The notes under the pieces: generated by a model
Told to the model about the DNA's origin: nothing
The model's database searches: none
What the model saw: only the letters and a program-made list of their open reading frames with translations
Made by a program: the position numbers and the translations under genes
Source of the DNA: Paracoccus tegillarcae
GTDB taxonomy: Bacteria; Pseudomonadota; Alphaproteobacteria; Rhodobacterales; Rhodobacteraceae
Reading direction: 5' to 3'
DNA length: 64,000 nucleotides
Assembly (NCBI RefSeq): GCF_002847305.1
Contig: NZ_CP025408.1
Span: forward strand, 1,162,001 to 1,226,000
Shown: piece after piece, positions 1 to 64,000 of the stretch
Layout of the letters: every line of letters begins with the position of its first letter
Position numbering within the stretch: the first letter of the stretch is position 1

Positions 1-344
1 TACTGGAACGGGTCGTCGAACCAGCTCATCACCATGTCGGGGCCAGAGCCCACATTGGCGGCAACGGCGGCCTTGGGACGGACGTCCTCCCAGCTTTCCT
101 GGTCGATCTGCACCTGCACACCGGTCGCCTCGGTGAAGGCAGCGGTATTGGTGTTCCACGCCTCTTCCTCGCCCGCGACAAAGGGCACCCAACGCAACAG
201 CCTGAGGCTTGCGCCCTCTTCCGGCTGGAACGTGGCGGCGGCGGCCTGCGCCAGTGCCTTGCGTGCGCCAAAGGGTCCGATCAGGGCCGAACCAGCGGCC
301 AGCGCGGCGGTGCCCTGCAGCAGTTTTCTGCGATCTATGGTCAT
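1..344 (-). CDS. ABC transporter extracellular solute-binding protein, N-terminal part (cut by window edge)
   Basis: The first 114 codons of a periplasmic sugar-binding protein of the MalE/UgpB class; the rest lies left of the window. The start ATG at 344 follows a strong GGAGG ribosome site. The N-terminus carries a DRRKLLQ twin-arginine-like motif, then an alanine-rich hydrophobic stretch ending ARKALAQA, so Tat export and cleavage near residue 33 are likely. The following region (LRWVPFV, then a FTEATGVQVQI segment) is typical of this family. It sits 47 bases downstream of a UgpC-type ATPase on the same strand, so both belong to one sugar ABC operon whose permeases should lie further left. 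The substrate cannot be told from the sequence. Confidence 0.85.
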   Translation of the reverse strand, partial: MTIDRRKLLQGTAALAAGSALIGPFGARKALAQAAAATFQPEEGASLRLLRWVPFVAGEEEAWNTNTAAFTEATGVQVQIDQESWEDVRPKAAVAANVGSGPDMVMSWFDDPFQ

Positions 345-391
345 GTCTTTTCTCCTCCCTGAGATAAGTCGGCGGCCTTGCGGCTGCGCGG

Positions 392-1462
<1,071 letters not shown>

Positions 1463-1587
1463 TCGGACCCTCCCCCCAGGTATCCATTGCTGGCAAAGCT
1501 GACAAAGCAATCAGCAGTTGGCAACCAAATTCTGTTGAATTGCGCGAAATCTCACTGCGCCACAGGCAGAGCGGATTGATTTGACAA

Positions 1588-1595
1588 TGTATACA
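1588..1595. promoter_or_regulatory. TGTATACA palindrome, candidate operator in the tctC/ABC divergent region
   Basis: The 216-base divergent region between the ABC ATPase (start 1462) and tctC (start 1679) holds a perfect 8-base palindrome TGTATACA. A TTGACA box at 1581-1586 runs almost directly into it. Palindromes with a GTATAC core are typical targets of FadR-subfamily GntR repressors that control sugar-acid genes. A related TGGTATACCA lies at 7109-7118 in front of the nearby SDR operon. No GntR gene is in the window; it could lie to the left. The assignment is inference. Confidence 0.4.
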
Positions 1596-1678
1596 CGGAT
1601 GACAATGCTGTCTTCAGTGCCGTCGTGGTGCCGATGACGCCCACGCAGACGGCCACCAAAGAGGGGGGAGAATCACAC

Positions 1679-2662
1679 ATGAACCGCAACAGGTTTCTAA
1701 GACTGATGACGGGCACCGCTATGGCGTTGACCCTTGGGCTGCCAGCGATGGCGCAAACCGAATATCCCGACCGTCCGATAGAAATGATCGTGCCCTGGGG
1801 CGCAGGCGGTGGCACCGATGCGGTGGGTCGTATCTTTGCGCAACTGCTGCAAGAGGAACTGGGCACGCCGGTCAATGTCGTGAACCGCACCGGTGGTTCT
1901 GGCGTGGTCGGGCATTCGGCCATCGCAGGCGCCGAACCCGATGGCTATACCATCGGCATCATGACGATCGAGATCGACATGATGCATTGGCAGGGCCTGA
2001 CAGATCTGACCTATGAGGATTTCGATATCCTCGCCATGGTTAACGCCGATCCGGGCGGGCTGATGGTATCCGCTGACAGCGAATATCAGGACGCAGCCGC
2101 ATTGCGTGACGCGATCCGCGATGGCGGTGCGGGCGCGGTCAAGGGTTCGGGCACGGGACAGGGCGGCATCTGGCATCTCAGTCTGCTGGGCTGGATGATG
2201 TCCGAGGATATCCCGGTCGAGAACCTGACCTGGGTTCCCAGTGAGGGCGCGGCGCCCGGCCTGACCGATATGGTCGCAGGCGGCGTCGATCTGGTGCCCT
2301 CATCGCTGGCCGAGGGGCGGGCGCTGATCGAGGCCGGACGGGTCAATGCGCTGGCCACCATGTCAGATGAACGCCAGGCCCTGTTCCCGGATGCGCCGAC
2401 CATCAACGAGGCCACGGGGTCGGATTGGACGCTTTCCGTCTGGCGCACCATCGCCGCACCCACGGGCATGCCCGAAGAGGCGCGCGCAAAACTGGTTGCC
2501 GCAATCGAGACCGCCTATAACAGCGAAACCTATCAAAGCTTCATGAACGAGCGTGGCTTTGGCCTGCTCTGGGCCGGCCCGGAAGAGGCGACCCGGATCG
2601 TGGCCGAGGATGACACCAATCTGGGCGAAGTCATGAAGGCGACGGGCCTCGCCAAAGAGTGA
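1679..2662 (+). CDS. tctC: tripartite tricarboxylate transporter substrate-binding protein (TctC family)
   Basis: A 327-residue periplasmic substrate-binding protein of the tripartite tricarboxylate transporter (TTT) family. A Sec signal peptide occupies residues 1-25 (cleavage after AMA, before QTEYPDRP). The family hallmark YPDRPIEMIVPWGAGGGTD follows at once, with the GGTDAVGR loop that contacts carboxylates. The ATG at 1679 has a GAGGGGGGAG ribosome site; an in-frame ATG 18 codons earlier lacks one and would spoil the signal peptide. tctB and tctA follow, so a complete TTT system is present. The convergent SDR/FAH/Hyi genes suggest that the substrate is a sugar acid or related carboxylate rather than citrate, but this is inference. 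Confidence 0.9.
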   Translation: MNRNRFLRLMTGTAMALTLGLPAMAQTEYPDRPIEMIVPWGAGGGTDAVGRIFAQLLQEELGTPVNVVNRTGGSGVVGHSAIAGAEPDGYTIGIMTIEIDMMHWQGLTDLTYEDFDILAMVNADPGGLMVSADSEYQDAAALRDAIRDGGAGAVKGSGTGQGGIWHLSLLGWMMSEDIPVENLTWVPSEGAAPGLTDMVAGGVDLVPSSLAEGRALIEAGRVNALATMSDERQALFPDAPTINEATGSDWTLSVWRTIAAPTGMPEEARAKLVAAIETAYNSETYQSFMNERGFGLLWAGPEEATRIVAEDDTNLGEVMKATGLAKE

Positions 2663-2727
2663 CGCATTCAGCAGGGGGCGGCAATGTGCTGCCCGCCCCC
2701 TTTGCTGCTTTTGCAGGAGGGATCGTG

Positions 2728-3189
2728 ATGAGGCTTGGCGACAGCGCGCTTGGCATGCTGGTTCTGCTGGGGGGCGCGGCGCTGTTTTGGGCCGCACTGG
2801 GGTTTTCACCCATTCCCGGACAGGAATACGGCGCCCAGACCATGCCCAAGACCATCGCCGTTCTGGCAATGGCTGTCGGCGCGGTGATGATGGTCAGCGG
2901 GCGCGGCCAGCCCGCGCTGGTGCTGGATGGCTGGACCCGTGACCCGATGGCCTGGGCACGGCTGGCAGCGTCGATCCTGCTGATCCTGGGATATGTGCTT
3001 TTCGCGTCGAAACTGGGATTTGCGCTGACCGCGTTTCTGCTGCTGGTCGCCATGATGCTGTTGACCGGAACGCATCCGCTGACCGCGCTGCTGGTCGCCG
3101 TGGGTGCGGTCGTCATCGTGCAATATTCGTTCGGACAATTGTTGCGCGTGCCGCTGCCGCGCGGCGATCTGTTGGCTTTGCCGTTCTGA
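2728..3189 (+). CDS. tctB: tripartite tricarboxylate transporter small membrane subunit (TctB family)
   Basis: A 153-residue membrane protein with four predicted hydrophobic segments, starting MRLGDSALGM and containing FWAALGFSPIPGQEYGAQTMP, a layout typical of TctB. TctB is the small, poorly conserved membrane subunit that pairs with TctA. The ATG at 2728 (with a GTG just before it at 2725) follows an AGGAGGG ribosome site. The open frame also extends upstream into the tctC stop region, but those residues do not resemble the family. It is separated from tctC by 65 bases and from tctA by 10 bases. Confidence 0.85.
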   Translation: MRLGDSALGMLVLLGGAALFWAALGFSPIPGQEYGAQTMPKTIAVLAMAVGAVMMVSGRGQPALVLDGWTRDPMAWARLAASILLILGYVLFASKLGFALTAFLLLVAMMLLTGTHPLTALLVAVGAVVIVQYSFGQLLRVPLPRGDLLALPF

Positions 3190-3199
3190 GGGGACAGGC

Positions 3200-4690
3200 A
3201 TGAACACCTTTACTCAGGCCATTGGTCTTGTCGCCGATCCGCAGGTGCTGCTGGTCATGCTGGCCTCGGGGTTGTTCGGGCTGTTCGTCGGCTCGATTCC
3301 GGGACTGACCGCGACCATGGCCACCGCGCTGCTGGTGCCGGTGACGTTTTTCATGGACCCGGTGCCGGCCATCGCGGCCATCGTCACCGCCGCCGCCATG
3401 TCGATCTTTGCCGGCGACATACCGGGCGCGCTGCTGCGCATCCCCGGCACGCCAGCCAGCGCGGCCTATGTCGAGGATGCGTATCGGATGACCCGCGACG
3501 GGCGGTCGCGCGACGCATTGGGGGCGGTGCTGGTCTTTTCCGCAATCGGGGGCATCTTTGGCACCATCATCCTGATCTTTGCCTCGCCGATGCTGGCCGA
3601 GATCGCGCTGAAGTTCAGTTCATTCGAGTATTTCTGGCTGGTCGTTCTGGGCCTGTCCTGCGCCATTTTCGTTTCGCCCGGCGCACCCACGCGGGCGATT
3701 GTCTCGCTGCTGATCGGGCTGTTCGCCGCCACCATCGGCATGGACAACCCGGCGGCCGAGGCGCGCTTTACCTTTGGCAATATCGATCTGCTGGCAGGCG
3801 TCTCGTTCATCCCTGCCATGATCGGCCTCTTTGCCGTGGCCGAGGTGTTCCGCGCGATGGTCCATGGTCGCAGCGGCGCCACGGCACCCATCCAGCCCGA
3901 CACCAACGGTCTGTTCCGCGCGCAGCTGGGCAATCTGGCACGTTACCCGGTGCAGGCCCTGCGCGGCAGCACCCTGGGCACGTTCATCGGCGCGCTGCCG
4001 GGGGCAGGTGCGGATATCGCGGCCTGGATTTCCTATGCGATCTCCAAGCGTTTCTCGCGCACGCCCGAGAAATTCGGCACCGGCCATGTCGAGGGTCTGG
4101 TCGAAGCCGGGTCCTCGAACAATGCCGCTGTCAGCGGGGCGTGGATACCGGCGCTGGTCTTCGGGATTCCGGGCGATTCCATCACCGCCATCGTGATTGG
4201 GGTGCTTTATGTCAAAGGCATGAACCCCGGCCCGACGATCTTTCTGCATGAACCGCAGCTGATCTACGCGCTGTTCATCGTGTTTCTGTTGGCGAACCTG
4301 CTGATGCTGCCACTGGGCTGGCTGGCGATCCGGCTGTCGTCGCGGGTGCTGCAGGTGCCGCAGCGGGTGCTGATGCCGCTGATCCTGCTGTTCTGTATCG
4401 TGGGATCCTTCTCGATCACCAATTCGGCTTACGGCGTGGTTCTGATGCTGATCTTCGGCATCCTCGGCTTTGTGATGGAGGAAAACGACATCCCCATCGC
4501 CCCGGCCATCCTCGGGTTGGTTCTGGGGCCGATGCTGGAAAAGAACTTCATCACCTCGATGATCAAGGCAGATGGCAATTGGCTGGCGTTTTTCGAGCGC
4601 CCGATTGCCGCGGGCATTGGGGTCGTGGCGATTCTGGTCTGGCTGCTGCCGCTGGTGCGACTGCTGATGCGCAGGCGCGCGCAGGTCTAG
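3200..4690 (+). CDS. tctA: tripartite tricarboxylate transporter large permease (TctA family)
   Basis: A 496-residue, strongly hydrophobic permease of about 12 membrane segments that forms the transport channel of the TTT system. It carries the TctA hallmarks GSIPGLTATMATALLVP near residues 28-45, GDIPGALLRIPGTPASAA near 73-90, and GALPGAGADIAAWISYA near 265-281. The ATG at 3200 follows GGGGACAGG. An upstream extension of the frame overlaps tctB and is not family-like. Its stop codon overlaps the stop of the convergent isomerase gene (CTAG at 4687-4690), so the two operons share their end. Confidence 0.92.
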   Translation: MNTFTQAIGLVADPQVLLVMLASGLFGLFVGSIPGLTATMATALLVPVTFFMDPVPAIAAIVTAAAMSIFAGDIPGALLRIPGTPASAAYVEDAYRMTRDGRSRDALGAVLVFSAIGGIFGTIILIFASPMLAEIALKFSSFEYFWLVVLGLSCAIFVSPGAPTRAIVSLLIGLFAATIGMDNPAAEARFTFGNIDLLAGVSFIPAMIGLFAVAEVFRAMVHGRSGATAPIQPDTNGLFRAQLGNLARYPVQALRGSTLGTFIGALPGAGADIAAWISYAISKRFSRTPEKFGTGHVEGLVEAGSSNNAAVSGAWIPALVFGIPGDSITAIVIGVLYVKGMNPGPTIFLHEPQLIYALFIVFLLANLLMLPLGWLAIRLSSRVLQVPQRVLMPLILLFCIVGSFSITNSAYGVVLMLIFGILGFVMEENDIPIAPAILGLVLGPMLEKNFITSMIKADGNWLAFFERPIAAGIGVVAILVWLLPLVRLLMRRRAQV

Positions 4691-5445
4691 CGCAGGGTTT
4701 TCATCCAGCCCAAGGTCGGCTCTGTCGCGCCGCCGGGTTTGTATTCGGCGCCAAGCGGGCGGTCCCAGCCCATGGCGTCGATGGCGGCGAAAATATGGCG
4801 GTAATCCAACTCGCCATGATCCGGCGCGCCGCGGTCCGGCACGGCGGCGAACTGGATATGCCCGATGATCGGCAGCAGGTCCCGCAGCCGCCGGGTCAGA
4901 TCGCCCTGCATGATCTGCAGGTGATAGCAGTCGAACATCAGGCGCAGATTGGGCCGGTCCAGCGCCGCAATGATGCCTGCCGCCTGCGTCGCATCGCGCA
5001 GGAAATAGCCCGGCGCATCGTGATGGTTCAGCGGCTCTATCAGGATCACGATACGCCGATCTGCGGCCCGTTCGCAGGCGTAGCGCAGGTTGTCGTTGAA
5101 CGTCGAGGCGGCGTCCGCGCCCTGGGCAAAGCCCGCCATGACGTGAACCGCGCCGCAGCCTGTCGCGGCGGCGTAATCCAGCGCCCGGTCGATTTCCGCC
5201 CGCGCCTCGGCCTCGCGCCCCGGCAGGGCGGACAATCCGTTCTCGCCCGGCTTTCCTCGCAGGGTGTTCAGCCCCAGCATCGGCAGCCCCGCCTCGGTCA
5301 GCGCCGCGCGCACCGCGCCGGGATCGTGGTCAAAGGGCCAGTGGCACTCGACCGCATCGAAGCCGGCCTTTGCCGCAGCCCGGATGGCCTGCGGCAAGGG
5401 CAGTTCGGCCCAAAGAAAACCCAGATTGGCCGAGAACCGCGGCAT
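4687..5445 (-). CDS. hydroxypyruvate isomerase family TIM-barrel protein (Hyi/OtnI-like)
   Basis: A 252-residue sugar-phosphate isomerase/epimerase of the AP-endonuclease-2 fold. Seen in the sequence are MPRFSANLGFLWAELPLPQAI, FDAVECHWPF, LNTLRGKPGENGLSALPGR and LIEPLNHHDAPGYFL, with acidic and histidine metal ligands (E in LIEPLN, D in MFDCYH, H in GHIQFA, E near the end in LGAEYKP). These match hydroxypyruvate isomerase and 2-oxo-tetronate isomerase (OtnI). It is the last gene of a minus-strand operon with an FAH-family hydrolase and an SDR. It may recover a C3 or C4 product of sugar-acid cleavage; the exact substrate is not set by the sequence. Confidence 0.8.
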   Translation of the reverse strand: MPRFSANLGFLWAELPLPQAIRAAAKAGFDAVECHWPFDHDPGAVRAALTEAGLPMLGLNTLRGKPGENGLSALPGREAEARAEIDRALDYAAATGCGAVHVMAGFAQGADAASTFNDNLRYACERAADRRIVILIEPLNHHDAPGYFLRDATQAAGIIAALDRPNLRLMFDCYHLQIMQGDLTRRLRDLLPIIGHIQFAAVPDRGAPDHGELDYRHIFAAIDAMGWDRPLGAEYKPGGATEPTLGWMKTLR

Positions 5446-5454
5446 GGCGGCGAC

Positions 5455-6309
5455 CTAGCCGCCCGTGGTGCGCTGCGTCTGCTCGCCCAGACCGTCGATG
5501 CCAAGGCGCACCGTCTGGCCGGGACGCAGGAAGACCTGCGGCTTTTGTCCCAGACCCACGCCCGGCGGGGTTCCGGTGGTGATCACATCGCCCGGCATCA
5601 GGCGCATGAAGCGCGAGCAATAGGCGACCAGTTCGGCCACGCCAAAGACCATCGTTTCGGTGGTGCCGTCCTGATAACGGTGGCCGTCCACCTCTAGCCA
5701 CAGACCCAGCTTTTGCGGATCGGGGATCTCATCGCGGGTGACCATCCAGGGGCCGATGGGGCCGAATGTGTCGAAACCCTTGCCCTTGTCCCAGGTGGCG
5801 CCTTTTTCGATCTGCCATTCGCGCTCGCTGACATCATTGACGGTGCAGTAGCCGGCAACATGATCCAGCGCGCTGTCCTGAGGGATATCATTGCCGCCCT
5901 TGCCGATCACGACGCCCAGTTCGACCTCCCAGTCGGTCTTTTTCGAGCCCTTGGGGATGACGATATCATCGTCCGGACCGCAGATGCAGGTGACCCATTT
6001 GTTGAACACGACAGGCTCGTCAGGCACCGGCAGGCCGCTTTCGGCGGCATGGTCCGCATAGTTCAGACCGATGGCGACAAACTTGCCCACGCGACCGACA
6101 CAGGCACCAAGCCGCAGGCCGTCCTGCGGCGCGCCCTCGACCACGGGCAGCGCGCTCACGTCGATTGCGGCCAGCTTGGCCAGACCCTCGGGCGTCAGCA
6201 CATCGCCTGCAATGTCATCGACATGGCCCGACAGGTCGCGGACCTGACCCTGATCGTCCAGCAGACCCGGCTTTTCCGACCCGGCGGGGCCGTAACGCAA
6301 CAGTTTCAT
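5455..6309 (-). CDS. fumarylacetoacetate hydrolase family protein (probable diketo-deoxy sugar acid hydrolase)
   Basis: A 284-residue FAH-family enzyme. The N-terminal domain (1-75) precedes the catalytic fold, which shows GLNYADHAAE and FNKWVTCICGPDDDIVIP. The metal-binding acidic residues are in DWEVELGVVIGKGG, and the C-terminal PGDVITTGTPPGVG motif is present. Members cleave C-C bonds in 2,4-dioxo acids. Paired with an SDR of the 2-keto-3-deoxy-L-fuconate dehydrogenase type, the best guess is hydrolysis of a 2,4-diketo-3-deoxy sugar acid to pyruvate and a hydroxy acid. It lies 9 bases from the downstream isomerase and 20 from the upstream SDR, so the three are one operon. The start has a GGAGG site before ATG at 6309. 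Confidence 0.82.
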   Translation of the reverse strand: MKLLRYGPAGSEKPGLLDDQGQVRDLSGHVDDIAGDVLTPEGLAKLAAIDVSALPVVEGAPQDGLRLGACVGRVGKFVAIGLNYADHAAESGLPVPDEPVVFNKWVTCICGPDDDIVIPKGSKKTDWEVELGVVIGKGGNDIPQDSALDHVAGYCTVNDVSEREWQIEKGATWDKGKGFDTFGPIGPWMVTRDEIPDPQKLGLWLEVDGHRYQDGTTETMVFGVAELVAYCSRFMRLMPGDVITTGTPPGVGLGQKPQVFLRPGQTVRLGIDGLGEQTQRTTGG

Positions 6310-6329
6310 CGCATTTCCTCCTTAAGCGT

Positions 6330-7073
6330 TCAGATCGTCATGCCGCCATCGACGCTGACCGCCTGGCCTGAAACAAAGCGGCTTTCATCCGACAGCAGAT
6401 AGATCACAACAGGCGTCATATCGTCGACGGTTGCAATGCGGCCCATAGGCTGCCGGGCTATAAAGTCTTTCTCTGCCTGGACAGGGTCAGCGGCACTGGC
6501 GATGCGGCCCCGCAGGCTGGGCGTGTCGACCGTGCCGGGGCACAAACAGTTCGCCCGCAGCCCGGACCCGACGTAGTCGGCGGCGATGGATTTGGTCAGA
6601 CCGATCACCGCCGCCTTGCTGGCGCCATAGGCGCAGCGATTGGGCAGGCCGCGAACCGAACCGGCGACCGAGGCCATGTTCAGGATAGCGGCGGTGCCGG
6701 TTTCGCCGGCGCGTTCCAGCAGGCCCGGCATGACGGCGCGGGTCATATGGAACATGGCGTTGATATTGACCGCGAAACTCAGGTCCCAATCCTCGACCGT
6801 GCAGGTTTCCAGCGAGCCGTTGACGACAATGCCGGCACAGTTGAACAAGCCGTCCAGCGGCGGCAGTTCAGATGCCAGCGCGGCAATCGCGTCGTGGTCG
6901 GTCACGTCCAGTGCCTGTGTGCGGATGCCATGGTCCGCCAGCCCGTCCAGCAGCGCGCCGTCGCGGTCGGTGGCCCAGACATTGGCCCCCTCTGCCGCGC
7001 AGGCCAGCGCCGAGGCGCGTCCCATCCCCTGCCCTGCTGCCGTGATCAGGATAGCCTTGTCCTTCAACCGCAT
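6330..7073 (-). CDS. SDR oxidoreductase, 2-keto-3-deoxy-sugar-acid dehydrogenase type
   Basis: A 247-residue classical short-chain dehydrogenase. The cofactor loop TAAGQGMG is at residues 11-18, the acidic residue in ATDRDG near 35 favours NAD, and the catalytic residues are S135, Y149 and K153 (YGASK). The overall sequence (ITAAGQGMGRA, LFNCAGIVVNG, SVRGLPNRCAYGASK) resembles the 2-keto-3-deoxy-L-fuconate 4-dehydrogenase/BDH2-like group. It heads the minus-strand operon with the FAH hydrolase and isomerase. The product would be a 2,4-diketo acid, the usual substrate of FAH-type hydrolases, so the two make biochemical sense as neighbours. A perfect palindrome, TGGTATACCA, lies 36 bases upstream of the start. 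Confidence 0.82.
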   Translation of the reverse strand: MRLKDKAILITAAGQGMGRASALACAAEGANVWATDRDGALLDGLADHGIRTQALDVTDHDAIAALASELPPLDGLFNCAGIVVNGSLETCTVEDWDLSFAVNINAMFHMTRAVMPGLLERAGETGTAAILNMASVAGSVRGLPNRCAYGASKAAVIGLTKSIAADYVGSGLRANCLCPGTVDTPSLRGRIASAADPVQAEKDFIARQPMGRIATVDDMTPVVIYLLSDESRFVSGQAVSVDGGMTI

Positions 7074-7108
7074 CTGCTGCCCTCCACTGCCAGCTCATGT
7101 TGAAATTC

Positions 7109-7118
7109 TGGTATACCA
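7109..7118. promoter_or_regulatory. TGGTATACCA palindrome upstream of the SDR operon, candidate GntR operator
   Basis: A perfect 10-base palindrome in the 67-base gap between the FGGY kinase stop (7141) and the SDR start (7073). Its GTATAC core is shared with the TGTATACA site at 1588-1595, which suggests that one FadR-type GntR regulator controls both the tct transporter and the SDR-FAH-isomerase operon. This is inferred from the shared core only. Confidence 0.45.
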
Positions 7119-7140
7119 AATACGGTCGCTGTGCCAGAGG

Positions 7141-8622
7141 CTATTCGCCCCCGTCCCGTGACAGCGCATCTATTTCGGCGCGATTTTGCTGCATCCGCTG
7201 AAAGATGCGCCAATCGCGCGCCAGCCGATCCCGCGTGGCGGGGTTGGGCGGCACGATCTGCGCGGGCAGCGCAAAACGCCGCCGCGCCGCCTCGACCCCG
7301 TCCAGAAACGGCGCCGCCGCCACGATGGCCGAGCCGCGCAGAACCGCGTCTTCGGGCTGCCAGTGGATCTCTGCCCCGGTCACATCGGCGTAAAGCTGAC
7401 GCAGCAGCGGCGCGCGCGCCTGCCCCCCCGCCATGGCCAGACGCCTGGTATCGCCCAGCCCCATATGTTCGATCACCTGCCGCGTGCCCATGGCAATGCC
7501 TATCGCCGCGCGCCAATAAAGCGCATCCAGCGCCGCAGGGCTGCGATCCAGCGAGGCGCCGTGGATCACACCGCGCATCAACGGGTCGGCAAAGGGCGTC
7601 CGGTTGCCCTTGATATCCGGCAGAACGTGAATGCCGGCGCCGATTTCGTGCTGATCCGGGCGCAGGCGTGACAGAATATCGCCATGGCTTTGCGGCTGCG
7701 GGTATTGCTGCCGGATGCGGTCCAGCAAGGCGCCGGTGGCCGATTGTCCGGCCTCGCTGACCACCTGCCCCGGCACGATCGCACCCAGATACGGCCCCCA
7801 GACGGCGGGCCGTGGCGGCACATCCCGGGCCATCACGCAGTTCGAGGTTCCGGCGATCAAGACCGGCATGTCATCGGTCGCACCAAGCGCGCCCGCAAAG
7901 GCGTCGATCAGCCCGGCTGCCACGCGGCAATCTGGTGACAGCCCCAACTGATCCGCCGCCTGCGCGGTCAGCGGCCCGATCACGGTGCCCGGCGCCAGAA
8001 CCGCCCCTTCGCGCGGCATCGCCCCGATGCCAAGCTGACGCAGCAAATCGGTCTGCCAGCCGCCCGCCTCGGCGATATAGGGCCATTTCGCAGCCATCGC
8101 GCAAAGCGAGCGCGCAGGCTTGCCGGTCGCCACGAAGGCAAGCTGATCACTGAGATCGCGCGCCGCGCGCAGACCCGCCCAGGCATCTGGCCGGTGCCGC
8201 GCCAGCCACATCAGTTTCGGCGTCTGCATTTCGGGCGAAACCTGCCCGCCGGCCAATCGGGCAAGCGGGTGATCGATGGCGCTGAGTTCCGCGGCCTCGG
8301 CCGTTGCCCGGTGATCGTGCCAGGCAATCACATCAGGGGCGAAACCCGGCGCATCGACATAAAGCGAACAGGTGGCATCAAAGCTGAGGCCCACCAGATC
8401 ATCGCGCGCAGCCCCCGCCATGCCACGCGCCTCGGTCATCGCCGAGGCGACGGCGTCCCAGATTTCGGCAAAGGCATAGCTGGCCTGTCCATCAGGGCCG
8501 TGAATGGTTGAAAACCCGTGGCTGGATCGCGCCAAAAGTCTGCCGTCGGACCCAAAGATCGCCGCCCGCGCACGGGCGCTGCCCACATCAACGGCACCGA
8601 ACAGCAAGATTTGCCCCCTCAC
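7141..8622 (-). CDS. FGGY-family carbohydrate kinase (D-ribulokinase-like clade)
   Basis: A 493-residue sugar kinase. The N-terminal phosphate loop region is FGAVDVGSARARAAIF (about residues 8-23), the substrate/catalytic region is GLIDAFAGALG with the likely catalytic Asp, and the C-terminal adenosine motif is LAMAGGQARAPLLRQL. CAMAAKWPY and GNRTPFADP are features I associate with the ribulokinase/FGGY clade rather than with xylulokinase, so D-ribulose or another pentulose is plausible. The start is GTG at 8622, overlapping the upstream HAD stop as GTGA. It is the last gene of the polyol operon and probably phosphorylates the ketose made by MtlK or SmoS. Confidence 0.85.
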   Translation of the reverse strand: MRGQILLFGAVDVGSARARAAIFGSDGRLLARSSHGFSTIHGPDGQASYAFAEIWDAVASAMTEARGMAGAARDDLVGLSFDATCSLYVDAPGFAPDVIAWHDHRATAEAAELSAIDHPLARLAGGQVSPEMQTPKLMWLARHRPDAWAGLRAARDLSDQLAFVATGKPARSLCAMAAKWPYIAEAGGWQTDLLRQLGIGAMPREGAVLAPGTVIGPLTAQAADQLGLSPDCRVAAGLIDAFAGALGATDDMPVLIAGTSNCVMARDVPPRPAVWGPYLGAIVPGQVVSEAGQSATGALLDRIRQQYPQPQSHGDILSRLRPDQHEIGAGIHVLPDIKGNRTPFADPLMRGVIHGASLDRSPAALDALYWRAAIGIAMGTRQVIEHMGLGDTRRLAMAGGQARAPLLRQLYADVTGAEIHWQPEDAVLRGSAIVAAAPFLDGVEAARRRFALPAQIVPPNPATRDRLARDWRIFQRMQQNRAEIDALSRDGGE

Positions 8623-9278
8623 CCCAACCGGGTCAGAGTGTCGACCAAATTTTCTGCATGTTCAACCAATGCATCGGGTTGCAGTGCCGCAAGCTTGTCA
8701 GCCAGCCGCGCGGGCCCGGCATGACTGCCACCCAGAAAGCCCACGACGCGCATCCCGGCGGCGCGTGCGGCGCGAATACCGGCGGGGCTGTCCTCGATCA
8801 CGATGCAATCACCGGGCGCTACACCCAGCTGCCGCGCGGCCAGCAAGAACAGATCCGGCGCCGGCTTGCCATTGGCCACCATGGTCGCGGAATAGACATG
8901 CGGCGCAAAGCTGTCCCACAGCCCGGTCAGACCCAAGGACAGGCGCAGTCGTTCCGGATTGCTGGACGAGGCAACAGCGCGCGGGCCGGGCAGGTTGGCC
9001 AACGCCTTGGCAATGCCGTTGATCGGCTGCAGATCTGTGCTGAACCGCCGGGCCAGGCGCTGTTGGTAAATCGGCAGATCCGCCGTGATATCAACGCCGA
9101 ACCTGTCGCGCAGGCAGGCGATCTCATGGGTGGCCGAGGTGCCGAGGAACAGGTCATAGGCCTGCGTCTCGTTTATCGGCACCTTGCGGTCCTGGATCAC
9201 GCGCAACAGTTCGGACATCGACAGAACCTCGCTGTCGATCAGAACACCGTCGCAATCAAAGATCAGCGCACGGCCCAC
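8619..9278 (-). CDS. HAD-superfamily hydrolase, sugar-phosphatase type
   Basis: A 219-residue HAD subfamily IA protein. Motif I is IFDCDGVLIDSE near residues 6-17 (nucleophile Asp near 8 and acid Asp near 10), motif II is ASSSN, and motifs III/IV are KPAPDLF and VIEDSPAGIRAARAAG. The start is taken as GTG at 9278, 7 bases after the mtlK stop and behind a GGGGGGTGAG site. A longer reading would run into mtlK and lacks HAD-like residues. Comparable phosphatase genes sit in the polyol operons of Rhodobacter. It may dephosphorylate unwanted sugar phosphates made by the operon's kinase; the role is inferred. Confidence 0.82.
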   Translation of the reverse strand: MGRALIFDCDGVLIDSEVLSMSELLRVIQDRKVPINETQAYDLFLGTSATHEIACLRDRFGVDITADLPIYQQRLARRFSTDLQPINGIAKALANLPGPRAVASSSNPERLRLSLGLTGLWDSFAPHVYSATMVANGKPAPDLFLLAARQLGVAPGDCIVIEDSPAGIRAARAAGMRVVGFLGGSHAGPARLADKLAALQPDALVEHAENLVDTLTRLG

Positions 9279-9285
9279 AAGCGTC

Positions 9286-10752
9286 TCACCCCCCAAGATA
9301 GCGGCGCAAGGTGGCCGCCGTTCCATTGCGCCACAAGGCTGCCAGCCAATCTGCAAAAGCGCTGGCAAAACGCGGGTCGCGCCCGGTCGCGCCATAGATA
9401 TCGGCCATGTTCAGCCATGCGGACGGATCGTCCTTCGCCCGTTTCGCGGTTTCGGTCAACCGGTCCCAATTCGGATCGTTCGGTTCGATCACCGCGCCCG
9501 AGTCGCTTTGCCCGGCGCAATAACGGCACCACAGCGCCGATTCCAGCGCCAGACCTTCGACCGGCAGATCACGCGCCAGCCGGTCCGCGATGGTCGGCAC
9601 GATGAATTTCGGCTGACGGTTCGACCCGTCAAGGCACAGCCGCCGTACGGTATCGGCGATCTTGGGATTGGCGCAGCGTTCCTTGACCTTGGCAAAGTAG
9701 GTGTTCAGGTCGGTGCCCGGCACAGGTGCGACAGCGGGGATGATTTCTTCGGTCTCGACCTTTTCCAGAAAGGCGGCGACCAGATCGTTCTGCATCGCCT
9801 CATGCACGAAATGGATGTCCATCAGTCCGGCGGGATAGGCGATGACCGCGTGGCCGCCGTTGAGGATGCGGATCTTCATCATCTCCCACGGGGTCACATC
9901 CGCGACGAACTCGACACCGACATCCTCGAGCGCAGGGCGACCGGCGGGAAAGTTATCCTCGAGCACCCACTGGATGAAATCCTCGCAAAAGACCGGCGCG
10001 TCATCGGCGATGCCGAAATCATCCAGCACCATGGCCCTTTCACGGTCGCTGGTGGCGGGGGTGATGCGGTCAACCATGCCATTTGGAAAGGCCACATTTT
10101 CCGCGATCCATTCGGCCAGTTCCGGGTCGGACAGGCGCGCGGTTTCCACCACCGCCTCGCGGGTGATCACACCGTTATGGGGGATATTGTCGCAGCACAT
10201 GACGGTAAAAGGCTGCGTGCCCGCGGCGCGGCGCGCGCGCAGACCGGCGACCAGCAGGCCAAACACGGTGCCCGCCGCGTCGGGGTTCTGACCGTCTGCG
10301 GCGATTGCCGGATGGGCCGGATCAAAATGGCCGGTATTCGCGTCGATGAAATAGCCGCCCTCGGTAATGGTCAGGCTGGCGATCCGGATCGACGGCTCGG
10401 ACAATTGCGCGATCACCTGCGCGCTGTTGCCCGGTGCGATGTAATCGATCATCGGGCCGATTACCCGCGCCTGCGATGCATCCGCCGACTGCTCGACCAC
10501 CGTATACAGGTTGTCCTGCCCGGCCAGCGTGTCGCGCATCCGCTGGTCGCCCGGCATGACACCTGCGCCGACGATGGCGAAATCGCGACCGCCGCCTGCA
10601 TTCATCAGCCGGTCCAGATAGACGGCCTGATGGGCGCGGTGAAAATTGCCGACCCCGAAATGCAGGATACCCGGCGTCAGCGACGTCCGATCATAGGTCG
10701 GCACGGGATGGCCGATCTGGCTCAGCGTCGCGTCAGAGAGTTTCTGTGCCAT
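9286..10752 (-). CDS. mtlK: mannitol/D-arabinitol 2-dehydrogenase family protein
   Basis: A 488-residue polyol dehydrogenase of the long-chain mannitol dehydrogenase family. It oxidises mannitol or arabinitol to fructose or xylulose with NAD. The Rossmann start LHFGVGNFHRAHQAVYLD lies at about residues 30-47, followed by ITEGGYF. The catalytic region KIRILNGGHAVIAYPAG (about 295-312) includes the Lys and the Asn-Gly-Gly-His typical of the family. It lies between smoS and the HAD gene, as in the polyol operon of Rhodobacter sphaeroides. The open frame antisense to it is long but is a GC-rich shadow. Confidence 0.9.
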   Translation of the reverse strand: MAQKLSDATLSQIGHPVPTYDRTSLTPGILHFGVGNFHRAHQAVYLDRLMNAGGGRDFAIVGAGVMPGDQRMRDTLAGQDNLYTVVEQSADASQARVIGPMIDYIAPGNSAQVIAQLSEPSIRIASLTITEGGYFIDANTGHFDPAHPAIAADGQNPDAAGTVFGLLVAGLRARRAAGTQPFTVMCCDNIPHNGVITREAVVETARLSDPELAEWIAENVAFPNGMVDRITPATSDRERAMVLDDFGIADDAPVFCEDFIQWVLEDNFPAGRPALEDVGVEFVADVTPWEMMKIRILNGGHAVIAYPAGLMDIHFVHEAMQNDLVAAFLEKVETEEIIPAVAPVPGTDLNTYFAKVKERCANPKIADTVRRLCLDGSNRQPKFIVPTIADRLARDLPVEGLALESALWCRYCAGQSDSGAVIEPNDPNWDRLTETAKRAKDDPSAWLNMADIYGATGRDPRFASAFADWLAALWRNGTAATLRRYLGG

Positions 10753-10814
10753 CAGTTTTCACCACTCTTATGGCCGATCTTGTTCCAGGGCTGTCGCGCG
10801 GGCCGGTTCTGGCC

Positions 10815-11585
10815 CTAGCTCATCCACTGGCCGCCATCGACGTTATAGCATTGCGAGACGATGTAATTGGCCTGATCCGAGGCCAGAAACACCGCCATTC
10901 CTGTCAGGTCATCCGGCGTTGCAAAGCGTCCGGCAGGGACGCCTGCCTCGACCTCGGCCTTTTTCTGGCCGGGGGCCTTGCCTTCCAGCCTGGCGAACAT
11001 TTCATCGACATGCTGCCAATGTTCACCATCCACCACACCGGGCGCGATGGCGTTGACGTTGATGCCGTGCTGGATCAGGCTCAGCCCCGCCGATTGGGTC
11101 ATGCTGATCACCGCCGCCTTGGTCGAGCAATAGACCAGAACCAGAGGCTCGCCCCGTCGCCCGGCCTGCGAGGCCATGTTGATGATCTTGCCGCCACGGC
11201 CCTGCGCGATCATCTGCCGCGCCGCCGCCTGCATGGTGAACAAGGTGCCGGCGACATTCACGGCATATAGCCGGTCATAATCCGCACGGGTGATGTCCAC
11301 GGTTTCAGCCGCGTCAAACAGCGCCGCATTATTGACCAGAATGTCGAGCTTGCCGGCGCGATGGAGCACCGCCGCCATGGCGGCATCGATGCTGTCCTGT
11401 TTGGTGACATCCAACTGCACCGCATAGGCGGCCTTGCCGATCTGGGCTGCCGCAGCTTTGGCCGCGTCAATATTGATATCCCCGATGGCGACCGTCGCGC
11501 CCTCACGGGCAAATGCCGCAGCAAAGGCCTGCCCGATGCCGCGTGCGGCACCGGTGATCAGCGCGGATTTGCCCTCAAGGATCAT
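10815..11585 (-). CDS. smoS: sorbitol (L-iditol 2-) dehydrogenase, SDR family
   Basis: A 256-residue short-chain dehydrogenase: TGAARGIG at 11-18, Asp in IGDINID for NAD, catalytic S139, Y152 and K156 (YCSTK). Long stretches are near-identical to the Rhodobacter sphaeroides sorbitol dehydrogenase I recall: [46 protein letters not shown] and the C-terminal [10 protein letters not shown]. It oxidises sorbitol to fructose and usually also galactitol and iditol. Its ATG overlaps the stop of the ATPase gene (ATGA at 11582-11585), so translation is coupled to the transporter. Confidence 0.93.
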
Positions 11586-12583
11586 GCTTGCGCCAACCCG
11601 TCTGCGGCGAATTTGTAGATGCGGCCTTCCTGCGGGGTCAGCCAGATCTTGTCGCCGTGACGAGCGGCGAATTCACCCTCGGCGCGGGCAATGACATGTT
11701 CGCCGCTGTCCAGGTCGATATGCAGGAACGTGTCAGAACCCAGATGCTCGGCCACGCCGACGACGCCGGAATAGGCGCCCTCGGTCTTGGACAGGTACCA
11801 ATGCTCGGGGCGCACGCCGATCGAGTGGGCGCCATGCGCGGCCGCGGCCTCGCCTTCCAGAAAGTTCATGTTCGGGCTGCCGATAAAGCCGCCGACAAAG
11901 CGGTTGGCGGGCCGTGAATACAGTTCCATCGGCGATCCGACCTGTTCCACCAGACCGGCGCGCAGCACGACAATCTTGTCGGCCATGGTCATGGCTTCGA
12001 CCTGATCGTGCGTCACATAGATCATGGTTGTCTTCAGGCTGTTATGCAGTTCGGAAATCTCGACCCGCATGTTCACCCGCAGCGCCGCGTCGAGGTTCGA
12101 CAGCGGTTCGTCGAACAGAAAGGCCTCGGGTTCGCGCACGATGGCGCGGCCAATGGCGACCCGCTGACGCTGACCGCCCGACAACTGCCCCGGCTTGCGT
12201 TCCAGATAGTCGGTGAGGTTCAGAATGCTGGCGGCGTGATCGACGCGCTTTTTCTGTTCCGCCTCGGGCATCTTGGCCATCTTCAGCGGAAAGGCGATGT
12301 TCTTGCCGACGGTCATATGCGGGTAAAGCGCGTAGGACTGGAACACCATGGCCAGACCACGCTTGGCGGGGCCGGCATCGGTGACATCCTTGCCGTCGAT
12401 CATGATCTGACCGCCGGATACATCCTCCAGCCCGGCAATCAGCCGCAGCAGAGTGGATTTACCGCAGCCCGAGGGGCCGACAAAGACAACGAATTCGCCT
12501 TCGTGGATTTCCAGGTCGACACCGGGGATCACCTCGACATCGCCAAAGGCCTTGCGAACGTTTTTCAGCGTAATGCTACCCAT
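11582..12583 (-). CDS. smoK: polyol ABC transporter ATP-binding protein
   Basis: A 333-residue UgpC/MalK-type ATPase. Walker A (GPSGCGKST) lies at residues 36-44, [19 protein letters not shown] near 134-152, Walker [13 protein letters not shown], and switch His in YVTHDQ. It is followed by a TOBE/OB domain from about 240 that is slightly shorter than in the ATPase at 0.4-1.5 kb. It lies 13 bases downstream of the second permease and is coupled to smoS by a 4-base overlap. It energises the SmoEFG importer for sorbitol, mannitol or arabinitol. Confidence 0.92.
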
Positions 12584-12596
12584 GACAGGTTCCCCC

Positions 12597-13421
12597 TTAT
12601 TTAACCGCGCCGAAGGTCAGGCCGCGGACAAGTTGTTTCTGGCTGAACCAGCCCATGATCAGGATTGGCGCGATGGCCATGACCGATGCCGCCGACAGCT
12701 TTGCCCAGAACAGACCCTGCGGGCTGCTGAACGACGCGATAAAGGCCGATAGCGGCGCGGCATTGGTGGTTGTCAGCTGGATGGTCCAGAAGCTTTCGTT
12801 CCAGGCCAGAATGACGTTCAGCAGCAGCGTCGAGGCAATACCCGGGATCGCCATCGGCGTCAGCACATGCACGATTTCCTGGCCCAGGGTGGCGCCATCC
12901 ATCCGCGCGGCTTCCAGGATCTCGCCCGGAATTTCGCGGAAATAGGTGTACAGCATCCAGACCACGATCGGCAGGTTCATCAGCATCAGAACGATGACCA
13001 GACCGGTGCGCGTGTCCATCAAACCGGTGCGCAGAAAGATCAGGTAGATCGGCACCAGAACCGCGACGGCGGGCATCATCTTGGTGGACAGCATCCACAT
13101 CAGGATGTCCTTGGTGTGCTTGGTGGGCGAGAACGCCATGGCCCAGGCCGCGGGAATGGCGACGATCAGCGCAAGGATGGTGGACCCCACCGCGATGATC
13201 ACCGAGTTCATGAACGGCCGGAAGTAGTTGAACTGCGATTGCACCTCGCGATAGCTCTCCAGCGTAAAGCTGGGGATCAGGTCGAAGCCCGCAATTGCCT
13301 CTTGCTCTGTCTTGAAGCTGGTGATGATCGCATAGAGGATCGGGAAGAAGATCAGCAGGGCGACGAACCATGCAGCGATGGTCCAGCCGATCCTGGTATT
13401 GCGGGAAACTGCGCGTGCCAT
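12597..13421 (-). CDS. smoG: polyol ABC transporter permease (second membrane subunit)
   Basis: A 274-residue inner-membrane permease of the MalG class with six hydrophobic segments. The EAA loop that docks the ATPase is visible as [25 protein letters not shown] in two parts near residues 175-200. The C-terminus [17 protein letters not shown] is characteristic of MalG-like proteins. It is 12 bases downstream of the first permease. An acceptable ribosome site (GAGGAGGA) precedes the ATG at 13421. Confidence 0.92.
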
Positions 13422-13433
13422 ATCGTCCTCCTC

Positions 13434-14303
13434 TCAGTCCAGGTTTTTGCCGACGGCGCGCATCAGGAAGATGGCGACGATATTGGCCAGAACGACCGCG
13501 ATGATCCCGCCTGCCGCTGCCCCGCCGATGTCAAAGTTCAGACGTGCGGCGCGATAGATCAGGTAGGTCAGGTTGGTCGAGGCATTGCCCGGCCCGCCAT
13601 TCGTGGTCACAAGAATTTCCGCATAGATGCCCAGCAGGAAGATCGTCTGGATCAGGATGACCACAGTGATCGCGCGCGACATATGCGGCAGCGTCAGGTA
13701 GATGAACCGTTGCAACGCGGGCGCGCCATCCATTTCGGCGGCCTCCATCTGCTCTCCATCCAGCGATTGCAGGGCGGTCAGCAGGATCAGCGTTGCAAAT
13801 GGCAGCCATTGCCAGGCAACGATCAGGATAATCGAGAACAGCGGATATTGCGCGAACCAGTCCACCGGCTGCATGCCGAAGAACTTGGCGATATCTGCGA
13901 ACACCCCGTAGCTGGGATGCATGATCATGTTCTTCCAGACCAGCGCCGCAACGGGCGGCATGACGAAGAACGGGCTGATCACCAGAATGCGCACGATCCC
14001 CTGCCCGAAAATGGGCTTGTCGATCAGCATGGCGATCAGAATACCGCCGACGACGGTGATCAAGAGCACGCCGAGGACCAGAACCAGCGTGTTCCAGATC
14101 GATTCCCAAAAGGCCGGATCGGTGTAGAAATACTGATAGTTGAACCAACCGGCCCAATTGGTGTTGGCGGGGTTCAACAGGTTGTAGTTCAGGAATGAAT
14201 AATAAAGCGTCATACCCAGCGGCACGACCATCCAGATGAGAAGCAGGATGATTGCGGGCGCGCGCATCAGGCGGGCAAGGCTTTGTGTCTGACGGGTAGC
14301 CAT
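13434..14303 (-). CDS. smoF: polyol ABC transporter permease (first membrane subunit)
   Basis: A 289-residue MalF/UgpA-class permease. It has six membrane segments (for example ILLLIWMVVPLGMTLYYSFL near 18-37 and GIYAEILVTTNGGPGNAS near the end) and the EAA-type loop MEAAEMDGAPALQRF. The ATG at 14303 has a GGAGGAGACACG ribosome site. It lies 98 bases downstream of the solute-binding protein gene, a gap usual in binding-protein operons, where the first gene is often made in excess. Confidence 0.92.
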   Translation of the reverse strand: MATRQTQSLARLMRAPAIILLLIWMVVPLGMTLYYSFLNYNLLNPANTNWAGWFNYQYFYTDPAFWESIWNTLVLVLGVLLITVVGGILIAMLIDKPIFGQGIVRILVISPFFVMPPVAALVWKNMIMHPSYGVFADIAKFFGMQPVDWFAQYPLFSIILIVAWQWLPFATLILLTALQSLDGEQMEAAEMDGAPALQRFIYLTLPHMSRAITVVILIQTIFLLGIYAEILVTTNGGPGNASTNLTYLIYRAARLNFDIGGAAAGGIIAVVLANIVAIFLMRAVGKNLD

Positions 14304-14401
14304 GGCGTGTCTCCTCCGGCTGCGCGGGGCAGCGCCTCATGCGTCTCAGCGTGCACCGCCCGCGCTGCCCCGGACGATGCGTCATCAACCAGGAATAACC
14401 G

Positions 14402-15718
14402 CTACTTGATGTAGCCCGAGCGGGTCATCTCGCGGGTCACGTTCGCCTGCGCACCGGCAAGCGCGTCGTCAGCCGACATTTGCCCGGCAAGAGCTGCCGA
14501 GAATTGCTGACCAACGGCGGTGCCGATGCCCTGGAATTCTGGGATCGCGACGAATTGCCCGCCGGTATAGGGAATATCCTGAACAGACGATTTCTGCGTA
14601 TCCGCGCCGTCGATGGCGGTCAGGGTCATTGCCGCAAAGGGCGCCGCTTCCTGATATTCCGGATTCTCATAGAGCGAGGTCCGCGTGCCCGGAGGAACCG
14701 AACGCCAGCCTTTGGCCTCGGCCACCTCGTTGGTGTAGGCCTTGCTGGTTGCCCAGGCGACGAACTTTTTCGCAGCATCCGGCGCATCCGAAGATGTCGG
14801 GATGGCCAGCGACCAGGCCCACAGCCAGTTGCCGTGGTTGTCGACGCCGTCCTTGTTGGGGAACTGCGCAAAGCCAACGCTGTCAGCAACGGTCGAATCG
14901 TCGGGGTTGGTCACAAAGCTGGCGGCAACGGTTGCGTCGATCCACATGCCGCATTTGCCCTGCTGGAACAGCGACAGGTTTTCGTTGAACCCGTTCGACG
15001 ACGCACCCGGAGGTCCGTAATTCGTCATCAGGTCAAGATAATCGGTCAGCGCGGCTTTCCACTCTTCGCTGTCGAACTGCGGGTTCCAGTCCATATCGAA
15101 CCAGCGGCCGCCATAGCTGTTGGACATCGCCGTCAGGAAGGCCATGTTCTCGCCCCAGCCCGGCTTGCCGCGCAGGCAGATGCCATAGACTTCCGCGTCC
15201 TTGTCGGTCATCGCCTCGGCTGCGGTCTTGATATCGGTCCAGGTCGGGCTGTCCGGAATGGTCACGCCGGCGGCCTCGGCCAGGTCGGTGCGATACATTA
15301 CCATCGCCGATTCAGCATAGAACGGCACGGCATAGAGCGTGTCGTCAACCGACAGTGCGCCGCGCACGGCGGGCAGCAGATCGTCGGTGTCATAATCGTC
15401 CGGCAGGTCACTCAGCGGCACCAGCCAGTCCTGAGCGGCCCAGATCGGCACTTCGTAGGTCCCGATGGTGAGCACGTCGTACTGACCGCCCTGCGTGGCG
15501 ATGTCGGTGGTCACGCGCTCGCGCAGGATGTTCTCTTCCAGCTGGACCCATTCCAGTTCGATGTCCGGGTTCGCATCGGTGAATGACTGGGTCATGCTCT
15601 GCATGACGATCATGTCACCATTGTTGACGGTTGCGATGGTTAGCGTCTCGGCCTGGGCCGCGAAGCCGATGGCCGTAAGGGCGCTCGCCCCCATCAGGGC
15701 GCGCTTGGCAAAGCTCAT
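14402..15718 (-). CDS. smoE: polyol ABC transporter periplasmic binding protein
   Basis: A 438-residue MalE-class solute-binding protein. The signal peptide is about residues 1-23 (MSFAKRALMGASALTAIGFAAQA, cleavage before ETLTIATVNNGD). The mature protein shows the polyol-binder patterns QYDVLTIGTYEVPIWAAQDWLVPL, YGICLRGKPGWGENMAF and a cluster of aromatics in YGGRWFDMDWNPQ. It is the first structural gene of the polyol operon, behind a GGGAGGATA ribosome site and two GCAAATGCT repeats that probably bind the adjacent SorC-type regulator. Confidence 0.92.
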   Translation of the reverse strand: MSFAKRALMGASALTAIGFAAQAETLTIATVNNGDMIVMQSMTQSFTDANPDIELEWVQLEENILRERVTTDIATQGGQYDVLTIGTYEVPIWAAQDWLVPLSDLPDDYDTDDLLPAVRGALSVDDTLYAVPFYAESAMVMYRTDLAEAAGVTIPDSPTWTDIKTAAEAMTDKDAEVYGICLRGKPGWGENMAFLTAMSNSYGGRWFDMDWNPQFDSEEWKAALTDYLDLMTNYGPPGASSNGFNENLSLFQQGKCGMWIDATVAASFVTNPDDSTVADSVGFAQFPNKDGVDNHGNWLWAWSLAIPTSSDAPDAAKKFVAWATSKAYTNEVAEAKGWRSVPPGTRTSLYENPEYQEAAPFAAMTLTAIDGADTQKSSVQDIPYTGGQFVAIPEFQGIGTAVGQQFSAALAGQMSADDALAGAQANVTREMTRSGYIK

Positions 15719-15731
15719 ATTATCCTCCCAT

Positions 15732-15762
15732 TAGCAAATGCTATTGCTATGGGCAAATGCTC
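15732..15762. promoter_or_regulatory. paired GCAAATGCT repeats upstream of smoE, candidate operators
   Basis: GCAAATGCT occurs at 15734-15742 and again at 15753-15761, a 19-base period that puts both on about the same DNA face. The first copy sits inside an inverted repeat TAGCA-AA-TGCTA (15732-15743). They lie 14 to 44 bases upstream of the smoE start codon. Their position overlapping the expected promoter fits an operator pair for the SorC-type regulator encoded next door. Confidence 0.5.
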
Positions 15763-15814
15763 ACGCAACGTCACCACAAAGTCAATCGAAAATCTTAACG
15801 ATCATCTAACTGAC

Positions 15815-16744
15815 CTATTTTAAAAGGAATTCTGCCGTCTCTGTATCGGTGATAAGGCCATTGACTAGCCCTCCGGCCAATGCGCCCTGGATTGCAGCGC
15901 GCTTGGACTTACCCGTTGCGGCTGCAATTACCAGCGCCGATTCGCGCGCAGGGATGGGCGCCGATGCCACGCGCGCCAGCAGCGGATCGTCCAGCAACCG
16001 ACCCTCGGCATCATAGGCCCAGCCGGTGATTTCGCCCACAGCGCCCGCCTCGCGCAGCGCGGCAATCTCGGGCGCCGTTGCAAAGCCGTCCAGCACCAGC
16101 GCGGCATCGTCGTTGACGGTGCCGATACCGAGAAAGGCCACGGCAGCCTGTTCTGCCATCTCGATCACCCGCGCAATGCCCGCCTGCCCCGCCAGCGCCT
16201 GACGTTCCTCGGCGCTGCTGGCCACAACCGGCATCAACAGCGGATAGCTGCGCGCCGTCACCCGTTCCGACAGCGAAAAGAGCACGTTGTAATAGGCGGT
16301 CGAGCCATCGGTCGCGATATTTCCGGTCAGAGACACCAGCCGGTGCTGGTCACACTCCAGCCGCGACATCCGTTCGACACCCGCGCGCAGGGTGCGCCCG
16401 GTACCGAATGCCGCGATCAGGGGTTCTTCTCGCTTCAGCCAGCCTTCGATGCAATCGGCCAGCGCGATGGCCATGCCAGCACCTGCAGGATCGGACGGCA
16501 CGACCTCGCAAAAGGCCAGCCCGGCCTGCTTTTTCAGCCTGACGGAAAGATCGAGGCAATCGGCGAAGGGATGATCGATGCGGACCTTGACCAGACCCAT
16601 GGCCTGCGCCTGTGCGACCATACGCTGCACGCTTTGGCGCGAAACACCCATCTGCGCGGCGATCTCGTCCTGAGTCTGGCCAGCGACAAAGGACAGCCAA
16701 GCCGCCCGCGCGATCTGATCCAATTTCCGGCCTTCGACGCTCAT
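15815..16744 (-). CDS. SorC/DeoR-family sugar-binding transcriptional regulator of the polyol operon
   Basis: A 309-residue regulator with an N-terminal helix-turn-helix (FVAGQTQDEIAAQMGVSRQSVQRMVAQA, in the first 50 residues). The C-terminal SorC sugar-binding domain contains IAAFGTGRTLRAGVERM, LTGNIATDGS, AVAFLGIGTV and the terminal AAATGKSKRAAIQGALAGGLVNGLITD. The ATG at 16744 is chosen; a GTG at 16756 is in frame but has no better ribosome site. It lies directly upstream of smoE on the same strand, 96 bases away. It probably responds to a polyol or its phosphate and acts at the paired repeats before smoE. Confidence 0.87.
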   Translation of the reverse strand: MSVEGRKLDQIARAAWLSFVAGQTQDEIAAQMGVSRQSVQRMVAQAQAMGLVKVRIDHPFADCLDLSVRLKKQAGLAFCEVVPSDPAGAGMAIALADCIEGWLKREEPLIAAFGTGRTLRAGVERMSRLECDQHRLVSLTGNIATDGSTAYYNVLFSLSERVTARSYPLLMPVVASSAEERQALAGQAGIARVIEMAEQAAVAFLGIGTVNDDAALVLDGFATAPEIAALREAGAVGEITGWAYDAEGRLLDDPLLARVASAPIPARESALVIAAATGKSKRAAIQGALAGGLVNGLITDTETAEFLLK

Positions 16745-16829
16745 GCGGTGGTGCACCCTGTTCCGACGGGATCGGACTTATCAGAGAATAGCCCCCGCGC
16801 CTATGCGATTTGTCTGCGCCACATGCAAA

Positions 16830-16851
16830 CGCGGCCCCCGAGAGGGCCGCG
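16830..16851 (-). terminator. hairpin downstream of katG, likely terminator
   Basis: CGCGGCCC and GGGCCGCG form a perfect 8-base-pair stem around a 6-base loop, 24 bases after the katG stop codon on the minus strand. Only a short T run (TTT) follows the hairpin on that strand, so it is a strong stem with a weak tail. Confidence 0.55.
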
Positions 16852-16874
16852 CCTGGTTGTCAGTCGATCCGCGT

Positions 16875-19067
<2,193 letters not shown>

Positions 19068-19180
19068 CTAGCCTGTTGCTTGGTGCTGCGGCCGCGCCGT
19101 CTTGTCGCGCGCAGTTCTATCATTTCTGCGCCCTGGCCGACAGGCAGCGCCTTGCGATCGACGACATAGTGCACGATCAG

Positions 19181-19231
19181 GTCGATTATTAGAATTTGTA
19201 TTTTTTAATCTCGATGATAACTAAAAGCTAT
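19181..19231. promoter_or_regulatory. AT-rich katG/oxyR intergenic segment, candidate OxyR operator
   Basis: The 177-base divergent region contains a marked AT-rich block just before the oxyR start codon. Within it, ATAA-N7-CTAT (19217-19231) resembles one half of the OxyR ATAG-N7-CTAT pattern and overlaps the oxyR start. The second half-site expected about 22 bases upstream is not clear by eye, so the exact operator is uncertain. Confidence 0.4.
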
Positions 19232-20132
19232 GAAACGCCTGACCCTTCGCCATCTGCGTTATTTCGAGGCCCTAGCCCGGTGGGGTCATTTCGGGCGCGC
19301 GGCCGAGATGCTGGCGATCTCGCAGCCGGCATTGTCGGTGCAGATGAAAGAACTAGAGGATATCCTGGGCGCGCAACTGATCGAACGCGGGCCAAAACAG
19401 ATCAGCCTGACCGGGCTGGGCGAGGTGTTCGCCGACCGCGCCCGTGCGATTTTGCAATCCGTCGATGACCTGACCGAGGTGGCCCGCATCGGTGACGGCC
19501 CGTTGCAGGGACGCTTGCGCCTTGGCGTGATCCCGACGGTCGCGCCCTATATGCTGCCCTCACTGATCCGTCTGCTGGGCAAAAGCCATCCCCACCTTGA
19601 TCTGTATCCACGCGAGGCGGTTACGCAAAAGCTGATCGACGACCTGACCGAAGGGCGTCTGGACACCGCCATTGTCGCGCTGCCTGTATCCGAAGCGGCG
19701 CTGCATGAAGAACCGCTGTTCACCGAAGAATTCGCGCTGGTCCGACCCATCGCCGACAAGGACAAACCTGTCCCGCGCCCAGAGATACTGTCGCAGATGC
19801 GCCTGCTGTTGCTGGAAGAGGGCCATTGTTTCCGCGATCAGGCATTGGCTTTTTGCGGCGGGACCTCGGCCATGCCCCGCGACCTGATGGAGGGCAGTTC
19901 GCTGTCGACCCTGGTACAGATGGTCGGCGCGGGCATCGGCGTGACGCTGATCCCGGAAATGGCCCTGCCACTTGAAACGGGTGCAGCCCCGGTCTGTTCT
20001 GCGCGCCTGTCCCATCCGCAGCCCACGCGCACCATCGGAATGATCTGGCGCAACACCTCGCCTCTGTCGGGGCAATTGCAGCAAATTGCCAAGCTGGTTC
20101 AGCAGGCACTTGGCCACGGCCCGAAGCCGTGA
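19230..20132 (+). CDS. oxyR: hydrogen peroxide-inducible LysR-family activator
   Basis: A 300-residue LysR-type regulator. The winged helix-turn-helix is in residues 1-60 (HFGRAAEMLAISQPALSVQMKELE). The effector domain contains the two redox cysteines of OxyR: C200 in LLEEGHCFRDQAL and C209 in AFCGG, nine residues apart as in Escherichia coli (C199 and C208). These two cysteines and the divergent katG make the assignment firm. Peroxide should form the C200-C209 disulfide and switch on katG. Confidence 0.94.
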   Translation: MKRLTLRHLRYFEALARWGHFGRAAEMLAISQPALSVQMKELEDILGAQLIERGPKQISLTGLGEVFADRARAILQSVDDLTEVARIGDGPLQGRLRLGVIPTVAPYMLPSLIRLLGKSHPHLDLYPREAVTQKLIDDLTEGRLDTAIVALPVSEAALHEEPLFTEEFALVRPIADKDKPVPRPEILSQMRLLLLEEGHCFRDQALAFCGGTSAMPRDLMEGSSLSTLVQMVGAGIGVTLIPEMALPLETGAAPVCSARLSHPQPTRTIGMIWRNTSPLSGQLQQIAKLVQQALGHGPKP

Positions 20133-20190
20133 CGGGTTGAATACCTGGGATTGCGTTGCCCGGCTGGCGGCGACGACCAGACGGTGCATC

Positions 20191-20217
20191 ATGGACCCGC
20201 CTTCGCGGGCCCTCCAT
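20191..20217 (+). terminator. imperfect hairpin after oxyR, possible terminator
   Basis: ATGGA...CCCGC-CTTC-GCGGG...TCCAT forms a nested stem with a small bulge, about 60 bases after the oxyR stop and before the next promoter region. There is no T run after it, so Rho-independent termination is only possible. Confidence 0.35.
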
Positions 20218-20220
20218 CAA

Positions 20221-20240
20221 AATGATTGACGTATATCATT
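20221..20240. promoter_or_regulatory. AATGAT-N8-ATCATT inverted repeat, candidate LacI-type operator
   Basis: A 20-base inverted repeat with perfect 6-base arms AATGAT and ATCATT and an 8-base spacer. It is centred about 40 bases upstream of the LacI-family gene that begins the xylA operon. It is well placed for autoregulation and control of the whole operon. Confidence 0.45.
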
Positions 20241-20268
20241 CAGGATGTAACCCTAGCTGTGGGAGGAC

Positions 20269-21345
20269 ATGATGGGAGGACGGGCACCGACACTGTCGGA
20301 CGTCGCGCGCAGCGCAGGCGTCAGCTATGCCACTGCGGATCGTGTCGTGAATGATCGCGGCGGGGTGGCGGATAAATCCGTGCGCCGCGTGCGTTCGGCC
20401 ATCGAACAGCTTGGTTACGTGCGCAACGTGGCCGCGGCAAACCTGTCGCAGGGCCGAACCTACCGTTTCGCATTCATCATTCCCGAAGGCTCGAACAGCT
20501 TTTTCGCGCGGGTCCGAACGGTTCTGGGCGAAAGCCGTGTCCGGCTGATCCCCGAACAGATTGAGGTGCAGATCGAGGGCGTCGCGGCCTTCGACGCAGA
20601 GGCACTGGCCGCGCGGCTGCGGCGGCTGGCGGCGGAAAGCCTGGATGGTGTGGCACTGGTTGGGATCGACGATTCCCATGTGAACGCCGAGATCGAGGCG
20701 CTGCAGCAACAAGGCATCGCGGTTCTGACGCTGATCTCGGATGTCATTGGCGAACAGCGCAACGGTTATGTCGGCGTCGACAATATCGTCGTGGGACGAA
20801 CCGCAGGCCGTCTGCTGGCGCTGGCGCATCGTGGCAGGCCGGGCAGGATCCTGCCCGTGATCGGCTCGCTTTCTGCACGCGACCATGCCGAACGCCTGCA
20901 GGGGATGACCCAGACGATCGCGGCGGCAAGCCCCGATCTGTCGCTGGCACCCCTGATCGAGGGGCGCGACCGTCATGCTCTGGTCGACGAAAAGCTGCGT
21001 GCCGCGCTAGCCGCAGACCCCGCGATCACCGCGATCTACAGCGCCGGCGCGGGCAATGCCGGTCTGATCCGCGTGCTGGAGGATTTGCCACCCGATATGC
21101 CACGCCCGACCGTCATTCTGCACGAACTGGTCGCGCATTCACGCCATGCGCTAGAGGCCGACCTGATCGATATCGTCATCGACCAGCGCCCCGAAGATGA
21201 GATCGAGCTGGCGCTTGGTTATCTGCGCCAGCTTGCAGATCGCAGGCCTGTTCCTGCGCCGGAACGGATCGTTCCCGTCATCTACGTCAAGGACAACCTG
21301 CCCCCGGCAAACGGGGTCCTGTCAGAAAAAGGCGAAATGCCATGA
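20269..21345 (+). CDS. LacI-family transcriptional regulator of the xylA/ABC operon
   Basis: A 358-residue regulator (357 if the second, adjacent ATG at 20272 is used, which is better spaced from GGGAGGA). The N-terminal helix-turn-helix is [30 protein letters not shown] (about residues 8-37). The rest is a periplasmic-binding-protein-like domain ([32 protein letters not shown]). Its stop overlaps the xylA start (ATGA at 21342-21345), so it is co-translated with the enzymes it probably controls. The inducer is likely the transported sugar. Confidence 0.88.
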
Positions 21346-22637
21346 CCGACTTTTTCAACGGAATAGAGCCCGTCCGCTTTGCGCCGGACGCGACGGGCCT
21401 TGCCTATCGGCACTATGACCCCGACGAAACGGTCGCGGGCAAGCGGCTAGAGGATCAGTTGCGCTTTGCCGTGGCCTATTGGCATTCTTTTGCATGGCCG
21501 GGGGGTGATCCGTTCGGCGGTCAGACCTTTCAGCGGCCATGGTTCGCCGACGACATGGATGCGGCGCGGCGAAAGGCTGATGTGGCGTTCGAGATGTTCG
21601 GTATTCTGGGCGTGCCCTATTTCTGCTTCCACGATGCCGATATCCGCCCCGAGGGAAGCAGTTTCGCCGAAAGCAAACGCAACTTCGAAGAGATCATCGC
21701 CGTCTTTGAGGCAAAGATGGAAACCGCCCGCACCCGGCTGCTTTGGGGAACGGCCAACCTGTTTTCGCATCGCCGGTTCATGTCTGGCGCGGCGACAAAT
21801 CCCGACCCGGAGATATTCGCCTGGTCCGCCGCGACGATCAAGAATTGCATGGACGCGACGCATCGGTTGAACGGCGAAAACTATGTGCTTTGGGGCGGGC
21901 GCGAAGGCTATGAAACGCTGCTGAACACCGATCTGGCGCGCGAGATGGACCAGATGGGCCGGATGCTGTCGATGGTCGTCGATTACAAGCACAAGATCGG
22001 CTTCAAAGGCCAGATTCTGGTCGAACCAAAGCCGCAAGAGCCCAGCAAGCATCAATATGATTACGACGTGGCCACGGTTTACGGATTTCTGCAGCGCTAT
22101 GGTCTGGAAAATGAAGTAAAACTGAACCTCGAACAGGGTCATGCCATTCTGGCGGGCCATACATTTGAACATGAGATCGCGCTGGCCAGCGCGCTTGGGC
22201 TGCTTGGGTCCATCGACATGAACCGCAACGATTATCAGTCTGGCTGGGACACCGACCAGTTTCCCACCAATGTGCCCGAGGTCACGTTGGCCTATTATGA
22301 AATCCTCAAGGCGGGCGGGTTTACCACCGGCGGCACCAATTTCGATGCCAAGCTGCGCCGTCAGTCGCTGTCGCCCGAAGACCTGATCGCAGCCCATGTC
22401 GGCGCAATAGATGTGTGCGCGCGCGGATTGAAAGCGGCGGCAAAGATGCTTGATGACGACCTGCTAGAGGCCGCGCGGCGCGACCGCTATGCCGGATGGG
22501 ACAGTGCCGATGCGCAAGCGATGCTGAACAGCGATCTTGCCAGCATCGCAGCCCAGGTCGAGGCCAGCGGGCGCGACCCACAACCGCAATCGGGACGGCA
22601 GGAAATTCTTGAAAACATCGTCAATCGCTACGTTTGA
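21342..22637 (+). CDS. xylA: xylose isomerase
   Basis: A 431-residue TIM-barrel isomerase converting D-xylose to D-xylulose (and glucose to fructose in vitro). It is of class II length. Recognisable family blocks are [19 protein letters not shown] near residue 45, [10 protein letters not shown] with the catalytic His, [18 protein letters not shown] with a metal-binding Glu, [17 protein letters not shown], and GSIDMNRND with metal-binding Asp. The first gene after the regulator, it is followed by a second isomerase-like gene. No xylulokinase is directly linked; the nearest FGGY kinases are at 7.1 kb and 50.2 kb. Confidence 0.95.
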
Positions 22638-22656
22638 GACGAGGAAGGACAGACAG

Positions 22657-23712
22657 ATGAAAACCATCAAGGGCCCCGGCCTGTTTCTGGCACAATTCGT
22701 CGGTGATGCGGCGCCATTCAATTCGTGGGATGCAATCACCAAATGGGCGGCTGATATCGGCTATCTGGGGGTGCAGGTTCCGGTCTGGGATGCCCGCCTT
22801 GTCGATCTGGAAAAGCTCGCCGCGTCCAGGGACTATGCTCAGGAATGGGCCGGCAAGGCGCGCGAGAACGGCGTCGAGGTGACCGATCTGTCGAGCCATA
22901 TCATCGGCCAGCTGGTCGCCGTGCATCCGGCCTATGACGAGTGGGTAGATGGCTTTGCGGCCGCAAAGGTTCAGGGCAAGCCCAGGGAACGCACCGAATG
23001 GGCAATCGATCAGGTCAAGAAAGCCATCACCGCGACGAACCATCTGGGTATCGGTCAGCATGTGACCTTTTCAGGCGGGCTGTGCTGGCCCTTCATCTAT
23101 CCCTTCCCGCAGCGACCGCAGGGGCTGGTCGAAACCGCCTTTGACGAGCTGGCCCGGCGCTGGCGGCCGATTCTGGATCACGCGGACGAAATGGGCGTGG
23201 ACGTCTGCTACGAAATCCATCCGATGGAGGATCTGCATGACGGCGACACGTTCGAGATGTTCCTTGACCGGCTGGACGGCCACCCGCGCTGCAACATGCT
23301 GTACGACCCGTCGCATTACGTCCTGCAATGCCTGGATTATCTGGACAATATCGACATCTATGCCGACCGCATCAAGATGTTCCACGTCAAGGATGCCGAG
23401 TTCAATCCGACCGGGCGCAAGGGCGTCTATGGGGGCTTTCAGCCTTGGGTGAACCGCGCGGGCAGGTTCCGCAGCACCGGCGACGGGCAGGTGGATTTCG
23501 GGGCGATCTTTTCCAAGTTGGCGGCGAATGATTTCGATGGCTGGGCCGTGGTCGAATGGGAATGCGCCCTGAAGCACCCCGAGGACGGCGCACGCGAAGG
23601 CGCGCAATTCGTCAAGGACCATATCATCCGCGTCACACCGCATGCCTTTGATGACTTCGTCGGCGGCAGTGCGGATGAAAAAACCAACCGCAAATTTCTG
23701 GGGATCGACTGA
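22657..23712 (+). CDS. sugar phosphate isomerase/epimerase family TIM-barrel protein
   Basis: A 351-residue xylose-isomerase-like TIM-barrel protein. Metal-binding residues are visible in CYEIHPMEDLHDGD, MLYDPSHYVLQ and MFHVKDAEF, and VVEWECALKHPEDG ends the barrel. The chosen ATG at 22657 follows GAGGAAGGA; the frame extends 40 codons upstream into xylA but without family-like residues. The same pairing with a Gfo/Idh/MocA gene and a ribose-type ABC transporter is common in rhizobial and Rhodobacterales sugar loci. The substrate is unknown; a ketose or inosose epimerase role is possible. Confidence 0.8.
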   Translation: MKTIKGPGLFLAQFVGDAAPFNSWDAITKWAADIGYLGVQVPVWDARLVDLEKLAASRDYAQEWAGKARENGVEVTDLSSHIIGQLVAVHPAYDEWVDGFAAAKVQGKPRERTEWAIDQVKKAITATNHLGIGQHVTFSGGLCWPFIYPFPQRPQGLVETAFDELARRWRPILDHADEMGVDVCYEIHPMEDLHDGDTFEMFLDRLDGHPRCNMLYDPSHYVLQCLDYLDNIDIYADRIKMFHVKDAEFNPTGRKGVYGGFQPWVNRAGRFRSTGDGQVDFGAIFSKLAANDFDGWAVVEWECALKHPEDGAREGAQFVKDHIIRVTPHAFDDFVGGSADEKTNRKFLGID

Positions 23713-23713
23713 T

Positions 23714-24856
23714 ATGGCACGGATCAGACTGGGCATGGTTGGCGGCGGCAATGACGCCTTTATCGGCGGGGTTCACCGGATTGCCAGCCGCATCGACGAT
23801 CGGTTCGAACTGGTCGCGGGGGCGCTGTCCTCGACGCCGGAAAAGGCAAAGGCCAGCGGCGAGGCCCTGGGTCTGGCGCCCGAACGGTCCTACGGCTCAT
23901 TCGAAGAGATGGCCGAGGCCGAGGCCGCCCGCGAAGATGGCATCGAGGCGGTCAGCATCGTGACCCCGAACCATGTTCACTACTCTGCCGCCAAGGCGTT
24001 TCTGGATCGCGGCATCCATGTCATCTGCGACAAGCCGCTGACCTCGACCGCAGAGGATGCCGAGGCAATGGCAAACGCGGTTGCTGGCAGCAAGGCGCTG
24101 TTCATCCTGACCCATAACTATACCGGCTATCCGATGATCCGGCAGGCGCGCGAAATGATCGCCGCCGGTGATATCGGGACATTGCGGGTGGTGCAGGTTG
24201 AATATGCGCAGGACTGGCTGACCGATCCTGTGGAAAGCGAGGGCTCGAAACAGGCCCAGTGGCGGACCGATCCCGCCCGCTCTGGCGCCGGTGGCGCGAC
24301 CGGCGACATCGGCACCCATGCCTATAACCTTGCCTGTTTCGTGACCGGCTTGCGGGGCGAGGAACTGGCGGCCGATCTGCAAAGCTTTGGCGTGGGTCGG
24401 TCGCTGGACGACAACGCCCATGTCATGCTGCGCTTTGCGGGCGGCGGTCGCGGGATGCTGTGGTGCAGCCAGGTCGCGCCGGGCAATGAAAACAACCTGC
24501 GTCTGCGTGTCTATGGCGACAAGGGCGGGCTGGAATGGAAGCAAGAGGACCCGAATTACCTGTGGTTCACGCCGCATGGCGAACCGCCCCGCCTGATCCG
24601 GCGCATGGGCGCGGGCGCCAGCGAGGCGGCGAATGCAGTCAGCCGCATTCCGGGCGGCCACCCCGAGGGGTATCTTGAGGGCTTCGCCACGATCTATGCC
24701 GGCGCCGCAGATGCGATCCGCGCGGTGCAGGGCGGCAGCGCGCGCGACGACGCCATGGGTCTGCTGCCGGACATACAGGCGGGGCTGGACGGCATGGCCT
24801 TTGTGCGGGCCTGCGTCACCTCTGCCGGCGACAATTCAGCCTGGGTCAAGCTATGA
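23714..24856 (+). CDS. Gfo/Idh/MocA-family oxidoreductase
   Basis: A 380-residue NAD(P)-dependent dehydrogenase. The Rossmann motif is GMVGGGNDAFIGGVHR (about residues 7-22). The EKP-type motif is altered to CDKPLTSTAEDA (near 98), keeping the catalytic Lys, and the GGATGDIGTHAYNLACF block (near 195) supplies Asp and His. It starts one base after the upstream stop. It probably oxidises the sugar, or a derivative, imported by the adjacent transporter. The LWFTPHGEPPRLIRR region near 285 marks the subgroup that pairs with TIM-barrel isomerases. Confidence 0.85.
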   Translation: MARIRLGMVGGGNDAFIGGVHRIASRIDDRFELVAGALSSTPEKAKASGEALGLAPERSYGSFEEMAEAEAAREDGIEAVSIVTPNHVHYSAAKAFLDRGIHVICDKPLTSTAEDAEAMANAVAGSKALFILTHNYTGYPMIRQAREMIAAGDIGTLRVVQVEYAQDWLTDPVESEGSKQAQWRTDPARSGAGGATGDIGTHAYNLACFVTGLRGEELAADLQSFGVGRSLDDNAHVMLRFAGGGRGMLWCSQVAPGNENNLRLRVYGDKGGLEWKQEDPNYLWFTPHGEPPRLIRRMGAGASEAANAVSRIPGGHPEGYLEGFATIYAGAADAIRAVQGGSARDDAMGLLPDIQAGLDGMAFVRACVTSAGDNSAWVKL

Positions 24857-26370
24857 CCGGTCAACCCGTCCTGTCGATGCGCGACGTTCACAAGAATTTC
24901 GGCCCGATCGAGGTCTTGCACGGCGTCGATCTGGACCTGCACGCAGGCGAGGTCCTGGCGCTGATCGGCGAAAACGGGGCGGGCAAATCGACCACGATGA
25001 AATGTCTTGCCGGATATCAGCCGCCCAGTTCGGGGCGCATCCTGCTGGACGGCGCAGAGGTCACCTTTGGCTCGCTGCATGACGGCGAAGAGGCTGGCAT
25101 CGTCCTGATCCATCAGGAATTCAATCTGGCCGAGCAGTTGACCGTCGAGCAGAACATCTTTCTTGGCCGCGAGGTGCTGAAACGCGGTTTGCTGGACAAG
25201 GCGGAAATGCGGCGGCGGTCGCGCGACTATCTGGCCCGCGTCAAGTGCACCGTCGATCCGGATACCCCGGTGTCGCGGCTGTCGAATTCCGACAAGCAGA
25301 TGGTCGAAATCGCCAAGGCGCTTAGCCGTGATGCGCGGGTGCTGATCATGGACGAACCGACCGCCGTTCTGACAAACGCCGAGGCCAGCATCCTCTTTGA
25401 TCAGGTGCGCGCCCTCAGGGATGCGGGCACCGCGATCCTGTTCACCTCGCACAAGCTGGGCGAGGTCAAGGATATCGCGGATCGCGTGACCATCATGCGC
25501 GACGGGGCGGTGGTCCATTCCGGGCCGACCAGCGAGATGACCGAGGATGACATGGCGACCGCGATGGTGGGCCGCGATGTCTCGGATCTTTATCCCGCCA
25601 AGCCCGGCGTTCCACCCGACGCGCCCGTCCTGCTGAAGGTCGAAGGGCTGGACGTGCCGGGCTTTGCGAGTGATCTGTCATTCGAGCTACGTCAGGGCGA
25701 GATCCTGGGCTTTGCCGGTCTGATCGGATCGGGCCGGACCGAGGCGATGGAGGGGCTGTGCGGTTTGCGCCCCGCCCAGGCCGACCGCATCGAGATCGAC
25801 GGGCAGGCGATCGCTATCCGGAGCCCCTCGGACGCGCTGGATCGGGGGCTGTGCTATCTGACCGAGGACCGCAAGATCCGGGGCCTGCTGCTGGACAAGG
25901 GGATGCGGGTCAATCTGACGCTGCAGGCGCTGGAAAAATTCGGCGGGATGCTGATCGACAGGCAGGCCGAAGAGGCCGCCCTGACGCGCGCCATTGACGA
26001 GTTCGATATCCGCGCCGGTCGCCGCGATGTGCGCGTCGGCAACCTGTCCGGCGGCAATCAGCAGAAGCTGTTGCTGGCCAAGGTCATGCAGTCGGAACCC
26101 CGGATCCTGATCGCGGACGAACCGACGCGCGGCATTGATATCGGCACCAAGCAACAGATCTATGCCTATCTGCGCAAGCTGACCCACGAGGGGCTCGCGA
26201 TCATCGTCGTCTCGTCTGAAATGCAAGAGATCATCGGCCTTGCGGACCGCGTCGCCGTCATGCGGCGGGGACGCATCGCCGGAATGCTGGATGCAGGCCA
26301 AATCACCGAAGATACGATCGTGCGCCACGCCATGGGCGTCGGTGCCGACACCAGTGGGAGGGCCGCGTGA
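24853..26370 (+). CDS. sugar ABC transporter ATP-binding protein, RbsA/XylG type
   Basis: A 505-residue ATPase with two fused nucleotide-binding domains, typical of ribose/xylose-class (CUT2) importers. The first half has GENGAGKST near 39-47 and Walker B VLIMDEPTAVLTNAE; the second has the degenerate loop FAGLIGSGRTEAMEGL and the conserved LSGGNQQKLLLAKVMQSEPRILIADEPTRGIDIGTK in parts. Its start overlaps the dehydrogenase stop (ATGA) and its stop overlaps the permease start. With xylA in the operon, D-xylose is the leading substrate candidate. Confidence 0.93.
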   Translation: MTGQPVLSMRDVHKNFGPIEVLHGVDLDLHAGEVLALIGENGAGKSTTMKCLAGYQPPSSGRILLDGAEVTFGSLHDGEEAGIVLIHQEFNLAEQLTVEQNIFLGREVLKRGLLDKAEMRRRSRDYLARVKCTVDPDTPVSRLSNSDKQMVEIAKALSRDARVLIMDEPTAVLTNAEASILFDQVRALRDAGTAILFTSHKLGEVKDIADRVTIMRDGAVVHSGPTSEMTEDDMATAMVGRDVSDLYPAKPGVPPDAPVLLKVEGLDVPGFASDLSFELRQGEILGFAGLIGSGRTEAMEGLCGLRPAQADRIEIDGQAIAIRSPSDALDRGLCYLTEDRKIRGLLLDKGMRVNLTLQALEKFGGMLIDRQAEEAALTRAIDEFDIRAGRRDVRVGNLSGGNQQKLLLAKVMQSEPRILIADEPTRGIDIGTKQQIYAYLRKLTHEGLAIIVVSSEMQEIIGLADRVAVMRRGRIAGMLDAGQITEDTIVRHAMGVGADTSGRAA

Positions 26371-27368
26371 TGGCAAACCAAACCGTGACCACCGCACCGC
26401 GTCGCAGCCTGCCCTCGATGAGCGTGCTTGGCCCGATTATCGCGCTGGTCTTGCTGGTCATCATGGGCGCGCTGATGAACCCGAATTTCCTTGGCGCGGC
26501 CAATATCACCAACGTGCTTGCGCGGTCCGCCTTTATCGGGATCATCGCGGTGGGCATGACTTTTGTGATCACCGCCGGCGGGCTGGACCTGTCGGTCGGT
26601 TCGATGGCCGCCTTTGTCGCGGCACTGATGATTCTGGTGATGAACGCGGCGCTGCCATCCCTGGGCGTCGGGGTGCCCGTCGTCCTGCTGGGGATGCTGA
26701 CGGCGCTGGTTGCGGGGCTGTTGGCGGGGTTGCTGAACGGGTTTCTGATCACCACGGTCAGGATCGAGGCGTTCATCGTCACACTGGGCACGATGGGCAT
26801 CTATCGCAGCCTTGTCACATGGCTGGCAGATGGCGGCACGCTGTCGCTGAATTTCGATCTGCGCACCTTTTATCGCCCGGTCTATTTCGACGGCATCTTC
26901 GGCATTGCATGGCCGATCATCGTCTTTGCGCTGGTTGTCATCATCGGCGAGATCCTGATGAGCAAGGCCCGCTTTGGCCGGCGCTGTGCCGCCACCGGAT
27001 CGAACGAGCAGGTCGCGCATTATTCCAATGTGGATGTGAACCGCACGCGCCTGCTGACCTATGCAATGCTGGGTATGCTGGTTGGTGTGGCGACGATCAT
27101 GTATGTGCCGCGGCTTGGCTCTGCCTCGGCCTCGACCGGGGTCTTGTGGGAGCTGGAGGCCATCGCCGCCGTGATCATCGGGGGCACCGTTCTGAAGGGC
27201 GGTTTTGGTCGGGTCTGGGGCACGGTTATCGGTGTGCTGATCCTGAGCCTGATCGACAATATCCTGAACCTGACCGACCTTGTGTCGCCATATCTCAACG
27301 GCGCCATTCAAGGCATCATCATCATTCTGGCTGTGATCCTGCAGCGGGAAGCAAAGGCAAAGGGCTGA
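26367..27368 (+). CDS. sugar ABC transporter permease, RbsC/XylH type
   Basis: A 333-residue membrane protein of the CUT2 permease family with about ten hydrophobic segments. The family blocks are IIAVGMTFVITAGGLDLSVGSMAAF near residues 60-85 and AIAAVIIGGTVLKGGFGRVWGT near 270-291. The start may be the GTG at 26367 that overlaps the ATPase stop, or the ATG immediately after at 26370; both follow GGGAGG. One permease copy presumably forms a homodimer. Confidence 0.92.
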   Translation: MMANQTVTTAPRRSLPSMSVLGPIIALVLLVIMGALMNPNFLGAANITNVLARSAFIGIIAVGMTFVITAGGLDLSVGSMAAFVAALMILVMNAALPSLGVGVPVVLLGMLTALVAGLLAGLLNGFLITTVRIEAFIVTLGTMGIYRSLVTWLADGGTLSLNFDLRTFYRPVYFDGIFGIAWPIIVFALVVIIGEILMSKARFGRRCAATGSNEQVAHYSNVDVNRTRLLTYAMLGMLVGVATIMYVPRLGSASASTGVLWELEAIAAVIIGGTVLKGGFGRVWGTVIGVLILSLIDNILNLTDLVSPYLNGAIQGIIIILAVILQREAKAKG

Positions 27369-27401
27369 AAGCCCTGCCATCCAAACGGGAGGAAACGAAC
27401 C

Positions 27402-28352
27402 ATGACCTATATGCGCACAATATTGACGGGCGCCGCGCTGGCCGCGCTAGGCACCGCCGCAATGGCGCAGGACGAGACGAAGGTAATCGGCGTCTCGATT
27501 CCTGCGGCGACACATGGCTGGGCCGGCGGCATGAATTTTCATGCTCAGGCAGCGGTCGAGCGTCTGGAAGAGGTCTATCCGCAACTGGATTTCGTCCTGT
27601 CCACCGCCTCCGACCCTGCCCAGCAGGTCAATGATATCGAGGATATGCTGGCCACGCGCGATATCAGCGCGCTGGTCGTGCTGCCCTTCGAATCCGAACC
27701 GCTGACCGCGCCGGTTCAGGCCGTTTCCGAGGCAGGCGCCTGGGTCACCGTGGTCGACCGGGGGCTGGCGGTCGAAGGGATCGACGATCTGTATGTCGCG
27801 GGCGACAATCCGGGTTTTGGCCGCGTTGCGGGCGAATATATGGCCGAAAAGATGCCAGATGGCGGCAATATCGTGGTTTTGCGCGGCATTCCGACCACCA
27901 TCGACAATGAACGTGTCGAGGGCTTTCAGGCGGCCATCGAGGGGTCCGGGATCGAGATCATCGGCATGGAGCACGGCAACTGGAACCGCGATGAAAGCTT
28001 TAACGTGATGCAGGATTTCCTGTCGCGGCATGAGCAGATCGACGCGGTCTGGGCCTCGGATGATGACATGGCGGTGGGCGTTCTGGCAGCGATCGACGCA
28101 GCAGGGCGCGACGACGTGCAGTTCGTGCTTGGCGGCGCGGGGATGAAGGAAATGGTCAAGCGCGTCATGGACGGCGATGCCATGATCCCGGCCGACGTCA
28201 CCTATCCGCCTTCGATGATCGCGACGGCCATTGAAATGACCGCCGTGGGCATGACCTCGACCACGCCGGTATCGGGGACGTTCACCATCGGATCGGTGCT
28301 GATCACGCCCGAGAACGCAGAGCAGTTCTATTATCCCGACAGCCCGTTCTGA
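27402..28352 (+). CDS. sugar ABC transporter periplasmic binding protein (RbsB type)
   Basis: A 316-residue CUT2 binding protein. The signal peptide is about residues 1-22 (ending AAMA, before QDETKVIGVSIP). The mature fold shows SIPAATHGWAGGMNFHAQ, which supplies aromatic sugar-stacking residues, then VVLPFESEPLTAP, VDRGL, WASDDDMAVGVLAAI and the hinge YPPSMIATA. The ATG at 27402 follows GGGAGGAAACG. It ends the operon, and a strong hairpin lies 8 bases downstream. Confidence 0.92.
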   Translation: MTYMRTILTGAALAALGTAAMAQDETKVIGVSIPAATHGWAGGMNFHAQAAVERLEEVYPQLDFVLSTASDPAQQVNDIEDMLATRDISALVVLPFESEPLTAPVQAVSEAGAWVTVVDRGLAVEGIDDLYVAGDNPGFGRVAGEYMAEKMPDGGNIVVLRGIPTTIDNERVEGFQAAIEGSGIEIIGMEHGNWNRDESFNVMQDFLSRHEQIDAVWASDDDMAVGVLAAIDAAGRDDVQFVLGGAGMKEMVKRVMDGDAMIPADVTYPPSMIATAIEMTAVGMTSTTPVSGTFTIGSVLITPENAEQFYYPDSPF

Positions 28353-28360
28353 GGGGCAAA

Positions 28361-28390
28361 CCGGCCAGCCGTTTTCCTTCGGCTGGCCGG
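28361..28390 (+). terminator. strong hairpin at the end of the xylA/ABC operon
   Basis: CCGGCCAGCCG and CGGCTGGCCGG form a perfect 11-base-pair stem with an 8-base loop, starting 8 bases after the binding-protein stop. There is no T run behind it, so it may stabilise the 3' end as well as, or instead of, terminating. Confidence 0.6.
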
Positions 28391-28461
28391 CAACGTTCGG
28401 TGTGTGGCGGTGTCAGCGGGGACCGAATCCGTAACCTGCGGTTTCATTTGATTTTTCGCCG

Positions 28462-28510
28462 CACCGGGCGTGCACAGGCGAGGCACAGCGCGTACACCGG
28501 GCGTACACAG
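28462..28510. repeat. 16-base direct repeat, two copies 33 bases apart
   Basis: CACCGGGCGTGCACAG at 28462-28477 recurs with one change (CACCGGGCGTACACAG) at 28495-28510. The pair lies between two convergent operons, just beyond the antiporter stop codon (28546). Function is not apparent. Confidence 0.5.
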
Positions 28511-28545
28511 CTATCGTACGGTGGCGTTGCGCGCCTGCCGCAACC

Positions 28546-30468
28546 TTACCCCTGATCATAGAGGCTGGTCTTGCGGTCGGCTGGCTGGCCCTCGTCATGG
28601 TCGTCCAGATCATCGCGGCGGATGATGTCGGCCATCTGCTGTTGCAGCAACGGGTCCCACCTGTCGCGCAACTCGCGCACCCGCGCGATGAAGGCCTCGT
28701 TCTCGAAGGCCGGCACGTCGATATCGTAGAAATCGGCGACCTCGCGCAGGGCCTTGCGGTCCATGTCCTCGAAGGCATCGGCCATCTGGGCTGCGCGTTC
28801 ATGCGAGATGCCCAGCGCCTCATAGGCCGAGCGGCCCATCCGCAGCGAACTGTCATAGGTTTCGCGGATGATATCGCGACAACCCAGCGACCAGAGTTCC
28901 AGCACATGGGTCCGGTCAAAGGCGCGCGCGGTCACATGCACATGCGGATAATTCTGCAGCACATAAGAGACCAGCATATTGGTCTGCTGCTGGTCGTCGA
29001 TGGCCACGATCAGCAGTTTCGCGGTGTCGATCCCGGCCGAGGCCAGCAGGTCCGGGCGCGTCGCGTCGCCGTAATAGGTCCGGATGCCGAATTTCCTGAG
29101 CAGGTCGATCTGGCGGGAACTGTAGTCGATCACCGTGGCGCGGTAGCCCGCCGTTTCCAGCATCCGGTCGACAAGTCCCCCGACCCGCCCGCGTCCGGCG
29201 ATGATGATCTCGTCCTGATCCTCGATATCGTCAAAGGCGCGTTGATCGTCACGGGCATAGCGCGGCAGGATCACCCGGTCATAAAGAATGAACAGCAACG
29301 GCGTGATCAGCATCGACATGGCGACCACCAGCAGAAGTTGATCGGCCTGCGGTCCGGGGATCGCGCTTGCGCCTTCGGCATATGACAGCAGGACAAAGCC
29401 GAACTCGCCGGCCTGCGCCAGCGCCAGCGCAAACAGCCAGCGGTCCTGCCCGCGAATGCCGAAGAGACCGCCCAGCACGAAGAGCACGCCCATTTTCGTC
29501 ACCACCAGAACCGCCGTCCAGAACAGCACCTGACCGAGGCTGTCGGCCAACAGGCCGAAATCAATGCCCGCGCCGACGGTCATGAAGAACAGCCCCAAGA
29601 GCAGCCCCTTGAACGGATCGATGTCGGATTCCAGTTCGTGCCGGTATTCGCTGTTGGCCAGAACCACGCCGGCCAGAAAGGTGCCCAATGCGGGCGACAG
29701 GCCCACCAGCGTCATCAAGAGCGCGATACCCACCACAAAGAGCAGCGCGGTCGCGGTAAAGAGTTCGCGCAAGCCCGCCATGGCGATGAAGCGAAAGACC
29801 GGGCGGGTCAGGTAATTGCCGGCAAAGATGACGGCGGCGATGGCCGCGACCGTGACCAGCATGGCCTGCCATGCGGGCAGGCCGGCGATCAGGTTCAGGC
29901 CGCTGCCATGTTCGGCGTCATCGGCTGCGTGGCTGGCGGCCTCGGCGGCCAGTTCCGGCACCGCAAGCAGCGGGATGATGGCCAGCATCGGGATCACGGC
30001 GATGTCCTGAAACAGCAGAACCGAAAAGGCCGACTGACCGCCCTCGGTCCGCATCAGGCCCTTTTCGTTCAGCGTTTGCAGGATGATCGCGGTCGAGGAC
30101 ACGGCCATGATCATGCCGATGGCCAGCCCGGTCTGCCACGCATCACCATTGAGCAGCGACACCGCCGCAAAGGCCAGCACCGTCACCATGACCTGCCCGC
30201 CGCCAAGGCCCAGCAGCCTGCCGCGCATATCCCACAGCTTTTTCGGTTCCAGTTCCAGCCCGACGAGGAACAGCATCATCACCACGCCGAATTCGGCGAA
30301 ATGCTGCAGCGAGACCACATCGACATTGAGCAGTCCCAAAAGCGGGCCGATCACCATCCCGGCCAGCAGATAGCCCAGGACAGAGCCCAGACCAAAGCGC
30401 GTGGCAATCGGCACGGCGATCACGCCGGCGATCAGAAAGATGAAGGCGAGAAGAAGAAAGCTTTCCAT
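28546..30468 (-). CDS. cation:proton antiporter of the CPA2 family (KefB/KefC-like)
   Basis: A 640-residue inner-membrane antiporter. The first 390 residues hold about 12 membrane segments, beginning MESFLLLAFIFLIAGVIAVP and including LLFQDIAVIPML, the CPA2 helix with the conserved QD pair. A TrkA-N domain follows (IIIAGRGRVGGLVDRMLETAGY near 408-430), binding NAD(H), and a charged C-terminal tail. It probably exchanges potassium for protons. The ATG at 30468 is used because it opens the first membrane helix; a 12-codon extension upstream looks unrelated. It is a single gene, convergent with the xylA operon. Confidence 0.9.
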   Translation of the reverse strand: MESFLLLAFIFLIAGVIAVPIATRFGLGSVLGYLLAGMVIGPLLGLLNVDVVSLQHFAEFGVVMMLFLVGLELEPKKLWDMRGRLLGLGGGQVMVTVLAFAAVSLLNGDAWQTGLAIGMIMAVSSTAIILQTLNEKGLMRTEGGQSAFSVLLFQDIAVIPMLAIIPLLAVPELAAEAASHAADDAEHGSGLNLIAGLPAWQAMLVTVAAIAAVIFAGNYLTRPVFRFIAMAGLRELFTATALLFVVGIALLMTLVGLSPALGTFLAGVVLANSEYRHELESDIDPFKGLLLGLFFMTVGAGIDFGLLADSLGQVLFWTAVLVVTKMGVLFVLGGLFGIRGQDRWLFALALAQAGEFGFVLLSYAEGASAIPGPQADQLLLVVAMSMLITPLLFILYDRVILPRYARDDQRAFDDIEDQDEIIIAGRGRVGGLVDRMLETAGYRATVIDYSSRQIDLLRKFGIRTYYGDATRPDLLASAGIDTAKLLIVAIDDQQQTNMLVSYVLQNYPHVHVTARAFDRTHVLELWSLGCRDIIRETYDSSLRMGRSAYEALGISHERAAQMADAFEDMDRKALREVADFYDIDVPAFENEAFIARVRELRDRWDPLLQQQMADIIRRDDLDDHDEGQPADRKTSLYDQG

Positions 30469-30571
30469 GCCAATAGCGGTATTTGCAAGCCGGGCGCGCC
30501 GCAATCACATTCATCGCGGATGAACGGGACGGTTCAGGCAGGAACCGGCGGGCTGGGTGGCGATTGCCTTG

Positions 30572-31690
30572 TCAGTCGGGGCCGCCCGCCTGTTGGCCGG
30601 TTTTCGCGGGCGCGAGGCCCAGATAATCCACCAGTTCGCGGGCCGCCGCCCGTCCGGCCCGATTGGCGCCCACGGTCGAGGCCGAGGGGCCGTAGCCCAC
30701 CAGATGCACGCGCGGATCGCGCTGAGCCTGCGTCGCCAGCCGGCCTGTCATGACGATGCCGCCGTTATCCTCGCGCAGTTGCAAGGGCGCGAGATGGTCC
30801 AGCGCGCTGCGAAACCCCGTGGCCCACAGGATCACATCCACCTGTTCCTCGCGCCCGTCCGGCCAGCGGATGCCGTGGGGGGTGATTTCCGAAAACATCG
30901 GCTGGCGGTCGAGGACGCCGCGCGCCTGCATCGCCCTGATCGCGGGGCTGCGGGGCAGCCCGGTGACCGACACGACCGAGCCGGGGACCAGCCCGCGGCG
31001 CACGCGTTTCTCGACCCGGGCGACGGCGGCGCGGCCGTCCTCGGCGGTGAATTTGGCATCCGAGAACACGGGCGGGCGGCGCGTGACCCAGATCGTGTCG
31101 GCCACCCGCGACACCTCATCCAGAAATTGCAGCGCCGAGATGCCGGCGCCCACGATCACCACGCGCTGGCCGGCGAATTCGTCGGGCGTCTGGTAGTCAT
31201 GGGTGTGCAACTGGCGGCCCTGAAACAGCTCGCGCCCCGGATAATAGGGGATTTGCGGCGCGTCCCATGTGCCGGTGCAGTTGATGATGCCGCGCACGGA
31301 AAACGTCTCGTGATCGGTCTCGACCCGCATCCGTTCGCCGCGATCACAGACCAGCCGCGTCGTGACGGGGCGGTAGACCGGCAGGTGAAAGCGGTCCTCG
31401 TAGGCCTGAAAATAGCAGGGCACGGCCTCGGCGGCGCGCACCTCGGACTGGCCGGCGTCCAGCACTTCGGCAAAACCCATCCCGGGCAGGTCGTGCATGC
31501 CGTTGATGGTTTTCATGGTCAGCGACGGCCAGCGGAACTGCCATGCGCCGCCGGGTCGGGGCGACTTGTCCAGCAGCAGAAAGCCCCTGCCGCCGGTCAG
31601 CCCCAGATTTTGCAGATGATAGCCGGTCGACAGCCCGGCCTGCCCGCCGCCAATCACCAGGATGTCGATCTTGTAGGCGAGCGCGTTCAT
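30572..31690 (-). CDS. flavin-containing monooxygenase-like NAD(P)/FAD oxidoreductase
   Basis: A 372-residue two-dinucleotide-domain flavoprotein. The FAD loop is GGGQAG at residues 14-19, the second nucleotide motif is IVGAGISALQF (near 155-165), and FQGRQLHTHDY resembles the FMO fingerprint FxGxxxHxxxY. The C-terminal ATGFRSAL is typical of the class. It may act on sulfur or nitrogen compounds or on thioredoxin-like partners, but no context indicates the substrate. The ATG at 31690 opens directly into the Rossmann fold. It is divergent from the PHA block. Confidence 0.82.
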   Translation of the reverse strand: MNALAYKIDILVIGGGQAGLSTGYHLQNLGLTGGRGFLLLDKSPRPGGAWQFRWPSLTMKTINGMHDLPGMGFAEVLDAGQSEVRAAEAVPCYFQAYEDRFHLPVYRPVTTRLVCDRGERMRVETDHETFSVRGIINCTGTWDAPQIPYYPGRELFQGRQLHTHDYQTPDEFAGQRVVIVGAGISALQFLDEVSRVADTIWVTRRPPVFSDAKFTAEDGRAAVARVEKRVRRGLVPGSVVSVTGLPRSPAIRAMQARGVLDRQPMFSEITPHGIRWPDGREEQVDVILWATGFRSALDHLAPLQLREDNGGIVMTGRLATQAQRDPRVHLVGYGPSASTVGANRAGRAAARELVDYLGLAPAKTGQQAGGPD

Positions 31691-32032
31691 TGGTTCTGGG
31701 GCACCGTGCTGTGGCATGCTCAGCCCAGAGTGACCCTGCTTTGCCAGCGTGGCAAGAGGCGGCCCGCCGCGTGTCGGGCGGTCAGCAGACGGTGTTGAAA
31801 CGGTGGGCGACGGTATCGATCACCTCGCCCGGCGGGCGCCGCCACCAGTTGCGGGTGCGCCACGAGGCTGCCCAAGCCGCGACGTGAGAAGTCAAATCTT
31901 GATCGCCCAGAAACAATTTCGAAACGGCGCGGAATGCGAATGTTGGTGAGCAACAGAGGGCACGGGACGGCGGTGCAGCCGAAACCGGACACCGACACCC
32001 GGCGCCATGCGAACAAACAAAGGAGAGAGACC
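31691..32032. other. 342-base divergent intergenic region between the monooxygenase and phasin genes
   Basis: It should hold the promoters of both genes; no clear -35/-10 pair was found by eye. It contains an inverted repeat TTGCCA-GCG-TGGCAA at 31741-31755, about 50 bases before the monooxygenase start. The phasin ribosome site AGGAGAGAG is at 32021-32029. A minus-strand frame of roughly 40 codons ending at 31782 (DTVAHRFNTVC at its end) looks protein-like but has only a TTG start and no ribosome site, so it is not called. Confidence 0.5.
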
Positions 32033-32407
32033 ATGACGACCACCACCACAAAGACCGAACAGACCAGCGTCCGCGCCAAGGTGAACGACGCACGCGAAAT
32101 CGCAGGCGATATCGGCGGCGCCGTGAGTGCTGGCAGCCGCGCCTATGTCAACGGCCTGATGGAACTGGGCCGGACCTTTGGCGGCTTTGGCCGCGAAGTT
32201 CTGAGCGAAGCCGGCGACCATGTCCGCGCCACGTTCAACGCCAAGTGCATGCGTGAAGTCGCCGAATTGCAGGCTTCGTATGTTCAGCATCGTGTGGAAA
32301 TGTCGGCGACCCATTCCAAGGAAATCGTCGATCTGGCCCGCGTCAAGACCGAGGCCGTGATCGCGCCGTTCGCCGATCTGGTGAAAAAAGACCAGAAAGC
32401 TGCCTGA
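32033..32407 (+). CDS. phaP: phasin family protein (PHA granule-associated)
   Basis: A 124-residue, mostly helical, alanine-rich protein of the phasin_2 family that coats polyhydroxyalkanoate granules. It starts MTTTTTKTEQTSVRAKV, has the amphipathic middle GRTFGGFGREVLSEAGDHVRATF in parts, and ends in a lysine-rich tail KKDQKAA. The ATG at 32033 follows AGGAGAGAG. An upstream extension of the frame has no ribosome site. It is 106 bases ahead of the acyl-CoA ligase, the first enzyme of the PHA block. Confidence 0.82.
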   Translation: MTTTTTKTEQTSVRAKVNDAREIAGDIGGAVSAGSRAYVNGLMELGRTFGGFGREVLSEAGDHVRATFNAKCMREVAELQASYVQHRVEMSATHSKEIVDLARVKTEAVIAPFADLVKKDQKAA

Positions 32408-32512
32408 TCTGGCTGCCTTCCCGGTCCGCCTGCGGGTGGGCCGGGACAAAGCGCGCGGCGGTGCCGTGCGGAACTCATGTCATGCCCCGGCACTGGGGCG
32501 GGAGGAATACCG

Positions 32513-34144
32513 ATGAACAAGCCATGGATTGCAACTTACGGCGAATCGATCCCGTCTGAGATCGACCCGGATATCTACCCATCCGTCCCGGCGATCTTTC
32601 AAACAGCGGTCGAGGCCTATGGCAACAAGCCGGCATTCGAGTGCTTTGGCCAGGTGATGACCTATTCGGAAATAGACGAGGCCGCATCGTCCTTTGCCGC
32701 CTGGTTGCAGAACAAGCATGGCGTCAAGCGCGGCGACCGCGTTGCGCTGATGTGCCCCAATATCTTTGCCTTCCCGATCGCCATGCACGGCATCATCCGT
32801 GCCGGCGCCGCGCAGGTGAACGTCAATCCGCTTTATACGCCGCGCGAACTGGCCCATCAGTTGAACGATGCGGGCGTCGAGACGATTGTCATCTTCAGCG
32901 GCTCGACCCCGGTTCTGGCCGAGATCATCGCCGACACCAACGTGAAGACCGTCGTCACCGTCGATCTGGGCGATGGTGCCGGGCTGGATATCCCCTCGCC
33001 CGCCGTTGATGAGCGGCTGACCGGCACCTTCCGCTTTGCCGATGTGCTGCGCGAAGGCGGCGGCCTGCCCTTCGAGCCTGTCGAGCTGACGGGCGAAGAT
33101 ATCCTGTTCTTCCAGTATACGGGCGGCACCACCGGCCTGAGCAAGGGCGCTGTCCTGACCCACCGGAACCTTGTCGCCAATACCGAGCAGATCAAGGCGA
33201 TGCTGCCCGAGGCGCAGGTGCCCGAAAAAGAGGTCGTGGTGATGGCGCTGCCGCTTTACCACATCTTTGGGCTGATGCTGATGGTGGCCTATTCGGCGAT
33301 TGGCGCAAAGTCGATCCTGATCCCGAACCCGCGTGACATGGACGGCTTTGTCGATGCCATCAAGGGTTCGAAATTCTCTGTCATCCCCGGCGTGAACACG
33401 CTGTTTCAGGGTCTGGCCATGCATCCGCGCTTTGGCGAGATCGACCTGTCGAACTACAAGCTGGCAATCGGCGGCGGTGCAGCCGTGATCCAGGCGACCT
33501 CGGAAAAGTGGCATGCGCTGACCGGGCATCACATCAAGGAAGGTTACGGCCTGTCCGAGACCTCGCCGCTGCTGAGCATCAACACGATGAACGTGACCGG
33601 ATTTACCGGCACCTGCGGGCTGCCCGTGCCATCGACCGAGGTCCGGCTGCTGGACGACGAGGGCAATGACGTGCCCGAAGGCGAGGCCGGCGAGATTTCG
33701 GCGCGCGGGCCACAGATCATGCGCGGCTATTGGAACAATGACGCGGCCAACAAGGCATCGTTCACCGAGGACGGGTTCTTCCGCACCGGCGATGTGGCCA
33801 TCTTCGTCGAAGGCGGTTTCGTCAAGATCGTCGACCGCAAGAAGGACATGGTCATCGTTTCGGGCTTTAACGTCTTTCCCAACGAGATCGAGGCCACGGT
33901 GACCGCCTGCGAAGGTGTCGCGGAATGTGCCTGCGTTGGTGTGCCGCACGAAAAGACCGGCGAGGCGCTGCGCGTCTTTGTGGTCAAGATCGACGGCGCG
34001 GATGTGACCGAAGACCAGATCATCGCGCACTGCCGCAAGTATCTTACCTCTTACAAGGTGCCCAAGCAGATCGTCTTTCTCGACGCGCTGCCCAAGTCGA
34101 ATGTCGGCAAGATCCTGCGCCGCGAACTGCGCGACAACGCATAA
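32513..34144 (+). CDS. long-chain fatty acid-CoA ligase (AMP-forming)
   Basis: A 543-residue adenylate-forming enzyme. The AMP-binding motif YTGGTTGLSKG lies at residues 202-212, the A5 motif is GYGLSETSPL, the A8 hinge is DRKKDMVIVSGFNVFP, and the catalytic lysine is in SNVGKILRREL. It matches FadD-type ligases that make acyl-CoA from free fatty acids. The ATG at 32513 follows GGGAGGAAT. Placed before a MaoC hydratase and phaC, it may feed fatty acids into polymer synthesis, besides ordinary beta-oxidation. Confidence 0.9.
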   Translation: MNKPWIATYGESIPSEIDPDIYPSVPAIFQTAVEAYGNKPAFECFGQVMTYSEIDEAASSFAAWLQNKHGVKRGDRVALMCPNIFAFPIAMHGIIRAGAAQVNVNPLYTPRELAHQLNDAGVETIVIFSGSTPVLAEIIADTNVKTVVTVDLGDGAGLDIPSPAVDERLTGTFRFADVLREGGGLPFEPVELTGEDILFFQYTGGTTGLSKGAVLTHRNLVANTEQIKAMLPEAQVPEKEVVVMALPLYHIFGLMLMVAYSAIGAKSILIPNPRDMDGFVDAIKGSKFSVIPGVNTLFQGLAMHPRFGEIDLSNYKLAIGGGAAVIQATSEKWHALTGHHIKEGYGLSETSPLLSINTMNVTGFTGTCGLPVPSTEVRLLDDEGNDVPEGEAGEISARGPQIMRGYWNNDAANKASFTEDGFFRTGDVAIFVEGGFVKIVDRKKDMVIVSGFNVFPNEIEATVTACEGVAECACVGVPHEKTGEALRVFVVKIDGADVTEDQIIAHCRKYLTSYKVPKQIVFLDALPKSNVGKILRRELRDNA

Positions 34145-34156
34145 GGAATGAGACCG

Positions 34157-34624
34157 ATGAAGACACCCAAAGGTTACAGCACCGCCACGCTTGGCGATCA
34201 TGTCGGCCATGATTTCGGGACCACGGACCCGATCACGGTTGGCCAGGACATGATCGACGGCTTCGCCGATATCACCGGCGACCACCAGTGGATCCACATC
34301 GATGTCGAACGGGCGAAAAAGGAAAGCCCGTTCGGCGGCCCCATCGCCCACGGCTTTCTGACGCTGTCGCTGCTGGCCGCCGCTGTTGGCGATGCGGGGA
34401 TCGTACCGACCGATGCCAAGGGCGTGGTGAATTACGGGATCGACAAGGTCCGGTTCCTGAACCCCGTCCCCGCCGGTGCGGCTGTGGTCAGCAACTTCAG
34501 GCTGACCAGCGTCGAAGACAAGGGCAAGGGCCGGCAATTGCTGCGGCTGGCCGCCGAAACGCGGCTGGACGACACCGGTGAGCCCGCAATCGTTGGCGAG
34601 GTCCTGGCCCTCGTCATCGGATAA
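34157..34624 (+). CDS. MaoC-family hydratase, probable (R)-specific enoyl-CoA hydratase
   Basis: A 155-residue hot-dog-fold hydratase. The catalytic Asp and His are in FADITGDHQWIHIDVERA, followed by the family block FGGPIAHGFLTLSLL. Such enzymes hydrate trans-2-enoyl-CoA to (R)-3-hydroxyacyl-CoA, the monomer used by PHA synthases (PhaJ role). The ATG at 34157 has AAGGA nine bases before it; the ATG at 34148 is less well spaced. It lies between the ligase and phaC, which supports the PhaJ-like role, although the subgroup also includes general MaoC proteins. Confidence 0.82.
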   Translation: MKTPKGYSTATLGDHVGHDFGTTDPITVGQDMIDGFADITGDHQWIHIDVERAKKESPFGGPIAHGFLTLSLLAAAVGDAGIVPTDAKGVVNYGIDKVRFLNPVPAGAAVVSNFRLTSVEDKGKGRQLLRLAAETRLDDTGEPAIVGEVLALVIG

Positions 34625-34653
34625 ATCGCAACCCGAAAAGGGAGGACAAGGAT

Positions 34654-36288
34654 ATGCCATCCAAGCGCATCGAGAACGCCACCGATCTGGCGATGTCTAT
34701 GACCAAGCTATACACCTCGGCGCTGACGCAGCCGATGAAGGCATGGTCGCATTCAATGACGGCCAGCCAGCAGATGCTGAGCAGCCTGACCGGCAATACC
34801 GCAATTGAACCTGAAAAGGGTGACAAGCGGTTCAGGGACCCGGTCTGGACGACGAACCCCGCCTATCATGCATTGATGCAGTCCTACCTTGCCTGGTCGA
34901 ACGCGATCACGGGCTGGGTCGACAGCCTTGACGCCGCGCCCCGCGACAAGCTGCGTGCGAAGCTGGCCACCAGCCTGATCACCGATGGGCTGGCGCCGAC
35001 AAACGCGATCCTGACCAACCCCGCCGCGATGCAAAAGACGCTGGAACAGGGCGGCAAGAACATTGTCAGCGGCTTGCAGCATTTCATCAGCGACATGATC
35101 CAGAATGGCGGCCTGCCATCGGTGGTCGACAAGTCCAAGTTCGAAGTGGGCGGCAATCTGGGCACGACGCCGGGCAAGGTCGTCTATTCCGAGGATCACC
35201 TTGAACTGATCCAATACACGCCAAAGACCGCGCAGGTCTGGTCGCGGCCGGTCTTTGTCGTGCCGCCGCAGATCAACAAATTCTATATCTGGGATCTGGC
35301 ACCCGACCGGTCGATTGTCGGCAATCTGCTCGATCAGGGCCATCAGGTCTTTATCGTCAGTTGGCGCAACCCGACCGAGGCCGAGGCTGACTGGGATCTC
35401 GACAGCTATGTCGCGGCGCTTGACCGCGCCACCGAGGTGGCCTGCGAGATCAGCGGATCGCCCGACCTCAACGTGGTCGGTGCCTGTTCGGGCGGGATCA
35501 CCTCTGCCCTGCTGGTCGCGCTGTGGGCCAGCCGGGGTTCCGATCGGGCCGCGTCGCTGACGCTGTTCGTGGCCATTCTGGATGTCGCCGGCGCCAAGGA
35601 TACCTCGATGGGGCTGTTTGCGAATTTCGAGACGCTGGAACTGGCGCGGATGTTTTCGCAATCGAAGGGCGTGCTTGAGGGCAAGGATCTGGAGCGCGCC
35701 TTTGCCTGGCTGCGGCCCAACGACCTGATCTGGTCCTATTGGGTCAACAATTACCTGATGGGCAAAGAGCCCTCGGCCTTTGACATCCTTTACTGGAACG
35801 CCGACACCACGAACCTGCCAGCCGCGCTGCATGGCGATCTGTTGGGAATGCTGGAAAGCGGCGGTTTCACCGGCGAGACCGGGCCGACCATCGACGGGCA
35901 GGCCCTGACGCTGAAACAGATCACCTGCGATGCCTATATCATGGGCGGTGAGACCGATCACATCACACCATGGGACGGCACCTATCTGACGCGCAACGGG
36001 CTGGGCGGAGATTCGACCTTTGTGCTTAGCCAGTCGGGTCATATCCAGTCGCTGATCAACCCGCCGGGCAATCCCAAGGCGCGTTACCAGACCAATGATG
36101 GCGATCACGACAGCCCGGAATCCTTTCTGGCTGGTGCCGAGACGCATGAGGGCACATGGTGGCCGCATGGGGTGGCATGGCTGGACGAACGCGGCGGACG
36201 CAAGGTCACGGCGAAGAAAACCTTGGGCTCGCGCAAGCACAAAGCCATATCTGATGCGCCGGGCACTTATGTCCGGGCGGCAAGCTGA
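34654..36288 (+). CDS. phaC: poly(3-hydroxyalkanoate) synthase, class II (medium-chain-length) type
   Basis: A 544-residue PHA polymerase. The lipase-like box GACSGG carries the nucleophile C278; the other catalytic residues are D435 (ETDHITPW) and H463 (SQSGHIQS). Long blocks match what I recall of Pseudomonas class II PhaC: VVPPQINKFY, FIVSWRNPT, DLNVVGACSGGIT, FAWLRPNDLIWSYWVNNYL, AFDILYWNADTTNLPAALHG, INPPGNPKARY and the terminal APGTYV. No PhaE partner gene is present, consistent with class I/II. The ATG at 34654 follows GGGAGGACAAGG. Directly downstream is a depolymerase of the matching medium-chain type. Confidence 0.93.
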   Translation: MPSKRIENATDLAMSMTKLYTSALTQPMKAWSHSMTASQQMLSSLTGNTAIEPEKGDKRFRDPVWTTNPAYHALMQSYLAWSNAITGWVDSLDAAPRDKLRAKLATSLITDGLAPTNAILTNPAAMQKTLEQGGKNIVSGLQHFISDMIQNGGLPSVVDKSKFEVGGNLGTTPGKVVYSEDHLELIQYTPKTAQVWSRPVFVVPPQINKFYIWDLAPDRSIVGNLLDQGHQVFIVSWRNPTEAEADWDLDSYVAALDRATEVACEISGSPDLNVVGACSGGITSALLVALWASRGSDRAASLTLFVAILDVAGAKDTSMGLFANFETLELARMFSQSKGVLEGKDLERAFAWLRPNDLIWSYWVNNYLMGKEPSAFDILYWNADTTNLPAALHGDLLGMLESGGFTGETGPTIDGQALTLKQITCDAYIMGGETDHITPWDGTYLTRNGLGGDSTFVLSQSGHIQSLINPPGNPKARYQTNDGDHDSPESFLAGAETHEGTWWPHGVAWLDERGGRKVTAKKTLGSRKHKAISDAPGTYVRAAS

Positions 36289-36307
36289 CCAGAAGGAGCC
36301 CCGCCAG

Positions 36308-37123
36308 ATGACCGATATCCGGACCCTCGTTCTTGATGGCCAAAAGGTGCGTGTTGCCCTGTTTGGACCTGCCGATGCCTCGCGTAACCTGCTGGTTTTC
36401 AACGGCATCGGCGCCAGTCTGGAAACGGTGGGACCCTTTGCCGAACGCTTTGCCGACACGCGGATCGTCACCTTTGACGTGCCGGGCGTGGGCGGCTCGC
36501 CCGTGCCGGCGCTGCCCTATCGGTTCACCTGGCTGGCGCGGCTGACCGCGCGCATCCTGGACAAGCTGGGGATCGATCAGGTCGATGTGTTCGGCGTCTC
36601 ATGGGGCGGGGCGGCGGCGCAGCAATTCGCGCGGGACTATCCCCATCGCGCGCTTAGCCTGACGCTGGCCGCGACCTCGGCGGGGTTCGTGATGGTGCCC
36701 GGCAATCTGCGCGTGATGCTGAAGATGGCGACGCCGAAACGTTACAGCGATCCCCAGCATATGCTGAAGATCGGGCCGGATATCTATGGCGGGCAGATGC
36801 GTGCCAACCCGCAGCTTTTGCGCGAACATGCGGCAACGCTGAAATCGGGATCGGGTCGCGGCTATCTGTATCAGCTGCTGGCCGGTGCCGGCTGGACCAG
36901 TTGGCTGTGGCTGCCACAGCTCAGGCTGCCGGTGCTGGTGATGATGGGCGAGGATGATCCGATCGTGCCGCTTGCCAATGGCCGGATCCTTGTCAATCGG
37001 CTGCCCAATGCGCGGCTGGAGGTCATGGATTGCGGGCATCTGTTCATCCTGACGGACCCGGCGGAAACGGCGGCCAAGGTCGAAGCGTTCATCCAATCCA
37101 CGCCCGTCGCAGAGATCGCATGA
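36308..37123 (+). CDS. phaZ: intracellular PHA depolymerase, medium-chain-length type (alpha/beta hydrolase)
   Basis: A 271-residue alpha/beta hydrolase. The nucleophile elbow is GVSWGG (S98), with the acid in GEDDPIVP (D216 or D217) and H244 in DCGHLFI. It closely follows Pseudomonas PhaZ as I recall it: LLVFNGIGASLE, FDVPGVGGSP, YRFTWLARLTARILD, VFGVSWGGAAAQQFARDYP and GLGWTS-like AGAGWTSWLW. It should mobilise stored medium-chain PHA. The ATG at 36308 follows AGAAGGAG, 19 bases after phaC, reproducing the phaC-phaZ order of pseudomonads. Confidence 0.9.
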   Translation: MTDIRTLVLDGQKVRVALFGPADASRNLLVFNGIGASLETVGPFAERFADTRIVTFDVPGVGGSPVPALPYRFTWLARLTARILDKLGIDQVDVFGVSWGGAAAQQFARDYPHRALSLTLAATSAGFVMVPGNLRVMLKMATPKRYSDPQHMLKIGPDIYGGQMRANPQLLREHAATLKSGSGRGYLYQLLAGAGWTSWLWLPQLRLPVLVMMGEDDPIVPLANGRILVNRLPNARLEVMDCGHLFILTDPAETAAKVEAFIQSTPVAEIA

Positions 37124-38358
37124 GCCAACCCGCCGAAACGCCCAAATCCGCGCTTGCCAGAAATCGCCGCATGGCCACGGCGGTGCTGGTCGTCATGGTG
37201 GTGATCTATCTCGCGACCCATCTGGTCAGCGATCCCGCAGGTCCCGTCCTGCTGATCCGCCGCATGGCCGAGGCGGGGATGATCGGCGGGCTGGCCGACT
37301 GGTTTGCCGTCGTCGCGCTGTTTCGTCACCCGCTTGGATTGCCGATCCCGCATACGGCATTGCTGCCAAAGAACCAGGCACGGGCCGCGCGCAATGTGGG
37401 CCGGTTCTTTGAGACGCATTTCCTTGAACCAGCCCAGCTGGAGGCGCGCATCCGGGCCATCGAGCCGTCCCGCCATCTGGTGACATGGATCGGCCAGCCG
37501 GGCAATGCAGAGGCGCTGGCGCGCGAATTGACCGGCCTTGTCGCCATGCTGCTGCGGCAGGAACCCTCGCCCCGCATGCTGGCAGGCGGGCGTCGGTTGC
37601 TGAAAAGCGAGGTCGCGCAGGCCGGGTCCGATCAGGCCATCGCCGGCGTCGTCGCGGATCTGGTCAAAACCGGCGTCAGGGGCGATGTCACCGACGAAAT
37701 CATCGCGATCATCCGCCGCGCCATCGACGAAAATCGCGGCATGGCGGTCGAGCTGGTGCAAGACAACAGCCGCTGGTGGATCGCCACACCGGTCGACCGG
37801 CGCGTGGCCGATCTGGTGGTCAGCGCGGTGCTGTCGATGCTGGATGATCTGCGCCGCGACAGCGCCTTGCGGAAGGAATTCGAAACGGCGCTGGACGGCA
37901 TGATCGAGACGCTTGAACAGGAGGGCGTGCTGACCCGCGCCGTCGCCGATGCCAGAGGCGAATTCCTTCGCTCTGGTGCGTTTGGCGCGGCCATTGCCGG
38001 CATCGCCCGCGAATTGCGCGACCGTCTGGGCAAACGGATCGCCAACGCGCCCGAGGCGCTTAGCGGACCACTGGCCCATCTGATCCGCGACACGGCGACG
38101 CGCGCACTCGCCACGCCCGAGGCCCGCGAAACGCTGGACCGTCGCCTTGCCGAACTGGCTGGCCGGGTGATCGGTGAAAGCCGCCCGCAGATCGCCGCCT
38201 ATGTCACGGACGTCATCGCCGGATGGGAGCCAGAGGAACTGAACACCCGCTTTGAGGAAGAGATCGGCCCGGATCTGCAATTCATCCGCATAAACGGTGC
38301 CCTGCTGGGCGCGTTGATCGGCGGCGGCTTGTTCGCATTCGAGACGATGATCGGGTGA
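37120..38358 (+). CDS. DUF445 domain-containing membrane-associated protein
   Basis: A 412-residue DUF445 protein. One membrane helix near the N-terminus (about 19-37, TAVLVVMVVIYLATHLV) is followed by the family block AEAGMIGGLADWFAVVALFRHPLGLPIPHTA and a long charged helical middle. A hydrophobic C-terminal segment (LLGALIGGGLFAFETMIG) closes it. The function of the family is unknown. Its start overlaps the phaZ stop (ATGA at 37120-37123), so it is translationally coupled to the depolymerase, though a PHA role is unproven. Confidence 0.88.
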   Translation: MSQPAETPKSALARNRRMATAVLVVMVVIYLATHLVSDPAGPVLLIRRMAEAGMIGGLADWFAVVALFRHPLGLPIPHTALLPKNQARAARNVGRFFETHFLEPAQLEARIRAIEPSRHLVTWIGQPGNAEALARELTGLVAMLLRQEPSPRMLAGGRRLLKSEVAQAGSDQAIAGVVADLVKTGVRGDVTDEIIAIIRRAIDENRGMAVELVQDNSRWWIATPVDRRVADLVVSAVLSMLDDLRRDSALRKEFETALDGMIETLEQEGVLTRAVADARGEFLRSGAFGAAIAGIARELRDRLGKRIANAPEALSGPLAHLIRDTATRALATPEARETLDRRLAELAGRVIGESRPQIAAYVTDVIAGWEPEELNTRFEEEIGPDLQFIRINGALLGALIGGGLFAFETMIG

Positions 38359-38362
38359 TCGC

Positions 38363-38389
38363 ATCCCCGGATGGCAGCGCGGTGGGGAT
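38363..38389. terminator. inverted repeat between convergent genes, possible bidirectional terminator
   Basis: ATCCCC (38363-38368) and GGGGAT (38384-38389) form a short stem in the 61-base gap between the DUF445 and AraC-family stop codons. Its position favours a terminator, but the stem is short and no T run is present. Confidence 0.3.
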
Positions 38390-38419
38390 CATCGACCGGC
38401 CTGCCCGCCAACTGGCACC

Positions 38420-39451
38420 TTAACCGGCAAACCCGAGGCTGTTCTGACGAAGGCTCAGGTCCTTTTTGCGGCAGGCCAGTGGCGATTCGTCATACCAGCG
38501 CTGAAAGGCGCGGCTGAACACGCTTTGATCGGCATAGCCCAGCGCCAGCGAGACCTCTGACAAGGGCAGCCGGGTCCGGGTGACCAGCGACAGGGCCCGC
38601 TCTCGCCGCCAGTCATCGACCAGATCGCGAAAGGTAAGCCCCTCTTCCTGCAGGCGACGCTGCAGGCTGCGCGGCTCTAGCCGCAGGCTATGCGCGACGG
38701 TTTCCAGCGAACAATCCCCGAATTCCATCTGCCGCGCGATCTCGCCGCGCGCCTCGTCGCTGATGCGGCCTGCGAATTCGTCCCGCGATGAGGTCAGGTA
38801 GCGGTCGATGATCGCGTGATAGGCCGCATCGGTCTGTTCGATCTTGCGATCCAGTGCGCTCTGATCGAAATAGAGCGCGTTCTGTTCGGCACCAAAGCGA
38901 ACCGGACAGCCAAAGCTTGCCTCTGCCGCGCGCCTGACACAGGCGTCCTGATCGCGAAAGGTGACCTCGATCAGATCAACCGGGGCCTTGCCGGCCTGCT
39001 CCAGCACGTTGCGCGCGACGGCGAGGGACAACAGCATATACTGGCGGGTACTGGTCCCGGTCAGCTGCACATTGAGAGACAGGGCCGCGATGCCGTCGGT
39101 TTCGTGCACGCCCGCGACAAGGCCATTGGTGTGGATGACCAGATTGCGGGCCATGGCCCTGATCGCGCCGCGCAGGTCGGGCTCCTCCTTGGTGACCAGC
39201 GCGACGGGCCCCAGAATTTCGAGGTGCTGATACACGGCCAGCCGCAGGCCCAGATCCGGCACGCCCCATTCTTCGGCGCAATGTTCGTAAAGCGCGCAAA
39301 TCGCGTCAAATGGCACGCGTTCGTCCGGCTTGCGCAACAGCTCGGATCGCAATCCGACCCTGCGCAATGCCGTTCCGACATCCGCCCCGACACTCTCGGC
39401 GACTTCTCTGATCCCTGACAAAGAACTCGCGCGGCTGAAATATTGCCCCAC
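38420..39451 (-). CDS. AraC-family transcriptional regulator (arabinose-binding-domain type)
   Basis: A 343-residue regulator. The N-terminal two thirds matches the AraC-associated ligand-binding domain of the OruR/ArgR-like group (LRRVGLRSELL, FDAICALYEHCAEEWGVPDLGLRL). The C-terminal helix-turn-helix pair spans about 235-335 (DCSLETVAHSLRLEPRSLQRRLQEEG and SLALGYADQSVFSRAFQRW). The start is taken as GTG at 39451, six bases after CAGGAGG; a longer frame to 39547 has no ribosome site. It is divergent from a cupin gene 282 bases away and may control that gene or the convergent PHA block. Confidence 0.82.
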   Translation of the reverse strand: MGQYFSRASSLSGIREVAESVGADVGTALRRVGLRSELLRKPDERVPFDAICALYEHCAEEWGVPDLGLRLAVYQHLEILGPVALVTKEEPDLRGAIRAMARNLVIHTNGLVAGVHETDGIAALSLNVQLTGTSTRQYMLLSLAVARNVLEQAGKAPVDLIEVTFRDQDACVRRAAEASFGCPVRFGAEQNALYFDQSALDRKIEQTDAAYHAIIDRYLTSSRDEFAGRISDEARGEIARQMEFGDCSLETVAHSLRLEPRSLQRRLQEEGLTFRDLVDDWRRERALSLVTRTRLPLSEVSLALGYADQSVFSRAFQRWYDESPLACRKKDLSLRQNSLGFAG

Positions 39452-39733
39452 CGCAGCCTCCTGTTTGGGGTGTTGCGCGCATATGGGCAAACGCCCCGTC
39501 AAGAGAGAGGCGAACCCCTGATGCGATTGTTGCCACCAGATTAGCACAGAAATTCAGTGCTGTGCGGATAATGCGGAGCGGGCGTCATGATCAGGCAGAG
39601 AACAGCGACCCGGTCGCGCTGTCATCGAAAGTCAAAATCCTGTCAGTCAGAGCTAATCGGGGAACGGCGCGGCCGCGTATTCATGGTTCACCCGATGATC
39701 GAACGAGATCTCAACCCTGAGGAGGAAACAGCC

Positions 39734-40222
39734 ATGACTTTTGACACCACAACGCTCACCCAGGAACGCCTGCTGACCATCAACCACAAAACCGATGGCG
39801 AAGTGAAAGACGCCCTGCCCGGCGTCCATGTCACGCCGCTTTATCTGGACCGCGAAAAGGGTATCTGGGTTATCTACGCCCGGTTCGAGCCGGGCACCCG
39901 CTTGCCGCGCCATTACCATTCGGGCGTCGTTCATTTCTACACCACCAAGGGCTCGTGGAACTATCTCGAGCATGCCGAGGACGTGCAGACCGCTGGCAGC
40001 TATCTGTTCGAACCCGCAGGCTCGCACCACACCTTTGTGTCCGAGGAAGGTTCCGAAGGGTTCATGGTCATCGAAGGTGCCAATGTGAACCTCAATGACG
40101 ACGGCTCGATGATGTTCATCATGGATGCCGGCTGGATCGAGGACACCATCAACCGGATCGCCGGCGAGACCGGCCAGAAGGTTCCCCCCTATGTCCGCCC
40201 GGGCGTTGTCGCGCAGGGCTGA
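39734..40222 (+). CDS. cupin-domain protein, 2,4'-dihydroxyacetophenone dioxygenase-like
   Basis: A 162-residue single-domain cupin. The metal-binding histidines H60, H62 and H67 lie in RLPRHYHSGVVHFYTTKG, and H98/H99 in EPAGSHHTF. The sequence order YARFEPGTRLPRHYHSG and NYLEHAEDVQTAGSYLFEPAGS resembles the 2,4'-dihydroxyacetophenone dioxygenase family. The actual substrate is not evident. The ATG at 39734 follows GAGGAGGAAACA; the frame continues 49 codons upstream without family-like sequence. Confidence 0.78.
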   Translation: MTFDTTTLTQERLLTINHKTDGEVKDALPGVHVTPLYLDREKGIWVIYARFEPGTRLPRHYHSGVVHFYTTKGSWNYLEHAEDVQTAGSYLFEPAGSHHTFVSEEGSEGFMVIEGANVNLNDDGSMMFIMDAGWIEDTINRIAGETGQKVPPYVRPGVVAQG

Positions 40223-40541
40223 CAGGCGCGGCCGCGGCGCATGGCCGGGGCCAAGGACGACCTGAGATGTCCGAAGGGTGGCGCAATGTCCGCCCTTCGG
40301 ATTTCGCGTTTCTGACATCCCGTTTTTCCTGTATCCGCACCGTCGCTTGCGGTTTGTGGCATGATGCCACGGGCGAAGAGCACAATGTGCTTGGCGTCTG
40401 GGGTCAGCCGACGCATCTGTCCCTGCACGACAAGCTGGATGAGGCCGGCATCGACAGCGTCGGGCGCGATGCGCTGAAACAGGCAGAGGACGCAGGCCAC
40501 AGGGGCAGCCGTATCAGATCCGGCGCATCAGATCTGGCGCA
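40223..40541. other. 319-base region between the cupin and anti-sigma genes
   Basis: It holds a hairpin at 40270-40301 (likely terminator of the cupin gene) and most of a 14-base tandem repeat at 40513-40554. Open frames on both strands (about 110 codons) have no recognisable domain and no convincing ribosome site, so no gene is called. Confidence 0.6.
40270..40301 (+). terminator. hairpin downstream of the cupin gene, likely terminator
   Basis: TCCGAAGGG (40270-40278) pairs perfectly with CCCTTCGGA (40293-40301) around a 14-base loop, 47 bases after the cupin stop, followed by TTTCG. The 9-base-pair stem and following T residues suit a weak Rho-independent terminator. Confidence 0.55.
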
Positions 40542-40554
40542 TCAGATCTGGCGC
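40513..40554. repeat. three tandem copies of a 14-base unit at the end of the anti-sigma gene
   Basis: ATCAGATCCGGCGC, ATCAGATCTGGCGC and ATCAGATCTGGCGC follow each other at 40513-40526, 40527-40540 and 40541-40554. The anti-sigma stop codon (TCA on the plus strand, 40542-40544) lies inside the third copy. Because 14 is not a multiple of three, any gain or loss of a copy that includes the coding part would change the reading frame at the C-terminus. Confidence 0.85.
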
Positions 40555-41240
40555 ATCTGGGCCTGTGCGACGATTGCGCCTGTGGCGACGCCGCCGGGGG
40601 CGCCGCCCTGAGGTTCGTCGGTGATAGCCAGGGTTGCGTTTGCGATCAGTAGCCGGAACTCGTCCGGGATGATCATGGCCGCATGGCCCGCATCCGGCAT
40701 CACCCCCAGAGACACCGGCGCGCGGTCGCCCTGTATCAGCCACAATTCGAAATCGCGCCCTTCGGCAGGCGGCTGGCCGGCAACCGCGACACGCATTTCG
40801 CCGTCCACGTCATCGTAAAGCGCTGTCAGACGAACGGAGCTGTCTGCCGACACCATGTCCGACACCCAGAGCTGGCGACTGTCGGTTTGACCCAGGGGCC
40901 ACTGCGCCAGCAGCACAAGCAGCGCGGCTGCGGCGCAGGTCGCGCCGATCGCGAGCCAGCGCCAGAATGCGTTTCGACGACCCGTTTGCGCATCCGGGGC
41001 CGGCGCGAACAGCCGGGCCTCGACCGCGGCCCAGACCCTATCCGGCGGACCGACGGGTCTGACCTCATCGGCCATCGGATCGAAATGGGTCTGCCAGCGG
41101 CTCACCTCGTCCAGCAATTGCGGCTCGTGCAGCAGACGCTGGCGAAACACCTCGCGCTCGGCCAGGGGCAACGTGCCGATGACATATTCACCTGCCGTCG
41201 CGACGTCGTCGGGATCAAGATCGGGGGCATCATCCGTCAT
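40542..41240 (-). CDS. membrane-anchored anti-sigma factor (RskA-like)
   Basis: A 232-residue protein. The N-terminal cytoplasmic anti-sigma domain has ATAGEYVIGTLPLAEREVFRQRL, a single membrane helix lies near 94-116 (WLAIGATCAAAALLVLLAQWPLG), and the periplasmic domain contains VAGQPPAEGRDFELWLIQ and SLGVMPDAG, typical of the RskA family. It lacks the cupin/zinc layout of ChrR. The ATG at 41240 overlaps the sigma gene stop (ATGA); a GTG at 41252 is also in frame. It should hold the partner sigma factor at the membrane until a signal releases it. The C-terminus ends within a tandem repeat. Confidence 0.87.
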   Translation of the reverse strand: MTDDAPDLDPDDVATAGEYVIGTLPLAEREVFRQRLLHEPQLLDEVSRWQTHFDPMADEVRPVGPPDRVWAAVEARLFAPAPDAQTGRRNAFWRWLAIGATCAAAALLVLLAQWPLGQTDSRQLWVSDMVSADSSVRLTALYDDVDGEMRVAVAGQPPAEGRDFELWLIQGDRAPVSLGVMPDAGHAAMIIPDEFRLLIANATLAITDEPQGGAPGGVATGAIVAQAQMRQI

Positions 41241-41782
41241 CGGGTCAGACACTCCCTCAGCCGGATCAGACTGCGCCGCAACCAGCTGCGCATCGTGTTC
41301 ATCGGAACCGCAAAGCGTTCGGCCAGTTCGACATAGCTTTCGCCTTCGACATAGGCGCGGCGTACGGCATCGGCGTGTTCTGCTGGCAGTTCCGTCAGGC
41401 AGGCGGTGATCCGGCGTCCTTCGGACCTGATCATGGCCAGCCCTTCGGGGGACGGCCCGTCATCGGGAATACGTTCAGCCGCGTCCAGATCGCCGCCACC
41501 GGGCTTGCGCGCGCGCAGCACGTCGATGGCATGATTGCGCGCGACCGCGTTCAACCAGGCCTGCGGGCTGGCGATATCGGAAAAATACCGGTCGGCATTG
41601 TGCCAGATCTTGACGAAAATTTCCTGCAACGCGTCCTCTGCCTCTTGCTGATCCTTCAAGATACGAAGGCAGACGCCAAAAAGTTTCGGCGCGGCAAGAC
41701 GATAGAGTTGACCAAAGGCAGCGCGGTCCTGCAGGGCAACCTGTCCCAGCAGATCGGTCAGCTCTGCATTGGGTGTGGTCAT
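41237..41782 (-). CDS. ECF-type RNA polymerase sigma factor
   Basis: A 181-residue sigma-70 family factor with only regions 2 and 4. Region 2 is FGQLYRLAAPKLFGVCLRILKD and AEDALQEIFVKIWHNADRY, with WLNAVARNHAIDVLRAR. Region 4 is LPAEHADAVRRAYVEGESYVELAERFAVPMNTMRSWLRRSLIRLRECL. It resembles the SigK-type group with RskA-like partners. It is co-transcribed with its anti-sigma factor by a 4-base overlap and is divergent from the lipid-modification operon, its probable target. Confidence 0.92.
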   Translation of the reverse strand: MTTPNAELTDLLGQVALQDRAAFGQLYRLAAPKLFGVCLRILKDQQEAEDALQEIFVKIWHNADRYFSDIASPQAWLNAVARNHAIDVLRARKPGGGDLDAAERIPDDGPSPEGLAMIRSEGRRITACLTELPAEHADAVRRAYVEGESYVELAERFAVPMNTMRSWLRRSLIRLRECLTR

Positions 41783-41862
41783 ATAACGGTCTCCGGCTCA
41801 CTTTGACCGAAGATGCAACAAGCGTCAGAGGGCCGCAAGCAAGCCACTGCCGCGCGGCCCGC

Positions 41863-41878
41863 TTCACGAACGCGTGAA
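41863..41878. promoter_or_regulatory. TTCACG-AACG-CGTGAA inverted repeat upstream of the sigma gene
   Basis: Perfect 6-base arms with a 4-base spacer, about 80 bases upstream of the ECF sigma start and 125 bases upstream of the FAD oxidoreductase start, in the shared divergent region (41783-42001). It could be an operator or part of a hairpin leader. The ECF promoter itself could not be identified by eye. Confidence 0.3.
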
Positions 41879-42001
41879 CGGTGCAACAAAGCGCGGCGTC
41901 GCGCCGTCTTTGTAGTAATCCGTTTGCGCAAGGCAGCCGCGGATCTGCCCGGCTTTCTTTCAGGGCAGCACCGAAAAGAACATGGGGCCAGAGGTTACCT
42001 A

Positions 42002-43288
42002 TTGAGCGAGAGTGCAAGACGACGGATTGCCATCATCGGCAGTGGCATTTCAGGGCTGGGCGCGGCGTGGCTGCTGGATGACCGGCACGATGTCACCTTG
42101 TTCGAGGCAGCCCCGCGCGCCGGTGGCCATGCCCGCACGGTTCATGCCGAAGGGGTGGATGTAGATACCGGGTTCATCGTCTGCAATCGGCGCACCTATC
42201 CGCTGTTCATTCCGATGCTGGAAAAGCTTGGCGTGGCGTTGGAGCCAAGCGATATGTCCTTCGGGGCCAGCTTTGGTCAGGGGCGATATGAGTATGGGAC
42301 ATCCTCGACCCGCGCCATGTTCGCGCAGCCGATGTGCCTGATGGATGCCGGTCACTGGCGTTTGATCCGCGACATCATGCGCTTTTTCCGGCAAGCGCCG
42401 TCGCATCACGCAAGTGACGGCAGCATCGGCGATCTGATCGGGGCGTTGCGCTTGGGCGATGAGTTTCGCGACCGGTTCCTGCTGCCGATTTCAGGGGCCA
42501 TCTGGTCCACGCCGACGGCGGAAATGATGAAGTTTCCGGCGGGTGCGTTCGTTCGCTTTTTCGACAATCACGGGCTGTTATCGGTGAACGGCCAGCCGCA
42601 ATGGCTGACCGTCAGCGGCGGGTCGCAACGCTATGTGCAGGCGATCCTCGACCGACTGAAGGGCGATCTGCGTCTGTCTTGCCCGGTGCATTCGGTGCGC
42701 CGCGATCCGGGTGGGATCACAATCGCCAGCGCGCGCGGCGAAGAGCGGTTTGATCGCGTGGTCTTTGCCACCCATGCCCCGCAGGCGCTGGCGGCACTGC
42801 AACGGCCCGATACCGATGAGGCCGCCATTCTGGGCGCGATGCGCACCCAGCCCAACCGGATGGTTCTGCATTCCGACCCGACCCTCATGCCCCGGCGGCG
42901 CGCGGCATGGGCATCGTGGAACTATGTCACGCGGGGCGATATGCCTGCGACGGATCGGCCCATCAGCCTGTCCTACTGGATGAACCGGTTGCAAAATCTG
43001 CAAACGGCACGCCCACTGATCGTGACCCTGAACCCCGAGACCGAACCCCGTCGCATCCATGACGAGGCCAGTTTCGCCCATCCGCAATTCGACGCCGCCG
43101 CAATTGCCGCGCAGGGGCGGTTGCATGAAATTCAGGGACGCGGTGGGGTGTATTATGCCGGTGCCTGGACGCGATACGGTTTTCACGAGGACGGGCTGCT
43201 GTCTGCGCTGCGCGTCGCCCAGGCCATGGGCATCGAATGGCCGCTTGGCCCTGATCCCTGGACAGCACCCAAACGGTTGGCCGCATGA
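42002..43288 (+). CDS. FAD-dependent oxidoreductase / amine oxidase-like flavoprotein
   Basis: A 428-residue flavoprotein of the phytoene desaturase/amine oxidase class. The FAD loop is IIGSGISGLGAAWLL (residues 11-25), followed by LFEAAPRAGGHARTV. The C-terminal flavin block is YYAGAWTRYGFHEDGLLSALRVA. The start is taken as TTG at 42002 behind GAGG, because the ATG at 41982 is out of frame and upstream residues do not fit. It is the first gene of an operon with DUF1365 and a cyclopropane-synthase-like methyltransferase. The same grouping is known among genes that modify membrane fatty acids, so a fatty-acyl desaturase role is plausible. Confidence 0.82.
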   Translation: MSESARRRIAIIGSGISGLGAAWLLDDRHDVTLFEAAPRAGGHARTVHAEGVDVDTGFIVCNRRTYPLFIPMLEKLGVALEPSDMSFGASFGQGRYEYGTSSTRAMFAQPMCLMDAGHWRLIRDIMRFFRQAPSHHASDGSIGDLIGALRLGDEFRDRFLLPISGAIWSTPTAEMMKFPAGAFVRFFDNHGLLSVNGQPQWLTVSGGSQRYVQAILDRLKGDLRLSCPVHSVRRDPGGITIASARGEERFDRVVFATHAPQALAALQRPDTDEAAILGAMRTQPNRMVLHSDPTLMPRRRAAWASWNYVTRGDMPATDRPISLSYWMNRLQNLQTARPLIVTLNPETEPRRIHDEASFAHPQFDAAAIAAQGRLHEIQGRGGVYYAGAWTRYGFHEDGLLSALRVAQAMGIEWPLGPDPWTAPKRLAA

Positions 43289-44076
43289 GCGTTGATCTGT
43301 GGAGCGGCGCACTGGTTGACGCGGCCATCTGGCACGGACGGTCCGGTGATGTGTCGCGGCAATTCCGCTATCGCGCGCTTTACGCCGCCTTGCCGCTGGA
43401 AGAATTGGAGCAAGGGCTGCTGCCCCTGCACCCCGACCGGCGGGGATTGTGGCAGCTGCGGCGGCGCGATTACGGTCAGCGGGATGGCGGCTCGCTGCTG
43501 GCATTCATTCGGCAGCAACTGGCGCCTGTCGGCCTGGAACATTGCCAGACAGCGCTTGTGACCCTGCCGCGCAGCCCGTTGCACGGGTTCAACCCGGTCA
43601 GCTTTTGGCTGGCACGCGATGAAGGCGGTTTGCGCGCGGTGCTGTCCGAGGTGTCGAACACCTTTGGCGAGACGCATCTTTATCTGTGCCATCATCCCGA
43701 CAATCGGGTCATCACGCGCTCTGACCGGCTGACCGGGGACAAGCTGTTCCACGTTTCGCCCTTTCTTCCGCGCGAAGGGCGCTATGTCTTTCGCTTCGAT
43801 GCGGGGCCCGGTCGGTTCGGGGCGTGGATCGACTGGATCGGGGCGGATGGGGATGTGCGGTTGCAGACCTCGATGGTCGGACCGGCGCGCGTTCTGGACC
43901 GATCAAGCCTGCGCCGCGCCGCGTTGCGCCACGCATTCCAGCCCCAAAAGGTCACAGGCCTGATACACTGGCAGGCGGCAAAGCTGTTTTCGCGCGGCAT
44001 CCGTTACAAGACCAAACCGCCACAACTGGATCAGTCCCAGTCCGACGTCACGAAACCAGAGACCAAGAATGTTTGA
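43285..44076 (+). CDS. DUF1365 domain-containing protein
   Basis: A 263-residue DUF1365 protein. Its hallmarks are RYRALYAALPLEEL near the N-terminus, LVTLPRSPLHGFNPVSFWLARD near 90-112, VSNTFGETHLYL, and KLFHVSPFLPREGRYVFRF near 150-168. The biochemical activity is not established. Its start overlaps the flavoprotein stop (ATGA) and its end overlaps the methyltransferase start by 8 bases, so the three are translated as a coupled unit. DUF1365 genes almost always accompany this flavoprotein and a cyclopropane-synthase homologue. Confidence 0.9.
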   Translation: MSVDLWSGALVDAAIWHGRSGDVSRQFRYRALYAALPLEELEQGLLPLHPDRRGLWQLRRRDYGQRDGGSLLAFIRQQLAPVGLEHCQTALVTLPRSPLHGFNPVSFWLARDEGGLRAVLSEVSNTFGETHLYLCHHPDNRVITRSDRLTGDKLFHVSPFLPREGRYVFRFDAGPGRFGAWIDWIGADGDVRLQTSMVGPARVLDRSSLRRAALRHAFQPQKVTGLIHWQAAKLFSRGIRYKTKPPQLDQSQSDVTKPETKNV

Positions 44077-45226
44077 GCAAAGCATCAGATCCGAATTTCT
44101 GCGCACGCTGGAGAAAATCAGCTGCGGCAGCCTGCTGCTGACAACGCCGGATGGGACCACGCAGGTCTTTCAGGGCGATCAGGCGGGCCCCGAGGCCGTG
44201 TTGCAGATCCGTGACTGGCGCATGGTGCCGGCGCTGGCGGCAAAGGGCGATATTGGCCTGACCGAAGCCTATCGCGACGGCTGGTGCGACACGCCCGATC
44301 TGGTTGCGCTGCTGACGCTTGGGTTGATGAACGAAGAGGCGCTGGACCGCTATATCTATGGCAGGCCGTTGCAGGCGCTGGCGATGCGTTTGCTGTATCT
44401 GCTGAACCGGAACACGCGCGCGGGATCGCGGCGCAATATCTCGGCGCATTACGATCTGGGGAATGATTTCTATCGGCTGTGGCTGGACGATACGATGACC
44501 TATTCCTCGGCGCTGTTTGCCGAGGGTGACGATCTGGCGGCCGCACAGCGGCGCAAATACGACCGCATCATCGGCGGCTTGGCGGGCGGATCGGGGCGGT
44601 TGCTGGAAATCGGCTGCGGTTGGGGAGGCTTTGCCCAACGCGCGCTGGAACGCGGCGATTTCGCGCCGAAAGGGCTGACCCTGTCCAGCGAGCAGGCCGC
44701 CTATGCCCGCAACCGGCTGGGGCCTGACGCTGAAATCGTGTTGCAGGATTATCGCGACGAAACAGGCCGTTTCGACCACATTGTTTCCATCGAGATGTTC
44801 GAGGCCGTGGGCGAAAAATTCTGGCCGGTCTATTTCGGCAAACTGGCCGAGGCGCTGACGACCGAAGGCCGCGCCATGATCCAGACCATCACCGTTGCCG
44901 ACCGCTATTTCGACCGCTACCGCAAGGGCGGCGACATGATCCGCAGCTTTATCTTTCCAGGCGGCATGTTGCCCTCGCCCGCGCGCTTTCAGGCCGAGGC
45001 CGAACGCGCCGGCCTGCGCATCGAGGATGCATTCGGCTTTGGTCGCGACTATGCCCGCACATTGACCAACTGGCTGGACAATTTTGACGCGCGACGCACC
45101 GAGGTGCAGCAGCTGGGCTTTGATGAGGCATTCATCCGCGTCTGGCGTTTCTATCTTGCAGCCTGCGCGGCGTCTTTTTCGGTCCAACGGACGGATGTGG
45201 TGCAGTATCGTCTGGCCCATGCCTGA
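44069..45226 (+). CDS. cyclopropane-fatty-acyl-phospholipid synthase family methyltransferase
   Basis: A 385-residue SAM-dependent methyltransferase. Hallmarks are ISAHYDLGNDFYRLWLDDTMTYSSALF (in parts, residues 124-150), the SAM loop LLEIGCGWGGFA (168-179) and SIEMFEAVGEKFWPVYF. It methylates double bonds of membrane phospholipid acyl chains, making cyclopropane or, in some Rhodobacter homologues (UfaM-type), branched unsaturated precursors of furan fatty acids. Which product applies here cannot be told from the sequence. It overlaps both neighbours and lies in the putative sigma-controlled operon. Confidence 0.9.
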   Translation: MFEQSIRSEFLRTLEKISCGSLLLTTPDGTTQVFQGDQAGPEAVLQIRDWRMVPALAAKGDIGLTEAYRDGWCDTPDLVALLTLGLMNEEALDRYIYGRPLQALAMRLLYLLNRNTRAGSRRNISAHYDLGNDFYRLWLDDTMTYSSALFAEGDDLAAAQRRKYDRIIGGLAGGSGRLLEIGCGWGGFAQRALERGDFAPKGLTLSSEQAAYARNRLGPDAEIVLQDYRDETGRFDHIVSIEMFEAVGEKFWPVYFGKLAEALTTEGRAMIQTITVADRYFDRYRKGGDMIRSFIFPGGMLPSPARFQAEAERAGLRIEDAFGFGRDYARTLTNWLDNFDARRTEVQQLGFDEAFIRVWRFYLAACAASFSVQRTDVVQYRLAHA

Positions 45227-46475
45227 GCCAGCGCCGCGGGCTGGCCCCAGCCGGCGCGATCTGGTTGCCTATTCGATCATGGCCATGCCGCTGGCCTTTG
45301 GCGGTTTGCCGCTTTACATCCACGCGCCGGATTTCTTTGCCGCAGAACGCGGGATTTCGCTGGCTGCCCTTGGGTTGGCGCTGTTCTGGCTGCGAATGCT
45401 GGATGCGGGGCTGGACCCGGTCGTGGGCTGGGCCGGTGACCGCTGGCCGGGCGCGCGCGCTGGCATGGCTGCGGCGGGGGCACTGCTGCTGGGCGCTGGC
45501 GTCGCCACATTGTTTGCGCCGCCTGCCTTGCCGGTGCTGATCTGGTTTACCTTGGCGATGGCTGTCGCGAGCCTTGGGCACAGCCTGATTTCAGTCAACC
45601 TGATGACGCTTGGCGGGCTATGGCGGCGCGATCCTGCGCAGAAATCGCGGATCAGCGCCGCGCGTGAGGGCTTTGGGCTGGCGGGCCTGATGGTTGCGGT
45701 CGTCCTGCCAGCGGCCCTGACGCCATTGATGGGGCGACAAGGGGCGCTGCTGGCGCTGGCCGGTGTGCTGATCCTGACCTTGCTGCTGACGCTGCCGGTG
45801 TTTCTGCGCTGGCTTTCCCGAGCGCGGCTGCACGTGACCGCACAGCCCGATGCGCGCCCAAACTGGGGCGCATTGCTGCCGTTTTATCTGGTGGCCGGGA
45901 TTGTGCTGCTGTCTGCGGCTTTCCCGGCGGCGCTGGTCCTGATGCTGGTTCGCGATCTGCTGGGGGCAGAGCCGCTGACGGGCCTGTTCCTGCTGACCTA
46001 TTTCGCAGCCGCCCTGCCCGGGGCCTTTGCATCGGGCCGTCTGGCCGGGCGCTTTGGCGCGGTGCCGGTCTGGACCGCCGCGCTGACGCTGTCGATCGCG
46101 GCTTTCGCGTTTGCGCTGACGCTTGGGCCCGGCGACACTGCCGCCTTCTTCGCCATTTGCCTTGCCACCGGTTTCTGCTTTGGTGCCGATCTGGTTCTGC
46201 CGCCAGCCATCCTGTCCGACAGGATCGAGGCCACCGCAACAGAAGCGGCCGCCACCCGCGCCTATGCCGCGCTTGGTTTTCTGACCAAGGCCGCGCTTGC
46301 ACTGGCGGGTGCGATTGCGTTGCCCTTGCTGCAACTGGCGGGGTTTCGTCCTGCATTGCCAAACGATTCAGGCGCGTTGCAGGCATTGCTGATGCTGTAT
46401 GCCGGCGTGCCGCTGGTGTTGCGGGCGATGGCCGTCACGATACTGATATATCTTCACAAAAGGGGCGCGATATGA
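45219..46475 (+). CDS. MFS-type membrane transporter
   Basis: A 418-residue protein of about 12 hydrophobic segments resembling the MFS/GPH sugar-cation symporter class: LPLYIHAPDFFAAERGISLAALGLALFWLRMLDAGLDPVVGWAGDR in parts near 28-75, with the DPxxGxxxD loop typical of GPH proteins. The ATG at 45219 overlaps the methyltransferase stop. In this operon it may move lipid or a small solute rather than sugar; substrate unknown. Its stop overlaps the next SDR start (ATGA). Confidence 0.83.
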   Translation: MPEPAPRAGPSRRDLVAYSIMAMPLAFGGLPLYIHAPDFFAAERGISLAALGLALFWLRMLDAGLDPVVGWAGDRWPGARAGMAAAGALLLGAGVATLFAPPALPVLIWFTLAMAVASLGHSLISVNLMTLGGLWRRDPAQKSRISAAREGFGLAGLMVAVVLPAALTPLMGRQGALLALAGVLILTLLLTLPVFLRWLSRARLHVTAQPDARPNWGALLPFYLVAGIVLLSAAFPAALVLMLVRDLLGAEPLTGLFLLTYFAAALPGAFASGRLAGRFGAVPVWTAALTLSIAAFAFALTLGPGDTAAFFAICLATGFCFGADLVLPPAILSDRIEATATEAAATRAYAALGFLTKAALALAGAIALPLLQLAGFRPALPNDSGALQALLMLYAGVPLVLRAMAVTILIYLHKRGAI

Positions 46476-47200
46476 GCGAACGCATCTGGATCATGGGCGC
46501 ATCCGATGGGATCGGTGCGGCGCTTGCACGCGAATGGGCCAGGCGCGGGGCGCGGCTGGTCCTGTCCGCACGGTCCCACGACAAGCTGACGGCACTGGCC
46601 GCAGAGATTGGCGGCGCCGAGGTGCTGGCCTGCGATGTGGCCGATCGCGGCAGTCTGGAGGACGCTGCCCGACAAATCAAAGCCGGCGGGCAACTGGACC
46701 GGGCGATCACCTTGGCGGCGCTGTATGATCCGGGCAAGGTGATGCAGATCGACCCCGATCGCGCCGCCCAGATCGTGACGGTCAACCTGACCGGCTGCTT
46801 CAATTTCGCCCGCGCCGCCGAACCGCTGTTGAAACAGGGTGGACAGTTGGCGCTGACCGGATCGGTCGCGGGCTATATCGGTCTGCCGCAGGGCCAGATT
46901 TATTCCGCGACCAAGGCCGGCGTGATCAATCTGGCCGAATCCCTGCGGGTCGAGCTGGCACCGGCGGTCGATGTGCGGCTGATCTGCCCCGGCTTTGTCG
47001 TCACGCAGCTTACGCAACAGAATGATTTTGACATGCCCGCCCTGATGCAGCCCGACGACGCGGCCAGCGCGATCCTGAAGGGGCTGGATGGGCGCGGTTT
47101 CGAGGTGCATTTCCCGCGCCGGCTGACCCTGCCTCTGAAGCTGCTGCGCGCGCTGCCCTATCCGCTGGCGTTGCTTTTGACCAAAAGGCTGGTGACCTGA
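46472..47200 (+). CDS. SDR-family oxidoreductase in the lipid-modification operon
   Basis: A 242-residue short-chain dehydrogenase: GASDGIG at 9-15, catalytic S131, Y144 and K148 (YSATK). The C-terminal extension PRRLTLPLKLLRALPYPLALLLTKRL is basic and hydrophobic, suggesting membrane association. The ATG at 46472 overlaps the transporter stop. It is the last gene of the five-gene plus-strand operon and converges on another SDR. A lipid-linked substrate is suggested by context and tail. Confidence 0.83.
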   Translation: MSERIWIMGASDGIGAALAREWARRGARLVLSARSHDKLTALAAEIGGAEVLACDVADRGSLEDAARQIKAGGQLDRAITLAALYDPGKVMQIDPDRAAQIVTVNLTGCFNFARAAEPLLKQGGQLALTGSVAGYIGLPQGQIYSATKAGVINLAESLRVELAPAVDVRLICPGFVVTQLTQQNDFDMPALMQPDDAASAILKGLDGRGFEVHFPRRLTLPLKLLRALPYPLALLLTKRLVT

Positions 47201-47252
47201 GTGGTGCATGGGCCGCTGTGCCCGCGTGGCTGATCCGGGCCAGGGCATCCAT

Positions 47253-47915
47253 TCACCAGGCTACCTGATTGCCCTTCCAGTCCCAGAACGTCCCGCTATC
47301 GGCTGGCGTCAGACGCGAAATCACATCGAGCAAGGCCTGAGCGGATTTCTCTGGCGTGATGGTCGGATGACGGGCCGCGTATTCCTGCGTCAGCGCCGTT
47401 TCAACGGTGCCCGGATGCAGCGCGACGACGATGCGATTTTGGTGTTTACGAGCGATCTCTATCGCGGCGGTACGGATGATCTGGTTCTGTGCCGCCTTGG
47501 CCGCGCGATAGCTGATCCAGCCGCCGAGGCCGTTGTCGCCAATGGACCCCACCCGGGCCGAAAGCGAGGCAAACACTGCCCTGCCCTCCTCTCGCATCAG
47601 GGGGCTGAAATCGCGCAGCAGCAGCGCCACGCCAATCGCGTTGAGCTGAAACTGCGCGGCCATGGCATCGGCATCAATCGCGCGGATCGTCTTTTCCGGC
47701 GTTTGCCCGTCTACGACAAGCGCGCCGGTTGCATTGAAGATCAGATCAAAGCGCTGGTCGCTGATCCGTTCTGCCGCCGCCGCGACGCTGGCCTGATCTC
47801 TCAGATCCAACCCGTCCCGGCGCGACAGGCCCGTTACCTCGCCGCCACCATCGCGCAACCGTTTGGCAATCGCCCCACCGATGCCGCCCGTGTCGCCGAT
47901 CACCAGCGCCTTCAT
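47253..47915 (-). CDS. SDR-family protein, C-factor-like
   Basis: A 220-residue short SDR: GDTGGIG at 7-13, the Asp-containing stretch DGLDLRD, catalytic Y136 and K140 (YRAAK) with S117 or S119 ahead. It resembles the small CsgA/C-factor-like SDRs (FNATGAL, LHPGTVETAL, GTFWDWKG near the end). The ATG at 47915 overlaps the DUF2177 stop (ATGA); the open frame extends 21 codons further but over the neighbour. Short C-factor-like SDRs are often found near cyclopropane-synthase genes. Confidence 0.82.
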   Translation of the reverse strand: MKALVIGDTGGIGGAIAKRLRDGGGEVTGLSRRDGLDLRDQASVAAAAERISDQRFDLIFNATGALVVDGQTPEKTIRAIDADAMAAQFQLNAIGVALLLRDFSPLMREEGRAVFASLSARVGSIGDNGLGGWISYRAAKAAQNQIIRTAAIEIARKHQNRIVVALHPGTVETALTQEYAARHPTITPEKSAQALLDVISRLTPADSGTFWDWKGNQVAW

Positions 47916-48310
47916 GACAGCCAGCGCGCCACGCTGACACCCGCCCAGGCCGAGAAACCTGTGAGAAAACCGCCCCAAAGCGTGTCGATCACGACCTGCT
48001 GCATCGACCAGTCGCGCAGCGTTGCATAGTTGGTGAATTCATAGGTGCCATAGCACATCAGACCGATCAGCGCCCCGCCGACCAGCGCCTTGATCGGCCT
48101 GCCCTCTGCCAGCGCCGGCACCGAGACAAAATACAACACCCCGACGATATAGGCCGAGTAAAACAGCGCCGCCGGCAGCATCCGGAACGGATCGGCCAGC
48201 AACGCGCCGACATGGCGCTCAAACACCGGCCGGATGATCTGGGTGATGCCGATGATGTCGATCAGCAGAAAGATGACAAGCGTGGCAGCGTAGAGGATGA
48301 TGATTTGCAT
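47912..48310 (-). CDS. DUF2177 family membrane protein
   Basis: A 132-residue integral membrane protein of four hydrophobic segments with the DUF2177 pattern: LIDIIGITQIIRPVFERHVG near 16-35, LPAALFYSAYIVGVLYFVSVPAL near 45-67, GLMCYGTYEFTNYATLRDWS near 83-102, and DTLWGGFLTG. Function is unknown. It frequently occurs with sigma-linked cyclopropane-synthase clusters, and here it is coupled to the C-factor-like SDR. Confidence 0.9.
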   Translation of the reverse strand: MQIIILYAATLVIFLLIDIIGITQIIRPVFERHVGALLADPFRMLPAALFYSAYIVGVLYFVSVPALAEGRPIKALVGGALIGLMCYGTYEFTNYATLRDWSMQQVVIDTLWGGFLTGFSAWAGVSVARWLS

Positions 48311-48488
48311 GGCTGGGTCCTGAATGGTCTGTGTTCATATGACGAATGACTCCGGCAGAAAGTTGCGTCGCAAGGGGGATTTATGGGCTGTTGCCCCGTT
48401 CCGGTATTCGCCCGATCGGTCATCGACGGACGCTGCAAGGCACGGCGGGCTTGCGACCCGATGCCAATATCCATCGGCATCCGCGCGG

Positions 48489-48515
48489 TTGACAAGAAAC
48501 GGGGCGGACCATAAT
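48489..48515 (+). promoter_or_regulatory. probable promoter of the FMN riboswitch-ribH unit
   Basis: TTGACA at 48489-48494 and CATAAT at 48510-48515 with a 15-base spacer, ending about ten bases before the first conserved riboswitch bases. The spacer is short but both boxes match the housekeeping consensus well. Confidence 0.5.
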
Positions 48516-48523
48516 CCGGGTTC

Positions 48524-48646
48524 ATTCTCAGGGCGGGGTGCAATTCCCCACCGGCGGTTACAGCCCGCGAGCGCCGTCAGTTGGGCGGGTCAGCAGATCC
48601 GGTGAAATTCCGGGGCCGACGGTCATAGTCCGGATGAAAGAGAATG
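48524..48646 (+). ncRNA. FMN riboswitch (RFN element)
   Basis: All the conserved parts of the RFN element appear in order: TTCTCAGGGCGGGGTG (48525-48540), CAATTCCCCACCGGCGGTTA, CAGCCCGCGAGC, GGTCAGCAGATCCGGTG, AATTCCGGGGCCGACGGT, ATAGTCCGGATG and the closing AAAGAGAAT ending about 48645. The outer stem pairs the 5' ATTCTC with the 3' GAGAAT. It binds FMN and should shut down the downstream ribH when flavin is plentiful, probably at translation initiation or by premature termination in the 70 bases before the start codon. Confidence 0.96.
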
Positions 48647-48715
48647 GGGCAATCGGTGTCGAACCGCGCGTCTCTGACGCTCTGGGGTCTTGTCATGTTG
48701 AAAGGATCCAGAGCT

Positions 48716-49183
48716 ATGACAAAAACCCCAAAATTCGCCTTCATCAAGGCGCGCTGGCATGCCGAGATCGTTGACCAGGCTTATGCGGGTTTTCAGGCGC
48801 GACTGAAAGAACTGGGTGTCGCGGCGCAGGTTGATACGTTCGACGTGCCCGGCGCGTTTGAAATGCCGCTAATGGCGCAAAAGCTGGCCGAGACCGGCGA
48901 ATATGCGGCCGTCGCGGCGGCGGCGCTGGTCGTTGATGGTGGCATTTACCGGCACGATTTTGTGGCGCAGGCCGTGGTGTCGGGGCTGATGGACGCAGGT
49001 TTGACGACCGGCGTGCCGGTGCTGTCGGTGTCGCTGACCCCACATCACTTTCAACCGACGACCGACCATATCGGCTTTTTCGCCGAGCATTTCGTGACGA
49101 AGGGCCGCGAGGCAGCGGATGCCATCATGGCCGTTACCCGCCTGCACGACGGGCTTGTGCCAGCGGAAAAATCCGCCGCCTGA
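48716..49183 (+). CDS. ribH: 6,7-dimethyl-8-ribityllumazine synthase, type II (RibH2-like)
   Basis: A 155-residue lumazine synthase, the penultimate enzyme of riboflavin synthesis. Seen are FAFIKARWHAEIVDQAY, FDVPGAFEMPL (substrate loop), DGGIYRHDFVA and the catalytic His region LTPHHFQ. These match RibH2 of Brucella and Mesorhizobium, which also lies alone behind an FMN riboswitch. The ATG at 48716 has AAAGGA nine bases upstream; an earlier ATG at 48695 lacks one. No other rib genes are adjacent, so this is a stand-alone, FMN-controlled copy. Confidence 0.93.
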   Translation: MTKTPKFAFIKARWHAEIVDQAYAGFQARLKELGVAAQVDTFDVPGAFEMPLMAQKLAETGEYAAVAAAALVVDGGIYRHDFVAQAVVSGLMDAGLTTGVPVLSVSLTPHHFQPTTDHIGFFAEHFVTKGREAADAIMAVTRLHDGLVPAEKSAA

Positions 49184-49215
49184 TCTGCAATGGCTGGCGG
49201 CGTCAGTCGGCGGCG

Positions 49216-50205
49216 TCAGTTGGCAGCCACGCCCCCGGTCATGTTCGGATCTTCGGTCCCGAGCAGCCGGCGCGCGGTGAACTTGTCGGTGATCAGCACG
49301 TCGATCACGCCTGTTCGCAAGGCGCCCCGGATCGCTGCGGCTTTCGCCTGCCCGCCGGCAAGCGCCATGACGCGGTCGACGGGGCCCAGTTCTTCCAGCG
49401 TCATGCCGATCACACGCTCGTCCAGCGGCGTCTTGACCAGCCCGCCCTCGGCATCGAAAAAGCGCAGGCTGATATCGCCGACGCCGCCAGCCTCGCGGAT
49501 TTCACTGAGTTCGCGTGAGGAAAACACGTTGCCGCTGCGCGACAGCATTCCCGATGGCTCGATCGCGCCGATCCCGACAATGCCCAGGGTGATGCGCCGG
49601 TAGAGATCCATCGTCTCGCGGATATAGGGGTCGCCCAGCAGGACCAGCTTGGCCTCGCGCGATTGGGTCACACCGGGCGCGCTGAGCATCTGCGGCTCGG
49701 CCCCGGTCAGCCGCGCCAGACGGGTGATCAACTGGTTGGCATGGGTCTGTACCGCCGGGTTGCCCATGCCGCCAAGGGTCTGGACGACGAATTTTGCCTT
49801 GCCGGATTTCATCGGATGGATGTTGTCGACCATGCGCAGGATGGTTTCCGACCAGCTTGACACGCCGATGATTTCGCCCGCCTGCAGTGTCGCCTCAAGG
49901 AAATGCGCGGCGGCCTCGCCGATCCGGGCCATGATGGCGCCGTCGCGATCCTCGCTGCACTCGACGACGATGACCTCGGACAGGCCAAACAGATCGCGCA
50001 GATCGCGTTCCAATTCGACATAAGTACCCGAGGGCGCGACCACCGTGGTGCGCACGATTTCCTCTTCGACGGCCTTCTTTAGCAGGCGCGAAACACTCGC
50101 CTGCGAAATGCGCAGATGCTGGGCGATATCCGCCTGACGCTGACCTTCGCTATGATACATCTGCGCCACGCGCGAAATCATGCGAAGTTCGTTCAGGCGG
50201 GACAT
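49216..50205 (-). CDS. SorC-family sugar-binding transcriptional regulator of the transketolase/kinase operon
   Basis: A 329-residue SorC-type regulator. The helix-turn-helix is YHSEGQRQADIAQHLRISQASVSRLLKKA (about 17-45). The sugar-binding domain has IIGVSSWSETILRMV, VVQTLGGMGNP, TLGIVGIGAIEPSGML and the terminal GGQAKAAAIRGALRTGVIDVLITD. It is the last gene of the minus-strand operon tktN-tktC-kinase-regulator. A perfect 18-base palindrome lies between the kinase stop and this start, and related sites lie in the divergent promoter region at 53.5-53.7 kb. Confidence 0.9.
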   Translation of the reverse strand: MSRLNELRMISRVAQMYHSEGQRQADIAQHLRISQASVSRLLKKAVEEEIVRTTVVAPSGTYVELERDLRDLFGLSEVIVVECSEDRDGAIMARIGEAAAHFLEATLQAGEIIGVSSWSETILRMVDNIHPMKSGKAKFVVQTLGGMGNPAVQTHANQLITRLARLTGAEPQMLSAPGVTQSREAKLVLLGDPYIRETMDLYRRITLGIVGIGAIEPSGMLSRSGNVFSSRELSEIREAGGVGDISLRFFDAEGGLVKTPLDERVIGMTLEELGPVDRVMALAGGQAKAAAIRGALRTGVIDVLITDKFTARRLLGTEDPNMTGGVAAN

Positions 50206-50222
50206 GTCAGGCCTTTCGCGAG

Positions 50223-50240
50223 AGTGAATAATTATTCACT
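50223..50240. promoter_or_regulatory. perfect 18-base palindrome AGTGAATAATTATTCACT, SorC-type operator
   Basis: A perfect palindrome centred 26 bases upstream of the SorC-family start codon and touching the kinase stop codon (50239-50241). Its core GAATAATTATTC recurs as GAATATATATTC at 53494-53505 and GAATATTTATAC at 53665-53676, which points to one regulator binding all three. Confidence 0.65.
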
Positions 50241-51699
50241 ATACCTGCGCCGTTGTGCGGGCAATAGCCATTCGCCAACTTTCCAATGCCGCAATCCGGG
50301 TTTCCGGCTGCATTTGCGGGGTGATGTGCGCGTCGCGGCTGATCAGCGCGGTCAGCGCATCCAGATCGGCCCAGAAGCCGGTTTTCAGCCCGGCCAGATA
50401 GGCCGCGCCCAGCGCCGACGCCTCGGCATTGCGGCAGGGTGTGACCGGGTGGTTCAGATAATCGGCGACAAGCTGCATCAAAAAGCGATTGCGGCTTGGG
50501 CCACCATCCACGGAAAGCCGGCCGATCCCGCCTGCGGCCTCTGCCATGATCGCGAATACGGCCTGAACCTGCAGCGCCATGCTGTCAGCCGAGGCGCGCG
50601 CGATCTGGGCCGGACCACTGCCAAAGGACAGCCCGCAGACCAGTCCGCGCGCGTCCGCGTCCCAATAGGGCGCACCCAGACCGACATGGGCCGGCACCAG
50701 TGACACCCCACCGCTGTCGGGGACTGTCTGGGCAAGGTCCAGCAAGGCCTCCACCCCATCCAGACCAAGCAGCGCGGCGGTCCAGGGCAGGATCGCGGCG
50801 CTGACGAGGATATTGCCCTCGAACGCAAAGGTGGACGTGCCGTTCAGCGACCAGGCGATGGTGGTCGTGATGCCCTGGGGGGGGATGATGAAGTCGGGAA
50901 TCGTCGTCATGACGGATGATCCGGTGCCGAAAGTCACCTTGCCATCGCCGCTACCAAAGGCGCCGTGGCTGAACAATGCCGCATGTGAATCGCCAATGGC
51001 CGACGCGATGGGGATGCCGCCCGGCAATGGGCCGTCGGCCTGCGTGACACCGAAATCATGGGCGGAATCGCAAACCACGGGCAGTGCTGACTGGTCGATC
51101 CCGAACAATGCGCAGAGCCATTCGTCCCATTGTCCCTCGGCCAGATTGAACAATTGCGTCCGCGCCGCGTTCGAGCGATCGGTCGCATGGACCCGCCCCC
51201 CGGTCAGCTTCCAGATCAGCCAGCTGTCCACGGTGCCGATGCAGATATTCGTGCCACCGCCATGATGCTTTTGCAGCCACGCCGCCTTGGTCGCCGGAAA
51301 CATCGGGTCCAGCGGCAGGCCGGTCCGCGCGATCACCTCGGCTTCATGGCCCGCGTCGCGCAGTGCCTCGCACCCGGCGGCGGTTCGGCGGCATTGCCAA
51401 CTGATGACCGGGCCAAGGGGTTGCCCGGTCGCCCGGTCCCAGATCAATATCGATTCGCGTTGGTTCGAAATGCCAAGAGCCACGATCTCGACGTCCGGCG
51501 CGGCCTGCAAACAGGCACCGATTGCAGTCAGCGTGGCCTGCCAGATCGCCTCGGCATCCTGCTGGACCCAGCCTGAACGTGGATGGTCAATTGGCACGGG
51601 CGCCGAACCGCTGGCGATGATCCGGCCCGCCTCATCGACCATCACCGCCTTGGAATTGGTCGTGCCCTCGTCGATGGCCAGGACGACGCGCCGGGACAT
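50239..51699 (-). CDS. FGGY-family carbohydrate kinase (glycerol kinase-like)
   Basis: A 486-residue sugar kinase. The N-terminal phosphate loop is LAIDEGTTNSKAVMVD (about 7-22), followed by ISNQRESILIWDRATG, catalytic IGDSHAALF, the phosphate 2 loop TFGTGSSVM and adenosine motif VDGGPSRNRFLMQLVADYL. The EGTTNSKA and NQRES patterns resemble glycerol kinase more than xylulokinase. It follows the transketolase subunits by 3 bases. In this setting it likely phosphorylates a ketose (for example apulose or a tetrulose/pentulose) so that the product can enter the transketolase step. Confidence 0.88.
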   Translation of the reverse strand: MSRRVVLAIDEGTTNSKAVMVDEAGRIIASGSAPVPIDHPRSGWVQQDAEAIWQATLTAIGACLQAAPDVEIVALGISNQRESILIWDRATGQPLGPVISWQCRRTAAGCEALRDAGHEAEVIARTGLPLDPMFPATKAAWLQKHHGGGTNICIGTVDSWLIWKLTGGRVHATDRSNAARTQLFNLAEGQWDEWLCALFGIDQSALPVVCDSAHDFGVTQADGPLPGGIPIASAIGDSHAALFSHGAFGSGDGKVTFGTGSSVMTTIPDFIIPPQGITTTIAWSLNGTSTFAFEGNILVSAAILPWTAALLGLDGVEALLDLAQTVPDSGGVSLVPAHVGLGAPYWDADARGLVCGLSFGSGPAQIARASADSMALQVQAVFAIMAEAAGGIGRLSVDGGPSRNRFLMQLVADYLNHPVTPCRNAEASALGAAYLAGLKTGFWADLDALTALISRDAHITPQMQPETRIAALESWRMAIARTTAQV

Positions 51700-51702
51700 G
51701 AC

Positions 51703-52662
51703 TTATGCCTTCCGCTTCAGCAAGGCTGCGGCGCTGTCGGCAATGGCTGCGGGCGACATGCCGAAATCATCCAGCAATTGATTGGCGGATGCGGTGTGGG
51801 CGAAGACGCCCGGCACGCCCAGTCGGGTCATCGGCACCGGCATGTTATCCACGACCACCTCGGCCACGGCGCTGCCAAGACCGCCGAAGGTGGTGTGTTC
51901 CTCGACCGTCAGAATTGCGCCGGTATCGGTCGCGGCAGCGATGATCGCCTCTGCGTCGATGGGCCGGACGGTGGCCATATTCAGGACACGCGCGGCGATG
52001 CCCCTGCCCTCAAGCAGGTCGGCTGCGATCAATGCGCGGTGGGTCAACACGCCGTTGGCGATGATGGTCAGATCATTGCCTTCGCGCAGCGTATTCGCAC
52101 GGCCAAGTTCAAAGACATGTCCGTCGGGCAGAACGTCGGGCACGCCCACGCGGCTGAGCCGCAGAAAGCAGCCGCCGTCATGCTTGGCGGCCCAGCGGAT
52201 GGCGGCTGCGGTCTCGTTGCGGTCGGCGGGACAGATGACGGGTACATTGGGCAATGCGCGGATCCAGGCGAAATCCTCGATCGAATGGTGGGTCGGGCCA
52301 AGTTCGCCATACGCCATGCCCGAACTGATGCCGACCAGTTTCACATTGGTCTGCGAATAGGCGATATCGGCCTTGATCTGTTCCAGCGCGCGACCGGTCA
52401 GAAAGGGGGCAGCCGCGCAGACAAAGGGGATCTTGCCGCCATTGGCCAGCCCGGCGCCGACACCCACCATGTTCTGTTCGGCAATGCCGACATTGATCAG
52501 ACGGTCGGGGAATTTGTCGCGGAACCCACCCAGTTTGGATGAGCCGACCGAGTCATTGACGACCGCAACGATATCGTCATTCGCAGCGCCCAGTTCCTCC
52601 AGCGTCGCGGTGAAGGCGTCGCGGCAATCATGGAGCTTTGCGGCTTCAAAGGGGGCGTTCAT
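51703..52662 (-). CDS. transketolase, C-terminal (pyrimidine-binding) subunit
   Basis: A 319-residue half-transketolase. The Pyr domain contains INVGIAEQNMVGVGAGLANGG with the catalytic Glu (about residues 57-77) and AYGELGPTHHSIEDFAWIRALPNVPVICPAD. The C-terminal domain has VEEHTTFGGLGSAVAE. With the adjacent N-terminal half it forms a heteromeric enzyme, as in split transketolases of sugar-specific pathways such as the apulose-4-phosphate transketolase pair. Its ATG overlaps the N-subunit stop (ATGA at 52659-52662). Confidence 0.92.
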   Translation of the reverse strand: MNAPFEAAKLHDCRDAFTATLEELGAANDDIVAVVNDSVGSSKLGGFRDKFPDRLINVGIAEQNMVGVGAGLANGGKIPFVCAAAPFLTGRALEQIKADIAYSQTNVKLVGISSGMAYGELGPTHHSIEDFAWIRALPNVPVICPADRNETAAAIRWAAKHDGGCFLRLSRVGVPDVLPDGHVFELGRANTLREGNDLTIIANGVLTHRALIAADLLEGRGIAARVLNMATVRPIDAEAIIAAATDTGAILTVEEHTTFGGLGSAVAEVVVDNMPVPMTRLGVPGVFAHTASANQLLDDFGMSPAAIADSAAALLKRKA

Positions 52663-53480
52663 TCTGCGGGCTCCTTCAATTCGGCGATTGCCTGCTCGTA
52701 CTGTTCTTTGCTGGGCACTTTGTGATGCCAGGCGACGTTATCGGTCATGAAGGAAATGCCCTGGCCCTTGTTGGTATGTGCGACGATGCAAGTCGGTTTG
52801 CCCGGCGTCACATTCTGCGCCGCCAGCGCCTGTGTGATCTGATCCATATCATGGCCGTCAATTTCCTGCACCGCCCAGCCGAAGGCCTCTAGCTTGGGGG
52901 CAAGCGGCGCGACATCGTTCGTATCCGCCAGCCGCGCGCCCTGCTGCAGGCGGTTATGGTCGATGATCAGCGTCAGGTTATCCAGCTTGAACTGCGCGGC
53001 GGACATGATCGCCTCCCAGTTGGACCCCTCTTGCATCTCACCGTCGCCGGTGATGACGAATGTCCGCCAGTTGGCCTTGTCCAGCTTTGCAGCCGTGGCC
53101 ATGCCGACGGCAACCGGCAGGCCGTGCCCCAGCGGGCCGGTATTGGTTTCCACCCCCGGAACCTTCACCTTGTTGGGGTGACCGTTCAAGCGCGAGTTAT
53201 GCTGCAGGAAGGTCGCGATCTCTTCCTTCGGGATGAAACCTTTTTCCGACAGCGTGATATACAATGCCAGCGCCGTGTGCCCCTTGGACAGGACCAGGCG
53301 ATCCCTGTTCGGATCGAGCGGGTTATCGGGATCGACATTCATCGCATCAAAGTACAGTGCGGTCAGCAGGTCGATGACCGACATCTCTCCGCCGACATGG
53401 CCCGCGCCCGCCTCGAACACGGCGCGGACATCACGCTGACGGATACGATTCGCTATTTTGCGAAGCTCCTGGGGTTCCAT
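52659..53480 (-). CDS. transketolase, N-terminal (thiamine diphosphate-binding) subunit
   Basis: A 273-residue half-transketolase. The thiamine diphosphate motif is GDGEMQEGSNWEAIMSAAQFKLDNLTLIIDHN (in parts, about 140-170), preceded by SKGHTALALY and GPLGHGLPVAVGMA. It is the first gene of the minus-strand operon, with the promoter region shared with the divergent ABC operon. The ATG at 53480 follows CGAGGTG; a GTG two codons earlier is in frame. A split transketolase in a dedicated sugar operon suggests a specialised C2-transfer on an unusual ketose phosphate. Confidence 0.92.
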   Translation of the reverse strand: MEPQELRKIANRIRQRDVRAVFEAGAGHVGGEMSVIDLLTALYFDAMNVDPDNPLDPNRDRLVLSKGHTALALYITLSEKGFIPKEEIATFLQHNSRLNGHPNKVKVPGVETNTGPLGHGLPVAVGMATAAKLDKANWRTFVITGDGEMQEGSNWEAIMSAAQFKLDNLTLIIDHNRLQQGARLADTNDVAPLAPKLEAFGWAVQEIDGHDMDQITQALAAQNVTPGKPTCIVAHTNKGQGISFMTDNVAWHHKVPSKEQYEQAIAELKEPAE

Positions 53481-53493
53481 GCACACCTCGTAT

Positions 53494-53505
53494 GAATATA
53501 TATTC
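53494..53505. promoter_or_regulatory. GAATATATATTC palindrome before the transketolase operon
   Basis: A perfect 12-base palindrome 14 bases upstream of the transketolase N-subunit start. It shares the GAATAnnTATTC pattern of the 18-base palindrome at 50223-50240 and is placed to block transcription or initiation of the minus-strand operon. Confidence 0.5.
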
Positions 53506-53656
53506 TCTAACTACTAAAAATGCACACGCCCGTCAAGTCAGGCAATGGCCCCTGTCCCGCGAAAAATAGATCGGCCAGCAATGATTGCGCAAACGGCGCT
53601 GCATCGACTCATCCGCAGACTTGACAGCCCGGACACAAACCGCTAGGCATTTTTGA

Positions 53657-53676
53657 TCACTAGTGAATATTTATAC
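53657..53676. promoter_or_regulatory. TCACTAGTGAATATTTATAC site before the ABC operon
   Basis: The stretch contains the perfect palindrome TCACTAGTGA (53657-53666) and, overlapping it, GAATATTTATAC (53665-53676), which matches the core of the 50223-50240 palindrome at 10 of 12 positions. It lies about 30-45 bases upstream of the permease start codon, so one regulator may control both divergent operons. Confidence 0.5.
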
Positions 53677-53703
53677 TGAACTGGTGTGCTTCGGGAGGAT
53701 GCC

Positions 53704-54684
53704 ATGACGAACGCCACGACCGAAACGGCCGGGAAACCCCGCCTGTCAGAGTTCTTGTCGCCCACCGGCGTCACCGGGCCACTGATCGGGTTGATCCTGC
53801 TATGCGTCGTCCTGTCGCTGGCCACCGACTCTTTCCTGTCGGTCCGCAACTTTCTGAACATTCTCGATCAGATCACCGTCCTGGGCATCATGGCGGTCGG
53901 CATGACCTTCGTGATCCTCATCGGCGGGATCGATCTGTCTGTCGGGTCGGTCCTTGCTTTGGCGATGATGGTCCTTGGCTATCTTGCGGTCACGATGGGT
54001 CTGCCCATGCCTGTGGCAATCGCCGGGGCGCTTGTCGCGGCGGCCCTGTGTGGGCTGGGATCGGGGTTGCTGATCACCATGTTCAACGTGCCGGCCTTCA
54101 TCGCCACGCTGGCGATGATGTCGATCGCACGCGGGCTGGCCAACATGATCACCAATGGCTCGCAGATCATCGGCTTTCCGGCGTGGTTCAACATGTCAGC
54201 GATCATTCGTTATGGCGGTTTTCTGACCATGACCGTGGCCGTGATGCTGGTCGTGTTCCTGCTGGCCTTTCTGTTTCAGCGTTACCGCCAGGGTGGCCGT
54301 TCGCTCTATGCAATCGGCGGCAGCCCCGAGGTGGCCCGTCTGGCCGGGATCAATGTCAATCGCGCGACGGTGCTGGTCTACGTCGCATCTGCCACGCTGT
54401 CGGGTCTGGCGGGCGTGCTGATGGCCGCAAGGCTGGATGCGGTGCAGCCCAGTTCCGGCGTGTCCTACGAACTTGACGCCATCGCGGCTGTGGTTATCGG
54501 CGGAACCAGCCTGTCGGGCGGCACCGGCGGGATCGGCGGCACGCTGATCGGCGTGCTGATCATCGGCGTGCTGCGCAACGGGCTGAACCTGATGCAGGTC
54601 TCGCCCTTCGTGCAGGCCGTCATCATCGGTCTGGTCATCGTGCTGGCTGTCGCCGCCGAAACCTTCAAGCGCCGTGGCCGCTGA
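53704..54684 (+). CDS. sugar ABC transporter permease, RbsC type
   Basis: A 326-residue CUT2 permease with about ten hydrophobic segments and the family blocks LGIMAVGMTFVILIGGIDLSVGSVLAL in parts near 65-91, and DAIAAVVIGGTSLSGGTGGIGGTLIG near 265-290. The ATG at 53704 follows GGGAGGAT; six extra in-frame codons upstream are unlikely. It is the first gene of the divergent transporter operon, an unusual order (permease, binding protein, ATPase). Confidence 0.92.
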   Translation: MTNATTETAGKPRLSEFLSPTGVTGPLIGLILLCVVLSLATDSFLSVRNFLNILDQITVLGIMAVGMTFVILIGGIDLSVGSVLALAMMVLGYLAVTMGLPMPVAIAGALVAAALCGLGSGLLITMFNVPAFIATLAMMSIARGLANMITNGSQIIGFPAWFNMSAIIRYGGFLTMTVAVMLVVFLLAFLFQRYRQGGRSLYAIGGSPEVARLAGINVNRATVLVYVASATLSGLAGVLMAARLDAVQPSSGVSYELDAIAAVVIGGTSLSGGTGGIGGTLIGVLIIGVLRNGLNLMQVSPFVQAVIIGLVIVLAVAAETFKRRGR

Positions 54685-54787
54685 GAATTTTTCGGTGAAG
54701 GAAATGCCCTTCTCCGATCCATTGACCCGCAATGCCGGGTCGCAACGGACCGAAGTTTCAACGGTTCACCCAACGAGGAGGAATAAT

Positions 54788-55723
54788 ATGAAATTCACAG
54801 CGAAAGCCATGATCGCGGCGACTGCCCTGGCGGGTTTGGCCACGGCAGCCTCGGCTGAAGAGATCAAGACAATCGGTGTCGCGGTGCCAAACCTGCAGGC
54901 GGACTTTTTCAACCAGATCAAGCTTGGCGTTGAAAACTATGCCAAGGAAAAAGGCATGGAGACGATCATCGTAGACGCCAAGAACGACACCGCGACCCAG
55001 GTCAGCCAGGTGCAGGATCTGCTGACGCAGGGCATCGACGCGTTCATTTATATCCCTGCCGGCGCCGCCGCAGCCGCCGTACCGACGCGCCTTGCGCGCA
55101 ACGAGGGCATCCCGGTCATCAACGTGGACCGCACCCCCGAAGGCGAACCGGGCGATACATTCATCGCCGGTGAAAGCGTCGAATCCGCCTATGAGGTCTG
55201 CAAGACGATCATTGAAATGGCTGGCGGCGAAGGCAAGATGGCCATCATCCACGGCCAGAAGGGCACGACGCCCGAGGTCGACCGCTTTGCCGGCTGCAAC
55301 CGCGCCATCGAGGAAAACCCCGGCGTCGAACTGGTCAGCCAGCAATGGAGCCAGATGTGGTCGCCCGATGAGGGCTTTTCCATCGCGCAGAACATGCTGC
55401 AGGCGAACCCCGACCTGAAGATCATCTTTGGTCAGGCTGACGCGCTGGCGATGGGTGCGGCAAAGGCTGCCGACGTGGCTGGTGTGTCCGATGACATCAT
55501 CATCGGCGGCTATGACGGCGATGTCGCGGCACTGGAATACCTGGCGAAATGCGAAGGTCCGTTCAAGGTGACCGCCACGCAGAGCACCCAGTTGATGGGC
55601 CGTCTGGCCGTTGATTCCGCCATTGCCGTCGCGGCAGGCGAAACGGTCGAGGAACGTCAGACCCCGAATGCGGTCCTGACCACCTGTGAAAACGCACCAG
55701 AGTTCGTCGCTCAGCACCCCTGA
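54788..55723 (+). CDS. sugar ABC transporter periplasmic binding protein (RbsB type)
   Basis: A 311-residue binding protein. The signal peptide is about residues 1-23 (ending ATAASA, before EEIKTIGVAVP). The mature part shows NLQADFFNQIKLGVENYAKEKGME in parts, VQDLLTQGIDAFIYIPAG, VINVDRTP, MAIIHGQKGTTPEVDR, FGQADALAMGAAKAA and IIGGYDGD. Four Cys in the mature region (two near 135-170 and two near the C-terminal third) could form disulfides, uncommon in this family. The ATG at 54788 follows GAGGAGGAATA. Confidence 0.92.
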   Translation: MKFTAKAMIAATALAGLATAASAEEIKTIGVAVPNLQADFFNQIKLGVENYAKEKGMETIIVDAKNDTATQVSQVQDLLTQGIDAFIYIPAGAAAAAVPTRLARNEGIPVINVDRTPEGEPGDTFIAGESVESAYEVCKTIIEMAGGEGKMAIIHGQKGTTPEVDRFAGCNRAIEENPGVELVSQQWSQMWSPDEGFSIAQNMLQANPDLKIIFGQADALAMGAAKAADVAGVSDDIIIGGYDGDVAALEYLAKCEGPFKVTATQSTQLMGRLAVDSAIAVAAGETVEERQTPNAVLTTCENAPEFVAQHP

Positions 55724-55750
55724 TCCGACACGACGAAGAAAGGCGCCGCC

Positions 55751-57508
55751 ATGGCTTCCGAAGGCAAGACACCCATCCTGACCCTGAGGAACATCCATAA
55801 ATCCTATGGACCCATCGAGGTTCTGCACGGGATCGACATGGAGATCTGCCCCGGCGAAGTGGTGGCGCTTTTGGGTGAAAACGGGGCGGGGAAATCGACC
55901 GTCTCGAACATCATCTCGGGGACGGTGCAGCCGTCCTCGGGGACCATGACCTGGCAGGGCGCGGCCTACGCGCCCGCCAGCCCGCGTGAGGCGATGGATG
56001 CGGGCGTCGGTATGATCCATCAGGAACTGATGCTGCTGCCGCATCTGTCTATTGCCGAAAACGTCTTTGTCGGGCGCTATCCGATGAAGGGCGGCCGCGT
56101 TGACCGCGCAGAAATGGAAAGCCGCGCCAGGCAGGGGCTGGAACGGCTGGGGCTGAACATCTCGCCGCGCCGCAAGGTCGAAGGGTTGTCGACCGCAAGC
56201 CAGCAGCTGATCGAAATCGCCAAGGCGCTGACGCTGAACGCGCGGCTGTTGATCCTTGACGAACCCACCGCCGCGCTAGGCGGCGAGGAAACCCGGTTGC
56301 TGTTTGATCAGATCCAGCGGCTGCGCGCCGATGGCGTCGGCATCATCTATATCTCTCACCGGTTGGAAGAAATCCGCCAGATCGCCGACCGCATCGTGGT
56401 CATGCGCGACGGAGCGAAGGTTCAGGAATTCGACACTGCCGACCTGCCCGTGCGCACGATCGTCGAGGCGATGGTGGGCCGCAGCATGGACCAGATGTTC
56501 CCGCCATTGGCCACGCCGTCGGACAAGACCGTCCTCGAGGTCGCGGGCCTGACATCCCCGACGGGCGAGTTTTCCGATGTCAGCTTCAACGTCAAGCGTG
56601 GCGAGATCTTCGGCATCGCTGGCCTTGTCGGCGCCGGGCGAACCGAGCTTGTGCGCGCCATTGCAGGTGCCGATCCGATTGCCTCTGGCAGCGTCCGCCT
56701 GCTGGGCGAAGATATCACACCGCAATCGCCCAGTGACGCGATCCGCAAGGGCGTTGTGCTGGTGCCCGAAGATCGCAAGCAGCAGGGCGTCGTGCTGGAT
56801 CATTCGATTGCCGAGAATATCGCCTATTGCAACTTTGAAACTGTCGCCAAAAGCGGTTGGGTCAGCCGGTCGCGGGTCCGCGACTTTGCACAACAGAATA
56901 TCCAGAAGTTCGGCGTCAAAGGACGCTGGAACCAGAACGCCGGTGAAATGTCCGGCGGCAACCAGCAAAAGGCGGTCATTGCCAAATGGCTGGCGCGCAA
57001 CCCTCGCGTCGTGCTGCTGGATGAACCGACGCGCGGCATCGACGTGGGTGCGCGTTCTTCGATCTATGAAATCATTCACGAACTTGCCGCAGCCGGCGTT
57101 GCCGTTATCGTCGTCAGTTCCGACCTTGAAGAGGTGTTGGGCGTGTCGAACCGAATCCTCGTCATGGCCGCCGGCCGCCAAAGCGGCATTCTCGATCACA
57201 CCGAGGCGAATGACGTCTCGGTCATGGAACTAGCAACCGCCTGCAGAAGGGAACCCCATGAACCGTTTTGCGGGCAAGACAGTCGTCGTCACCGGCGGCA
57301 ACAAGGGCATCGGGCTGGCCATCGCCCGCCGCTTTGCCGACGAAGGCGCGAACCTTGTCATCGCCTCTTTCGAGCCACAGGTGGAAGAGGCCGCCGCCGG
57401 ACTGCGCGGGGACGGGCTGAAGGCCATCGGCGTCATCTGCGACGTCACCGATGCCGCCGCCGTAAAGGCGCTTTACGACGCGGCAGAACAGGAATTCGGT
57501 GGCGTTGA
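55751..57508 (+). CDS. sugar ABC transporter ATP-binding protein, RbsA type, with a read-through tail
   Basis: A double ATPase: GENGAGKST near 43-51, first Walker B LLILDEPTAALGGEE, second-half LVGAGRTELVRAI, MSGGNQQKAVIAKWLARNPRVVLLDEPTRGIDVG in parts, ending normally at VSVMELATA. A stop would be expected there, but the next codon is TGC (57242-57244). The frame then runs on for 88 codons to 57508 through the start of the next gene in another frame, giving an arginine-rich tail unlike the family. The real protein is expected to be about 497 residues. Either a stop codon was lost by a point change or small deletion, or the sequence has an error here. Confidence 0.85.
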   Translation: MASEGKTPILTLRNIHKSYGPIEVLHGIDMEICPGEVVALLGENGAGKSTVSNIISGTVQPSSGTMTWQGAAYAPASPREAMDAGVGMIHQELMLLPHLSIAENVFVGRYPMKGGRVDRAEMESRARQGLERLGLNISPRRKVEGLSTASQQLIEIAKALTLNARLLILDEPTAALGGEETRLLFDQIQRLRADGVGIIYISHRLEEIRQIADRIVVMRDGAKVQEFDTADLPVRTIVEAMVGRSMDQMFPPLATPSDKTVLEVAGLTSPTGEFSDVSFNVKRGEIFGIAGLVGAGRTELVRAIAGADPIASGSVRLLGEDITPQSPSDAIRKGVVLVPEDRKQQGVVLDHSIAENIAYCNFETVAKSGWVSRSRVRDFAQQNIQKFGVKGRWNQNAGEMSGGNQQKAVIAKWLARNPRVVLLDEPTRGIDVGARSSIYEIIHELAAAGVAVIVVSSDLEEVLGVSNRILVMAAGRQSGILDHTEANDVSVMELATACRREPHEPFCGQDSRRHRRQQGHRAGHRPPLCRRRREPCHRLFRATGGRGRRRTARGRAEGHRRHLRRHRCRRRKGALRRGRTGIRWR

Positions 57509-58039
57509 TATCTCTGTCCAGAATGCCGGCATCATCACCATCGCCAAGGTCGAGGACCTGACCGAAACGCAATGGGACGACACCATGGAGGTGAACACCA
57601 AGGGGGTCTTCCTGTGCTGCCAAGAGGCGATCCGGCGCATGCGCGCATCAGGGCGCGGCGGTCGGGTGATCAACATGGCCTCGGGTCAGGCCGGGATGGG
57701 TTCATCTATACGCCGCATTACGCCGCATCGAAATTCGGCGTCATGGGCATGACGCAAAGCCTTGCCAAGGAGGTTGCGCTGGACGCGATCACCGTCAACG
57801 CCATTTGCCCGGGCATCATCCAGACCGACATGTGGGATTACAACGACCGCGTCTGGGGCCAGATGCTGGGCGATTTTGCGCCGGGCGAGCTGATGGCAAG
57901 CTGGGTCCAGAACATCCCCATGAAGCGCGCCGGCGAAGGCAAGGATGTGGCCGCACTTGCTGCCTTTCTCGCCAGCGAAGACGCGACATATATCACCGGC
58001 CAGACCATCAATGTTGATGGCGGCCTGATCATGTCCTGA
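57258..58039 (+). pseudogene. SDR-family dehydrogenase, disrupted by a frameshift
   Basis: The first 148 codons encode a normal SDR start: TGGNKGIG at 12-19, QNAGIITIAKVED and the catalytic Ser at 142 in NMASGQAG. At 57698-57701 the frame is lost; continuing in the next frame restores the expected FIYTPHYAASKFGV with catalytic Tyr and Lys, then VNAICPGIIQTDMWDYNDRVW and the terminal ITGQTINVDGGLIMS. One missing G in a GGG run (57698-57700) would repair a 260-residue protein. The ATG at 57258 follows AGAAGGGAA. It may be a genuine inactivated polyol dehydrogenase or a sequencing error; a stop-codon loss lies 450 bases upstream. Confidence 0.82.
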
Positions 58040-58053
58040 GATCGGAGCGCCAG

Positions 58054-58848
58054 ATGACCGACCCAACCACGCCGAACGCACCCAGATTGTTTGACCTGTC
58101 GGGCCGCGTGGCCCTTGTGACGGGCGCCGGCAGCGGCATTGGCCAGACGATTGCCATCGGCCTTGCGCAACACGGCGCCGATGTGGCGCTGGTGGATCGT
58201 CGCCGCAATGACGGGCTGGCGCAGACAGCAGCGTCCATCGCGGCTGTGGGGCGCAAATCGGTGCAGATCGCGGGTGACGTCACATCGGCCAGGGATCTGG
58301 GCGAGGCGGTGGCACAGACGGAAAAGGATCTGGGTCCGCTGCGCCTTGCGCTGAACGCCGCCGGAATTGCCAACGCCGATGCGGCAGAGGATATGACCGA
58401 GGATCAGTATCAGACCCTGATGGATGTCAACATGAAGGGCGTCTTTCTGTCCTGTCAGGCAGAGGCGCGGGCGATGCTGGCCCATGGTCAGGGCGGTTCG
58501 ATTGTGAACATCGCCTCGATGTCCGGGGTCATCGTCAATCGCGGCCTGATGCAGGCGCATTACAACGCTTCGAAGGCCGGGGTTATCCATATGTCCAAGT
58601 CGATGGCGATGGAATGGGTGGACCGGGGTATCCGCGTCAACTCTATCTCGCCCGGCTACACCGCCACGCCGATGAACATCCGGCCCGAGATGGTCCACCA
58701 GACGCGCGATTTTGAAAGCCAGACGCCGATGGCACGCATGGCCAGCCCTGCCGAGATGGTCGGCCCCGCCGTGTTTCTGCTGTCGGATGCCGCGTCCTAT
58801 TGCACAGGTGTCGATCTGCTCGTCGATGGCGGCTTTTGCTGCTGGTAG
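58054..58848 (+). CDS. SDR-family polyol dehydrogenase
   Basis: A 264-residue short-chain dehydrogenase: TGAGSGIG at 23-30, Asp in ALVDRRR for NAD, NAAGIANADA, catalytic S155, Y170 and K174 (YNASK), and the C-terminal VDLLVDGGFCCW. The last residues and the region VNRGLMQAHYNASKAG resemble SDR enzymes acting on sugar alcohols (D-arabinitol, threitol, galactitol types). It ends the plus-strand transporter operon and probably makes the ketose that the divergent FGGY kinase phosphorylates. Confidence 0.86.
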   Translation: MTDPTTPNAPRLFDLSGRVALVTGAGSGIGQTIAIGLAQHGADVALVDRRRNDGLAQTAASIAAVGRKSVQIAGDVTSARDLGEAVAQTEKDLGPLRLALNAAGIANADAAEDMTEDQYQTLMDVNMKGVFLSCQAEARAMLAHGQGGSIVNIASMSGVIVNRGLMQAHYNASKAGVIHMSKSMAMEWVDRGIRVNSISPGYTATPMNIRPEMVHQTRDFESQTPMARMASPAEMVGPAVFLLSDAASYCTGVDLLVDGGFCCW

Positions 58849-58887
58849 AGATCGCGAGGATAACCTGATGGCGAGATCCACATTCGG

Positions 58888-60087
58888 CTATTCGCCTTTG
58901 GCCTGAGCCCTTGCGCGACCCGCAGGGCGCGGCTGGTCGCGGCTGAGCACATCGCGCAGCGCCGTCGCAAAGGGTTGCCCCATCGCCCCGGCCAATTCAC
59001 GGCCATTTCCATCTTCGTTGATGGAGACGCGGATGCGATCAAGCGAGCGCAGCATGGGCGCTGCCCCCAGGGCTTGCACGAACCGGCTAAAGACCTCGGG
59101 GTTCTGGACGAAAGGTCCGGTCAGGATCACGCGCTCAGGAAAGAGCAGACGGCACAGGTTTGCCGTCAACCGCAGCATTTCCGACAGCGCGGCCTGAAAA
59201 ACCGGCGACACGCCCAGATCCAGTCGCGCCATATGCTTGGCCAAATCGCTTTCGCTGAATGGCAGGCCGGGGAACTCTTGCGACAAGGCGGGGCGGATCG
59301 ACCAGAGGCCGGCCACGGTTTCCAGACAGTCGGTATTGCCGCAATTGCATTGCTGGCCGCGCCCGTTGCCCAAGCCCCAATGCCCGATCTCACAGAACCG
59401 GCCGCGGTTCTGGTTGACGACGACATCACCCGCCGCATAGGCCGCGCCGATCCCGTGGCCCCAGTGCAGCAGCAGCGCGGTTTCCTCGGCACCGTGGTTC
59501 TCGTGCAACCTGATCCCCGCCAGTTCGGCATCCAGATTGCGGACCAGCCAGACCGAGCGGTCGAATTCCGCAAGTGCCGCGCCCAGATCCAGATTGCGCA
59601 TCGCAGGCCAGCGCGACGAGGTGCACCAGGTCTTGCGCCCGATATCCAACAGCCCGGACAGCGAACAGACGATGGCGCAGATTTCGATCTGGGGCGCGAA
59701 AATCGCGGCTGTATCGCGCACAAGTTGGCACAGGCAGCGTGTCATTTCGGCGTTATCGGCCCCCTGTGGCGGTGCCGCCGTGATCTGGCCCAGCACCCGC
59801 AGATCCAGATCCACGGCGCTGGCGATAAGGGTCTGATCCGTGACGGTTATGAAAACGGCCCCAAGGCGCTGCTGGTTGAACGACAGCACAGCCGCTGGCC
59901 GTCCCTTGCCGCGCCCGCGCGACGCGTTTTCATACAGCACATCTTCGGCAACCAGCTGTGCCACAAGGTCAGACACCGTGGTCGAGCGCAGGCCAAGCTG
60001 GCGCGAAATCTCGCCGCGATTGGTGGCCTGACCGCCGCGCACAAGCGAGGTGACTGCGATCAGATCATCTGTGCGATTTGAATCCAT
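58888..60087 (-). CDS. ROK-family transcriptional repressor (NagC-like)
   Basis: A 399-residue ROK protein with an N-terminal winged helix (NRGEISRQLGLRSTTVSDLVAQLVAEDVL, about 23-51). The sugar-binding domain has the ROK zinc site: H236 in EIGHWGLG and C247, C249, C254 in QCNCGNTDCLE. The catalytic kinase features are weak, as usual for repressors. It lies 9 bases after the TRAP large subunit in the same operon, and nagB/nagA are divergent from that operon, so an amino-sugar phosphate is the likely effector. Paired operator-like repeats occur at 62967-62980 and 63044-63057. Confidence 0.9.
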   Translation of the reverse strand: MDSNRTDDLIAVTSLVRGGQATNRGEISRQLGLRSTTVSDLVAQLVAEDVLYENASRGRGKGRPAAVLSFNQQRLGAVFITVTDQTLIASAVDLDLRVLGQITAAPPQGADNAEMTRCLCQLVRDTAAIFAPQIEICAIVCSLSGLLDIGRKTWCTSSRWPAMRNLDLGAALAEFDRSVWLVRNLDAELAGIRLHENHGAEETALLLHWGHGIGAAYAAGDVVVNQNRGRFCEIGHWGLGNGRGQQCNCGNTDCLETVAGLWSIRPALSQEFPGLPFSESDLAKHMARLDLGVSPVFQAALSEMLRLTANLCRLLFPERVILTGPFVQNPEVFSRFVQALGAAPMLRSLDRIRVSINEDGNGRELAGAMGQPFATALRDVLSRDQPRPAGRARAQAKGE

Positions 60088-60096
60088 AGCGGCAAG

Positions 60097-61389
60097 TCAC
60101 TGCATCATCGCGGGCAAGGTCATCGTGAGCGCGGGTATATACGTCACCATCAGCAGCACAACGAGCATCGCAAGATAAAATGGCCACATCTGTTTGACGG
60201 CCCGCCCCATCCTGATCCGGGCGATGCCGCAGCCAATGATCAGCGACGTTCCAACCGGCGGCGTGCACAGCCCGATGCCGAGGTTCAGGATCATCATCAC
60301 GCCGAAATGGATCGGATCGACACCAACCTTGGTCACGATGGGCAACAGGATCGGGGTCAGCAGCAGGATCAGAACGCCCATATCCATCAGCATACCAAGG
60401 ATGAGCAAAAGCACATTGATCGCCAGCAGAACAAAGATCTTGTTGTCCGAGATAAAGAATATGCCCTCGGCCAGCAGCGTGGGTATCCGCAGATAGGAGA
60501 GCAGGAACCCGAAGACAGAGGACGTCATGATGATCGCGGTGACCATGGCAAGTGTCGTCAGGGTGGTGGCAAAGATGCGCGACATGGCACGGTAGTCGAT
60601 CGTGCGATACCAGAACACGGTCACCAGCAGCGCGTAGACAACGGCGATGGCGGCGGATTCAGTGGCGGTAAAAATACCCGTCAGGATGCCACCGATGATG
60701 ATGACGATGGTAAACAACCCGATTGCCGCATCGAAAAGCGCCATCAGGGCCTCGTGCCGATTGTAGCGCCGTCCCTTTGGATGATTGCACCGTCTGGCCA
60801 TGACGGCGCAGATCAGCATCAGTGATCCCCCCAGCAGGAAGCCGGGGATATACCCGGCCATGAACAGAGTAGAGATCGGCAGCCCGCCCGCGGCCAGCGC
60901 ATAGAAGATCATGTTCTGACTGGGTGGGATCAACACCCCCTGCACGGATGAGGTGATGGTGACAGAGACCGAATAGCCGGGGGGATAGCCCTCCTTGGTC
61001 ATCGCCGGGATAAGGAAGGACCCGATGGACGCGACATCAGCCACGGATGATCCCGAGATACCGCCAAACATCGAGCTGGCGACGATATTGCCCTGAGCCA
61101 ACCCGCCGCGAAGCCTGCCGACCAGCACATCGGCCAGTCTGACCAATCTGTCAGAGATGCCGCCCTCGGTCATGATGTTGCCAACAAGAATAAAGAAGGG
61201 CACCGCCAGGAAGGTGAACGAGTTCAAGCCATTGATCATACGCTGCGCCACCAGCAACAGCGGCAGGCCCAGATGCATTGCGGTGGCAAGCGATGCCAGG
61301 CCAAGCGCGAAGGCGATGGGCACCCGGATCAGCATCAGCCCCAGAAAACCGCCAAGCAGCAGCAGGATGCCAAACCAGTCAACCGACAT
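60097..61389 (-). CDS. TRAP transporter large permease (DctM family)
   Basis: A 430-residue permease of about 12 membrane segments that couples solute uptake to a sodium or proton gradient. Typical blocks are FTFLAVPFFILVGNIM near 56-71, GGISGSSVADVASIGSFLIPAM near 94-115, VLIPPSQNMIFYAL near 145-158, and LGIGLCTPPVGTSLIIG near 370-386. The ATG at 61389 overlaps the DctQ stop by 11 bases. A longer frame upstream overlaps DctQ and is not family-like. Confidence 0.93.
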   Translation of the reverse strand: MSVDWFGILLLLGGFLGLMLIRVPIAFALGLASLATAMHLGLPLLLVAQRMINGLNSFTFLAVPFFILVGNIMTEGGISDRLVRLADVLVGRLRGGLAQGNIVASSMFGGISGSSVADVASIGSFLIPAMTKEGYPPGYSVSVTITSSVQGVLIPPSQNMIFYALAAGGLPISTLFMAGYIPGFLLGGSLMLICAVMARRCNHPKGRRYNRHEALMALFDAAIGLFTIVIIIGGILTGIFTATESAAIAVVYALLVTVFWYRTIDYRAMSRIFATTLTTLAMVTAIIMTSSVFGFLLSYLRIPTLLAEGIFFISDNKIFVLLAINVLLLILGMLMDMGVLILLLTPILLPIVTKVGVDPIHFGVMMILNLGIGLCTPPVGTSLIIGCGIARIRMGRAVKQMWPFYLAMLVVLLMVTYIPALTMTLPAMMQ

Positions 61390-61912
61390 GATGGGCCTCG
61401 GGGTGGTCGAGATCATCCTGTTCGGGCATCGCCACATCGCGCAGGATCATGTTGCCAAGCGCGTTCACCACCCCCAACAGGCCGCCAACCAGCGCCGGAA
61501 AATACAAAAGCGATTTGGGCCATCCCGATGCCGGCAGCACCTGTATCCCGGTCAGATCGATCAGATCCTGCCCGTAATACATGACCGAAAACATGAAGAC
61601 GGCCATCGCCAACTGCGCGAGATAGTCCAGAAATACCGCAATCGGGCGAGGCAGCAGATCGCGCAGAAACGCGATCGCCACATGCTCATGCCGTCGGATC
61701 CCGACGGCGACCGCCAACAGGCCGAACCAGATCAGGAACAGCAGCGCGATTTCCTCTGACCAACTCGTCGGGTTATTGAAAAGAAAGCGCAGCGCGACCT
61801 GCAACACCGTCACAACCGTGATCGCCACAAGCAGAATGTGGCAGGCAAGGGCAGCCAGCCAGTTCAGCCAATCGAGTGCAAGGGCCAGTCGGCCGCGCCA
61901 TGCCGGTTTCAT
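61379..61912 (-). CDS. TRAP transporter small permease (DctQ family)
   Basis: A 177-residue membrane protein with four hydrophobic segments and the DctQ signature QVALRFLFNNPTSWSEEIALLFLIWFGLLAVAVGIRRHEHVAI, in parts, near 38-80. It partners DctM as the small membrane subunit. It lies 12 bases downstream of the solute receptor and overlaps DctM. The acidic, His-rich C-terminal tail (DDLDHPEAHH) is unusual but not part of any known motif. Confidence 0.92.
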   Translation of the reverse strand: MKPAWRGRLALALDWLNWLAALACHILLVAITVVTVLQVALRFLFNNPTSWSEEIALLFLIWFGLLAVAVGIRRHEHVAIAFLRDLLPRPIAVFLDYLAQLAMAVFMFSVMYYGQDLIDLTGIQVLPASGWPKSLLYFPALVGGLLGVVNALGNMILRDVAMPEQDDLDHPEAHHVG

Positions 61913-61924
61913 CGACGGCGCCGC

Positions 61925-62893
61925 CTATTTCTCGGCCGCAATGCGGTCAAGCAGAGGCGTCAGATCCGGGAACTCTTCATAGATCGGCTGAACCGCGGCC
62001 TGAAACGGCGCATTGTCGATCTCGTTCACGACGGCGCCGCCATCCACGACAGTCGTGCGCGCGGCTTCATTGGCCTCTCGCATGATCTCGCGCTCAAACA
62101 TCGCGGATTCGACGGCGGCTTTGGTGATCGCCTCTTGCTGCTCGGGCGGCAGGCCATCGAAGCGCGCCTTGTTCATCAGCAGCAGCGCCGGCGGGCTGAG
62201 ATGCGCGTCAATGACATAGTTCGGCGCCACTTCGTAATGAGCCGAGGTTTCATAGCTGACAAAGTCGTTCTCGGCACCGTCGATGACCCCGGTCTGCAAG
62301 GCCGAATAGACCTCGCCATAGTTCATCGGGGTTGGTACCGCGCCCAGCAATTCCATCATGCGGATAGAGATCGGGGCAGGCTGAACCCGGATCTTCATGC
62401 CTTTCAGATCGTCGATGCTGGCAATCGGCTTGCCCTCGACCGTGTAGAACGACCGCGAACCCGCATCCATATAGGCAAAGCCCTTCAAGCCGACATCGGC
62501 CAGATCCTCCAGAACCTCGGCGCCGATATCGCCGTCGAGAACGCGATACTTGTGATCCCAATCGGCAAAGACATAAGGCAGCGTGAAGGCACCCATTGTC
62601 GGCACGACATTGGCCAGACCCACCGAATTGACACGCGTGAAATCGACGATGCCGGCTTGAGCCTGCTCGATCGTCTCAGGCTCCTGACCAAGTTGCGCGC
62701 CGGCAAAGACCTGAACCTCGACCTCGCCAGCGGTGTATTCTTTCACCAGTTCCGCAAACCGATACATGGCGACAGTCACCGGGTTGCTGTCGGGCTGATT
62801 TTCGGCCAGCCGCAACACCGTCTGCGCAGAGACGGCAGACGGCAGGATCGCCGCAGTGGCAAGCAGCCCCAGCATTGTGTGACGCAATTTCAT
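61925..62893 (-). CDS. TRAP transporter solute-binding protein (DctP family)
   Basis: A 322-residue periplasmic receptor. The signal peptide covers about residues 1-24 (ending AVSA, before QTVLRLAENQP). Conserved DctP features are ALQTGVIDGAEND near 215 and MKIRVQPAPISIRMMELLGA near 165-185, with the arginine that usually salt-bridges a substrate carboxylate. The ATG at 62893 follows GATGGAGG; a longer frame has no ribosome site. It heads the TRAP operon, divergent from nagB. The ligand is probably an acidic sugar, for example an N-acetylated or uronic amino sugar, but this is not proven. Confidence 0.92.
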   Translation of the reverse strand: MKLRHTMLGLLATAAILPSAVSAQTVLRLAENQPDSNPVTVAMYRFAELVKEYTAGEVEVQVFAGAQLGQEPETIEQAQAGIVDFTRVNSVGLANVVPTMGAFTLPYVFADWDHKYRVLDGDIGAEVLEDLADVGLKGFAYMDAGSRSFYTVEGKPIASIDDLKGMKIRVQPAPISIRMMELLGAVPTPMNYGEVYSALQTGVIDGAENDFVSYETSAHYEVAPNYVIDAHLSPPALLLMNKARFDGLPPEQQEAITKAAVESAMFEREIMREANEAARTTVVDGGAVVNEIDNAPFQAAVQPIYEEFPDLTPLLDRIAAEK

Positions 62894-62966
62894 GATCAAA
62901 CCTCCATCCATTGTCTTTATGATTCCGTCCACCAAAGCGCGCATTCATGATTCCGTCAACATATTT

Positions 62967-62980
62967 GAACAATTTTGTTC
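62967..62980. promoter_or_regulatory. GAACAA-TT-TTGTTC inverted repeat, candidate ROK operator 1
   Basis: Perfect 6-base arms with a 2-base spacer, 74 bases upstream of the DctP start. A similar sequence (10 of 14 positions) is at 63044-63057, 77 bases away centre to centre, just before nagB. Two related sites in a divergent promoter region suit looping by a NagC-like ROK repressor. Confidence 0.5.
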
Positions 62981-63043
62981 GTAAACAAGATTGCCTGTTG
63001 CCACATGCTTGACAGGCTGCCGGTTTGGGTCTTTCGTATATAA

Positions 63044-63057
63044 AAACATAATTGTTC
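63044..63057. promoter_or_regulatory. AAACATAATTGTTC, candidate ROK operator 2 before nagB
   Basis: Shares the TTGTTC arm and 10 of 14 positions with the repeat at 62967-62980. It lies 16 bases upstream of the nagB ATG, overlapping a TATATA box (63037-63042). A TTGACA is present at 63009-63014, but the 22-base spacing to TATATA is too long for a standard promoter. Confidence 0.4.
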
Positions 63058-63072
63058 TAAAAGGGCGGATTG

Positions 63073-63819
63073 ATGGATACGGAAATACATGACGACAAGC
63101 AGACAATGGGGCGGGCCGCCGCCAAGGATGGCGCCAACGCAATCCGCACGGCCATCGAGCGCGACGGACGCGCCAGCGTGATTGTGGCCACAGGGGCCAG
63201 TCAGTTCGAGATGCTCGACCATCTGGTGCGCGAAGACATCGACTGGAGCAAGGTCACCGCCTTTCATCTGGATGAATATGTCGGACTGCCCGAAAGCCAT
63301 CCGGCCAGTTTTCGCGGCTATCTGAAGTCGCGATTTATCGATCAGGTGCAGGATCTGGGCGCGTTCGTGGCGGTCAACGGTGATGCCGACGATTTGCAGC
63401 AGGAAATCACACGTTTGAACAACCGGATCGCGGAAGAGACTATCGCGGTGTGTTTTGCCGGCGTGGGTGAAAACTGTCACCTGGCCTTCAATGACCCGCC
63501 CGCCGATTTTGATACCGAGACCCCATATCTGGTCGTCGACCTCGATGACGCCTGCCGCCAGCAGCAATACGGCGAGGGCTGGTTTCCGACCCTGGATGAC
63601 GTGCCGATGCGGGCAATTTCCATGTCGGTTCGCCAGATCCTCAAATCGCGCGAGATCATCCTGACCATCGCTGACGCGCGAAAGGCCGATGCGGTCAAGG
63701 CCGCGCTGGAAGGGCCGGTGACCAATCTTGCACCGGCCTCGATCCTTCAGACACATGGTGCGGTCAAGGTTCATCTGGACCAACCTGCGGCGCAGCTTTT
63801 GACCTCGCCTGGCGATTGA
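63073..63819 (+). CDS. nagB: glucosamine-6-phosphate deaminase-like protein (NagB family)
   Basis: A 248-residue NagB/6-phosphogluconolactonase-fold protein. Sugar-phosphate loop ATGASQ is at 39-44, FHLDEYVG at 64-71 supplies the catalytic Asp (D67), and [14 protein letters not shown] at 130-143 holds H136. Compared with Escherichia coli NagB (GVGNDGHIAFNEP), the second catalytic Asp is replaced by Asn (N134) and the Glu by Asp (D141). I recall similar substitutions in a NagB-like subgroup of other bacteria. The ATG at 63073 follows AAGGGCGG, with a TTG immediately before it. It is followed 11 bases later by nagA, so N-acetyl-amino-sugar breakdown is likely. Confidence 0.85.
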
Positions 63820-63830
63820 GGGGCGGCGCG

Positions 63831-64000
63831 GTGCAAAGTGAGGGGCTCTTCGACCTTCAGGTCAACGGCTATGCCGGCGTCGATTTCAACGATGTCGGGC
63901 TGACGGCGCAGGCGATGGACACCGCGCTAGAGGCGATGTTGCACGATGGGGTAACCGGGTGCCTGCCGACGCTGATCACAGCCACCCCGGCAAAGTTGCT
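63831..64000 (+). CDS. nagA: N-acetylglucosamine-6-phosphate deacetylase, N-terminal part (cut by window edge)
   Basis: The first 56 codons of an amidohydrolase: FDLQVNGYAGVDFND near residues 7-21, then EAMLHDGVTGCLPTLITATP. The block matches the PGFIDLQVNGxxGVDFND region of NagA, which normally follows a short beta-sandwich of about 50 residues. Here the start is GTG at 63831 (after GAGGGG), so that N-terminal part is almost absent, as in a shorter NagA-like subgroup. It would remove acetate from the sugar phosphate before NagB acts. The rest lies right of the window. Confidence 0.82.
   Translation, partial: MQSEGLFDLQVNGYAGVDFNDVGLTAQAMDTALEAMLHDGVTGCLPTLITATPAKL

Follow-up and report, generated by a model that had tools for sequence, protein, structure and literature searches.

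The window, a 64,000-nucleotide stretch of the Paracoccus tegillarcae genome, was found to carry a row of six genes that probably forms a self-contained, fatty-acid-fed PHA storage cluster, patchily spread among genomes and present in addition to the class I system of the host. As judged from family models and trees, its synthase PhaC is class II by descent, yet unclassified under the NCBI cut-offs. We also report as new that a DUF445 membrane protein tracks PhaC of the window type; neither the lineage as such nor the DUF445-PHA link was found in print in the open-access literature searched. Bacteria of the host's kind are usually described with class I PHA systems, and the row provides an example of a compact fatty-acid-linked PHA module in such bacteria. 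Polymer type is commonly predicted from synthase class, and a lineage that is class II by descent yet class I-like at a residue linked to chain length is well suited to testing which residues determine that length. The association with DUF445, in turn, gives this domain of unknown function a role that can be tested.

Organization of the gene row

The six genes lie in the order phasin, acyl-CoA ligase, MaoC/PhaJ, PhaC, PhaZ and DUF445, all on the same strand (Table 1). About 105 nt separate the phasin and ligase genes, the following three gaps measure 3, 29 and 19 nt, and phaZ and the DUF445 gene overlap by 4 nt. The row is operon-like, and we infer that it is co-transcribed; no sigma-70-like promoter site was detected between 31600 and 38520 (1.3 in shuffled sequences), which leaves transcription as a single unit unproven, and seven terminator-like sites were counted in the same interval (5.4 in shuffles, sd 2.3).

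Table 1. Features of the six-gene row in the window.
Feature	Coordinates	Strand	Basis
Phasin (Phasin_2 family), granule coat protein	32033..32407	+	Pfam PF09361 31.6 bits, cut-off 24.9
Acyl-CoA ligase (FadD-like)	32513..34144	+	AMP-binding 307.4 bits; longer frame from 32477
MaoC/PhaJ-type (R)-enoyl-CoA hydratase	34148..34624	+	PF01575 85.3 bits; possible start 34157
PhaC, class II-like PHA synthase	34654..36288	+	Family models, trees; Cys278, Asp435, His463
PhaZ, Pseudomonas-type intracellular PHA depolymerase (GVSWGG)	36308..37123	+	TIGR02240 299.2 bits, cut-off 250.6
DUF445 membrane protein	37120..38358	+	PF04286 251.7 bits; start overlaps phaZ stop (ATGA)

The phasin start was picked from its ribosome-binding site, a longer frame opening at 31934, and the NCBIfam phasin_2 score of this protein was 22.6, under the cut-off of 99.7. 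The best NCBIfam matches of the ligase were long-chain-fatty-acid-CoA ligase models (655.5 bits, under the cut-off of 869). The solved structure closest to the MaoC/PhaJ protein was Rv0130 at 101.9 bits, and a named (R)-specific enoyl-CoA hydratase gave 23.2 bits; the sequence contains Asp-x4-His, which we take to be the hydratase motif. Both the ligase and the MaoC protein belong to broad families, and their sequences do not reveal the substrate.

Enzyme activities and flux can be predicted from these family identities. The ligase would activate fatty acids, or re-activate hydroxy acids freed by PhaZ, and beta-oxidation enzymes encoded elsewhere would supply enoyl-CoA, which the MaoC/PhaJ hydratase would convert into (R)-3-hydroxyacyl-CoA for polymerization by the class II-like PhaC via Cys278. 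The phasin would coat the granule and PhaZ would free the monomers, and the DUF445 protein may be an unrecognised membrane partner of the storage system.

The host genome (3.95 Mb, 4 contigs) contains three PhaC genes, including that of the window. A separate class I locus at C1:36000-52000 encodes PhaC (676.6 bits, cut-off 622.65), PhaR (160.2, cut-off 109.45), a TIGR01849 depolymerase (540.2, cut-off 300.75) and a phasin-like frame for which no NCBIfam match was obtained. The third PhaC, on contig C2, clustered with class I in both PhaC trees described below. Two further PhaC genes in the host, together with decay seen in two other genomes (G115 and G1002), would suit the idea that the row is a decayed or silent copy beside a working class I system; we consider this improbable, as all six frames are intact, the catalytic residues of PhaC are retained and codon usage is native-like. 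Against a background of 194 frames, the longest non-overlapping ones in sixteen 20-kb stretches rather than curated genes, the codon scores of the six genes ranked between the 69th and 95th percentiles. A codon usage check for foreign origin, proposed with the initial annotation, therefore gave no sign of recent foreign origin for the six genes.

Class assignment of PhaC by family models

The window PhaC scored 615.9 bits against the NCBIfam class II model (TIGR01839), 239.5 below the cut-off of 855.4, and 498.9 bits against the class I model (TIGR01838), also below its cut-off of 622.65; class II exceeded class I by 117 bits. The class III model (TIGR01836) gave 100.3 bits against a cut-off of 365.3. 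As controls, Pseudomonas aeruginosa PA7 reached 985.1 on the class II model and the host's own class I PhaC reached 676.6 on the class I model. The same pattern, in which class II is the top model and yet scores under its cut-off, was observed for Palleronia (620.7), Ruegeria (640.6), Paraburkholderia atlantica (744.2), Cupriavidus campinensis (717.7) and Bradyrhizobium (665.2); the P. atlantica, C. campinensis, Bradyrhizobium and PA7 sequences were scanned minus some N-terminal residues. No class is given in the names shown for the best 120 relatives listed.

Phylogeny and origin of PhaC and PhaZ

Maximum-likelihood trees of PhaC were built from 72 and 75 rows of class I and class II-like sequences. 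The 72-row tree included 16 of 60 Pseudomonas loci, with one duplicate locus omitted, and the 75-row set was the same minus ten rows plus thirteen. In both trees the class II-like rows, with the window PhaC among them, were separated from the eight class I rows at 100/100. This split, the missed class I cut-off and the lack of Ala at C. necator position 510 rule out class I membership. PhaZ passes the TIGR02240 cut-off and PhaC stands on the class II side, and the phaC-phaZ pair first recognized in the initial annotation is real.

The window PhaC fell in a mainly rhodobacteral clade of 11 rows (100/99) in the 72-row tree and of 19 rows (100/99) in the 75-row tree, the latter including Palleronia, Ruegeria, Pukyongiella, Sedimentitalea, Marivivens, Amylibacter, Roseibium and MAGs labelled Amaricoccus and Acetobacteraceae. 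Two more host-family rows and one Variovorax joined it to give 14 or 22 rows at 100/99, and the nearest named kin in the 75-row tree were Palleronia and the Amaricoccus MAG. The suggestion that an under-described alphaproteobacterial lineage of class II-like enzymes exists is borne out by this clade. Pseudomonas-type rows (18 and 13 in the two trees) formed their own 100/100 clade with the window PhaC outside, as did the Burkholderiales rows in the 75-row tree (100/100); one alphaproteobacterial row in the 72-row tree and two in the 75-row tree lay inside the Burkholderiales clade.

Trees constrained to place the window lineage as sister to Pseudomonas could not be rejected by the AU test (p-AU 0.061 for the 72-row set and 0.259 for the 75-row set). 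A further AU test of 11 lineage and 18 Pseudomonas-type rows (p 5e-5) was discarded as evidence because its constraint excluded three rows belonging with the lineage. More than one branching order among the class II-like clades is compatible with these data, and a distant sisterhood with Pseudomonas may hold. In passages of PMC5944434, the PhaC of a mat clone and that of Rubrimonas cliftonensis fall close to the class II cluster of Pseudomonas, and the guess is made that class II perhaps derived from alphaproteobacterial PhaC.

The PhaZ tree, built from 57 chosen rows, showed the same main clades as PhaC, which indicates that the pair was largely inherited together; the window PhaZ lay in a 16-row clade (97/94) that was poorly resolved internally. 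Three generic alpha/beta hydrolases encoded by the host genome sat on end branches over 7 and lacked GVSWGG. This tree and the TIGR02240 score of 299.2 bits rule out the generic hydrolase assignment that had been named as a possible outcome for PhaZ. From its family score, the window PhaZ is placed in the TIGR02240 PHA depolymerase family, with medium-chain PHA as its substrate only predicted.

Spread among genomes and probable transfer

Close PhaC relatives (E at or under 1e-135, host included in each count) occurred in 10 of 295 family genomes, 12 of 385 class genomes and 5 of 125 genus genomes. Strong TIGR02240 matches (E at or under 1e-60) were present in 9 of 292 order genomes, five of them over the cut-off. 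A single clade for the four Paracoccus lineage copies was rejected (p-AU 1e-52), and a fifth Paracoccus copy (G989) fell with Burkholderiales in the 75-row tree; together these results point to repeated exchange of PhaC between genera, to which loss of old copies could add. None of the window's seven other flanking proteins was matched within the 20 kb examined at L161-L163, the three genus-mates that have the row, or at L164; only AraC-type regulators were matched, in L161 and L162.

Patchiness at this level (5/125 and 10/295), with the sisterhood p-AU values of 0.061 and 0.259, could also be taken as a sign that the pair was recently acquired from a gammaproteobacterium, Pseudomonas or another; acquisition from gammaproteobacteria had been considered in the initial annotation. 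We regard that as very improbable: the window PhaC lies outside the 100/100 Pseudomonas-type clade in both trees, which rules out a Pseudomonas origin in the sense of nesting, its nearest named kin are Palleronia and the Amaricoccus MAG, the codon usage is native-like, the gene row is unlike that of Pseudomonas and lacks the second phaC present in 53 of 60 Pseudomonas loci, and the patchiness fits transfer within rhodobacteral lineages (p-AU 1e-52) instead. The best explanation, and in our judgment a likely one, is that the lineage separated long ago from its class II-type counterparts in Pseudomonas and Burkholderiales and has been exchanged among rhodobacteral genera.

Association of a DUF445 protein with PhaC

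The DUF445 protein of the row is the only copy in the host genome. Across the family, DUF445 was found in 13 of 295 genomes, comprising all 10 PhaC-bearing genomes and 3 of the 285 others (labels in the two genome lists agree wherever both show them); in the genus it was found in 6 of 125, comprising 5/5 PhaC-bearing genomes and 1/120 others. The probability of such co-occurrence by chance was 2.6e-8 for the genus and 2.4e-16 for the family, figures that treat non-independent genomes as independent and in part reflect once more the movement of the genes as a single row.

The genes were not always adjacent. DUF445 lay on a different contig from PhaC in the family member G139, and in G989 a PhaZ-DUF445 pair was on a different contig from PhaC. 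In G115, which has no close PhaC, a cut frame of PhaC stands in one row with PhaZ, DUF445 and a weak match to phasin; DUF445 adjoins a weak phasin match in G005 and is alone in the stretch examined in G101. The sixth genus genome, G1002, has the ligase adjoining DUF445 without PhaC or PhaZ. The cut frame in G115 and the ligase-DUF445 remnant in G1002 represent decay elsewhere.

DUF445 was also detected in 4 of 14 control genomes, E. coli included, none of which had a class II synthase match, which shows that DUF445 in general is not specific to PHA. No copy was found near PhaC in six of the 13 Burkholderiales loci or in any of the 60 Pseudomonas loci, and the link is therefore not universal. 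The Bradyrhizobium-type group gave 0/5 by a first count, and two Bradyrhizobium loci gave none by profile with more flanking DNA; the same approach revealed DUF445 near PhaC in four host-family members (L165, L166, L191 and L192). The protein has hydrophobic stretches at both ends, as seen by eye, and an all-helical prediction from a weak model (pTM 0.38), which fits a membrane protein. The string "duf" had 0 occurrences in the main text of PMC8231600.

Acyl pocket and chain length

Pocket residues were counted by group, leaving out five ungrouped rows (L112, L114, L116, L122 and L123). At position 481 (class II numbering), Gln was found in the lineage (11/11) and in Pseudomonas-type rows (18/18), and Ala in class I (8/8). 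Position 484 was Ile or Val in the lineage (11/11), the Burkholderiales clade (14/14) and class I (7/8), and Leu in all 18 Pseudomonas-type rows; the window PhaC has Q465 and I468 at these two positions. Position 325 was Ala in the lineage (11/11) and Ser in Pseudomonas-type rows (18/18), and two other class II-like alphaproteobacterial groups combine Leu484 with Cys325 (13/13 rows). In C. necator numbering, position 253 (site-B) was Trp in 19/19 lineage rows and Phe in 13/13 Pseudomonas-type and 13/13 Burkholderiales-clade rows. Position 445 was Leu, Met or Ile in the lineage (19/19), Phe in Pseudomonas-type rows (13/13), and Phe (10/13) or Leu (3/13) in the Burkholderiales clade, with Leu in C. 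pinatubonensis PhaC2. His at position 437 was common to the lineage and Pseudomonas-type rows and also occurred in three of nine class I rows. Position 397 was not used, the expected Thr being absent in the C. necator numbering applied. By alignment, positions 253 and 445 are the counterparts of Chromobacterium Met225 and Tyr412, which line the active-site cavity according to passages of PMC5509742; according to the same passages, the Tyr412 position is Tyr in classes I, III and IV, and class II prefers Phe there. The window lineage has neither.

For the CHARACTERISED relative, C. pinatubonensis PhaC2, the exact published phaC2 primer was present in one of 60 genomes from the genus of C. lacunae, and 6 of 13 primer strings fell within a 3-kb piece of this C. 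pinatubonensis-type genome. The gene order read from its frames, fadE-phaJ-phaC2-phaP-phaZ, and the protein length of 579 residues are both as in the available portion of PMC4636328; the genome may be from another strain, because the position of phaC2 differs from that given there. The same portion reports that the five genes are co-transcribed, that phaC2 was about 240-fold over phaC1 on octanoate, and that PhaC2, class II by sequence, uses 3-hydroxybutyryl-CoA and not 3-hydroxyoctanoyl-CoA, with Ile at 484 suggested as the cause of this short-chain specificity. Excerpts of the review PMC8231600 describe medium-chain polymer from Trinickia caryophylli enzymes, which it puts in group C.

The initial annotation had described PhaC and PhaZ as resembling the Pseudomonas medium-chain pair. 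The kinship to class II stands; the medium-chain part became doubtful with Ile/Val at 484. The Ile484 precedent of PhaC2 argues, by analogy, against strict medium-chain specificity of the window PhaC. That the row is a genuine medium-chain-length system of class II, like that of Pseudomonas, is rather unlikely: the 117-bit lead of class II over class I, Gln481 as in 18/18 Pseudomonas-type rows, the fatty-acid-linked neighbours, a PhaZ of TIGR02240 type and His437 (shared with 3/9 class I rows) are compatible with it, whereas PhaC misses the class II cut-off by 239.5 bits where PA7 reaches 985.1, the lineage has Ile/Val484 (11/11) against Leu (18/18) and Leu/Met/Ile at the Tyr412 position (19/19) against Phe (13/13), and the class II-type relative with Ile484 yields only short-chain polymer in the portion of PMC4636328 cited. 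Also to be weighed, and doubtful though a serious candidate, is a synthase that descends from class II but, like PhaC2, makes only short-chain polymer and serves growth on fatty acids. The window PhaC shares with PhaC2 Ile484, Leu at C. necator 445 and the type of gene row described in that portion of PMC4636328; however, the two are only 45.7% identical and lie in different clades, Trp replaces Phe at site-B and Ala replaces Ser at 325, and the T. caryophylli enzymes of group C make medium-chain polymer according to the excerpts of PMC8231600.

Chain length cannot be read from class or pocket residues as they appear in these alignments, because the pocket is mixed, with a class II-like Gln481, a class I-like Ile484 and the lineage-specific Trp and Ala; the precedents among Burkholderiales relatives conflict, short-chain in the portion of PMC4636328 and medium-chain for T. 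caryophylli in the excerpts of PMC8231600. For the PhaC of the fatty-acid-fed cluster we predict a short to mixed short/medium monomer range, rather than a strictly medium-chain one. More tentatively, and somewhat short of an even chance, DUF445 may belong to class II-like PHA systems as a true but so far unrecognised part, for instance by anchoring granules or PhaZ at the membrane; the lineage would at the same time be a separate functional synthase type with its own pocket (site-B Trp, Ile/Val484, Leu/Met/Ile at Tyr412) and its own monomer range.

Comparison with known PHA systems

To place the row, gene neighbourhoods of PhaC were compared, with L055 and L091 omitted from the neighbour counts. 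Near PhaC in nine relatives of the lineage, four of whose loci had under 4.5 kb on one side, MaoC, PhaZ and DUF445 were each found in 9/9, the phasin in 6/9 and the ligase in 5/9.

The rhodobacteral class I locus (PhaC, PhaR, TIGR01849) likewise serves PHA storage and occurs in the same genome, but its PhaC passes the class I cut-off and is 33% identical to the window PhaC, and its depolymerase belongs to another family.

The Pseudomonas phaC1-phaZ-phaC2 locus resembles the window row in having PhaC beside PhaZ (59 of 60 loci), Gln481 and class II as the top HMM match. It differs in carrying Leu484 and Ser325, and in the two PhaC that flank PhaZ in 53/60 loci, whereas the window row has one phaC and a single PhaC was likewise found in the six lineage and 13 Burkholderiales loci checked. 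MaoC, ligase, DUF445 and phasin were each found in 0/60 Pseudomonas loci, and PA7 passes the class II cut-off, unlike the window PhaC.

Among 13 Burkholderiales loci, MaoC and PhaZ were present in all 13, the ligase in nine and DUF445 in seven, and the phasin, counted by similarity to that of the window, in none. The ligase (9/13) and DUF445 (7/13) thus extend the likeness to the window row; we infer that these loci equate with Burkholderia sensu lato group C, which in excerpts of PMC8231600 has a class II-like PhaC with phaZ, phaP and maoC nearby. Group C differs in being betaproteobacterial and in its own 100/100 clade, with the window PhaC outside.

The phaC2 cluster of C. pinatubonensis JMP134 likewise places MaoC/PhaJ, phasin and PhaZ in one row with a single PhaC of class II type, stands apart from a separate class I system and has Ile484. 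FadE heads that row where the window has the ligase, no match to the window DUF445 protein was found in 14 kb from the C. pinatubonensis-type genome with matching primers, and its PhaC2 (45.7% identity) belongs to another clade and has Phe at site-B in place of the window's Trp. The window row fits the pattern of JMP134 and group C, in which a single class II-like phaC is accompanied by maoC/phaJ, phasin and phaZ.

Genes at the end of the PHA cluster

The occurrence of the DUF445 protein closely followed that of class II-like PhaC. In the family sample, the gene was present in 10/10 genomes with class II-like PhaC and in 3/285 of the others, and the genus sample gave a similar distribution (five of five genomes versus 1 of 120). 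The AraC-type regulator gene is convergent with the DUF445 gene and may be part of the PHA cluster. In the genus-mate locus L161, a related AraC-type regulator (295 bits) was found at the equivalent site, and in a second, L162, another one (407 bits) lies approximately 4 kb past DUF445.

Features in the window, host genome and a genus-mate
Feature	Location	Strand	Basis or remark
DUF445 protein, function unknown	window 37120-38358	+	co-occurrence with class II-like PhaC
AraC-type regulator, QhpR-like	window 38420-39547	-	198 bits, below cut-off of 250
Ligase directly followed by DUF445	L174 7709-10872 (G1002)		apparent cluster remnant
Class I-type PhaC (L127)	G000:C2:1356-2840		92.5-kb contig

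Comparison with other PhaC loci

The ligase-DUF445 pair of genus-mate G1002 is an apparent leftover of a PHA cluster; MaoC, PhaC and strong PhaZ matches were not found near it. Paracoccus G989 retained the window-type PhaZ and DUF445 (its two loci are L164 on C70 and L173 on C111), and its PhaC, which belongs to the Burkholderiales clade, is located on a different contig from these genes.

The host's class I-type PhaC at L127 is 95.8% identical to one on Paracoccus zhejiangensis plasmid pPZ03; its region showed 95.2% DNA identity across 89% of the 12 kb searched. Its neighbours are lactate-utilisation and pyruvate-dehydrogenase-type genes.

Outside Paracoccus, an actinobacterial plasmid of Tsukamurella tyrosinosolvens (L122) carries a row of ligase, PhaC, MaoC and PhaZ, with a PhaC 40% identical to that of the window. 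Two further class II-like PhaC groups were observed in Alphaproteobacteria (loci L014, L071, L102-L104 and L106-L111, L113, L115); their residue pair, Leu484 and Cys325, differs from those of both Pseudomonas and the window lineage.
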